Below, one piece after another: positions 1-38,236 of a DNA stretch of 38,236 nucleotides (position 1 is the stretch's first letter; the number at the start of each line of letters is the position of its first letter). A model generated the notes under the pieces. It saw nothing but the letters and a program-made list of their open reading frames with translations. It was not told where the DNA came from and did no database searches. The stretch comes from Smithella sp. PtaU1.Bin162 (lineage in GTDB: Bacteria > Desulfobacterota > Syntrophia > Syntrophales > Smithellaceae), in the NCBI GenBank assembly GCA_002068015.1, contig MVRV01000082.1, forward strand, positions 1 to 38,236. The letters are read 5' to 3'. The translations under genes and the position numbers were made by a program.

Positions 1-5
1 CTTTC

Positions 6-1115
6 ATGGAACAGTCCAACCGCTATCTTGCCCTGGACGTTTTGCGAGGCATGACCATTGCGCTCATGATTCTGGTCAATACGCCGGGAAGCTGGGAATA
101 TCTTTATGAGCCTCTGCGGCACGCCGAATGGCACGGCTGCACGCTGACCGATCTGGTATTTCCCTTTTTCCTGTTCGTTGCCGGCGTATCCCTGTTTTTT
201 TCATCCGCCCGTAATAAAACCGCAGGGAGCAAAGAATTCATTTTGCGAATAGGTCGCAGAACCTTTTTGATTTTTATTCTCGGAATATTTATCAACACCT
301 ATCCCCAATGGCTGACGGATTATGCGCAGATGAGGATCATGGGAGTGCTGCAAAGAATCGCGCTGGCCTATGGTTTTGCCGCACTCATCGTTCTGGCTGC
401 ACCGCGCAGGTGGCTTCCGGGAATTGGCGCTGTTATTTTGCTTATCTATTGGGGCATCCTCTTCTTTTTCGGCGGCCCGGACCCTTATTCTCTCGAGGGA
501 AATGCCACCATCCCCTTTGACCGCACCATTCTTAGTGAAAACCACCTTTATCGGGGCTTTGGAATCCCCTTCGATCCGGAAGGCATTTTAAGCTCCCTGC
601 CGGCAGCCGTAACCGTCATCATCGGTTATCTGGCGGGAATGATGATTAAAGAAACACCAGAGAACCGGGTTCCGCCGGCACTGATTCTATACGGAGCCGC
701 TTTCACCATCGCCGGATACATTTGGGGATTCATCTTTCCCTTGAACAAACCGCTGTGGACCAGTTCATACGTGCTCTATACGGCGGGACTTGCCGCGCTG
801 CTTTTCGCCTTACTCATTTATATTATCGACAGAAAGGGGTATAAAAAATGGACTATTTCTTTTGTGGTTTTCGGAATGAACCCCCTGTTTCTTTTTATTC
901 TGTCGGTTCTCTGGGGAAAAACGCTGCGCCTGTTAATTCACGTCCCCGACGGAGAGGGCAATACGATGTCCGGAAGCATCTGGTTGTATCAAAATATCTT
1001 TGTGCCTCTCGCCGGCAACCTAAACGGATCTCTGGCGTATGCACTGGCACATATTGTCTTCTTCTGGCTGATCGGTTACGTGCTTTATAAATTCCGGTTT
1101 TTCATTAAGGTGTAA
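6..1115 (+). CDS. HGSNAT/DUF5009-like membrane acyltransferase
   Basis: Multi-pass membrane protein of 369 aa resembling heparan-alpha-glucosaminide N-acetyltransferase and bacterial DUF5009 proteins, which transfer acetyl groups from acetyl-CoA across the membrane to amino sugars. The N-terminus carries the family opening LALDVLRGM near residue 8, then a His-containing motif HAEWHGCTLTDLVFPFF. Its H39 lines up, by my reading, with the catalytic His of human HGSNAT. About ten hydrophobic segments follow, with a basic C-terminal end. Only five bases lie upstream in the window, so the ribosome site cannot be judged; the start is chosen because the family motif begins right after it. The next gene follows 42 bp later on the same strand. 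The substrate is unknown; cell-wall or exopolysaccharide amino sugars are likely (inference). Confidence 0.8.
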   Translation: MEQSNRYLALDVLRGMTIALMILVNTPGSWEYLYEPLRHAEWHGCTLTDLVFPFFLFVAGVSLFFSSARNKTAGSKEFILRIGRRTFLIFILGIFINTYPQWLTDYAQMRIMGVLQRIALAYGFAALIVLAAPRRWLPGIGAVILLIYWGILFFFGGPDPYSLEGNATIPFDRTILSENHLYRGFGIPFDPEGILSSLPAAVTVIIGYLAGMMIKETPENRVPPALILYGAAFTIAGYIWGFIFPLNKPLWTSSYVLYTAGLAALLFALLIYIIDRKGYKKWTISFVVFGMNPLFLFILSVLWGKTLRLLIHVPDGEGNTMSGSIWLYQNIFVPLAGNLNGSLAYALAHIVFFWLIGYVLYKFRFFIKV

Positions 1116-1157
1116 GAATGAGTAATCAGGTATAATATATTTGAGCAGGAGGTTTTT

Positions 1158-1733
1158 ATGAGTGCATTTATTGATCCGCCGAAGTCCATCCCCTTTTACC
1201 TGAAAATCGGCATATGGATTTCCAAAATAGTCACGGGCCGGGATCTTTTACCCGGCAAGCTGCTGGCCTGGTATCCAAAAGCGGCGTTAAGCTCCGGCAT
1301 CATGGAAGCCGCGGTTGCCCACAAGGATGGAAATCTGGATAAAAGGATTCTCAAGCTTGTCCGGCTTCGGACATCTTTTTGTGTTGCCTGCCCTTTTTGC
1401 ATAGACATGAATTCTTATGACTACGATCAATACGGCATTACAAAGGACGAGTTTGCGGCCTTGCAAGGACAGATTGATATTGCTGCAGTAAATACATTTT
1501 CTTCCCGCGAAATCATCGCCATGGAATATGCCGTTTTAATCTCCGGCGCACCCTTGCAATTTCCGCACGAATTCATCGATAAACTGAAAGCGAATTTCAC
1601 CGAGCGGGAAATTGTGATTTTAGCGAGCACATCCGCACAGGTTAATTACTGGGCACGGCTGCTGCAAGCTCTGGGTGTACCGCCTGCCGGATTTTCAGAC
1701 CATTGCGAACTTCAACTGAGAAAACCGGAGTAA
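1158..1733 (+). CDS. carboxymuconolactone decarboxylase/AhpD-like protein
   Basis: 191-aa all-helical protein of the AhpD/carboxymuconolactone decarboxylase (CMD) superfamily. The core (residues about 60-140) contains C75, C78 and C81, giving the CxxC (CPFC) of AhpD-type alkylhydroperoxidase or thiol redox proteins. The His normally four residues after the second Cys is Asn (N85), so classical AhpD proton relay is doubtful. A strong AGGAGG lies just ahead of the ATG. Many such proteins in anaerobes are annotated only by fold, so a redox or detoxification role is a guess. It follows the acyltransferase and ends at a bidirectional terminator shared with the convergent lemA gene. Confidence 0.8.
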   Translation: MSAFIDPPKSIPFYLKIGIWISKIVTGRDLLPGKLLAWYPKAALSSGIMEAAVAHKDGNLDKRILKLVRLRTSFCVACPFCIDMNSYDYDQYGITKDEFAALQGQIDIAAVNTFSSREIIAMEYAVLISGAPLQFPHEFIDKLKANFTEREIVILASTSAQVNYWARLLQALGVPPAGFSDHCELQLRKPE

Positions 1734-1738
1734 TGCAG

Positions 1739-1783
1739 AAAAGCCCTGACTTTTCTTACGAAAAATTCAGGGCTTTTTATTTT
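1739..1783. terminator. bidirectional intrinsic terminator
   Basis: Perfect 11-bp stem (1739-1749 with 1767-1777) built on AAAAGCCCTGA, with a 17-nt loop and T-rich sequence on both sides. It sits between the ends of the AhpD-like gene (+) and lemA (-), so it can serve both. Confidence 0.85.
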
Positions 1784-1802
1784 TATTCAACTGCTGTTAA
1801 CG

Positions 1803-2378
1803 CTAGAATTTTACCTTGGGTACAGCTTTCGCGTCTTTCGGGGCTTCAAAAAATGCCGCTTCTTTAAACCCGTACATACCCGCCAGAAAGTTTGCCGGGA
1901 ACGATCTGATCGCTTCGTTGTAAATTTGTACGGCATCATTGTATCTTTTTCTTTCCACGGCAATGCGGTTTTCCGTACCGGCGAGCTCATCTTGCAATTT
2001 CATGAAATTCTGGTTCGATTTTAAATCCGGGTATCTTTCCACAACAACCATTAAGCGGGAAAGTGCACCGGTCAATTCATTATTCGCGGCAATTTTATCC
2101 GGAACATTTCCCGCACCGCCTACTTTCGCCCGTGCGTTCGTCACTTCTACGAGGACATCATGCTCCTGTTTGGCATAACCTTTCACTGTTTCCACCAGAT
2201 TGGGAATCAAATCAAACCGCCTTTGCAGCTGATTTTCCACCTGCGACCAGGCCGCTTTAATTCCGACATCCATCTTAACGAATTTATTATAATTCCCCGC
2301 AAAGAAAGAATATAACACTATAGCCAGAACAACAATTACCGCAAGAACTATAAGTAGTGTTTTCTTTTTCGAATCCAT
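1803..2378 (-). CDS. lemA: LemA family protein
   Basis: 191-aa LemA family protein. It has one N-terminal membrane anchor (residues about 8-28) followed by a helical-bundle domain with the family signature AWSQVENQLQRRFDLIPNLV and a later conserved block around NFLAGMYGFKEAAFF. GGGGAGGATAAA precedes the ATG. The function of LemA is not firmly known; in many bacteria it is encoded with a TPM-domain (YgcG-like) protein, as here two genes upstream. The arrangement TPM, nucleotidyltransferase-like, lemA in one direction suggests a membrane-associated complex or shared stress role (inference). Length is normal for the family. Confidence 0.92.
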   Translation of the reverse strand: MDSKKKTLLIVLAVIVVLAIVLYSFFAGNYNKFVKMDVGIKAAWSQVENQLQRRFDLIPNLVETVKGYAKQEHDVLVEVTNARAKVGGAGNVPDKIAANNELTGALSRLMVVVERYPDLKSNQNFMKLQDELAGTENRIAVERKRYNDAVQIYNEAIRSFPANFLAGMYGFKEAAFFEAPKDAKAVPKVKF

Positions 2379-2410
2379 TTTATCCTCCCCGATTATTTTA
2401 AGTTTCCCTT

Positions 2411-3136
2411 TTATAAACTGTCCACCATGTTACAGATATTATTGATTTCCTTTAAATACTTTCCGAAAGCAGCGATGATCTCTTCGGAGTTGAGCTTATC
2501 TATTCCTTCTTTAATATCGGCGCATAACATAAATACTCCCGCATCAATTGTAAAGAGCTTTCCCGCTTCTTTTATTGTATCGCGCCTCCCCTGCGGAGCC
2601 TTCCCTTCCTTGAAATACAACAGGGCATTGAAAATTGAAATAAAAGCAGTGAGTGAATTACTGATGAGCTGCCTCAAAAGCTTTGCCTTGCCTTCCGATT
2701 CCAAAAATCCCTGCCTCAGAAGAATCAATTTACCCCGCAGTTCCCGCTCTATTTGCAGCCGCAAATATTCCGGATTAAAATTTAACCCGGCAAGTACGTC
2801 TTTCCCATAAATCACGATATGATTGTTTTTCATGTTTAAAAATTCAATGGGATAGGAATCGAGCGATGATTCAATAAAATTACCCGTCATGAAAAGCGGC
2901 ACGGCAACACGGCGTTTTTTCCAGGACTTCACCGTATCCAAAATATCGGTAAATTTGTCCAGCCCCGCCGCTGTAGGCACAATCAGCAAATTTATATCCG
3001 ATTTTCCCGGGATATAATAACCGCCGGCTGCGCTGCCGTAAATGGTCAGAGAAACGAGATCGTTTCCGAATATCTTTAAGTAATCCTGCGTTAAGGGAAC
3101 AAAAATGTCTTGTGGTCTTTCCGGTATTTTTGCCAT
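2411..3136 (-). CDS. nucleotidyltransferase-like protein with altered acidic motif
   Basis: About 241 aa. Residues 28-55 look like a polymerase-beta-type nucleotidyltransferase core: a strand, then G34-S35, then D47-I-N49 followed by LLIV. Active members of the superfamily carry Asp/Glu at both positions of the D-h-D motif; here the second is Asn, so catalysis is uncertain. The C-terminal half is helical. The open frame extends 23 codons upstream, but that part overlaps the end of the TPM gene. The ATG at 3136 has AAGGTGAAGAAT in front of it and leaves a clean 22-bp gap, so I chose it. Substrate unknown. It lies between the TPM and LemA genes in one apparent operon. Confidence 0.75.
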   Translation of the reverse strand: MAKIPERPQDIFVPLTQDYLKIFGNDLVSLTIYGSAAGGYYIPGKSDINLLIVPTAAGLDKFTDILDTVKSWKKRRVAVPLFMTGNFIESSLDSYPIEFLNMKNNHIVIYGKDVLAGLNFNPEYLRLQIERELRGKLILLRQGFLESEGKAKLLRQLISNSLTAFISIFNALLYFKEGKAPQGRRDTIKEAGKLFTIDAGVFMLCADIKEGIDKLNSEEIIAAFGKYLKEINNICNMVDSL

Positions 3137-3158
3137 ATTCTTCACCTTAATTTTTTTA

Positions 3159-3968
3159 TTAAAAACTCCGGCCGGCGCCGCCGCCACCGCTTCCGCCGCC
3201 ACCAAAACCTCCGAAGCCGCCGCTGAAGCCGCCGCTACCGCGTCCGCTGCTGCTTACAAGTAAAAGCAAAATCCAGGGGAGCATAGACCTGCCCGTTTTT
3301 GTTCCCAAAAGCAAAACAGCGGCAATGAAAAAGATAACCAATCCGAAGATGCTGATACCTTTTTGCTCAGGCCGCGCTTTTTGCCGGGATGATAAAGCAA
3401 ATCCGTCAATAGATACTCCGGCATCTTTGGCAATATAGGCAGCCGAGGCATACATCGCATTGAAAAGCCCCACACCGTAGTTGCCCTCTTTAAAATGCGG
3501 CACAACATACTTGTCGAGTATTTCACCTATCAAACCATCCGGCAGTACTCCTTCCAGCCCGTAGCCGGTTTCAATCCGGATTTTTCTTTCCTGAACAGCC
3601 AAAACAATTAATAAGCCTTTATCTTCATCCTTCTTGCCGATTCCCCAAGCCTGGTAAAGGCCGTTGGCATAAAGGTTTATTTCCTCGTTGTCCCCGATTG
3701 TCGGCACAGTGGCGACAACCAAAGCCGCGCCGGTTTTTTGCAGTACCTCGCGGGCCAGTGCTTCCATTCTTTGGAAATTATCCTTATCAATGACTTTCGC
3801 AAAATCATTGACTGCTCCCCGGGGAGAGGGGTATTTTTCCGCTGCCGGGAGATAATGCGCGGCAAAAATTACAAATAGCGCCGCAACCAGTGCGGAAATC
3901 AGTTTTCCCCTTACGGAAGGTTTGTTAGTTTGAGTTTTCACAAATCGCCGAAAATTTCCCAAATCCAT
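3159..3968 (-). CDS. TPM domain (YgcG-like) membrane protein
   Basis: 269-aa exported protein. A positively charged N-terminus is followed by a hydrophobic signal/anchor (about 23-41). The TPM domain (about 45-180) has the family features VNDFAKVID, LLIVLAVQERKIRIETGYGLEG and ILDKYVVPHFKEGNY. A second membrane segment lies around 205-240, and the tail is a low-complexity Gly/Ser stretch ending in AGRSF. This is the usual YgcG/Psb32-like layout: extracytoplasmic TPM domain, membrane helix, Gly-rich tail. It is first of three co-directional genes with the nucleotidyltransferase-like and LemA proteins. The ribosome site before the ATG is weak, so the exact start is uncertain. Confidence 0.85.
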   Translation of the reverse strand: MDLGNFRRFVKTQTNKPSVRGKLISALVAALFVIFAAHYLPAAEKYPSPRGAVNDFAKVIDKDNFQRMEALAREVLQKTGAALVVATVPTIGDNEEINLYANGLYQAWGIGKKDEDKGLLIVLAVQERKIRIETGYGLEGVLPDGLIGEILDKYVVPHFKEGNYGVGLFNAMYASAAYIAKDAGVSIDGFALSSRQKARPEQKGISIFGLVIFFIAAVLLLGTKTGRSMLPWILLLLVSSSGRGSGGFSGGFGGFGGGGSGGGGAGRSF

Positions 3969-4180
3969 AATGACAAATTATTTTTTATTTCAACGGTTTT
4001 TCCAAATGACTATTACCCGGTGTTTGACGGTAATCTAACCAGAGGTTACGGTTCTGTCAAGCTTAATATGGCTTTATAAAAATAACCTTGCACAAATCCA
4101 TTCCCGGTATTAACGTGCATCCGCAAATGATCTCACGGATAATACTCATCTATGATCACAACTGCCGATGAAAAACTTTT
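3969..4180. promoter_or_regulatory. divergent intergenic region with nested dyad
   Basis: The 212-bp divergent gap between the TPM gene and the radical SAM gene. It contains a nested dyad: TTGAC (4024-4028) with GTCAA (4056-4060), enclosing TAACC (4036-4040) and GGTTA (4044-4048). I cannot assign promoters with confidence. Confidence 0.35.
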
Positions 4181-5719
4181 ATGAAACCGAAAATAATTTT
4201 TATCCATCCTCCGGTCAGTAAGCCGGCCGAACCACCGGCCGGCGTCGCGAAGCTGGCGGGATCACTTACGGCAAAGGGAATCGCATACGAAGTCATTGAT
4301 GCCAATCTGGAGGGCATGCTTTTCCTGCTCAAAAGTGAGACCTCAAAAGATAAAGCCGCGGACAGATGGACAATGCGCGCCCGCAGGCATCTGGAGAATA
4401 ATGTTTCCGCCCTGCGGGCAAGCGGGATTTATCAGAATCAAAGCCGCTACCGGCGTGCGGTAAGCGATATTAATCGACTGCTCGGCTCCGCCGGTAAAGA
4501 TTACGGCGTCGCGTTGTCACTGAGTGATTATCATGACCGGCTTTTAACTCCGGTGAAAAGCCATGATTTGTTTTCGGCAGCCGGGAATCCTGAACAAAAT
4601 CTTTTCTATCATTACTTTTCCGCACGGTTGGAAAATGCTCTTCAGGAAAACCCTGATTTTATCGGTTTTTCCCTAAATTACTTAAGTCAGGCGCTTTGTA
4701 CTTTTGCCATGATCGGATTTCTCAAAAAGAATAACCCCCGGCAAAAAATTATTCTGGGCGGATCTCTCGCCACATCCTGGACAAAAATAACCGGCGGCAG
4801 CAATATTTTCAGTGGACTGGTCGATGAAATAGTGGCGGGAAGGGGTGAAGAAAAGTTGCTCGAACTTCTGGGCAAGAAGGACTGCTCTTGGAATTTCGCG
4901 CCTGCTTATGGAAATTTTCCGTTAACCGACTATCTTTCGCCCGGTCTGGTTTTACCTTACAGCACAGCGCATGGCTGCTACTGGCATTCATGCTCGTTTT
5001 GTCCCGAAAAAGCAGAAGACAATCCCTACTTGCCGCAGCCCGCAAATCAGGTACTTACGCAACTGCAGAGCCTGCGCGATGAATTACATCCCGGGTTAAT
5101 TCATCTTCTGGATAATGCGTTAAGCCCGGCGCTTCTCAGAGCTTTAGCCGATTCTTCTTTGGGTATCCCCTGGTATGGATTTACAAGGATTACTTCTCAT
5201 CTTACGGATGAAGATTTCTGCCGGTCTTTAAAGAAGAGCGGTTGCGTCATGCTGAAGCTCGGCATTGAATCCGGCGATCAGAAAGTACTGGATAAGCTGC
5301 ATAAAGGGATAGAACTGACGATAGTTTCCCGGGTTTTGCAGACGTTAAAGAAGGCGGGAATTGCCACCTATGTTTATCTGCTTTTCGGCACACCGCCGGA
5401 AGACGAAGAAAGCGCAGTAAAGACGCTCAATTTCACCGTCGGGCATTCCGATTGTATTGATTTCCTTAATCTCGCCATTTTTAACCTGCCGGTCGCAAGC
5501 GAAGAAGCAAAGAGTCTTGCCACCGCCGATTTTTATGAAGGAGATCTCTCGCTGTACAAGGATTTTGCGCATCCGGCATCCTGGCAGCGCGCGGACGTGC
5601 GCAGATTTCTGGAAAAGACCTTCAAAAAACATCCGGCCGCCGCTGCAATTATCGAGCGTACGCCGCCTTATTTTACTTCCAACCATGCACCGTTTTTTGT
5701 TCTGAACAAAACCTGCTGA
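4181..5719 (+). CDS. B12-binding domain radical SAM protein
   Basis: 512-aa protein with an N-terminal cobalamin-binding-like (Rossmann) region (about 1-240), opening with a strand then HPPVSKPAEPPAGVAKLAG and later ILGGSLAT. A radical SAM core follows. The iron-sulfur cysteines are C266, C271 and C274, spaced CX4CX2C (CYWHSCSFC) rather than the textbook CX3CX2C; this variant is, to my knowledge, seen in other B12-type radical SAM proteins. Motifs typical of the TIM barrel follow (KLGIESGDQKVLDKLHKG, then a Gly-rich strand). No substrate, RiPP precursor or partner enzyme is visible nearby, so the reaction is unknown. No good ribosome site precedes the ATG. It ends at a long hairpin shared with the convergent epimerase gene. 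Confidence 0.85.
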   Translation: MKPKIIFIHPPVSKPAEPPAGVAKLAGSLTAKGIAYEVIDANLEGMLFLLKSETSKDKAADRWTMRARRHLENNVSALRASGIYQNQSRYRRAVSDINRLLGSAGKDYGVALSLSDYHDRLLTPVKSHDLFSAAGNPEQNLFYHYFSARLENALQENPDFIGFSLNYLSQALCTFAMIGFLKKNNPRQKIILGGSLATSWTKITGGSNIFSGLVDEIVAGRGEEKLLELLGKKDCSWNFAPAYGNFPLTDYLSPGLVLPYSTAHGCYWHSCSFCPEKAEDNPYLPQPANQVLTQLQSLRDELHPGLIHLLDNALSPALLRALADSSLGIPWYGFTRITSHLTDEDFCRSLKKSGCVMLKLGIESGDQKVLDKLHKGIELTIVSRVLQTLKKAGIATYVYLLFGTPPEDEESAVKTLNFTVGHSDCIDFLNLAIFNLPVASEEAKSLATADFYEGDLSLYKDFAHPASWQRADVRRFLEKTFKKHPAAAAIIERTPPYFTSNHAPFFVLNKTC

Positions 5720-5746
5720 TTGATTGCAACGAATAAAGCAACGCGG

Positions 5747-5783
5747 GCAGCATTATGCCGGATTTTATCCGGCATAATGCTGC
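5747..5783. terminator. 17-bp perfect hairpin between convergent genes
   Basis: A perfect 17-bp inverted repeat (5747-5763 with 5767-5783) around a TTT loop, starting GCAGCATTATGCCGG. It lies between the radical SAM gene and the epimerase-like gene, which converge on it. Neither side has a clear T-run, so it may stop transcripts by structure, protect 3' ends, or be a repeat element. Confidence 0.6.
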
Positions 5784-5795
5784 TGCAATGAATGG

Positions 5796-6212
5796 TTATT
5801 CAACTTCCGTAAATTCGAACAAGCAACCCAGGTTTGTTTTCGGGTGCACAAAGGCCATTTTGCCGCCCCAAACCTCGGTCTCTCCCAAAACCTGCAATCC
5901 TTTGCTCTCCAGCGATTCTTTAGCCGGGGCATAACTATCTACTTTTAATGAAATATGGTGAATTCCACCGCCGCCGTTTTTGGCAACAAATTTACCGATC
6001 GGGCCTGCGCCTTCCTGTGTTGCCTGCAATAATTCAAACGCCATCGTTCCGACTCTCACAACGGCAGATATGTGCAGCCCGAAATCGACTTTTCCGTCCG
6101 GTGCTTTGCTGGTATCCAATACAGCACCATATTTATCCTGATAGAACTTTATCGCCTCGTCTATATTGGTAACGGCAATGCCAACATGTGCCAACCCTTT
6201 TACGACTCCCAT
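5796..6212 (-). CDS. mce: VOC family protein, methylmalonyl-CoA epimerase-like
   Basis: 138-aa protein of the vicinal-oxygen-chelate fold, closest by eye to methylmalonyl-CoA epimerase, which interconverts (R)- and (S)-methylmalonyl-CoA in propionate metabolism. It shows the two-module pattern: LAHVGIAVTNIDEAIKFY at the start, GGGIHHISLKVD in the middle and FVHPKTNLGCLFEF at the end. Likely metal ligands are H9, H85 or H86, and E133. Length is normal for the family. TTAGGAG lies just upstream of the ATG. It is alone in its transcription unit. No mutase genes are in the window, so the exact substrate could be another acyl-CoA. Confidence 0.8.
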   Translation of the reverse strand: MGVVKGLAHVGIAVTNIDEAIKFYQDKYGAVLDTSKAPDGKVDFGLHISAVVRVGTMAFELLQATQEGAGPIGKFVAKNGGGGIHHISLKVDSYAPAKESLESKGLQVLGETEVWGGKMAFVHPKTNLGCLFEFTEVE

Positions 6213-6306
6213 AACTTATTCTCCTAACTATATTATAATTAAGGTCTATCCCGACCTTTTTTAAGAGAAGTATAGATTAAATTTAAGCATAGATCAATGA
6301 AATCCT

Positions 6307-6329
6307 GCACCGGCAATAACAGCCGGTGC
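6307..6329 (-). terminator. hairpin downstream of AhpD-like gene
   Basis: Perfect 8-bp stem GCACCGGC (6307-6314) with GCCGGTGC (6322-6329), 7-nt loop. It lies 15 bp past the end of the reverse-strand gene at 6344. The following sequence is only moderately T-rich, so termination is likely but not certain. Confidence 0.5.
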
Positions 6330-6343
6330 CAAAGCATAATAAT

Positions 6344-6688
6344 CTATAGTTTTCCTAATTCATCCAAAAACTGGATTACTCTTAAGGACTCGGCAACTCC
6401 GGTTGTACCTCTCATGGTAATCACAACGGAAATAGTCTCCAGGAAATCTTCCCTGGTGGCTCCTAAACCCAAGGCGGCTTCGGCCTGAGCCAGTATGCAA
6501 TTTTGGCAGCCGGCGCCAAGAGCAACGGCCATAGCCATAAGACGTTTTGTTTTGCCGTCTATGGCCCCGTCTTTATATGCTTCCGTCCTTTGTTCAGCAA
6601 GCCGATCCGCAATACTCGGCATGAGTTTCCGAAAGATATCCAGTTGCTTTTTACGATTTTCATTTAATTCAGTTTGTTTTTCCGACAT
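6344..6688 (-). CDS. carboxymuconolactone decarboxylase-like protein
   Basis: 114-aa helical protein of the carboxymuconolactone decarboxylase/AhpD superfamily. C61 and C64 form the CxxC (GCQNC), followed by the usual helix ending in ALGLGATREDFLETISV and a Thr/Gly-rich turn near the C-terminus. The His expected four residues after the second Cys is Gln (Q68), so the peroxidase relay seems altered. AGGAGG precedes the ATG with good spacing. Small CMD proteins of this length are often found in fatty acid or aromatic degradation regions without a proven reaction. It lies between the epimerase-like and thiolase genes, all on the reverse strand but with gaps suggesting separate transcription. Confidence 0.82.
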   Translation of the reverse strand: MSEKQTELNENRKKQLDIFRKLMPSIADRLAEQRTEAYKDGAIDGKTKRLMAMAVALGAGCQNCILAQAEAALGLGATREDFLETISVVITMRGTTGVAESLRVIQFLDELGKL

Positions 6689-6891
6689 AGCTTTCCTCCT
6701 TTTCAGTTTAATTAAATTATTCTATTTTATGTTACCACTTGTTTATTTAATAAGCAAAAACTCCCGCTGTAATATTCGGTGACATTTTGTATTGTTTGAA
6801 TTCGTGCAGAGAGATTCATTTTGATTTTTGGACAACAAAAGATAAAAGGAATAAAAGCAGATTTCTTATTTTAACGGCACTCTGTTTGATG

Positions 6892-6933
6892 TTCTCCGGG
6901 CAGAAATATTATCGCCTGTCCCTGCCCGGAGAA
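6892..6933 (-). terminator. 12-bp hairpin after thiolase
   Basis: Perfect 12-bp stem TTCTCCGGGCAG (6892-6903) with its complement (6922-6933), 18-nt loop, 17 bp past the thiolase stop. No T-run follows on the reverse strand, so it may be a weak terminator or 3'-end stabilising structure. Confidence 0.5.
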
Positions 6934-6950
6934 AGAAAATTATGACCTGT

Positions 6951-8219
6951 TTATTTTATTCGCCGCATCGTGGTCACGCAATTGGTCGCAGCGGAACCAC
7001 CGACGTTGAAGGCAACACCGATTTCCGGCTGGCCTTTGGTACGCTTTACGCCAATCGGTTCACCGGCAAGTTGCTTATATACAAGAGCGTGCATGGAGGC
7101 TCCGGTTGCGCCTACCGGATGACCTTTGGATTTGAGACCGCCGGAAAGGTTGACCGGACATTTATCATCGCGGCTGTATTTCCCTTCCATATAATCAAAT
7201 CCGGCCCGGCCGTCTTTGGAAAGACCCAGCGCTTCCGTACTTAAAAGCTGATTGATGGTAAAGCAATCGTGAACCTCGGCAACATCAACATCATCAATGG
7301 TGATTCCCGCTTCATTAAATGACTGCCGAACAGCTAATTTACCGGCAATCAGTTCATGCATGTTCGGCCGGACGTTGATCGGCAACCTCTCCGTTTTCGA
7401 TCCGATACCGGCAATTTCTACGACTTTATTGCTGATCGCTTTGGCTTCCGTAGTCGGAGCAAGCACAAGAGCCGCCGCGCCGTCGGTAATCAAAGAACAG
7501 TCATGCAATCTTAAGGGATCGGCGATAACCGGATTGCTCCCCTTGCCTTCGGCGGGCAGATTGAGAATTGCTTCGGCTGTAAAAAGACCCATTTTATCAG
7601 GCGGACTGTTTTTACCGAAATGAGCCAGCGGATTTTCCACGCCATTCTTGTACATCAGTGCGGAAACGGCGGCGAGCATCCGGCGCATTTCATCGAGCGA
7701 ATAATTATAGTGTTTCATATAGCCTTTGGCATACTCGGCAAAAAGACCGGGGAAAGTCATCCCCTGGGCGCCTTCTTCAGGCCAGTAAGAAGAACAGGCC
7801 AGAGCATGGGTTGTGCTTTTGGTGTCCAGAAGATTCATCTTTTCCACGCCGATAACAAGAACCCGCTTGAATCTTCCGGATTCCACGCCGAAAAGGGCAT
7901 TATACAAAGCAATCGAAGACGATGCACAGGCTCCTTCCGTTCTTGTCGTATGAACGAAGCGCAGATCATTCGGCGCCACTTCCAACGCCAGCGGCGCATT
8001 GTGTTCCTGATTGACAAACATCGAAGGGGAACAAGTCCCTACCCATATACCATCTATATCTTTGGGATCGATACCGGCATCTTTAATTGCTCCCTGCCCG
8101 GCCTCAATCATCAGATCATAGTAGCTTTTCAAATCCTTTACTTCGCCGGTTTCTTTGTTTTTCTCCACCAATGAATCAAATTTGGTATTGTACGCCCCGA
8201 TAATACTTACCTTACTCAT
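6951..8219 (-). CDS. SCP2/SCP-x type thiolase (acetyl-CoA acetyltransferase family)
   Basis: 422-aa thiolase-fold enzyme that should cleave or form beta-ketoacyl-CoA. The nucleophile is C98 in EGACASSSIAL. The distal half carries AEVHDCFTINQLL (SCP2-type, in place of the NEAF of classical thiolases) and GGLKSKGHPVGATG with the active-site His. The C-terminal conserved Cys (usually CxG) region reads GVAFNVGGSAATNC. AGGAGGGCG precedes the ATG. The gene is divergent from the PAS-sigma54 activator across 591 bp, so the activator may control it. No DUF35 partner is adjacent, unlike the second thiolase at 12848. Substrate chain length cannot be read from sequence. Confidence 0.9.
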   Translation of the reverse strand: MSKVSIIGAYNTKFDSLVEKNKETGEVKDLKSYYDLMIEAGQGAIKDAGIDPKDIDGIWVGTCSPSMFVNQEHNAPLALEVAPNDLRFVHTTRTEGACASSSIALYNALFGVESGRFKRVLVIGVEKMNLLDTKSTTHALACSSYWPEEGAQGMTFPGLFAEYAKGYMKHYNYSLDEMRRMLAAVSALMYKNGVENPLAHFGKNSPPDKMGLFTAEAILNLPAEGKGSNPVIADPLRLHDCSLITDGAAALVLAPTTEAKAISNKVVEIAGIGSKTERLPINVRPNMHELIAGKLAVRQSFNEAGITIDDVDVAEVHDCFTINQLLSTEALGLSKDGRAGFDYMEGKYSRDDKCPVNLSGGLKSKGHPVGATGASMHALVYKQLAGEPIGVKRTKGQPEIGVAFNVGGSAATNCVTTMRRIK

Positions 8220-8581
8220 AAACGCCCTCCTGTTTTTTATTTAAAATATCAATGAAATAGCCTTCCCTTACTTAATATCTCCAATGTTTTCAATGTTGCC
8301 ACAACAGGTAAATCTCCCTGCTGCGGAAATTCAATTTTAGTTAAGTAACCGTCTCCAAACCATGTACTAAACTTTTATTATGATGAAAATTGTTAATATT
8401 TATTTGTATTTGCAGCTTATATGCCAGCAGCATTAAGATAATCGGTAAAAGTCTTGATAAGCGCCCTCTGAATAAAATATTATAAATAAAACAAATATTT
8501 ATCAGATTTTGCCCAATAGAAGAAAATCACAATTACACACTGAATCCACACATAATCTTTCAATAAAAAAATAGTATATCG
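8220..8581. other. A+T-rich divergent intergenic region
   Basis: About 360 bp with no convincing gene between the thiolase and the operator-like cluster. It is strongly A+T-rich, as expected for divergent promoters. I looked for a -24/-12 (GG-N10-GC) sigma-54 promoter on either strand and found no good match. Confidence 0.4.
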
Positions 8582-8714
8582 TGCATTACTGCATATCATA
8601 TTCAGGAATACGCATTATATCATATTTATCACATTAATATTATAAGATTTTATATTAACAATGCATTGGTGCACGAAAATTATTACAAAGTTGCATTTCT
8701 GCATGCATTATGCA
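8582..8714. promoter_or_regulatory. cluster of TGCATTNNTGCA operator-like sites
   Basis: Three copies of a 12-mer TGCATTNNTGCA: TGCATTACTGCA (8582-8593), TGCATTGGTGCA (8662-8673) and TGCATTTCTGCA (8692-8703). A shorter TGCATTATGCA follows directly (8704-8714). All lie upstream of the preferred ATG at 8811 of the sigma-54 activator. The shared TGCA-N4-TGCA spacing suggests binding of a dimeric regulator, plausibly the activator itself (inference). Confidence 0.65.
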
Positions 8715-8810
8715 ATGCTGCTCATAAAGATTAGCAGCCGTAAACTATATTTCGATAAGACATCGGAAGATCAGTTGTATTATATTGCTGTTGCAAGAGA
8801 GGAAACTATC

Positions 8811-10565
8811 ATGGAAATAAAATCTAATTATTTTGATAATGTATCTTTTGGTTTTGCCGTTCTCGATGATAAATTAAACGTGAAGTATCTCAACAAGAAG
8901 CTCTCGACCGTTCTGGAACGAACACCGACGAGCCTCATCGGTGACAATATATATAACCTGATTTCATCATTACCCGATATCTCCCTTACAGAGAACCACA
9001 TATCTCAATATGTCACTTTCGATAACGGGCAGGCTTTATTAATAGATATCGTAAAAATTAATAACGGCCTGCATTACCTTTTTTGTCAGGGCCATCCTAA
9101 ATACGATCATATATTGGAACAAATCGCCATTACTTCCAAAAAAAGGATCATCAATGATAAAATGCTGGATTGCCTTTATGACGGCTGTTACATCACAGAC
9201 GGCGCAGGTGAAACATTATATGTCAATGATTCTTTTCTGGAAATGTCCGGCTTGAAACGGGAAGAAGTTCTGGGCAAGAAAGTACAGGGAATGGTCGAAG
9301 ACAAGACACTACCAAAATCCTGCACGATGAAAGTGCTGGAAACAGGCAAGCCCGCCTCGATGATGATGAACTACCCTAAAGGCAGAAACTGCCTCGTGAC
9401 CGGTGCTCCCGTTTATATTGACGGAAAAATCGAACGGGTAATTTGCACCAGCCGCGATATGACGGAGCTGATCGCCATGCAATACAAGCTGGCTAATGTA
9501 ACATCTCTCACAATCAGCCTTAAACATCAATTGAGAGAATTTGAATTTCAACATGGCAATAAATATGTATCCGAAACACGCAGCAAAGTAATGGCCAATA
9601 TATTTGATAAGGCCATAAAAGTCGCTTCACTGGACACTCCTGTGCTGATTTTAGGGGAAACCGGAGTAGGAAAGGATTTCCTGGTCAGGTTCATGCACAA
9701 TGTTCCGGAAAACAGCACCGAACGTTTTTTGATCAAAGTCAATTGCGGGGCAATACCGGAAAACCTTCTGGAATCGGAGTTATTCGGTTACGAAGCGGGA
9801 GCATTTACCGGAGCAAGCAAGCAGGGGAAAGCAGGCTTGTTCGAGCTGGCCAATAACGGCACATTATTTCTTGACGAAATAGGCGACATGCCCCTTCCCC
9901 TTCAGGTAAAACTTCTGGACGTCATTCAGGACAAATCTTTTTACCGGCTGGGCGGCACAAAGATGATCTCCGCCAATGCCAGAATTATCGCGGCAACAAA
10001 TTTAAATCTGGAAAGACTTATCAGCGAAGGAAAGTTTCGCAGTGATCTTTACTATCGCCTGAATGTAATAAAAATCGCCATCCCGCCGCTCCGTGAACGG
10101 AAGGAAGATATAATTCCTCTGGCTGCTTTATTTCTCGAAGAATTTAACAGCAAGTATCATAAATCCTGTTATTTCGCTCCCAAGCTCCTAAATTTTTTCA
10201 TGAATTATCGCTGGGCGGGAAATATTCGCGAAATGAAAAACACCATAGAACGGCTGGTTATCATGTCCGATAAGGAGTGTATCGAACTCGACATGATCAA
10301 AGAACAAATTATCGACAGTTACGAATATACAAATCCCTATGAACGCGAGATGCTGAATAAAATAAACGGCCATCAGAAAGATGATGAGCTGCGGCTGGAA
10401 AAGGGTACACTGCAAGAACAAATGGAAGCCTATGAAGCTCTTGTGATCAAGAAAAGAATCGAAGAGTCGCCGACACTCAAAAAAGCCGCCCGGAGTCTGG
10501 GAATCGATTCCTCAACTCTTTTGCGAAAAAAATACAAATATAATATCGACACCTCTGTCTCTTAA
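8811..10565 (+). CDS. PAS-domain sigma-54-dependent Fis-family activator
   Basis: 584-aa enhancer-binding protein. Residues about 10-100 and 115-235 look like PAS sensor domains (the second with CLYDGCYITDGAGETLYVNDSFLEM-type sequence, split here by meaning). A linker leads to an AAA+ domain with Walker A GETGVGKD (282-289), an intact GAFTGA sigma-54 loop (330-335), and Walker B LFLDE with D355. The C-terminus has a Fis-type helix-turn-helix (KKAARSLGIDSSTLLRKK). The open frame extends to 8661, but GAGAGGA sits correctly before the ATG at 8811, and the upstream part contains the TGCA repeats, so the shorter form is preferred. There is no receiver domain; the signal is probably a small ligand sensed by PAS. 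Divergent from a thiolase, so control of acyl-CoA metabolism is likely (inference). Confidence 0.9.
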   Translation: MEIKSNYFDNVSFGFAVLDDKLNVKYLNKKLSTVLERTPTSLIGDNIYNLISSLPDISLTENHISQYVTFDNGQALLIDIVKINNGLHYLFCQGHPKYDHILEQIAITSKKRIINDKMLDCLYDGCYITDGAGETLYVNDSFLEMSGLKREEVLGKKVQGMVEDKTLPKSCTMKVLETGKPASMMMNYPKGRNCLVTGAPVYIDGKIERVICTSRDMTELIAMQYKLANVTSLTISLKHQLREFEFQHGNKYVSETRSKVMANIFDKAIKVASLDTPVLILGETGVGKDFLVRFMHNVPENSTERFLIKVNCGAIPENLLESELFGYEAGAFTGASKQGKAGLFELANNGTLFLDEIGDMPLPLQVKLLDVIQDKSFYRLGGTKMISANARIIAATNLNLERLISEGKFRSDLYYRLNVIKIAIPPLRERKEDIIPLAALFLEEFNSKYHKSCYFAPKLLNFFMNYRWAGNIREMKNTIERLVIMSDKECIELDMIKEQIIDSYEYTNPYEREMLNKINGHQKDDELRLEKGTLQEQMEAYEALVIKKRIEESPTLKKAARSLGIDSSTLLRKKYKYNIDTSVS

Positions 10566-10670
10566 TTTGTATCCAGAATGAGGCCGGCAGACAGACACGG
10601 TTTTATTCGCCCGCTTCTTAGAAGCCTCTCTTGCCACTGCCCGGAATTACCGTTAACGGATTCTTCAGTT

Positions 10671-12686
10671 CTATTTATCCGGCACTGCGGGCCTGGTTTT
10701 TATCGTAAACAAATCATCGGCGGAACCCGCGCATTCAATGTAACTGCCGGGGGCGGCATAAGCATCGCCCCGATCTACCGCGCTGTCGTAGGAAGTGGTA
10801 CCATCGGGCAAGAAGAGAACTATCCTTCCCCGGTCCGGCTTCGTGAAGTTAACGACCATACCCTCCTTTGCCACGAACCATTCGTTATATCCGTCGTTAC
10901 GTATTTTTACGAAATTTTCTCCGGATTTTAAGTCAATTGCATCCTCCGCCGGGCTGTAGAGCATATCCGAATCCCATGCCCATTTAGTCCCGTTCTTTTC
11001 CAGCAGAGTGAGCTCCGTCTGGTCGCGAATCGAGTCAAAGGGCATCCCCGCAAATTCCGGGGAATCTATTTTTTTAATACCGCGGAAGATCACATATCCC
11101 GGCAGTTCCTTGTACAGAAATGATTTCATAACATGCGACTCCAAAAGCAAAGTCGTCTCAAAGGGATTAACGTTGCGTCGCAGCCAGAGCCTGTTGTCCA
11201 TATTTATTCCGAGACTTTGCGGGCTGGCCAGCGGTTTAATTTTTTGCATTAAGATTTTATCAAGATCGAATACGCTTTGCCGGCTCATCAAATAGCTTTC
11301 ATCGCCTCTGCTAGTAAAATAGTAACGATCACCTTTTGTATCGTAATAATAACCGTTATTATAGACGAGTGTCATGGACGGTGTTTTTTCCTTTTCCTTG
11401 AAACTGTATACGGTAACACTGTTCGTATTTTCATCAAACACAATCTCACCTAAATTATCAGCAGCATAATAACCTCCGAAGGAGAGATGATTCCGGGGCA
11501 GTTTCTGTGCAACGGGCGGGATCAAGGGCGCCTTATCTTTTGGGGAAATGAGTTTTTTGGCAACCAGCAACGCATCCAGCATCTCCAGAGCTATATTATC
11601 CGCCCCGCTGTGCTTTCCGGAAGTAACGACAGCGACCGATATTTTTTTATCAGGAGCCGTAAAGACATAGGAAGAGTAATCTCCGGTGGCGCCGCCCTTG
11701 CCCAAAAGCTGAATTCCGACTGCATCATAGCGCGGAAGCCCCGTCACATCCCAGCCCAGTCCGCCCGGATAGAGTGGTTTTTTTATCTTGCTCCAGAAAA
11801 GAGAAGGCCGGGCTGTCCTCATTTCAGCAAGAGATGCTTTTTTCAGAAGGATGTCTTCCCCTGAAAAGGTATCGGCAAAACGGCAGATATCTGCGGCTGT
11901 TGACGACAGGCCGCCTGCCCCCAGAGCCGAACCCGATTCCGGCGGATGAATTTTTCCGGTCTCCGCTTCATAATTCCGCGCCACGGGTTTACCCTTCCTG
12001 TCCCCCACGCCCCTGCCGGTACTTTTTATTCCCAAACGTCGGAAGATCTTTTTGTTAAGGAAGTCAATATATTTAATGCCGCTCACCCGCTCCACAATCA
12101 TTTCGGCCAAAGTAAAACCGTCATTGCAATACGCGGCATGTTCTCCCGGCGCGTGCTTGAGACGGGCACAGGATAACGTATTGATGGTCTCGCGATTCAG
12201 TTCGTCGTAATATTCAAATCCAAAGGCATTCGCATAATGGCTACCCGGCATACCCGATTGGTGATTAAGCAGCATTCGAACGGTGATTTTCCTGTACCTA
12301 TCGTCTGCCATCCTGAATTCGGGAAGGTAGTCCGTAACCGGCCGGTCGAGCACAACTTTACCTTCATCAACAAGCAACATGATGGCGGTTGCCACATAAA
12401 CTTTACTGATTGAACCGATATTAAAGAGTGTAGCCGGAGTGACGGAGATGCTCTTTTCCCTTACCGCCATACCGAATCCTTCGTCATATACGACTTTGCC
12501 GTTGACCGTGATGGCGGCGGCAGCGCTGCCGCATTTGCCTTTATTGATAGCCTGCCAGATTTCGCTGCGGGCTTTCGTAATGGCGCTTTCATAAGGATTT
12601 TTTCCGCTCGCCGCCTCGCTTACAGAAAGCGCGGCAACCAGGATGCAGCACAAGCATACTGCAACTATCAATCTGGCCTGAGACAT
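10671..12686 (-). CDS. exported serine hydrolase, beta-lactamase/DD-peptidase fold
   Basis: 671-aa secreted enzyme. A signal peptide occupies residues about 1-27 (hydrophobic run ending AASG). The beta-lactamase-related domain (about 35-390) has S92-I-S-K95 (SxxK), Y186-C-N188 (YxN) and a Gly-rich third motif near LLGKGGATGDYSS in place of KTG. These are features of class C-like esterases and D-aminopeptidases. The C-terminal 280 residues are beta-rich and match no domain I recognise; they may bind substrate or cell wall. AAAGGAGG precedes the ATG. It converges with the sigma-54 activator gene. The substrate is unknown: peptidoglycan peptides, D-amino acid amides or esters are all possible. 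Confidence 0.85.
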   Translation of the reverse strand: MSQARLIVAVCLCCILVAALSVSEAASGKNPYESAITKARSEIWQAINKGKCGSAAAAITVNGKVVYDEGFGMAVREKSISVTPATLFNIGSISKVYVATAIMLLVDEGKVVLDRPVTDYLPEFRMADDRYRKITVRMLLNHQSGMPGSHYANAFGFEYYDELNRETINTLSCARLKHAPGEHAAYCNDGFTLAEMIVERVSGIKYIDFLNKKIFRRLGIKSTGRGVGDRKGKPVARNYEAETGKIHPPESGSALGAGGLSSTAADICRFADTFSGEDILLKKASLAEMRTARPSLFWSKIKKPLYPGGLGWDVTGLPRYDAVGIQLLGKGGATGDYSSYVFTAPDKKISVAVVTSGKHSGADNIALEMLDALLVAKKLISPKDKAPLIPPVAQKLPRNHLSFGGYYAADNLGEIVFDENTNSVTVYSFKEKEKTPSMTLVYNNGYYYDTKGDRYYFTSRGDESYLMSRQSVFDLDKILMQKIKPLASPQSLGINMDNRLWLRRNVNPFETTLLLESHVMKSFLYKELPGYVIFRGIKKIDSPEFAGMPFDSIRDQTELTLLEKNGTKWAWDSDMLYSPAEDAIDLKSGENFVKIRNDGYNEWFVAKEGMVVNFTKPDRGRIVLFLPDGTTSYDSAVDRGDAYAAPGSYIECAGSADDLFTIKTRPAVPDK

Positions 12687-12847
12687 GACTTCCTCCTTTG
12701 ATAATTTGATAAGGAATTATTTTAGATTTAATCTTTATTGACGATAAAACATTTCCCTCTGCAATCGCCTTCCTTAAAATATGCCGTCTTATTGCACAGC
12801 CGGCCACAAACCTTTTTGCACTAAATAAAACTTGCTGACGGTAATAT

Positions 12848-14014
12848 TTACCTTGTCAGAATCTGCACACCGGCCGCAACAGGAGATTCGATATTGGTAA
12901 GTACGCCGCCCAGCATTTGGGCCATACCCACTTTAGCTCCCTTGACCTGATTCGCCCCCGCCTCACCCCAGAGTTGTCTGGCTATATCATTGACCACTCG
13001 AACACCGGAAGCTCCCAGAGGATGACCCATTGATTGCAGACCACCGCTGGGATTGACCGGACAACGGCCGCCCAATTCCACGGCACGGGAGCGCGCAAAG
13101 GCAACTCCTTCCCCGGATTTGCAAAGACCCAGCATTTCATAAGCTGCGAGCTCCTCGCCGGAAAAGGCATCGTGCAGTTCCACCACGTTAATGTCCTTTA
13201 GCGGATCGATACCTGCCATTTCACAGGCCTTCCGGGCGCCTTCGATCATCGATCGCAAAGCCAGCGGATCATAGGAAGCATCCTCAGCGCCGCTGCATGA
13301 AATTACGGAACCCGCTATCCGGACAGGTGGTCGATGCGTCTTCTTATTATGTTTTTTGTAATACTCCTCGGAACAAAGGACAACGGCGGCAGCACCGTCG
13401 CTCTGCGGGCAGCACTGCAGCACGGTAATCGGGTCCGCAATCATGGGTGAAGCCATGATTTCCGCGAAAGTAACTTCTTTCTTATACTGTGAATAGGGAT
13501 TGTTCATGCCCGCCCTGTGGTTCTTGATGGAAGGGTAACAAATATCCTCCAGAGTCGCCCCGCGCTTTTCCATCAACCGGTTACACAGCTTGGCAAAGAA
13601 AGAAGGCATGGTAAGGGCTAATTCTCCCTGGAGGTCATCCTCGAAGGCAATAAGTCCCTTGCCGAACTTCCGGCTGAAGGAAGAGAGCGACTCAGCTCCC
13701 AGAGCAATTCCTGCATCATAGATGCCCAGAGAAATATCGCGATACAAAAGATGTATGGCGCTGGAACCGCTGGCACAGGCGTTTTCCACGGTGTACATCG
13801 GAATCCGGTCCACGCCCACCCGAATAAGAATGGATTCTACGGTCATGGATGGTCCATACATGGTTCCGCAATAAGCAGTCTGAAAATCCTTGGGTGATAT
13901 TTCGGCATCTTTAATAGCAGCCAGCACAGCGGCTGCACCCAGGTCGTTCACAGTCAGTTTATCCTGTCTGCCGAAAACAGTTTGACCAATACCAAGTACA
14001 TATACGAAGCTCAT
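12848..14014 (-). CDS. thiolase, DUF35-associated SCP2-type
   Basis: 388-aa thiolase-family enzyme with nucleophile C80 in VENACASGSSAIH, the SCP2-type VVELHDAFSGEEL motif and GGLQSMGHPLGASG with the catalytic His. Its start overlaps the stop of the DUF35 gene by four bases (ATGA), so the two are translationally coupled. In BbsAB (benzoylsuccinyl-CoA thiolase) and archaeal acetoacetyl-CoA thiolase complexes, a DUF35 protein binds the thiolase and shapes its CoA site; a similar two-protein complex is likely here. It differs clearly from the 422-aa thiolase at 6951, so the two are probably not redundant. Substrate not determinable by reading. Confidence 0.9.
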   Translation of the reverse strand: MSFVYVLGIGQTVFGRQDKLTVNDLGAAAVLAAIKDAEISPKDFQTAYCGTMYGPSMTVESILIRVGVDRIPMYTVENACASGSSAIHLLYRDISLGIYDAGIALGAESLSSFSRKFGKGLIAFEDDLQGELALTMPSFFAKLCNRLMEKRGATLEDICYPSIKNHRAGMNNPYSQYKKEVTFAEIMASPMIADPITVLQCCPQSDGAAAVVLCSEEYYKKHNKKTHRPPVRIAGSVISCSGAEDASYDPLALRSMIEGARKACEMAGIDPLKDINVVELHDAFSGEELAAYEMLGLCKSGEGVAFARSRAVELGGRCPVNPSGGLQSMGHPLGASGVRVVNDIARQLWGEAGANQVKGAKVGMAQMLGGVLTNIESPVAAGVQILTR

Positions 14015-14430
14015 TTCTTTGCACCTCCGGATTTTTCCTCACAAGGAATATAATAATAACCTAAAACCTCTGTGCCGTCTTTTTCAGTCCAAACAACACC
14101 GGTTTCCACCTTTACCTTCATACCGGTTTTCACATCTTCGATTTTCGCCTTAATCTGTCCGAATACACGGGTACCTTCAGGCAGGTCAACATACCCTCCG
14201 ATAATCGGCGGTTTATAGTGTCCAACAGGAACCCTGGTTACACTGAAGGAAAACAGAGTTCCGACTGTACTGAGCGGAACTTTTTCAAGATTTCCGGATG
14301 AACAGAACTGACACAGTTCCACTGCAGGAAAAGTGGTCTTTCCGCAATCCTTGCACTTGTTCCCCATTTGGATAAATTTACCGTCCTTCTTATCCAGCGC
14401 ACCCGCGTGAAAAATTACTTGATTATTCAT
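14011..14430 (-). CDS. DUF35 zinc-ribbon/OB-fold protein, thiolase partner
   Basis: 139-aa protein with an N-terminal rubredoxin-like zinc ribbon (C26, C29, C40, C43) followed by an OB-fold (about 50-125) with GTLFSFSVTRVPVGHYKPP and GGYVDLPEGTRVFGQI. This is the classic DUF35/ACAC layout. It overlaps the following thiolase by four bases, which supports a stoichiometric complex. AAAGGAG lies upstream at somewhat long spacing from the ATG. No catalysis is expected of the protein itself; in known complexes it stabilises the thiolase and helps CoA binding. Confidence 0.92.
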   Translation of the reverse strand: MNNQVIFHAGALDKKDGKFIQMGNKCKDCGKTTFPAVELCQFCSSGNLEKVPLSTVGTLFSFSVTRVPVGHYKPPIIGGYVDLPEGTRVFGQIKAKIEDVKTGMKVKVETGVVWTEKDGTEVLGYYYIPCEEKSGGAKK

Positions 14431-14599
14431 ACTTATATACTCACTCCTTTCATTAAAACTTATTATACACTAAAATTATCCTTCGTTGAAGGATCGGGAA
14501 TCAATTTCCGTAAGAAAAATGCGAAACAATTTGTCCGGAGTCTGATCTTCGCTGAACAACCCGGGAGGATCATCCGAAACAGACTTTCCAAAACCGGTG

Positions 14600-16162
14600 C
14601 TAGATTTTATCCTTATCTTCGATGAAACATTTTTTGAGTTCGCCGGAATTGATCAGCTCCCACATTTTTTCTTTCGCCACTTCTCTTACCCGATCATCTA
14701 TAACAACCAATATTCCTTCCTGAGCGAGCTCAGCGAGTAGTACTCTTATTTCCTGCGGATCTTTTTTGTTCAGCAGAGCAAGTTGCGGCAGGTGATCTGC
14801 AATTTTCATCCCGGGATTATCCAGGCAATAAACAACTATGGACATGCGTACCCATAAATTGGTCAATTCTTCCAGGGCCGTATTGGAATTCTTCAGACGG
14901 TGGGAAAACTCCTGCAGCATATGCATGGTTATTCCCTGGCTTTCTCTCAACATATCCCGGAAGGTATTGCTCCCGATCACGGCCACATGACTGTCCACAG
15001 CGGCCCGGGCCGTCGCCGACCTGGGTATATCAATCAGGGCGGCCATTTCGCCGAAATACTGACCAGGCTTCATTTCCGCCAGTACCTTCTTCACCTGGCA
15101 ATCAACTTTTTCCAGAAAAATTGCCCCCGAAAGCACATAAAACATTTCCTGTCCGGTATCGCCTTCCCTGAAGATTATGCTGTCTTTTTCATAGATACGG
15201 CCGAATTTTTTAAAAAGGCGTTCATCAACTTTGAGCAGACCTTTGCGCGGTCTTAGAATAGCTCTTTCGAGCAGCAGAACATCGCGGCGTTGATAAGACG
15301 ACATAAGCTCAGCGCAGAATAAAAAGATTAAAGCAATGTAAAATACGCCGATCACCAGAATAACTATTGCTTCGAGTGAGCCGAAAATAACATCGTAACG
15401 GGTGTAATTTGCGGCATACCAGGTAAAGATTTGTTTAACCAGTTCCGCAAGTAATGCAAATATTGCGCTGCCGGCCAGAGCTACAGGCAGACGAACTCTG
15501 GCCGTGGGAATTACGCGATAAACAACGACAAAGAACAAAGTCGTAATCAGATAAGGGACAAGATAGCGCAGCAGGAGAGCGGATGCCGCGGAAAGCGGAA
15601 AACCAAGCTTTTCGGCAATCAAAGCCGGCTGCCAGACCAGCAAGGCAGTTATATAGCTGATTACTACAGAGGCAATGCCCACTATCCAGGCCATGGGAAT
15701 CATGGAAACGGCCAGCAGCTTCGAGAGGAAATAATTACGTTTTTTCCGGGAGCGGAAAATGATATTGAGAGCTGTGGCCATGGAATCAAAAATCATGGCG
15801 GAAAGCCAGATTAAACCCAAAACACCAACCCATCCCAGCAAATGTCTTTTCTTTTCAATCTGCCCGAGTTGAAAGAGAATTTTTTCCGAAAAAAATCCTT
15901 TGCTGACGGCTTCGGTAATATTAGCCTGAACTTGCGGATACGAGTTGAAAACATAGCCTGCAACAACAATGGTCAGAATGAAAAGCGGAATGGCGGAAAG
16001 AATAGCATAAAGGGCGATCGCCGCGGCCTGGTTCGTATCGCCGTTGAGCCGGTAATTGCGAACCGCATCGGTCAGGATATCCCAGACACCGGTGGAACTT
16101 AGCCGCAGATTGTCCATCTTCAGTTTAGAACGAAATGATTTAATTCTTTTCCATTCAGCCAT
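14600..16162 (-). CDS. YihY/BrkB-family membrane protein fused to cyclic-nucleotide-binding domain
   Basis: 520-aa fusion. Residues about 30-290 form the six-helix BrkB/YihY domain (once misnamed ribonuclease BN), with the typical AAAIALYAILSAIPLF and a membrane segment ending in FYIALIFLFCAELMSSY. Residues about 320-425 are a CRP-type cyclic-nucleotide-binding domain; its phosphate-binding cassette (FGEMAALIDIPRSATARA, 370-387) is intact with R381. Residues about 435-505 are helical and resemble a degenerate CRP winged-helix (IRVLLAELAQEGILVVIDD). A membrane protein gated or regulated by cAMP, cGMP or another nucleotide is inferred. Function of BrkB proteins is not settled. The gene is divergent from the binding-protein gene and 169 bp upstream of it in the same strand lies nothing coding. 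Confidence 0.85.
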   Translation of the reverse strand: MAEWKRIKSFRSKLKMDNLRLSSTGVWDILTDAVRNYRLNGDTNQAAAIALYAILSAIPLFILTIVVAGYVFNSYPQVQANITEAVSKGFFSEKILFQLGQIEKKRHLLGWVGVLGLIWLSAMIFDSMATALNIIFRSRKKRNYFLSKLLAVSMIPMAWIVGIASVVISYITALLVWQPALIAEKLGFPLSAASALLLRYLVPYLITTLFFVVVYRVIPTARVRLPVALAGSAIFALLAELVKQIFTWYAANYTRYDVIFGSLEAIVILVIGVFYIALIFLFCAELMSSYQRRDVLLLERAILRPRKGLLKVDERLFKKFGRIYEKDSIIFREGDTGQEMFYVLSGAIFLEKVDCQVKKVLAEMKPGQYFGEMAALIDIPRSATARAAVDSHVAVIGSNTFRDMLRESQGITMHMLQEFSHRLKNSNTALEELTNLWVRMSIVVYCLDNPGMKIADHLPQLALLNKKDPQEIRVLLAELAQEGILVVIDDRVREVAKEKMWELINSGELKKCFIEDKDKI

Positions 16163-16322
16163 AATTTACGCCGTAGAATATAGTGTGAAATATTACATTT
16201 TAATTTTCCTGAGGTCAACCAAATCTCCAGTAAAGAAAATGATTTAAATAAATTGGAGAGAAAACCGGAACAACACAAAAATATTGTTGCAAAGGATTAT
16301 CCGCTGGGCTAGTTTATCAGAC

Positions 16323-17957
16323 ATGCAGATCTTACGTACTTTTTCATTGCTGTTTTTGACGGCATTAATTGCCGTTGCGTGCAGCAATTCACCATCACCG
16401 GAAAATAATAAAAACCGGCCTGCGGGGGAACCAGCCCATGGAGATATCATCGTTCTCGGCGACATCGGGGACGCGACCAACCTGATCCCGCTTCTGGCGT
16501 CGGATAAACCTTCCCACGATATCGCCTCGATGGTTTATAACGGTCTGGTCAAGTATGACAAAAATATTAATATCGTCGGTGATCTGGCCGAATCATGGGA
16601 TGTTTCCGAAAACGGTTTGGTTATAACCTTTCATTTAAGAAAGGGTGTCCGGTGGCATGACGGCAGTCCTTTCACCGCCGCCGATGTACTTTATACTTAT
16701 CAGGTAACAACCGATCCTAAAACTCCCACGGCTTATGCCGGTGATTTTTTAAAAGTAAAAAAGGCGGAGGTGCTCGACGATTACACTTTCCGGGTAACTT
16801 ATGATAAACCCTTTGCACCGGCACTGATCAGCTGGGGCTCGGCGATACTGCCCAAACATATGCTCGCCGGCACGGACATAACCAGAAGCCCGCTTACCCG
16901 CCACCCTGTAGGCACCGGCCCCTATAAATTCAAGGAATGGGTCGCCGGCCAGAAAATTGTTCTTGTTTCCAATACCGATTATTTTGAAGGCAGACCGTAT
17001 ATTGACGGCCGCATCACCCGTATCATTCCGGATATGGCAACACTGTTTCTGGAATTGCGCGGCCAGGGCATCGATCTTTCCGGCTTATCTCCCCTGCAAT
17101 ACACACGACAGACGGAAAACAATTTATTCCAGAATAATTTTAACAAATACCGTTACCTGTCGTTTGCTTACACTTACCTGGGATATAATCTGAAAAATCC
17201 GCTTTTTACCGATAAAAGAGTAAGGCAGGCCATCTCCTATGCAATCAATAAGGATGAAATTATCAGCGGCGTGCTTTTAGGTCTCGGAAAACCGGCTACC
17301 GGTCCTTTCAAACCGGGGACATGGCCTTACAACGGCAATGTAAAAATATATAATTTTGACCGGCAAAAGGCCAAAGATTTGCTCCGGGAGGCAGGCTGGC
17401 AGGACATTAACGGCGACGGAATACTGGAAAAAAACGGCAAAGACTTTGCCTTTGAACTAGTCACCAATCAGGGCAATGAAACAAGACAGAAATGCGCGGA
17501 AATAATTCAGCGGCAACTGGCGGAAGTGGGTATCACGGTAAAAATCCGCATACTGGAATGGGCGGCCTTTATTAACGACTTCATCAACAAGCGGCGGTTT
17601 GACGCTCTCATAATGGGCTGGACAATACCACCCGATCCCGATGCCTATGATGTCTGGCATTCCAGCAAAACAGCACCGGAGGAGCTGAATTTTATTTCTT
17701 ATAAAAATTCCGAAGTGGATGAGCTTGTGGAAAAAGGCCGCAGCACGTTCGATCTCGCGGAAAGGAAAAAATATTACGACCGTTTTCAGGAAATCCTCGC
17801 GGAAGAACAGCCTTATACTTTCCTTTATGTACCCGACAGCCTGATCATCATTAACAAGCGTTTTCGCGGGATTGAGCCCGCTCCCATCGGGCTCAATCAT
17901 AATTTCATCAAATGGTATGTTCCCAAAGAAGAACAGAAATTCGTGATGACGCCATAA
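16323..17957 (+). CDS. oligopeptide/dipeptide-type ABC substrate-binding lipoprotein
   Basis: 544-aa SBP_bac_5 family protein (DppA/OppA type). A short hydrophobic signal peptide ends in LIAVACSNS, where the Cys would be lipidated; position -3 is Ala rather than the usual Leu, so the lipobox is slightly off. Family motifs include AESWDVSENGLVITFHLRKGVRWHDG (split in two here), FTAADVLYTY, HPVGTGPYKF and DKRVRQAISYAINKDEI. The reading frame continues upstream to a TTG at 16284, but the ATG at 16323 places the signal peptide correctly; neither has a good ribosome site. No permease or ATPase genes lie nearby, so it is an orphan receptor. Ligand may be a peptide, nickel chelate or other solute. 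Confidence 0.85.
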   Translation: MQILRTFSLLFLTALIAVACSNSPSPENNKNRPAGEPAHGDIIVLGDIGDATNLIPLLASDKPSHDIASMVYNGLVKYDKNINIVGDLAESWDVSENGLVITFHLRKGVRWHDGSPFTAADVLYTYQVTTDPKTPTAYAGDFLKVKKAEVLDDYTFRVTYDKPFAPALISWGSAILPKHMLAGTDITRSPLTRHPVGTGPYKFKEWVAGQKIVLVSNTDYFEGRPYIDGRITRIIPDMATLFLELRGQGIDLSGLSPLQYTRQTENNLFQNNFNKYRYLSFAYTYLGYNLKNPLFTDKRVRQAISYAINKDEIISGVLLGLGKPATGPFKPGTWPYNGNVKIYNFDRQKAKDLLREAGWQDINGDGILEKNGKDFAFELVTNQGNETRQKCAEIIQRQLAEVGITVKIRILEWAAFINDFINKRRFDALIMGWTIPPDPDAYDVWHSSKTAPEELNFISYKNSEVDELVEKGRSTFDLAERKKYYDRFQEILAEEQPYTFLYVPDSLIIINKRFRGIEPAPIGLNHNFIKWYVPKEEQKFVMTP

Positions 17958-18580
17958 ATATTTCTCATTTAAAAAATGAATGCTGGAAAACTCACTTGCA
18001 TCCACCGGGTATTTGTAATCGCTGGTTGGCAGAGATATTTTTTTTCGTATTTTGTTCTTGACTATGAAACCTTGATTTTGGTATAAAAATAATAGTCAAT
18101 AGCATTTCGTTTTACCTTACCAGAAAAGAAGCAAAAGTAACATAAGGTTATAATTTTCCCCAGTATTGTAATCTTGCCGTCCAGGGCGGGATCTTGATTA
18201 AAATTAGGGATATTTTGAGTTATCCTGAAAGTCAAGCAGGTCTTATAAGAAAGGGATATGCTTCCATGAAATGCAAGGCTTGTGTTTCTTACAGGCAATA
18301 CTTCTGTGCAGACGCCATGTTAATTCCGGCAACTGCAACATATCCTGATTTACCACCAAAAAAAATAATTCTCCCCTCGGTTTTAAACACAAACAAAAAA
18401 AAATTCTGCAACAATGCAAACGTTTGCAGAGGTTCATCTTTAGATAAATCTGAATATTTAACGTGGAAGCTTTGCGTTCATCACCAATACAAAGAGAAAG
18501 GAGGTGAGTCCGTTTTACGGGGGTCGTTCCAAGCAAAGTTATTATTCTTCGTTTGATCATTTCATTTTAAGGAGGGAGAA
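17958..18580 (+). promoter_or_regulatory. long leader/promoter region of atoE
   Basis: A 623-bp gap without a convincing gene. It holds a good sigma-70 promoter, TTGACT (18058-18063), 18-bp spacer, TATAAA (18082-18087), nearly 500 bp ahead of atoE. It also holds TGCA-N4-TGCA (18407-18418), AAAGGAGGTGA at 18497-18507 and a second, correctly placed AAGGAGGG before the atoE ATG. An open frame at 18194-18556 has no ribosome site or family features and was not called. Confidence 0.5.
18407..18418. promoter_or_regulatory. TGCA-N4-TGCA site upstream of atoE
   Basis: TGCAACAATGCA has the same TGCA-N4-TGCA geometry as the three sites ahead of the sigma-54 activator, and is followed by AACGTTTGCA. A shared regulator is inferred from the spacing alone. 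Confidence 0.35.
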
Positions 18581-19990
18581 ATGTTAAGTAAAATAGGTAC
18601 GTTTTTCGCAGACAAGTTCAGAAAGATTCTTCCGGATTCTTTCATCTTCGCCATTTTGCTGACCTTCATAACAGCAATTATGGCCATCATAATAGTCGAT
18701 GCCAAACCGTTCGGTATCGTTCAGTCCTGGTATAAGGGCTTTTGGTCGCTGCTGGCCTTCGCCATGCAGATGATCCTGATTCTGGTTACGGGATATGCAA
18801 TCGCTATTTCACCACCGGCCGAAAAGTTTCTGGACTGGCTTGCGGCAAAGGTAAATACACCTAACGCCGTTTATGGTGTGGTTACTTTCATGGGCGTCAT
18901 TTTTGCGTTGATAAGCTGGGGATGGATTGTCCTTACGGCAGTTTTAGGACGGGAACTGGGAAGAAGAGTCAAGGGTGTCGATTACCGGCTTGTCGCCGCC
19001 TGCGTCTATGCATCTATTTTACCCTGGCACGGCGGTCTTTCCGGATCAATCCCGCTCATGCTCAATACACCCGAAAACTTTCTGATCAAAGCCAAAGTAT
19101 TGAGTACGACGATACCCACATCGCTGACACTGATCAGCACTATGAATATTGTCGTTTCCATCCTCTTTTTAATTTTCCTGCCCATAGTGATGATCCTTTT
19201 GAAACCTTCCGCGGATAAGGTAGTTGAATACAGCGACATGCTCGATGCAGACCACAAAGCATCCGCTAAGCAAATGTCCGTCAAGGAAGAAGCGGATTCT
19301 CTCAAACTGTCGGGCCCGAACCTGTCCGACGGACTGAATAACAGCACCATCATTATGATCCTTATCTCTCTGGCCGGTCTGTGGTTTCTGGTAAGTCATT
19401 TCTCATCAAAGGGCTTTGACATTAACCTGGATATCATGAATTTCCTCTTTATCGTCATCGGCATGATCTTCCATAAAACTCCTTTCCGTTACGTCATCGC
19501 CATGAAGCGGGCCTGCAGCGGCGTATCCGGAATCGTTCTGCAGTTCCCCTTCTACGCCGGCATCATGGGCATTATGATGTTCACCGGACTGGGCAAAGCC
19601 CTGGCAATGTGGATGGCCAGCAATGCAACCGTTGATTCGTTCCCGTTCATTTCGCTGATTATCGGCGGCTTTGTCAACATCTTCATACCATCGGGAGGAG
19701 GAGAGTGGGCGGTCGTCGGCTCGACCATCATCCAGGCCTGCAACAACATCGGCGCCGCCGCCGGTCTGACACCGGATCAACTTACCGCATTTATCGCCCG
19801 GTGCAGTATGGCCATCGCCTATGGTGATGCCTGGACAAATATGATCCAGCCTTTCTGGACACTCGCGTTTTTCCCGGTAATCGCCGCCGGCACCAAGATG
19901 CAGGCGAGAGACATTATGGGCTATACTTTTGTTGCGATGTGTATCGCAACGATCCCGTATACCATAGGGCTCGTCTGGTTGCCGATATAA
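18581..19990 (+). CDS. atoE: short-chain fatty acid transporter, AtoE family
   Basis: 469-aa polytopic membrane protein of the AtoE short-chain fatty acid carrier family, which moves acetate-to-butyrate-size acids across the inner membrane. Matches to the family include FADKFRKILPDSFIFAILLTF at the start, YKGFWSLLAFAMQM, ISWGWIVLTAVLGRELGRR, ILPWHGGLSGSIPLMLNTP, FVNIFIPSGGGEWAVVG and YGDAWTNMIQPFW near the end. About 11-12 hydrophobic segments are seen, with a hydrophilic loop around residues 210-250. AAGGAGGG precedes the ATG. It is a single-gene unit closed by a strong terminator. In this setting it likely supplies or exports the acids processed by the nearby thiolases (inference). Confidence 0.93.
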   Translation: MLSKIGTFFADKFRKILPDSFIFAILLTFITAIMAIIIVDAKPFGIVQSWYKGFWSLLAFAMQMILILVTGYAIAISPPAEKFLDWLAAKVNTPNAVYGVVTFMGVIFALISWGWIVLTAVLGRELGRRVKGVDYRLVAACVYASILPWHGGLSGSIPLMLNTPENFLIKAKVLSTTIPTSLTLISTMNIVVSILFLIFLPIVMILLKPSADKVVEYSDMLDADHKASAKQMSVKEEADSLKLSGPNLSDGLNNSTIIMILISLAGLWFLVSHFSSKGFDINLDIMNFLFIVIGMIFHKTPFRYVIAMKRACSGVSGIVLQFPFYAGIMGIMMFTGLGKALAMWMASNATVDSFPFISLIIGGFVNIFIPSGGGEWAVVGSTIIQACNNIGAAAGLTPDQLTAFIARCSMAIAYGDAWTNMIQPFWTLAFFPVIAAGTKMQARDIMGYTFVAMCIATIPYTIGLVWLPI

Positions 19991-20009
19991 CTTGCCTATA
20001 AATATTTAC

Positions 20010-20045
20010 AAAACGGAGCCTGTACCCAAAGGCTCCGTTTTGATA
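20010..20045 (+). terminator. intrinsic terminator of atoE
   Basis: 11-bp perfect stem AAAACGGAGCC (20010-20020) with GGCTCCGTTTT (20031-20041), 10-nt loop, ending in Ts. It lies 20 bp after the atoE stop. Confidence 0.88.
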
Positions 20046-20445
20046 TATAAATCAATTAGTTTCACAAATAATCAAATACAGTCATTCTTTTTTTCTATCG
20101 ATAACAGCCAGGAAAACATGCCAACCGGTATTATTTCAAAATGTAACTTTTTCTCTTAAGCTCTGGTTTTTGTTTGCTCATTTTGCCTGGAAATTATTCC
20201 GGAACCAAAAAGATTTTTAACCGGAGATGTTTTTTTATTTGGTACGGGAAATGCAATTCTCCCGAATAGACGGAAAAATGATTGTTCCATAGGCAATAAT
20301 TTTCTGATTCCGGTGGATTGCCGGAAAAAAAATACCGCTGTCCGGAAAATTTGTCCGGCGTAAAAACGGACATTGTATTTTTTAATGAATCAGAAGGTCT
20401 TCCCGGCAAATTTTTATAAAGACAAATAACTGCGAGGTAACAAAA
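20046..20445. other. non-coding A+T-rich stretch with TCCGG repeats
   Basis: About 400 bp without a gene I can support. Between 20305 and 20365 the short word (T)CCGG recurs: TTCCGG at 20308 pairs with CCGGAA at 20321, and TGTCCGG occurs twice close together near 20340-20357. Upstream signals for the next gene may lie here; no clear -35/-10 pair was recognised. Confidence 0.35.
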
Positions 20446-20967
20446 ATGAAACATAAAAGAAATTCAGAAAAGATACTCACCGAACACTATGAATCCGCAA
20501 GAAAATCCTTGATCGCGAAAATGAAATCAGAAGATGAGGACCAAACAAATCTGAAAATAAAAATAGCCACATTCGTAATTTATGAATTATCTCACTCCGC
20601 CCATCCCTGGTTTAAAAACCATTTTTTATCAAACATCTCTAAAAATAATGACCGGACGGATATTGTAAATAAAAAAGTCTTAAAAGTGGAAAGCGCATTT
20701 TTCAACGTTGTTGCCGACTATTTAATAACTATGGAATCCGAAATCGATTATGTAAAAGTTATATTATCTCCGCTTACCGAATGGCAGAAGAAAGATTTTT
20801 GGAAACCAATTGTTTTTGATGCTTTTCTCCTCGCCGGAATCTATTTCACTTCGTTACCGGAATTCAGCGAAAATGACAATAATCGAATTGGAGTGGAACA
20901 AGCAGTGAAAATGAATACCCACCCGTATTTTTGTCAAATGTTAAGTGAAGGTTCGGCAATATTCTGA
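20446..20967 (+). CDS. hypothetical protein, helical
   Basis: 173-aa protein that I do not recognise. It has a charged N-terminal 40 residues, then alternating amphipathic helices rich in Phe, Tyr and Trp (for example WFKNHFLSN, EWQKKDFWKP). There is no signal peptide, no membrane segment of convincing length and no Cys pair; its one Cys is near the C-terminus. GAGGTAAC lies ahead of the ATG, and the Lys/Asn-rich composition is more A+T-biased than the neighbours. It stands alone between the atoE terminator and the end of the convergent rib operon. A recent acquisition or a small regulatory protein is possible. Confidence 0.6.
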   Translation: MKHKRNSEKILTEHYESARKSLIAKMKSEDEDQTNLKIKIATFVIYELSHSAHPWFKNHFLSNISKNNDRTDIVNKKVLKVESAFFNVVADYLITMESEIDYVKVILSPLTEWQKKDFWKPIVFDAFLLAGIYFTSLPEFSENDNNRIGVEQAVKMNTHPYFCQMLSEGSAIF

Positions 20968-21039
20968 TTATTTCCGCGGAAAAGGTTGTACGAATTGCCG
21001 GGCATCTTGTTCCGGAAAATTGTTGGCGCTGATCTTTGC

Positions 21040-21594
21040 TTATTGCATATTGAGCTTCTTCTTTAACCTGGCGACATGGGGCATGTCGTCGCGCCAGGCA
21101 CTGCATGTATTAACCAGTGATTGAACGAATTTCCTGGCCTGATCCGGTTCAAAAGAGGATGGTTGCCGGGACTGATGCGCCGCAAACCCCTGAAAAACAG
21201 CCGGGGCCATTGCCAGAATCAGTTCCACAAGGTGCGTGCAACCTGTACTGCCGCCGGCCAATTTCTTGACTTTTGCCGTAAATCCTTTGGTAATATGGAG
21301 TCCTTTGACGGGAATAAGGCTGTTGATAGTATTCCGACATATCCTCCGGGGAACGGCTGTCAGTTCGACATTGATATCTTCAATCAAAAGATTGGAACAA
21401 TTAATCAAAAGCCTGATCGACATGTGATGAACTGCGCCTTGCGCCAGCTTTTCACCGGTTATCAAATAAGAATCCTGAAAGCGATCATCCTTAAGAGAAC
21501 CTTCGACAATTATTCTTTGTTCATCATACTCGTATGTTGTGACTTCGATATTTCGTGTATGTAACTTTGTCCCTTTTGGTTTTCCACTTGTCAT
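21040..21594 (-). CDS. DUF2889 domain protein
   Basis: 184-aa protein resembling the DUF2889 family. The N-terminal half is beta-rich (TRNIEVTTYEYDEQRIIVEG, then LKDDRF and a DINVELTAVPRRIC block). The C-terminal half has the family-typical GCTHLVELILAMAPAVFQGF helix. The function of this family is unknown. Three bases separate it from the upstream M17-N-like gene, so the two are co-translated at the end of the 14-gene run. It carries no signal peptide. As the last gene of the operon it may be a passenger; its co-occurrence in degradation clusters of other bacteria is known only loosely to me. Confidence 0.75.
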   Translation of the reverse strand: MTSGKPKGTKLHTRNIEVTTYEYDEQRIIVEGSLKDDRFQDSYLITGEKLAQGAVHHMSIRLLINCSNLLIEDINVELTAVPRRICRNTINSLIPVKGLHITKGFTAKVKKLAGGSTGCTHLVELILAMAPAVFQGFAAHQSRQPSSFEPDQARKFVQSLVNTCSAWRDDMPHVARLKKKLNMQ

Positions 21595-21597
21595 ATT

Positions 21598-22167
21598 TCA
21601 GGCAAAACTTTCTTCCAGTGTACCGGCATCGACGGAGCCCATGTCCTTCGAGGCGGCTTTAAAGCGTTGAATACCGGTTGATATATCCGGTACGGAAGCG
21701 GGGAAAGTAACAATACAGGAAGTCATATTGGTAAGCTTTTCTATATCACTGGATAAATAATCAAAAAAACCTCTCACCATAGCTTCTACAATACCCGCTG
21801 TTTCTAGGCCGGAACGGTTTTCTCCCGGCAGGTCAAAAGCAAATTTATTCAGCAGCATCCCGTCGATCGCAGTAATACCTTGATATGCCGCAGTGTAAAT
21901 CCGCTCGTAATTGAGTTCGGAAAGTTTACCGAGGCCGAAGAGTAGAAGCATCTCCGTACTAATGCGGCGGGGAAAAGGAATAACAGTTTTTTCCGAAAAA
22001 TCACCGTTGATCCGCCCCTGTTTCATCTCCCGGGAAATAAAACCGTTGAGTCGCCAGTCAATAAATCCGCAAATTCCGCGCGGCGGCCTTTCATCGGAAA
22101 AGACACCCAACATGAGGCATTTGTGCCCGGGAAGATCCGGCGATTCAGTCGAGAGAATTACTTGCAT
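21598..22167 (-). CDS. leucyl aminopeptidase N-terminal-domain-like protein
   Basis: 189-aa protein whose fold and motifs resemble only the N-terminal (macro-like) domain of M17 leucyl aminopeptidases: LGVFSDERPPRG, a central strand-turn and TEMLLLFGLGKLSELNYER. The metal-binding catalytic domain is absent, so no peptidase activity is expected. The start at 22167 overlaps the end of nusB by 23 bp, with AAAAGGAAA close in front; a later ATG at 22113 is an alternative. The overlap suggests translational coupling. The role is unknown, possibly nucleotide or ADP-ribose-type ligand binding by the macro-like fold (inference). Confidence 0.65.
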   Translation of the reverse strand: MQVILSTESPDLPGHKCLMLGVFSDERPPRGICGFIDWRLNGFISREMKQGRINGDFSEKTVIPFPRRISTEMLLLFGLGKLSELNYERIYTAAYQGITAIDGMLLNKFAFDLPGENRSGLETAGIVEAMVRGFFDYLSSDIEKLTNMTSCIVTFPASVPDISTGIQRFKAASKDMGSVDAGTLEESFA

Positions 22168-22576
22168 TTTCCTTTTTTAATTTCAGGTTGATGGCATCCA
22201 GGATACCGTTGATAAAAGACCCGGAATTTTCGGAACCGAAAGTTTTACCCAGATCAATAGCTTCATTTAAAGTAACTTTAGGCGGGATATCCGGACAATA
22301 AAGAAATTCAAATACCGCCAGGCGCAGGATACTGATATCAACTTTCGGCATCCGGCCAAGCGACCAATTATCCGAGCAACCGGTAATCAACGAATCCAAT
22401 TCATCCCGATGGCTCCATACGCCCTCCACCAGAGATTCGGCAAATTCTTTTGCTTCTTTTGGCGCAGCAAAATTACCCCAGAAAAGATCAAAGGCTTTCC
22501 GGACATCCAGATTTACAAAATTCAGACTGTAAAGAACCTGCAAGGCAACTTCTCTTGCCTTTCTCCGCGCGTGCAT
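22145..22576 (-). CDS. nusB: transcription antitermination factor NusB
   Basis: 143-aa NusB, the small helical factor that with NusE binds boxA RNA and supports rRNA antitermination. It shows ARRKAREVALQVLYS at the start, then SLGRMPKVDISILRLAVFE and NEAIDLGKTFGSENSGSFINGILD, all hallmark blocks. The open frame has 15 more codons upstream, but MHARRKAREV is the family start and GAGG precedes this ATG, so 22576 is chosen. It follows ribH, as is common in many bacteria (ribH-nusB). Its 3' end overlaps the next gene. Confidence 0.95.
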   Translation of the reverse strand: MHARRKAREVALQVLYSLNFVNLDVRKAFDLFWGNFAAPKEAKEFAESLVEGVWSHRDELDSLITGCSDNWSLGRMPKVDISILRLAVFEFLYCPDIPPKVTLNEAIDLGKTFGSENSGSFINGILDAINLKLKKENASNSLD

Positions 22577-22656
22577 TAAAACCTCAAGTTTCCCCGGCCG
22601 TCCGCCGGGCAGCATTTTCAAAAAACCGGCCAGACAAATTAATCTATACGATCAAA

Positions 22657-23121
22657 CTAAATTCTTTTAAACAAATCCACCATCTCAATTGCCGATATTG
22701 CCGCATCAGCGCCTTTATTGCCCGATTTTGTTCCGGCCCGTTCAATCGCCTGCTCAATCGTATCAGTCGTCAATACGCCGAAGACAACCGGAATTTCGGC
22801 CTCCAGACCGACACTTGCTATGCCTTTGGATACTTCGGCACTGATGTATTCAAAATGAGGAGTTGCTCCGCGAATGACGGCGCCCAGGCAAATAATCGCG
22901 TCAAAGCGTCCGGTTTTGGCGAGTTTCTTAGCCGCAAGCGGCAATTCGAAAGCACCTGGTACTTTATAAACAACGATATCCTTATCATCGGCACCAGCCC
23001 GGATCAGTGTATCGATTGCCCCTTCGATTAATCTGCCGCTGATAAAATCATTAAAGCGGCTGGCGGCAATACCAAATTTCATCCCTTTGGCAACAATTTT
23101 TCCTTCTACTATTTTCGGCAT
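22657..23121 (-). CDS. ribH: 6,7-dimethyl-8-ribityllumazine synthase
   Basis: 154-aa lumazine synthase (RibH), which condenses 5-amino-6-ribitylaminouracil with 3,4-dihydroxy-2-butanone 4-phosphate in riboflavin synthesis. It has the family signatures [27 protein letters not shown], the catalytic H89 in [15 protein letters not shown] and [16 protein letters not shown]. Length is typical, and it should form pentamers or icosahedra. AAGGA lies upstream at longish spacing. It sits between ribBA and nusB in the rib part of the operon. Confidence 0.97.
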
Positions 23122-23183
23122 GATAGATTACCATCCTTGTCTATAGATTTTATACTATTTCCAAATATCCTTTTTTGTGCTGC

Positions 23184-24386
23184 TTATATTTCTAAAATGT
23201 GCCCCATCTTTTTTTTCTTTGTCTTCATGTATTTGATATTATTTTCATTGGGAATAATTTCAATAGGAACCCGTTCAGTAATTTCGATTCCGTAGCCTTC
23301 CAATCCGACAATTTTTTTGGGATTATTGGTCATTAATCTCATTTTCCGGACTCCCAGGTCAACAAGAATCTGGGCACCGATTCCGTAATCCCGGAGATCC
23401 GCCTTGAATCCCAAAGCGATGTTGGCTTCAACCGTATCATGCCCTTTTTCCTGCAATTCATAAGCCTTGATTTTGTTGATCAGACCAATTCCACGGCCTT
23501 CCTGGCGCATGTAAACGATCACACCCTTGCCCTCTTTGCCTACCATAGCCATGGCCCGGTGCAACTGGTCACCGCAATCGCAGCGCTCTGAGGCCAGAAC
23601 GTCACCGGTAAAACATTCCGAATGCACACGCACCAGCACTTCATCCTCCGGCTTAATCTCTCCCTTGACCAATGCTATGTGCTGCCAATCGTCGGCATCA
23701 TTTTCATAAACGATGATTTTAAAATCACCGCCGAACCTGGCCGGTATTGTCGCTTCCGCCATCCGGCGGATAAGCGATTCATTCTGCATCCGGTAATCAA
23801 TGAGATCGGCAATCGTAACTATTTTCAGGTTGTGTTCGCGGGCAAATATTTCCAGATCCGGCATCCGTGCCATTGTTCCGTCGTCTTTCATGATTTCACA
23901 AATTACACCCGACGGAGTCAAACCGGCAATCCTGCATAAATCCACCGAACCTTCCGTCTGCCCCGTGCGCACAAGAACGCCGCCTTTACGGGCGATAATC
24001 GGAAAAACATGTCCCGGGCTGACTAAATCATCGGCTTTGGCTTCGGGATCAACCGCCGTCTTAATGGTTGTGGCACGATCCGCCGCCGAAATGCCCGTGG
24101 TAACGCCACAGCGGGCTTCAATGGAAACTGTAAACGCCGTTCCGAAGCGCGCCTTATTGTCCCGCACCATCGGATGAAGATTAAGCCGGCCGGCCAGATC
24201 TTCATTGATCGTCAGACAAACCAGACCGCGGCCGTAACGCGCCATGAAATTGATCGCCTCAGGCGATACAAACTGCGCCGCCATACAGAGATCACCTTCA
24301 TTTTCCCTATCTTCATCATCAACGAGAATTATCATTTTCCCGCTGCGAATATCTTCAATTGCTTCCTGAATACTGCTTATAGCCAT
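23184..24386 (-). CDS. ribBA: bifunctional DHBP synthase / GTP cyclohydrolase II
   Basis: 400-aa bifunctional riboflavin enzyme. The RibB domain (about 1-200) makes 3,4-dihydroxy-2-butanone 4-phosphate and shows D23DEDREN29 and [20 protein letters not shown]. The RibA domain (about 205-400) opens GTP and carries zinc ligands C258, C269 and C271 in [20 protein letters not shown], followed by [19 protein letters not shown]. Length is standard for fused RibBA. AAGGA precedes the ATG. A 153-bp gap upstream holds a MITE-like repeat between ribE and ribBA. No FMN riboswitch was seen. Confidence 0.97.
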
Positions 24387-24413
24387 TTTTCCTTCAATCC
24401 TTATTTAATATTT

Positions 24414-24541
24414 GACGACTCCGTAAAAAGCTTCAGATACAAGGCGTGCAAAGTCCGAGGAATGAGGCGTACTTTTATGCGTACGCTGCAATGACAAGGA
24501 ATGCAGCGCAACTCAGTAGATAAACTTTTTACGCAGTTTTC
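24414..24541. repeat. MITE-like repeat with terminal inverted repeats
   Basis: About 128 bp with imperfect 20-bp terminal inverted repeats: GACGACTCCGTAAAAAGCTT (24414-24433) and AAACTTTTTACGCAGTTTTC (24522-24541). The interior has a GCGTAC repeat and a CGCTGCA/TGCAGCG hairpin. It encodes nothing and fills the gap between ribBA and ribE, abutting the ribE stop codon. Genome-wide copy number is unknown to me. Confidence 0.6.
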
Positions 24542-25172
24542 ACATGAAACCGTGTTGTTTTAGGAACTCCTTATCTATTCCCTGCGGAGTTTGCAATAAC
24601 TTTTCCACATACTTACCCAGAATATCCGTTTCAATATTGACCCAATCCGCTTCCTTTTTCGCAACCAATGTAGTGTTCAACGCCGTATGGGGAATTATAT
24701 TAACATAAAACCGGTCTTTTTCAAGTTTGTTTACGGTAAGGCTGATACCGTCCACCGCTACCGATCCTTTTTCGACAATATACCGAGACAGTTTGGCATC
24801 TATTCCCACGGCAAGGATCAGCGATCCGGATTTTTGCGTCCGGGAAACAATTCTGCAGGCGGCATCAACATGCCCCAGAACAAAATGTCCACCCATATAA
24901 CCGCCCGCCCGCAATGATTTCTCCAGATTGACTTTAGCACCGGCCTGCAAAAATTTGAGCGTGGTTTTATCGAGCGTTTCGGCGGAAACGTCGGCGCAAA
25001 AATTCCTATCCACCTTGGCAGTAACTGTGAGGCAGACACCGTTTATCGCAATGCTGTCACCTAAAGATACATCAGAGAGGTCGATTGCAGATTCAATTTC
25101 TAAAACGGCGTCGGCACCCTTCAATGTCAGATGCTTTATCCGGCCCGATCCTTCAATGATTCCCGTAAACAT
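24540..25172 (-). CDS. ribE: riboflavin synthase alpha chain
   Basis: 210-aa riboflavin synthase, which dismutates two lumazine molecules into riboflavin. The internal duplication is plain: MFTGIIEGSGRI with SIAINGVCLTV in the first barrel, GGYMGGHFVLGHVDA between them, and GSVAVDGISLTVNKL in the second. The C-terminal helix ends KEFLKQHGFM, a natural end; the stop codon lies exactly at the right edge of the repeat at 24414-24541. It follows nrdR after 64 bp. The ribD gene, often just upstream in relatives, is absent. Confidence 0.97.
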   Translation of the reverse strand: MFTGIIEGSGRIKHLTLKGADAVLEIESAIDLSDVSLGDSIAINGVCLTVTAKVDRNFCADVSAETLDKTTLKFLQAGAKVNLEKSLRAGGYMGGHFVLGHVDAACRIVSRTQKSGSLILAVGIDAKLSRYIVEKGSVAVDGISLTVNKLEKDRFYVNIIPHTALNTTLVAKKEADWVNIETDILGKYVEKLLQTPQGIDKEFLKQHGFM

Positions 25173-25211
25173 AAATTTCTCAACTTAAAAAATTACCGGT
25201 ACTAAATTTTC

Positions 25212-25233
25212 GACGATCTTTTACGAGGTCGTC
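25212..25233. repeat. relic of the MITE-like terminus
   Basis: 22 bp, imperfectly palindromic, ending TTTTACGAGGTCGTC. On the reverse strand it reads GACGACCTCGTAAAA, close to the left end of the repeat at 24414 (GACGACTCCGTAAAA). It lies between nrdR and ribE, where ribD is usually found. Confidence 0.45.
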
Positions 25234-25236
25234 CTT

Positions 25237-25698
25237 TTATTTTTTACCTTTGCTCAACAGATCCTTCAACTCGGACATAAATTCACTCACATCACGGAAC
25301 TGCCGGTAAACCGAAGCAAACCGCACATAGGCAACACCGTCGAGTGCCTTAAGCTCATTCATCACCTTTTCACCGACAACAGCGGAAGGAATCTCTTCAC
25401 CCTGAAACTCCTGGCAGGCCTGCTCGACATTCTCCACAATTTTTTCCATCGCCTCCATGCTGATCGGGCGTTTTTCGCAAGCCTTCATAACACCGTTGCG
25501 GATTTTCATCCGGTCGAAGGCTTCCCGGCGTCCGTCTTTTTTCACCACCATGGGCAGAATATCTTCAACAAATTCATAGGTGGTAAAACGTCTGGCACAA
25601 CCCAGACATTCGCGCCGGCGGCGAATGGCCTTGCCGTCTTTGCTGATCCGCGAATCAATAACCTTATTTTCGGCATTGGAGCAAAAGGGACATTTCAT
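25237..25698 (-). CDS. nrdR: transcriptional repressor NrdR
   Basis: 153-aa NrdR, a zinc-ribbon/ATP-cone repressor of ribonucleotide reductase genes that binds NrdR boxes when loaded with dATP and ATP. C3, C6, C31 and C34 make the zinc ribbon (CPFC, CLGC), the basic RRRREC segment follows the family, and the ATP-cone spans about 47-137 with [19 protein letters not shown]. Length is typical. GGGAG precedes the ATG. It follows the dCMP deaminase gene by 28 bp, linking dNTP supply with its control. Confidence 0.97.
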
Positions 25699-25726
25699 AC
25701 CCGAACTCCCGACGATGGATATTTAT

Positions 25727-26245
25727 TTACAGTTGCTTTACAATAATGCCGGCTTCTTTGAGCATACCAGCCGCCAGTTTGTCCGAATAACCATCCCGGA
25801 CAACAATCCGGACAATTCCGGCATTGATAATCATTTTAGCACAAATGACGCAAGGGTGATTGGTGCAATAGAGAGTGGAACCCTTGGTAATCACACCGTG
25901 TAAAGCCGCTTGAATAATAACATTCTGCTCCGCATGCAGTCCCCGGCACAATTCGTGACGTTCACCCGAGGGAACGCTCAGTTGTTGGCGCAGACAACCG
26001 ATCTCCAGACAATGCTTCAATGTGGAGGGAGCACCGTTATAACCGGTCGCCAGAATACGGCGGTCGCGCACCAGACCCGCACCCACCGCTCTCCTTAAGC
26101 AGGTGCTGCGACGGGAAACCAATTCGACTATATCCAGAAAATATGTATCCCAGTCCGGACGGGAATTAATCTTTCCCGGCAGAGCTTTTGGAGAGGCCTT
26201 TTTCCCCGCCGTTTTTCCCTGCATTGCCAATTCTTTACTTTTCAA
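25727..26245 (-). CDS. deoxycytidylate (dCMP) deaminase
   Basis: 172-aa zinc-dependent deaminase of the dCMP deaminase/ComEB family, converting dCMP to dUMP for dTMP synthesis. H104-A-E106 (catalytic) and C132/C135 (PCVICAK) bind zinc; [23 protein letters not shown] is the family's front block. A basic N-terminal tail of about 30 residues is longer than usual. The start is a TTG at 26245 with GGGAGGACGG in front; an ATG at 26224 lacks a ribosome site. Placement next to nrdR fits a role in nucleotide supply. Not RibD: the length and motifs match dCMP deaminase. Confidence 0.9.
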
Positions 26246-26264
26246 CCGTCCTCCCTCTGATTAC

Positions 26265-26323
26265 ATTCCCAAATCAAGAAAATACTCCAGCGGCCCGGAA
26301 GAGTCGGCACTTGATTGGGAAAT
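26265..26323. repeat. inverted repeat between glyA and dCMP deaminase
   Basis: ATTCCCAAATCAAG (26265-26278) pairs with CTTGATTGGGAAAT (26310-26323) as a long stem with one bulge and a roughly 31-nt GC-richer loop. It lies in the 82-bp gap past the glyA stop. No T-run follows, so it could be a processing or attenuation structure. Confidence 0.5.
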
Positions 26324-26327
26324 GGGA

Positions 26328-27581
26328 CTACGCTTTCTTTATTCTCCGCTCATACAAAGGAAACCGGGAGCAAAGCGTTTTAACTTCCTTCGCTACAGTC
26401 TGAATTTTAGTCTCGTCATTGATATTATTAATAACATCGGCAATGTAAGAAGCTATCAGCTTCATTTCGTTTTCTTTCATGCCCCGCGTGGTCACGGCGG
26501 GAGTGCCGATTCTAATTCCACTGGTCACCTGCGGCCCTTTGGTATCAAAAGGAATACCGTTTTTATTCACCGTTATGGCAGCCCGGTCCAGCGCTTCCTG
26601 CGCGTCTTTACCGGTAACGCCTTTCGGGGTCAAATCAACCAGCATCAGATGATTGTCCGTACCACCGGAAACAAGTCGGAAGCCCTGATTTGTGAGCTCA
26701 GCCGCCATCGCCTGAGCATTTTTCAGAATCTGCTGCTGATAGATTTTGAATTCCGGGGAGAGCGCCTCTTTAAAGGCAACGGCTTTAGCTGCAATAATAT
26801 GCATTAAAGGCCCGCCTTGCATACCCGGAAAAACACGGCTGTTTAAAGTTTTGGCATAAGCTTCCTTGCACATGATCAAGCCGCCGCGCGGGCCGCGCAA
26901 AGTTTTATGCGTTGTAGAAGTAACATATTCGCAAACCGGCACCGGAGTTGGATGAAGCCCCACGGCGACAAGGCCGGCAACATGGGCGATATCAGCCATA
27001 ATAACGGCGCCGACTTCATCGGCTATCTTGCGGAAACGGGTAAAATCAAGCGTGCGCGGATAGGCACTGGCACCGACAATAATCATTTTCGGTTTATGTT
27101 CCCGGGCTAATTTCTCGAGCTCGGCAAAATCAATGGTTTCCGTTTCTTTATCCACTCCGTAAGGGATAATTTTATAAAATTTACCGGAGAAATTAGCGGG
27201 GCTGCCGTGCGACAGATGGCCGCCGTGCGATAAATTCATTCCTAACACGGTATCGCCGGGTTGAAGAACGGAAAAATAAACAGCCATATTAGCTTGCGTT
27301 CCGGAATGCGGCTGGACATTAACACTCTCAGCTCCAAAGAGCTGCTTGCACCGTTCGATGGCCAGATTTTCCGCTATATCAACAAACTCGCAACCGCCGT
27401 AATAGCGGCGACCGGGATAGCCTTCAGCGTATTTATTAGTCATGATACTACCCTGGGCTTCGAGCACCGCTTCGCTCACAAAATTCTCCGAGGCAATGAG
27501 CTCGATTTTCCCCGCCTGCCGAAGCGTTTCCAATTCAATAGCATGATTTACTTCCGGATCAATTTTTTCTAAAAGAGACAT
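26328..27581 (-). CDS. glyA: serine hydroxymethyltransferase
   Basis: 417-aa PLP enzyme that interconverts serine and glycine with transfer of a one-carbon unit to tetrahydrofolate. The PLP lysine is K226 in [14 protein letters not shown]; other hallmarks are [36 protein letters not shown] and [10 protein letters not shown]. Length is typical. AGGAGGAAA precedes the ATG. It follows fabF by 26 bp in the operon. Confidence 0.98.
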
Positions 27582-27607
27582 GAAAATAATTTCCTCCTGA
27601 GAGTTGA

Positions 27608-28849
27608 TTAATTACAATATTTTTTAAATACCAGAACCGAATTGACACCACCAAAGCCAAAAGTGTTGGACAGGGCCGTGGAAATTTCTTTTTTGCGGGC
27701 CACGTTGGCAACGTAATCCAGATCACATTCCGGATCGGGATTATCCAGGTTGATTGTGGGCGGAATAATTCCTTCCTGAAGGGCGTAAACGGCAAATATG
27801 GCCTCCACGCCTCCTGCTGCTCCCAGCATATGCCCCGTCATGGACTTGGTGGAACTGACCATCAGATGCCCGGCATGTTTACCAAAAAGTGATTTCACGG
27901 CCTGGGTTTCATACAGATCATTAAGCGGTGTTGACGTCCCGTGGGCATTGATATAATCAATATCGGCGACACTCAAACCGGCATCTTTTATGGCTGTAAA
28001 CATGCTGCGGACCGCTCCTTCATGCCCGGGTGGTGGCGCCGCCACATGGAAAGCATCGGATGTACAGCCGTATCCCGCAACTTCCGCATAAATCCGGGCT
28101 CCCCGCTTCAGGGCAAAGGATAATTCCTCCAGAATGATAATTCCGCAACCTTCACCGATTACAAAGCCGTCACGTCCGCGGTCAAACGGCCGGCTGGCTT
28201 TTTCCGGCTCGGCGTTGCGTTGCGACAACGCCCGCATGGAATTGAAACCGGCGACGGAAAGCGGAGTTACGGCCGCTTCCGTACCGCCCGTAATCATAAC
28301 ATCGGCATCATCTCCGGCAATGGTTTTATAAGCATCGCCGATAGCGGATGTACCGGAAGCACAGGCGGTAACAGCGCAATTGATGGGACCTTTGGCGCCA
28401 AAACGGATGGATATGTGACCGGATGCCAGATTGGCCAGAATCGCCGGAACGGCAAAAGGAGAAACTCTTCGGGGACCTGATTTCAGAAGAACCTCTTTTG
28501 CCTGCTCCATTGTCGCAAGTCCACCGATGGCAGAACCGATAATAACGCCGGTACGAGTCGATATTTCCGGGCTCACGGTCAACGAGGCATCATCCATGGC
28601 CATGGAAGCGGAAGCGAGAGCATAGAGGATAAAATCGTCGTAGCGCCGCACTTCTTTTTTGTCCACAAACTGCAGCGGATCGAATTTTTTTACTTCGGCG
28701 GCAATTTTTGTGTTGAAGGCAGTACTGTCGAATTTGGTAATCGGACCGACACCAGATTTACCCGCAACTGCGCTTTCCCAGGATTCCCGAGCGGAATTAC
28801 CCAAGGGAGTGAGGGCTCCGAGACCGGTTACCACGACACGCCTTTTCAT
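27608..28849 (-). CDS. fabF: beta-ketoacyl-ACP synthase II
   Basis: 413-aa condensing enzyme of fatty acid elongation (KAS II). The catalytic triad is C163 ([13 protein letters not shown]), H303 ([11 protein letters not shown]) and H340 ([12 protein letters not shown]). It begins with [15 protein letters not shown] and ends with [15 protein letters not shown], both standard. Length is normal. It follows acpP by 23 bp, the common acpP-fabF order. Confidence 0.98.
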
Positions 28850-28872
28850 TGGCTTAAACCTTGAGTTACAAA

Positions 28873-29109
28873 TTAATTAATACCTTTGTTCTTAAGAAAT
28901 TCAATAACGTCCTTAATTGTTCTAATCTTTTCCAGTTCCTCATCCGCTATTTCCAGGCCGAACACTTCTTCCATCTCCATGATAAGTTCGACCAGATCGA
29001 GCGAATCTGCTCCCAAATCATCAATAAAAGAAGCTTCCGGAACGCATTCTTCACGGGTTACATCCAGTTGCTCCATAACAAGCTTTATGACTCTTTCTTC
29101 TAATGTCAT
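28873..29109 (-). CDS. acpP: acyl carrier protein
   Basis: 78-aa acidic four-helix acyl carrier protein. S36 in GADSLDLVELIM is the 4'-phosphopantetheine site. AGGAGGGTAGAGA precedes the ATG. It lies between fabD and fabF; the fabG gene that usually separates fabD and acpP is absent, leaving only 92 bp. Confidence 0.98.
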   Translation of the reverse strand: MTLEERVIKLVMEQLDVTREECVPEASFIDDLGADSLDLVELIMEMEEVFGLEIADEELEKIRTIKDVIEFLKNKGIN

Positions 29110-29201
29110 TCTCTACCCTCCTAAATTCGATTATTGCATTAAAATTGAATTATTTGGTGCTCTCTTTTACCCTGTTTTAAAAAATAATTCCTTAATTTTT
29201 T

Positions 29202-30155
29202 CTATACATTCAAAATTTCCATGGTTTTATACAGGGAAGCAACATCTTCTATACTATATAATTTGATACTTTTATTTATTCTCTTAATTAAGCCGCAGAG
29301 CGTTCTTCTCGGACCAATTTCAATAATTGTTTCCACACCCAGATCTGCCATTTTTTCCACCGTCTGCCGCCACATGACCGGAGAAACGATTTGCCGGAGC
29401 AAAAGCTTGCGTGCATTTTCCCGTGTGTAAAAAATACCCGGATCGCAATTGGGGATGACCGGGGCAAGAAAATTCTTAAATTCCACCTTCTCCAGATTCT
29501 CCGCCAGGCGGTCCGCTGCACTCTTCAATAAACTGCAATGACAGGGAGCACTTATCGGCAGCCGGACAATTTTCATTGCTCCCTTTTCTTTTGCAGCCGC
29601 CATCACTTTTTCTACAGCAGTTGCGTGACCGGAAACCACAACCTGCCCGGGAGCATTATAAATTACCGGGGCAACCTGAGCCCGGGGATTACTTATTTCC
29701 ACACATATTTTTTTCACGGCATCATCATTCATTCCGACAATTGCCGCCATAGCGCCGACGCCGGCAGGAACAGCTTCCTGATGATAAAGCGCCCTTGCCT
29801 GCACTAATGGAAAAACATCATCAAAATCAACAGCTCCGGCAGCATAGAGCGCCGAGTATTCACCAAGGCTGTGTCCCGCCATAACCTTTGGTTTAATTGT
29901 TGTTTTTTCTTTAAAAACACTGTAAATTGCAATATTTAGAGTTAAAACAGCAATCTGCGTATTGATGGTTAAATCAAGTTTCGCCTGCGACCCGGACAAA
30001 CAAAGACGGCCTATATCCATCCCCAGCAAAGAACCGGCGCGCTCAAAAACATTCCGAACACTTGCAAATTCCGCAAATAAAGAACTTCCCATGCCCGTGT
30101 GCTGCGTACCCTGACCGGGAAATACCAGCGCTATTTTAGATATCGCAGTTATCAT
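29202..30155 (-). CDS. fabD: malonyl-CoA:ACP transacylase
   Basis: 317-aa enzyme that loads malonyl groups onto ACP. The N-terminal ALVFPGQGTQHTGMG, nucleophile S96 in AGHSLGEYSAL, and active-site H206 (SAPCHCSLL) are all in place. The frame extends two codons upstream to a TTG; the ATG at 30155 is chosen as the family's usual start, though the ribosome site is weak for either. It starts the remaining fab block, 182 bp after rpmF, where plsX and fabH are normally found. Confidence 0.96.
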   Translation of the reverse strand: MITAISKIALVFPGQGTQHTGMGSSLFAEFASVRNVFERAGSLLGMDIGRLCLSGSQAKLDLTINTQIAVLTLNIAIYSVFKEKTTIKPKVMAGHSLGEYSALYAAGAVDFDDVFPLVQARALYHQEAVPAGVGAMAAIVGMNDDAVKKICVEISNPRAQVAPVIYNAPGQVVVSGHATAVEKVMAAAKEKGAMKIVRLPISAPCHCSLLKSAADRLAENLEKVEFKNFLAPVIPNCDPGIFYTRENARKLLLRQIVSPVMWRQTVEKMADLGVETIIEIGPRRTLCGLIKRINKSIKLYSIEDVASLYKTMEILNV

Positions 30156-30343
30156 GATCAACTAACTTGTACTTCTCCGGCACCGGGAAAACAGGGAAGA
30201 TAGTCTCTTTCCATAACCTCCGACCTCAAGCCGAAAGAACTGCCAGCATATATTTGCAGTACTGTAACACTATTGATGCAGCGACGAAATCTGAAAATTT
30301 GAACCATTAATAAATGCAGCCGGATAAAGGAAATGCTTCGGAA

Positions 30344-30529
30344 TCAGGAAATTTTTTCAATAGGTGTAATTTCCCGGCCTTTATATGTTCCGCATTTGGG
30401 GCAAGCGCGATGGGGCATCTTCGGCTCATTACACTGCGGGCATAACGACATTGCCGGTTTCTGCAAAAAATCGTGCGCCCTCCTCTGGTTTCGCCTGGTT
30501 TTGGAATGTCGTTTTACTGGATTTGGCAT
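30344..30529 (-). CDS. rpmF: ribosomal protein bL32
   Basis: 61-aa large-subunit protein bL32 with the basic start MPNPVKRHSKTRRNQRRAHD and a zinc ribbon (C30, C33, C43, C46). AGAGGATAAG precedes the ATG. It follows the YceD-like gene by 12 bp, a pairing conserved across bacteria, and is followed by a non-coding 182-bp gap before fabD. Confidence 0.98.
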   Translation of the reverse strand: MPNPVKRHSKTRRNQRRAHDFLQKPAMSLCPQCNEPKMPHRACPKCGTYKGREITPIEKIS

Positions 30530-30541
30530 AACTTATCCTCT

Positions 30542-31087
30542 TCAATTCTTTTTTATTTTAATATTCTTTAACACAGCCAGTCTGTCATCAACAACTTTTG
30601 ATTGGCAATGACAGGAAGCAATATTCAGATTAACACCACAATGCGGGCACAAGCCCCGGCATGTTTCAGAACAAAGCGGTTTAATCGGGATTTGTAAAAT
30701 AATCTGCTCGCAAACAATCTCTTTAAGATCAATAAAATCACCGGAGTAATAACTTATCTCCAATTCCTCGGCCTGAAGTTCCAGATCTTCCCTGGTTTCA
30801 GGTTTTGCCGGAACCAAGGTGTAAGCAAAATCACCGTCGCCGGATAGCTCGGCATCTTCGAGGCAACGGCTGCAGCAGATATTAAAAAGAACGGAAATGC
30901 TGCCCTTAATAAAAACCGTTGTGGAGGTCTTGGTTATCTGAAAATTTACATCAACTTTCCGCAGGCCGAAATCAAGGCTGTCTTCATCCTGCGAACATTC
31001 CTTAAACCATTTACCGTCTCCGGAAAAGGCGATGTCCAGACCTTCCTCGGGAATCGTAACTACATTAATTTTCAAAGAATTAGACAT
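30542..31087 (-). CDS. DUF177 (YceD-like) protein
   Basis: 181-aa DUF177/YceD family protein, commonly encoded just before rpmF and linked to 23S rRNA or ribosome assembly. The core has the paired cysteine block CCSRCLEDAEL, and the C-terminus has CSETCRGLCPHCGVNLN followed by CHC, a typical metal-binding tail. Family length is normal. It is first in the 14-gene reverse run, and its 5' side faces gltX across a divergent promoter region of about 270 bp. Confidence 0.92.
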   Translation of the reverse strand: MSNSLKINVVTIPEEGLDIAFSGDGKWFKECSQDEDSLDFGLRKVDVNFQITKTSTTVFIKGSISVLFNICCSRCLEDAELSGDGDFAYTLVPAKPETREDLELQAEELEISYYSGDFIDLKEIVCEQIILQIPIKPLCSETCRGLCPHCGVNLNIASCHCQSKVVDDRLAVLKNIKIKKN

Positions 31088-31300
31088 TGAAACTTTATTG
31101 CCTCAACGAAATTACGCGCCTCCGCGTTAAGCGCGGAAGTTAATTATAAATCATTCCCCTTGTCAAGCATAATTATTGATTTAACTTAAAAATACAGCTT
31201 TAACAGGGCAAACATATTTACTTTTTGAGCAAAATAATGTCTTTGTAAACAATATTGCAGGAATTGTTCTTTCGCAATTTACCGAATAGGGAAATGCGGC

Positions 31301-31330
31301 TTGACAAAAGACCTCTGTCAATCCTATAAA
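31301..31330 (+). promoter_or_regulatory. sigma-70 promoter of gltX
   Basis: TTGACA (31301-31306), 18-bp spacer, TATAAA (31325-31330), 24 bp before the chosen gltX ATG. The -35 box contains a TTG that could be misread as a start codon. Confidence 0.8.
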
Positions 31331-31354
31331 GTTCGAAAAAACAAGGTAAATAAA

Positions 31355-32764
31355 ATGACTAAAAAAACAAGAACCCGCTTTGCGCCTTCGCCCACCGGTT
31401 TCCTCCATATCGGCGGAGCCCGAACAGCTCTTTTTAACTGGCTTTTTGCCCGTCACTCCGGCGGTCAATTTGTATTGCGAATCGAAGATACCGACCAGAC
31501 GCGCTCCACTGATGAATCAACCAGGGCCATCCTCGATGCCATGTCCTGGCTCGGACTCGATTGTGACGAAGGACCGCATTTTCAGGCACAACGTGTCGAT
31601 TTACATCGGGAAATGGTGCGCAAGCTGATTGCCGAAGGCAAGGCCTATTATTGCACCTGTACAGCCGAAGAACTGGAAGCGAAAAGAAAAGCAGCGCTCG
31701 CCGCCGGTAAAAAACCAAAATACGACGGAACCTGCCGGAACAAAGATCTTAAAAAATCAGCCGGCAGCGTCGTCCGCTTCCGGGGTGCCCAGACGGGCAT
31801 TACCATTGTCGAAGATTTGATCAAAGGCAACATTACCTTTAATAACGATGAACTGGATGATTTAATTATTGAGCGCGGCGACGGCTACCCCACTTACAAC
31901 TTTGCCGTGGTCATTGATGATGCCCTCATGAACATTACCCATGTTATCCGCGGTGACGACCATGTCAATAACACACCGCGCCAGATTCTGCTTTATCAGG
32001 CATTGGGATTTGCCGTACCCAAATTTGCCCATGTACCGATGATCCTGGGATCGGATAAAGCGCGCCTGAGCAAACGCCACGGAGCAACATCCGTCATGGC
32101 TTATAAGGAAATGGGATTTCTGCCGGAGGCGCTGGTCAATTACCTGGTGCGTCTGGGATGGGCGCACGGTGATCAGGAAATTTTTTCTCTTCAGGAACTT
32201 ATTGATTTATTTTCACTCGATGCAGTCGGCAAATCGCCCGCCGTTTTTAATCCGGAAAAGCTCCTCTGGCTCAATGCTCATTATATAAAAGGAGCAAAGA
32301 TAACCAGACTGGCGGAAGAAATGAAACCTCTCTGGCCGGAAGGCGCCAAAAATGCCGATCCGGAATTTACCCAAAAAGTAATCGCCGACATGCAGCCCAG
32401 AGCCAAGACGCTCCTCGAGATGACGACGCTGGCCGATTTTTATTTTGTTGAAAGCATCAATTACGCAAATGAAGCCGGACAGAAATTTCTTTTGCCGGAA
32501 GTTTTGCAGCATCTCAAAGATATTGCGGAGAAGCTCCCCGCACTTCCCGATTTCAGCAAAGCGGGCATTGAAAATTTTTTAAAGACGTTCGGCGAAGAAC
32601 GCAATATCAAGTTGAAAATCATTGCCCAGCCGCTCCGGGTGGCACTTACCGGTAAAACCGTCAGCCCCGGCATTGACGAAGTAATGGTTACACTGGGCAA
32701 GGATCGCGTAATTAAAAGGATCAACGATGCCGTACGCTTTATTGAAACTCGTGCAAAAGCATAG
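31355..32764 (+). CDS. gltX: glutamyl-tRNA synthetase
   Basis: 469-aa class I tRNA synthetase charging tRNA-Glu, and in bacteria without GlnRS also tRNA-Gln for later transamidation by GatCAB. HIGH motif: [20 protein letters not shown] at the start; KMSKS-like motif: ARLSKRHGA (237-244). Length is typical. The start is set at 31355: AAGGT lies upstream, and the longer frame would begin inside the promoter. A tRNA-Gln gene follows 74 bp after the stop and may be co-transcribed. Discriminating versus non-discriminating specificity cannot be read by eye. Confidence 0.97.
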
Positions 32765-32912
32765 AATCTGAAGATATTTTGTTCCGGATAGGACAGTTTG
32801 TAATTTAGCCTTTAATATTAAAAACCCTTACCGGTTGCTGGGGGATCGTCTAGCGGTAGGACTCAGGGCTCTGAACCCTGCTACCTAGGTTCGAATCCTG
32901 GTCCCCCAGCCA
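32764..32912 (+). repeat. duplicated segment, copy 1 (gltX end to tRNA-Gln)
   Basis: The 43 bp starting at 32764 match 35240-35282 with about 36 identities, and the 74-bp tRNA-Gln that follows is identical to that at 35335. The two copies bracket the molybdopterin enzyme gene. Confidence 0.75.
32839..32912 (+). tRNA. tRNA-Gln(CTG), copy 1
   Basis: 74-nt tRNA. Acceptor stem TGGGGGA/TCCCCCA, discriminator G and encoded CCA, T-arm with GGTTCGAATCC, anticodon stem CAGGG/CCCTG with loop CTCTGAA, anticodon CTG, hence Gln (CAG codon). The promoter elements seen at copy 2 are lacking, so it is probably read from gltX or a weak promoter. Confidence 0.95.
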
Positions 32913-32972
32913 TTTTTCCGGACGCCCGACGTCCTAATTCTTTAAAATACGATGGCGTCTGCGGAAATCATT

Positions 32973-35051
32973 CTATATCTTCCGGATTCGGCAAGGCAGG
33001 CTTTTCAGATTCGGCGTACCGAATTCTCTGCCCAGTTTTCCGATGGATGTCAGCATATTGAAATTCGACTTCCGCCATTCGTACTGATCGGCCGGATTAC
33101 CTTCGGGAAACCACCACCCCAGCGCCGCACAGATGACCCTAGGATGAACATTATCCGTTATATGGACATTCTGTACAACCTTGCCGTATTTCGTTTCGAT
33201 AGCAATTTCATCACCATCGCTTAAGGCATAGTGGGCAGCCGTTTCCGGATGCATCTCCACTCTGGGATGAGGCCGCTTTTCCCGGAGTTTATGAACCCAC
33301 CGATATGAGGAATGGAGAAAATACTGACTCTTCACACTGGTAAGCAGCAGTGGAAAATCAGGATCATCCGCTTCCGGAAAATCCGTAAACTCGGGCAATG
33401 GTTTCAGTTTGAACTTTTCGGCAGTGCTAAGTTTCAGCTCGACTTTCCCGGTGGGTGTCTTGAAACCATTTCCTTCATAGAGTTTAAACCGGTCGGGTCC
33501 TTTCAGATAACCCTTTTCCACAAACTGTTGATAAGTAAGCCCTGCCGGTTGTACAACATCGTCGAGAAATTTCTCAAAGTCATCGTACCACAATTCGGGA
33601 GGAGATATCCTTTTCCCCAGCTCATTGATGATCTTTATATCGGGCCAGCATTCTTCCGGCGGATCGACAATTTTGGGCCGGGCGACAATTATTCCGTGCC
33701 CGATTCCATAATGACCGATATCATTCATTTCATACTGATGGGCAACGGGAAAAACAATATCCGCCATGGCGGCCGTGGGCGTCATGAAAATTTCCGCAAC
33801 TGCCGTAAAGTCAAGGCTCTGGAACGCCTCGTATGTAATCTTACTGTCCGCCCACGTCATAAGAGGATTAGTGCACATGCCGTAATATCCTCTTACCGGA
33901 TAGGGAACACCTTCCAGAACAGCCTTCCGGAAATACGCCGGAGCAACCGTCATCAGCCGCGGGATAATTTTATAATGGGCACTGATCATTTCTTTGTACT
34001 TATTCGGCACAAGATCGGCCCGGACAAAAGGTCCCAGACCCATTATCTTAGGATCATGGGCATTGCAGTTGCCGCCAGGTACTTCCAGATTTCCGCAGAT
34101 TGCCATGAGACAGATAAGCGCACGGGTTGTATCAAAAGTGTTAATATTATGCTCAATGGGATTTCCCCAGGACAAAGCCGCGGGCTTTGCGTTGGCGTAC
34201 ATCCGCGCCGCTTTGCGGATCAGATCAGCGGGAACCCAGGTAATGTCGGCAACTTTTTCCGGTGTATAGGCTTTAACGTGTTGTGCGAGATCTTCAAACC
34301 CGTAGGTATATTTTTCGACAAAATCCTTGGCGTAGAGTGATTCTTCGATGATGACATTTATGAATCCCAGAGCAAGAGCCTGTGAAGTTCCCGGCCGCAC
34401 CTGCAGCCACAAGTCCGCCCGGCCGGCAAAATCGATCCTGCGGGGATCAACGACAATCAGCTTTGCTCCCTTTTTAAGCTGTTCATAAAAAATACTGGCA
34501 ATCTGCCCCTCTTCATTGGTGGACGTGGGATTGCTTGCCCACAAAAGAATCAGTTCGGTCGGATTATGCAGATCGGCCACGGGGTAAAAACCGCAGGTAT
34601 GGATACCCGTAACTTCCCGCGGGGCATGACACACATCCTGAGAAGCAATGACATTGGGGGAACCAAAAGTATTGGCCAGACGAATCTGCACAAAATGTTC
34701 CAGACCCTTAGGCATACCCACACCGAAACCGACCGCCCGGGCACCATATTTTTCCTTTATTCTGATGAGATTTTCCGCTGTTTCACCGAGCGCTTCTTCC
34801 CAGGAAATCCTTCGCCATTTTCCTTCTCCCCGCTCTCCTATACGTTTTAACGGATGCTTCAGACGATCAGGATGTGTAAGTCTATCTGCGGATACCCTCC
34901 CCTTGAAGCAGGTGTAACCTTTGTTTAAATATCCTTCAGGATTACCTTTTATCTGAACTATTTCATTATCCTGAACACCAACGAGCAGGGAACAGCCGCC
35001 ATGATCCATACGAGCACAATGTGTTTCTTTCCATTGAATATCTTTTGTCAT
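32973..35051 (-). CDS. molybdopterin (Mo/W) enzyme of DMSO reductase family, acetylene hydratase-like
   Basis: 692-aa molybdopterin enzyme. The N-terminal cluster motif keeps C12, C20 and C48, but the position of the second Cys holds Met15-Asp16 (CARMDHGGC). In acetylene hydratase the same place is Cys12-Asp13, so Asp16 may match its catalytic Asp. C141 (SQDVCHAP) aligns with the Cys that ligates tungsten in acetylene hydratase. WKRISW-like, LIVVDPRRIDFAGRADLWLQVRPGTSQAL and the C-terminal MGD-binding half (from about 560) fit the family. No twin-arginine signal, hence cytoplasmic. The ATG at 35051 has GAGGAGA in front; an ATG 11 codons upstream lacks one. No electron-transfer subunit is adjacent, as in single-subunit hydratases or transhydroxylases. 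The reaction is unknown. Confidence 0.88.
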   Translation of the reverse strand: MTKDIQWKETHCARMDHGGCSLLVGVQDNEIVQIKGNPEGYLNKGYTCFKGRVSADRLTHPDRLKHPLKRIGERGEGKWRRISWEEALGETAENLIRIKEKYGARAVGFGVGMPKGLEHFVQIRLANTFGSPNVIASQDVCHAPREVTGIHTCGFYPVADLHNPTELILLWASNPTSTNEEGQIASIFYEQLKKGAKLIVVDPRRIDFAGRADLWLQVRPGTSQALALGFINVIIEESLYAKDFVEKYTYGFEDLAQHVKAYTPEKVADITWVPADLIRKAARMYANAKPAALSWGNPIEHNINTFDTTRALICLMAICGNLEVPGGNCNAHDPKIMGLGPFVRADLVPNKYKEMISAHYKIIPRLMTVAPAYFRKAVLEGVPYPVRGYYGMCTNPLMTWADSKITYEAFQSLDFTAVAEIFMTPTAAMADIVFPVAHQYEMNDIGHYGIGHGIIVARPKIVDPPEECWPDIKIINELGKRISPPELWYDDFEKFLDDVVQPAGLTYQQFVEKGYLKGPDRFKLYEGNGFKTPTGKVELKLSTAEKFKLKPLPEFTDFPEADDPDFPLLLTSVKSQYFLHSSYRWVHKLREKRPHPRVEMHPETAAHYALSDGDEIAIETKYGKVVQNVHITDNVHPRVICAALGWWFPEGNPADQYEWRKSNFNMLTSIGKLGREFGTPNLKSLPCRIRKI

Positions 35052-35286
35052 AAAATCTCCTCTTCTCTTTTGCGGATAAAACAAGCAAATCAGTACTCAA
35101 TGTTACAATCAATATTGATAAATTAATATAACACAGGAAAATTCCGGAGACCATCTTTTTAAGAAAATAGATGCAGAGCTGTGTAATTCCAAGTGCTGAA
35201 AAACACTGTAAATCATCTTGAATGCCGACCGAAAGCAGAGAATCTGATAATATTTTGTTCCGAATATGACCGGCTGTAATTTCGTC

Positions 35287-35315
35287 TTGACTTTTAGAGC
35301 AAGATTGAATAGATA
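35287..35315 (+). promoter_or_regulatory. promoter of tRNA-Gln copy 2
   Basis: TTGACT (35287-35292), 17-bp spacer, TAGATA (35310-35315), 19 bp before the mature tRNA. Probably also drives tRNA-Glu downstream. Confidence 0.65.
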
Positions 35316-35334
35316 CTCATCCCTTACTGGTTGC

Positions 35335-35408
35335 TGGGGGATCGTCTAGCGGTAGGACTCAGGGCTCTGAACCCTGCTACCTAGGTTCGAATCCTGGTCC
35401 CCCAGCCA
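35335..35408 (+). tRNA. tRNA-Gln(CTG), copy 2
   Basis: 74 nt, identical base for base to the copy at 32839, including the encoded CCA and the CTG anticodon. It has its own promoter and is followed 88 bp later by tRNA-Glu. Confidence 0.95.
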
Positions 35409-35496
35409 TTTTTTTATTTTTCGCCGAAACACCGAATAAGGTGCGACAAGGCAGGTGCCGGTTCCGATCATAACCGGGGACTCTATTTAAACCACT

Positions 35497-35571
35497 GGTC
35501 CCATCGTCTAGCGGTTAGGACGCTGGCCTCTCACGCCGGAAACCGGGGTTCAAACCCCCGTGGGACTACCA
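35497..35571 (+). tRNA. tRNA-Glu(CTC)
   Basis: 75 nt with encoded CCA. Acceptor GGTCCCA/TGGGACT (one G-T pair), T-arm GGGGTTCAAACCCC, anticodon loop CTCTCAC with CTC anticodon, hence Glu (GAG codon). Together with gltX and tRNA-Gln this makes a Glu/Gln translation neighbourhood. The A+T-rich accessory segment begins directly after it. Confidence 0.95.
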
Positions 35572-35734
35572 AAAGAAAATCAACTAGTTAAAAGTAATAT
35601 AAGGGCTATTTTTCAATCAACAGCAAATGACTTCCAACCCTACTTCCAACCTTGAGGAATAAAATTGAGGCTTTTTATACCGATATTTGGAATTTCTGGA
35701 CACCAAAAAAACAATTGCAAAACCAACATCCGTT

Positions 35735-35762
35735 GAAATAAAAAACCCGCCGAAGGGCGGGT
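35735..35762 (-). terminator. intrinsic terminator of lipoprotein genes
   Basis: Reverse-strand stem ACCCGCC/GGCGGGT (35756-35762 with 35745-35751), 4-nt loop, followed by a T-run. It lies 24 bp past the stop of the gene at 35786. Confidence 0.9.
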
Positions 35763-35785
35763 GATAGATGGTAATTACTTATATA

Positions 35786-36358
35786 TTATTTACAAAGCAT
35801 ATGATCCTGAATAACCGGATCGTTAATAATTTGCCATGTCATGGCATGTATGGAATATGCAACGGCATTAGGTAATTCAAAGGTGTTTTGCGTAATAACC
35901 AAAGGAATTGTAATATTCTTTTCGGGTATTCGCACATTTACATACAAAGTAGCACTACTACCAAAACCAGCATAACCATCAATTTTCTGTAATGATATTG
36001 CGATAATTTTTTTTGAGGTTTGATCTTGAGTAAGCCTACATTGCCTAACTGCATCTTTTAGATATTCGGTTAGTTGTGCCGCTATTTCACTAGTATTTAC
36101 ATGCCACCCCGGATGGACTTTACCGGGAGCTAAAACAATATTTTCATTGGTTTTGTTTTCGTTTATTATATTAATCTGTGTGTTTGTGCAATTAGTTAAT
36201 GATTTTAAATTTGGCGGATTCGTGTTGAATGATGAGCGCAGTGTTGCCGGTTGAAGCACTTTATCAATATCAGGTTTGATATTAACTGTTTGTGGATTTG
36301 TGCATCCAAAGAAAATAAATATAAAAAATAATAGAAAACAGTTAATTGTTGTCATCAT
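35786..36358 (-). CDS. putative lipoprotein, unknown family
   Basis: 190-aa exported protein I do not recognise. A hydrophobic signal (FLLFFIFIFFGC) ends in a lipobox-like FFGC at residues about 16-19. The mature part begins with a Thr/Asn-rich linker, then a segment HPGWHVNTSEIAAQLTEYLK that matches in layout the HPGYLHSENIVFSKMVNDYIK of its neighbour, so the two are distantly related. It resembles small outer-membrane lipoproteins of the YajG kind only loosely. Codons are A+T-rich. It is second of two genes in a unit closed by the terminator at 35735-35762. Confidence 0.7.
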   Translation of the reverse strand: MMTTINCFLLFFIFIFFGCTNPQTVNIKPDIDKVLQPATLRSSFNTNPPNLKSLTNCTNTQINIINENKTNENIVLAPGKVHPGWHVNTSEIAAQLTEYLKDAVRQCRLTQDQTSKKIIAISLQKIDGYAGFGSSATLYVNVRIPEKNITIPLVITQNTFELPNAVAYSIHAMTWQIINDPVIQDHMLCK

Positions 36359-36375
36359 TCGCCCCCTTGGATTAA

Positions 36376-37011
36376 TTACAGTGAATCTATAAACTGATTT
36401 AATAAGATTATTGCTTTATTATTTGCGCTATTTATGGCCGAAGCAATTTTATATTCCTGGCTCTCATAGCCTTGATGAACATAACTTGTTCTCGTACCGG
36501 TTCCATATCCCTGAATATGGGAATCATCGGCGGAAATAGGAAATGTTTTCTTATATATTTTCCCATCTTTCAATATCTCTGTTTTTATCTCAATGTGAGC
36601 CGTAATAATTGTGGTTACTTCACCGCCACCAAGAACAGCTAAAGTCATATATCCGCCTGAATGTGGATACGTAAACTCAAGCCAAAAATCAGAAAGATTG
36701 ATTTTAATTTTATCCGGGGCTTTTGAGTCTATATCTGAAAATTTCATCTTTATATAATCATTAACCATTTTGCTAAACACTATATTTTCCGAATGTAAAT
36801 AACCGGGATGGCCGGTCATTGGTTTTTTCTCTTTGTCATATGGTGTTATACTGCCATCAATAACAGCGGAAGAATATTCAAAAGCCACTGGTAAGACAGT
36901 CTGTTTTATAAAAAGTATAATATTTTCAGAAACTTGGGATTTAATTGGAATAGCTTTTTGAACACAACCGACTATTGATAAGGCGATAAATACAATAAAT
37001 ATTTTTCCCAT
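36376..37011 (-). CDS. putative lipoprotein, paralogue of the next gene
   Basis: 211-aa exported protein. The signal IFIVFIALSIVGC ends in a canonical lipobox (SIVGC, Cys at residue 16). Residues about 65-90 carry HPGYLHSENIVFSKMVNDYIK, the block shared with the downstream gene. A beta-rich central part and an alternating Gly/Tyr segment (HIQGYGTGTRTSYVHQGYE) follow. No family recognised; an envelope role is likely from the signal alone. Seventeen bp separate it from the related gene, so both are probably one unit. Confidence 0.7.
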   Translation of the reverse strand: MGKIFIVFIALSIVGCVQKAIPIKSQVSENIILFIKQTVLPVAFEYSSAVIDGSITPYDKEKKPMTGHPGYLHSENIVFSKMVNDYIKMKFSDIDSKAPDKIKINLSDFWLEFTYPHSGGYMTLAVLGGGEVTTIITAHIEIKTEILKDGKIYKKTFPISADDSHIQGYGTGTRTSYVHQGYESQEYKIASAINSANNKAIILLNQFIDSL

Positions 37012-37195
37012 TCCAAATCCCCCTTTATTTGAAATTTATTTTATCATTGAATATCAATATTTTAGAACATATATTTAAATTAATCCTGCTATGTCAAGGT
37101 AATATTGACAGCAAATATCTTTTTCATTTTGGTTTCAATCTTTATAATATTCTAAAATTCTTTATCCCTCGTCTTAATTTGTCGGTCGTTAACGC

Positions 37196-37214
37196 AAAAA
37201 TAACCGGCCGGTTA
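37196..37214 (-). terminator. palindromic terminator of small-protein operon
   Basis: Perfect 14-bp palindrome TAACCGGCCGGTTA (37201-37214), followed on the reverse strand by TTTTTG. It lies 48 bp past the stop of the gene at 37262. Confidence 0.6.
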
Positions 37215-37261
37215 ATTGCCAAATCGCTGTCAAGATTCCGGGTGCACCGGCCTCTTTGCTT

Positions 37262-37468
37262 TTATGCCGTTGTTAAAATATCAACTTTTTCTTTGATCTC
37301 TTTCATTCTGTCTTGCGCGTCCATAATTACGGGAAGAACTTTATCTTCTACTGGGTGTTCTGATGCAATAGCGCAAAAAAGCAATTCGAGTACACCTTCA
37401 ACATGGTTAATATTGTCACTAAGCTTCTGAGAATCATCCAAAGAAAGTTTTTCTGTGTTCCTGCTCAT
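37262..37468 (-). CDS. small helical protein C of three-gene operon
   Basis: 68-aa protein. The front half LSLDDSQKLSDNINHVEG closely matches protein B (LSLDDQDKLTKDLDFVAG), continuing with a Leu-rich helix in both; the back half is an acidic/basic helix (MDAQDRMKEIKEKVDIL). Its ATG overlaps the stop of protein B by four bases. No known family recognised; no signal or membrane segment. Confidence 0.7.
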   Translation of the reverse strand: MSRNTEKLSLDDSQKLSDNINHVEGVLELLFCAIASEHPVEDKVLPVIMDAQDRMKEIKEKVDILTTA

Positions 37469-37719
37469 GCCTCCACCTCCGCTTTATTTACTAATGTATT
37501 ATTGATCAATTCTCGGGCTTCACCTAACTTTTCCCCGGCCTGAAATACGACATTTGATATAAAAGTTTTGTCCATAGATTGAGCTTCACCTGAAGACAGG
37601 CCGATATTCAGCAGATCAAGAATTCCAGCCACAAAATCCAAATCCTTAGTTAATTTGTCTTGATCATCTAAAGAGAGTAGTTCTTCTTTTTTAATTTCGT
37701 CTGAAGCATTTTTTTTCAT
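37465..37719 (-). CDS. small helical protein B of three-gene operon
   Basis: 84-aa protein, paralogue of protein C by the shared LSLDD..KL......V.G.L.LL pattern. After a Gly/Ser turn it has a second helix (ISNVVFQAGEKLGEARELINN). Its start overlaps the stop of protein A by four bases, and its stop overlaps the start of C likewise, so all three are coupled. A ribosome site GAGGTGACAAT lies ahead. No family recognised. Confidence 0.72.
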   Translation of the reverse strand: MKKNASDEIKKEELLSLDDQDKLTKDLDFVAGILDLLNIGLSSGEAQSMDKTFISNVVFQAGEKLGEARELINNTLVNKAEVEA

Positions 37720-37973
37720 ATTGTCACCTCCTCTTTTAAATCATTGAGTAAATATATTGCATCTGACAACTTCGCATCAATCTGTCCGGAAAGTTCATTA
37801 AGAATGACGTGAACGCCCTCGGCAGCTTCTAGAGGTATAGTAACGTCATCTGAATCACCTGAAAATAATGCGTCAACAGCATGGATTTTAAAACTTAGGC
37901 GCATGGTATCATTTAAAATATCCGATAGTTTCTGAAATTTCTCACTGGTTTCTTTGTATATCTCGTTTTTCAT
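37716..37973 (-). CDS. small helical protein A of three-gene operon
   Basis: 85-aa acidic helical protein, first of three overlapping small genes. Two helical segments flank a Ser/Asp-rich turn (ALFSGDSDDVT), in the same layout as B and C but with weaker similarity. GGGGG lies just ahead of the ATG at 37973. The frame extends 38 codons further to 38087, but that part coincides with a strongly folding GC-rich leader, so the shorter form is chosen. No family recognised. Confidence 0.68.
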   Translation of the reverse strand: MKNEIYKETSEKFQKLSDILNDTMRLSFKIHAVDALFSGDSDDVTIPLEAAEGVHVILNELSGQIDAKLSDAIYLLNDLKEEVTI

Positions 37974-37989
37974 TTTTCCCCCTTTCAAA

Positions 37990-38097
37990 TAAAAAACGCC
38001 TGAAGTCCTCTCACCGGCATAGGGCCAGCCCGAAACGTCACCGATCCGGGAAACTTCAAGCGTATTTATTAAAAAGTTATTAGTCATTTTCCTATGC
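37990..38097 (-). ncRNA. candidate structured 5' leader
   Basis: On the reverse strand, ACGCUUGAAGU (38063-38053) pairs with ACUUCAGGCGU (38006-37996) as an 11-bp stem with one G-U, enclosing about 46 nt and followed by U6. The enclosed part contains CCUAUGC (38023-38017), fully complementary to GCAUAGG (38097-38091) near the transcript 5' end. The GC-rich block stands out in A+T-rich surroundings. It matches no riboswitch class I can name. An upstream start at 38087 would instead translate through it. Confidence 0.45.
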
Positions 38098-38120
38098 TTT
38101 AAGATTGAGTATTAAAACGT

Positions 38121-38155
38121 GATATACAGTTATCGTTATATCTTTCTTTTGTCAA
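38121..38155 (-). promoter_or_regulatory. promoter and operator-like dyad of small-protein operon
   Basis: Reverse strand: TTGACA (38155-38150), 17-bp spacer, TAACTG (38132-38127). The dyad GATATA (38121-38126) N10 TATATC (38137-38142) overlaps the -10 region and spacer, as a repressor operator would. The implied leader is about 145 nt. Confidence 0.5.
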
Positions 38156-38201
38156 TATAATATTTCATTGCGTTTTTAGCCGAGCTGTTATAAAAAAAAA
38201 C

Positions 38202-38236
38202 ATGCCACGAAAAAACCTTTCAACAAGAATCGAAAA
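38202..38236 (+). CDS. possible start of a divergent gene (cut by window end)
   Basis: ATG at 38202 opens a frame (MPRKNLSTRIE) running off the window. No ribosome site is visible in the preceding A-run. Its divergence from the small-protein operon across an operator-like dyad would suit a regulator, but the 11 visible residues allow no assignment. Confidence 0.25.
   Translation, partial: MPRKNLSTRIE

Follow-up and report, generated by a model that had tools for sequence, protein, structure and literature searches.

A conserved folded leader RNA that looks like a silencing switch of prophages and satellites

The window, the whole stretch of 38,236 nucleotides of Smithella sp. PtaU1.Bin162 analyzed here, ends with three small genes, A, B, and C, preceded by a conserved folded RNA that looks like a switch keeping such elements silent. 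On balance, it is probable that this leader represents a new RNA family with which prophages and satellites are kept silent, an RNA switch similar in its action to P4 CI or P1 C4. The evidence comprises the homology of its structure, its covariation, the complementarity of one loop to a 5′ segment, an excess of open frames, and the genomic context.

The leader RNA: distribution, fold, and loop complementarity

An earlier note, made from the letters of this DNA, had pointed to a folded leader. This leader folds better than its shuffles (z = -2.8) and possesses homologues with strong covariation (Table 1). A DNA search with the leader returns full-length copies in two relatives where the search with protein B came up empty. 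The covariance model R1, built from 5 copies, reports 29 full-length leaders in 24 out of 155 genomes of the order. The R2 model, based on an alignment of 30 matches, one of them a tandem copy in L048, adds G055, G098, and G153, giving a total of 27 out of 155 genomes with a full-length leader, the genomes surveyed being draft MAGs. With R2, copies also come up in a small number of further families of the phylum and in two IMG/VR viral contigs, and the named relatives carrying the leader are Deltaproteobacteria MAGs. Inspection showed the ~75-nt R2 matches at L073, L075, L077, and L085-L087 to be simple terminator hairpins, and they are left out of the counts; three R2 matches of similar size (G008, G017, and G023) were excluded as well. 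Pattern matches in Sphingobium and Bradyrhizobium do not fit the leader model. The leader DNA has no matches, or short chance matches only, in phages and plasmids, and Rfam 15 returns no family at gathering score. Judged from its sequence, the leader is an RNA family new to the catalogues.

The predicted fold is a three-way junction, in which the basal stem P1 encloses the hairpins P2, with a GNRA-type loop at its tip, and P3, and is followed by a U-run, with a conserved unpaired GAGA joint in the junction. In the alignment A4, 97.2% of the cells are paired and two-sided changes affect 20 out of 24 pairs (116 cells). The covariation score reaches 0.565 versus 0.218 for shuffled alignments and at most 0.098 for slid versions, and all measures exceed those of all 500 shuffles and all slid versions. 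Both P1 strands of the copy L053 are shortened in concert. In the modeled fold, P1 and the U-run together look like an intrinsic terminator.

In 37 of the 38 copies, the loop of P3 can pair with a complementary segment located 5′ of P1. This segment lies before or over the start of a short ORF, and in most copies it overlaps or shortly precedes its Shine-Dalgarno or start codon. In the window, the GCAUAGG/CCUAUGC duplex has a computed energy of -11.7 kcal/mol. The sole exception is the second tandem leader of L048, which is devoid of a segment complementary to its own loop. The tandem pair (L048:1501-2167) has small genes in between. Over a dozen compensated loop/segment types were counted from reading the listings, among them CATAGG/CCTATG, GATAGG/CCTATC, CACAGG/CCTGTG, CCATGAG/CTCATGG, CATAGAC/GTCTATG, GCTGTAGA/TCTACAGC, GTGCG/CGCAC, CTTAGGG/CCCTAAG, GCATGATC/GATCATGC, GTAGCG/CGCTAC, GGTCAC/GTGACC, and ACAGGAC/GTCCTGT; the poorest matches are those of L051 (5 nt) and L071 (a palindrome). 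The six loci first found by R2 all obey the complementarity, although R1 and R2 leave those columns unpaired. A second target sought in the 60 nt downstream of the leader gives no fit (score 12.53 versus 12.66 permuted).

An ATG-started ORF runs through the terminator stem in 26 of the 35 leaders and is absent from the other 9. The mean complementarity score is 17.66 versus a mean of 12.93 and a maximum of 14.2 for permuted loops (200 permutations, 35 copies), and of the 36 frames that have an ATG ahead of P1, 30 stay open through the terminator, versus 25 out of 69 other frames (Fisher p = 3e-6), both the permutation and the Fisher values being inflated rather than strict probabilities because the copies are related.

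Table 1. Features of the window, with coordinates on the forward strand
Feature	Position	Strand	Basis or remark
tRNA-Glu (CTC), probable integration site	35497-35571	plus	tRNA call and repeat
Attachment site, 69 nt (tRNA-Glu 3′ part and 22 nt)	35525-35593	plus	identical repeat at G000:C27:15694-15762
Gene C	37262-37468	minus	68 codons; paralogue of B; closest relative in L033
Gene B	37465-37719	minus	84 codons; predicted two-helix hairpin; paralogue of C
Gene A	37716-37973	minus	85 codons; predicted two-helix hairpin; relatives in L046 and L035
Short upstream ORF, start 38087	37716-38087	minus	123 codons; spans the whole leader, in frame with A here
Conserved structured leader RNA (models R1, R2)	37984-38102	minus	covariance models and covariation
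P1 stem 3′ strand and U-run, intrinsic-terminator-like end	37991-38008	minus	fold
P3 hairpin, loop segment CCUAUGC at 38017-38023	38014-38028	minus	fold and complementarity
P2 hairpin, GUGA (GNRA-type) tetraloop	38029-38050	minus	fold and covariation
P1 stem 5′ strand (ACGCUUGAAGUUU)	38051-38063	minus	fold and covariation
5′ segment GCAUAGG	38091-38097	minus	complementary to P3 loop CCUAUGC (38017-38023); overlaps the Shine-Dalgarno-like AGG of the short ORF
Weak dyad GATATA/TATATC, possible operator	38121-38142		6-bp arms
-35-like hexamer TTGACA	38150-38155	minus	position kept across homologues
Divergent gene start MPRKNLSTRIE...	38202-38236	plus	truncated by contig end; resembles RHH protein MTRKNISTRIDND... 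of L028

The small genes and the integrated element

The coordinates of A, B, and C agree with the three genes of 68-85 codons, overlapping by 4 nt at each junction, that the earlier note had described. The motif LSLDD..KL......V.G.L.LL is indeed shared by B and C, which are paralogues according to BLASTP (E = 2e-8 in that single comparison); BLASTP detects no similarity of A to B or to C. AlphaFold2 predicts the same two-helix hairpin for A (pLDDT 88) and B (pLDDT 78), so that the helix-turn-helix layout ascribed to A holds as a shared hairpin, but not as a DNA-binding helix-turn-helix. The A+T-rich surroundings are borne out by a GC content of 0.34-0.36 in the trio region versus about 0.46. 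As had been said, the trio matches nothing that can be named, with no curated family hit: Pfam, NCBIfam, and PADLOC return no match for A to C, and PHROGs just one weak match, for A. The PADLOC result tells against the proposed defence accessory. Protein B has no match in phages, plasmids, or viral contigs, and Foldseek with the predicted A reports nothing below E 0.001. Position and fold suggest that the trio most likely encodes small helical proteins expressed early.

A profile search of the order with B and C reports 6 genes in 5 genomes, every one in a leader operon, while phmmer finds relatives of A in the leader operons of L046 and L035. L046 carries both A-like and B/C-like genes, and its genome, G072, is the one genome besides this one in which the two kinds co-occur. 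Homologues thus exist outside this genome and do occur together in G072, the two points on which the idea of a dedicated module had been staked. The trio is nonetheless not conserved as a unit: the gene set varies, and the recurring part consists of a divergent ribbon-helix-helix (RHH) gene and the folded leader, followed by variable small genes or an integrase. Depending on the locus, helical hairpins, integrases, or a resolvase are encoded downstream of the leader.

Of 35 copies, 32 have a TTGAC-type hexamer ~47-74 nt ahead of the point where the leader begins. The operator dyad claimed over the promoter does not stand out: it has 6-bp arms only, shares a stretch of 177 nt with seven other pairs of this kind, and is expected of such A+T-rich DNA. 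A divergent RHH-like gene is present at 27 of the 28 loci outside the window (ORF listing read by eye), and a Pfam scan of these 27 proteins reports RHH_1 in 16 and Antitox_RHH in 13 (E <= 0.01). The divergent gene probably encodes a repressor. The rest of the window's RHH gene was sought elsewhere in its own genome and not found. In one viral contig with a leader, a HicA/HicB-like pair adjoins the divergent RHH gene (L108:11397-12262).

The tRNA gene noticed near the trio, a tRNA-Glu separated from the end of C by 1.7 kb and two ORFs, turns out to be the attachment site of the element. Its repeat on contig C27 of the same genome precedes a phage integrase gene, ~0.2 kb away, and genes of the Fic and HNH kinds; the genome thus contains the attachment-site repeat and integrase by which a prophage or satellite is recognized. 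In the genus relatives G002 and G003, gltX, tRNA-Gln, and tRNA-Glu are consecutive. The repeat beside the C27 integrase and this gltX/tRNA row place the trio at the end of an integrated element, the middle of which is on unplaced contigs. As read from these sequences, the window region is one end of a phage-like element (prophage or satellite) integrated in tRNA-Glu, and the trio heads an operon of this element. Such a location supports the suggested phage or ICE function of the trio, as do its homologues in operons linked to leaders elsewhere. The two ORFs between the trio and tRNA-Glu (35786-37011) are lipoprotein-like, as is an ORF lying past the leader of the G006 element. At 32839-35408, a molybdopterin oxidoreductase gene (32973-35084) has a 74-nt tRNA-Gln gene on either side, the two being identical; compared with the row in G002 and G003, this arrangement resembles a duplication or insertion in its own right.

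Integrase, capsid, or primase genes occur near leader copies elsewhere. L095 combines an integrase, primase-type genes, a terminase small subunit, an HK97-type capsid, and the leader operon within about 11 kb, and L090 encodes a tape measure and a capsid. The gene content of L095, from integrase to HK97-type capsid, resembles that of a PICI-type satellite; in contrast, other leader copies are in phage-like contigs or beside integrases only, and the window's element is split over contigs. Repeats resembling tRNA-Glu, 15-21 kb apart, occur at G001:C53:168608-168699 and 184163-184208, and at G003:C50:704-768 and 22162-22227, and possibly mark other elements using this site; the stretches read there contain no leader.

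A putative RNA switch and its alternatives

In its anatomy, as deduced from the sequence, the leader corresponds to an attenuator coupled to translation, with a loop complementary to the RNA's own 5′ segment. The RHH gene and the operon would be transcribed apart from a shared control region, the operon transcript opening with the structured leader. The 5′ segment would serve as the ribosome-binding site of the short ORF, and the remainder would form the three-way junction, with P1 and the U-run as the terminator. Ribosomes on the short ORF would traverse the stem, allowing RNA polymerase to read on into A, B, and C, or into an integrase elsewhere. Pairing of the P3 loop with the ribosome-binding site would instead block translation, let the terminator form, and turn the operon off. 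Such pairing may occur in cis, as a pseudoknot, or in trans, the leader RNA of a resident element acting on a newcomer. We infer that the leader controls termination and translation, and that it may act in trans.

Two phage systems invite comparison. The loops of the P1/P7 C4 RNA target a ribosome-binding region within the same transcript, and kil translation prevents termination in P4. Like the C4 antisense RNA (RF01695), the leader is a structured phage RNA, but it has no RF01695 match at any threshold used. It shares with P4 CI the setting in a phage-satellite leader transcript, an RNA element complementary to an upstream segment, a predicted control by premature termination, and an ORF whose translation would cross the terminator (26 of 35 leaders here, an early ORF in P4). 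In P4, the CI RNA pairs with seqA and seqC, which results in termination of the operon (PMC4825925). Unlike in P4, the RNA includes the stem within itself, and this stem resembles an intrinsic terminator; the 60 nt tested downstream hold no seqC-like site, and the hosts, the genes, the divergent RHH gene, and the lack of an Rfam match all differ. As far as the tests reach, the leader would work like P4 CI; with nothing resembling seqC detected, and with trans action inferred, it is not classed as a member of the P4 CI type. The int-alpA RNA (RF02996) is similarly laid out, with a basal stem around two hairpins and then U's, but belongs to a distinct sequence family and displays no clear ribosome-binding-site complementarity (one copy checked). 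The G006 element has such an RNA at L007:2918-2984, following its leader at a distance of 1.3 kb, and thus carries two similarly laid-out structured RNAs.

It is possible, at a lower level of confidence than the switch itself, that the leaders are self-targeting immunity RNAs, a single leader being terminator, antisense RNA, and target, and the loop/ribosome-binding-site pair an exchangeable specificity code deciding which Deltaproteobacteria phages and satellites exclude each other. Leaders with compatible loops share one genome in G001, G151, and G139, and mutual exclusion is therefore not evident. This co-residence favors an attenuator acting in cis only, in which the loop of P3 pairs with the ribosome-binding site of the same molecule as a pseudoknot, with neither trans RNA nor immunity; all covariation data are compatible with it, and the pseudoknot alone would account for the covariation. 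Pairing in cis, however, need not diversify, yet more than twelve kinds of loop exist, reminiscent of specificity types, and P4 provides a precedent for trans action (PMC4825925), which makes the cis-only attenuator somewhat unlikely.

The remaining explanations look beyond the loop pairing. The gene overlaps, the paralogy of B and C, the hairpin folds, and the small-gene sets also found in L035 and L046 would suit a dedicated hetero-oligomer of A, B, and C, or else a toxin or defence module, to which the leader is incidental; since the small-gene set changes between elements while RHH and leader stay constant, and PADLOC gives no match, this is improbable. Least plausible is a riboswitch, in which the junction with its GNRA-type loop would bind a small molecule and control the terminator: the compact junction, the conserved GAGA joint, and the terminator stem would fit, but the neighbors are mobile-element genes devoid of a metabolic theme, the variable loop is matched to the ribosome-binding site, and no Rfam riboswitch matches.

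RNA control of the P4 CI or P1 C4 kind is known mainly from enterobacterial phages. In bacteria of another group, a structured leader that comes in many loop types would make immunity specificity testable by simple swaps. The leader would also offer a sequence handle for spotting prophages and satellites in metagenomes, and would account for the many small uncharacterized genes behind it.
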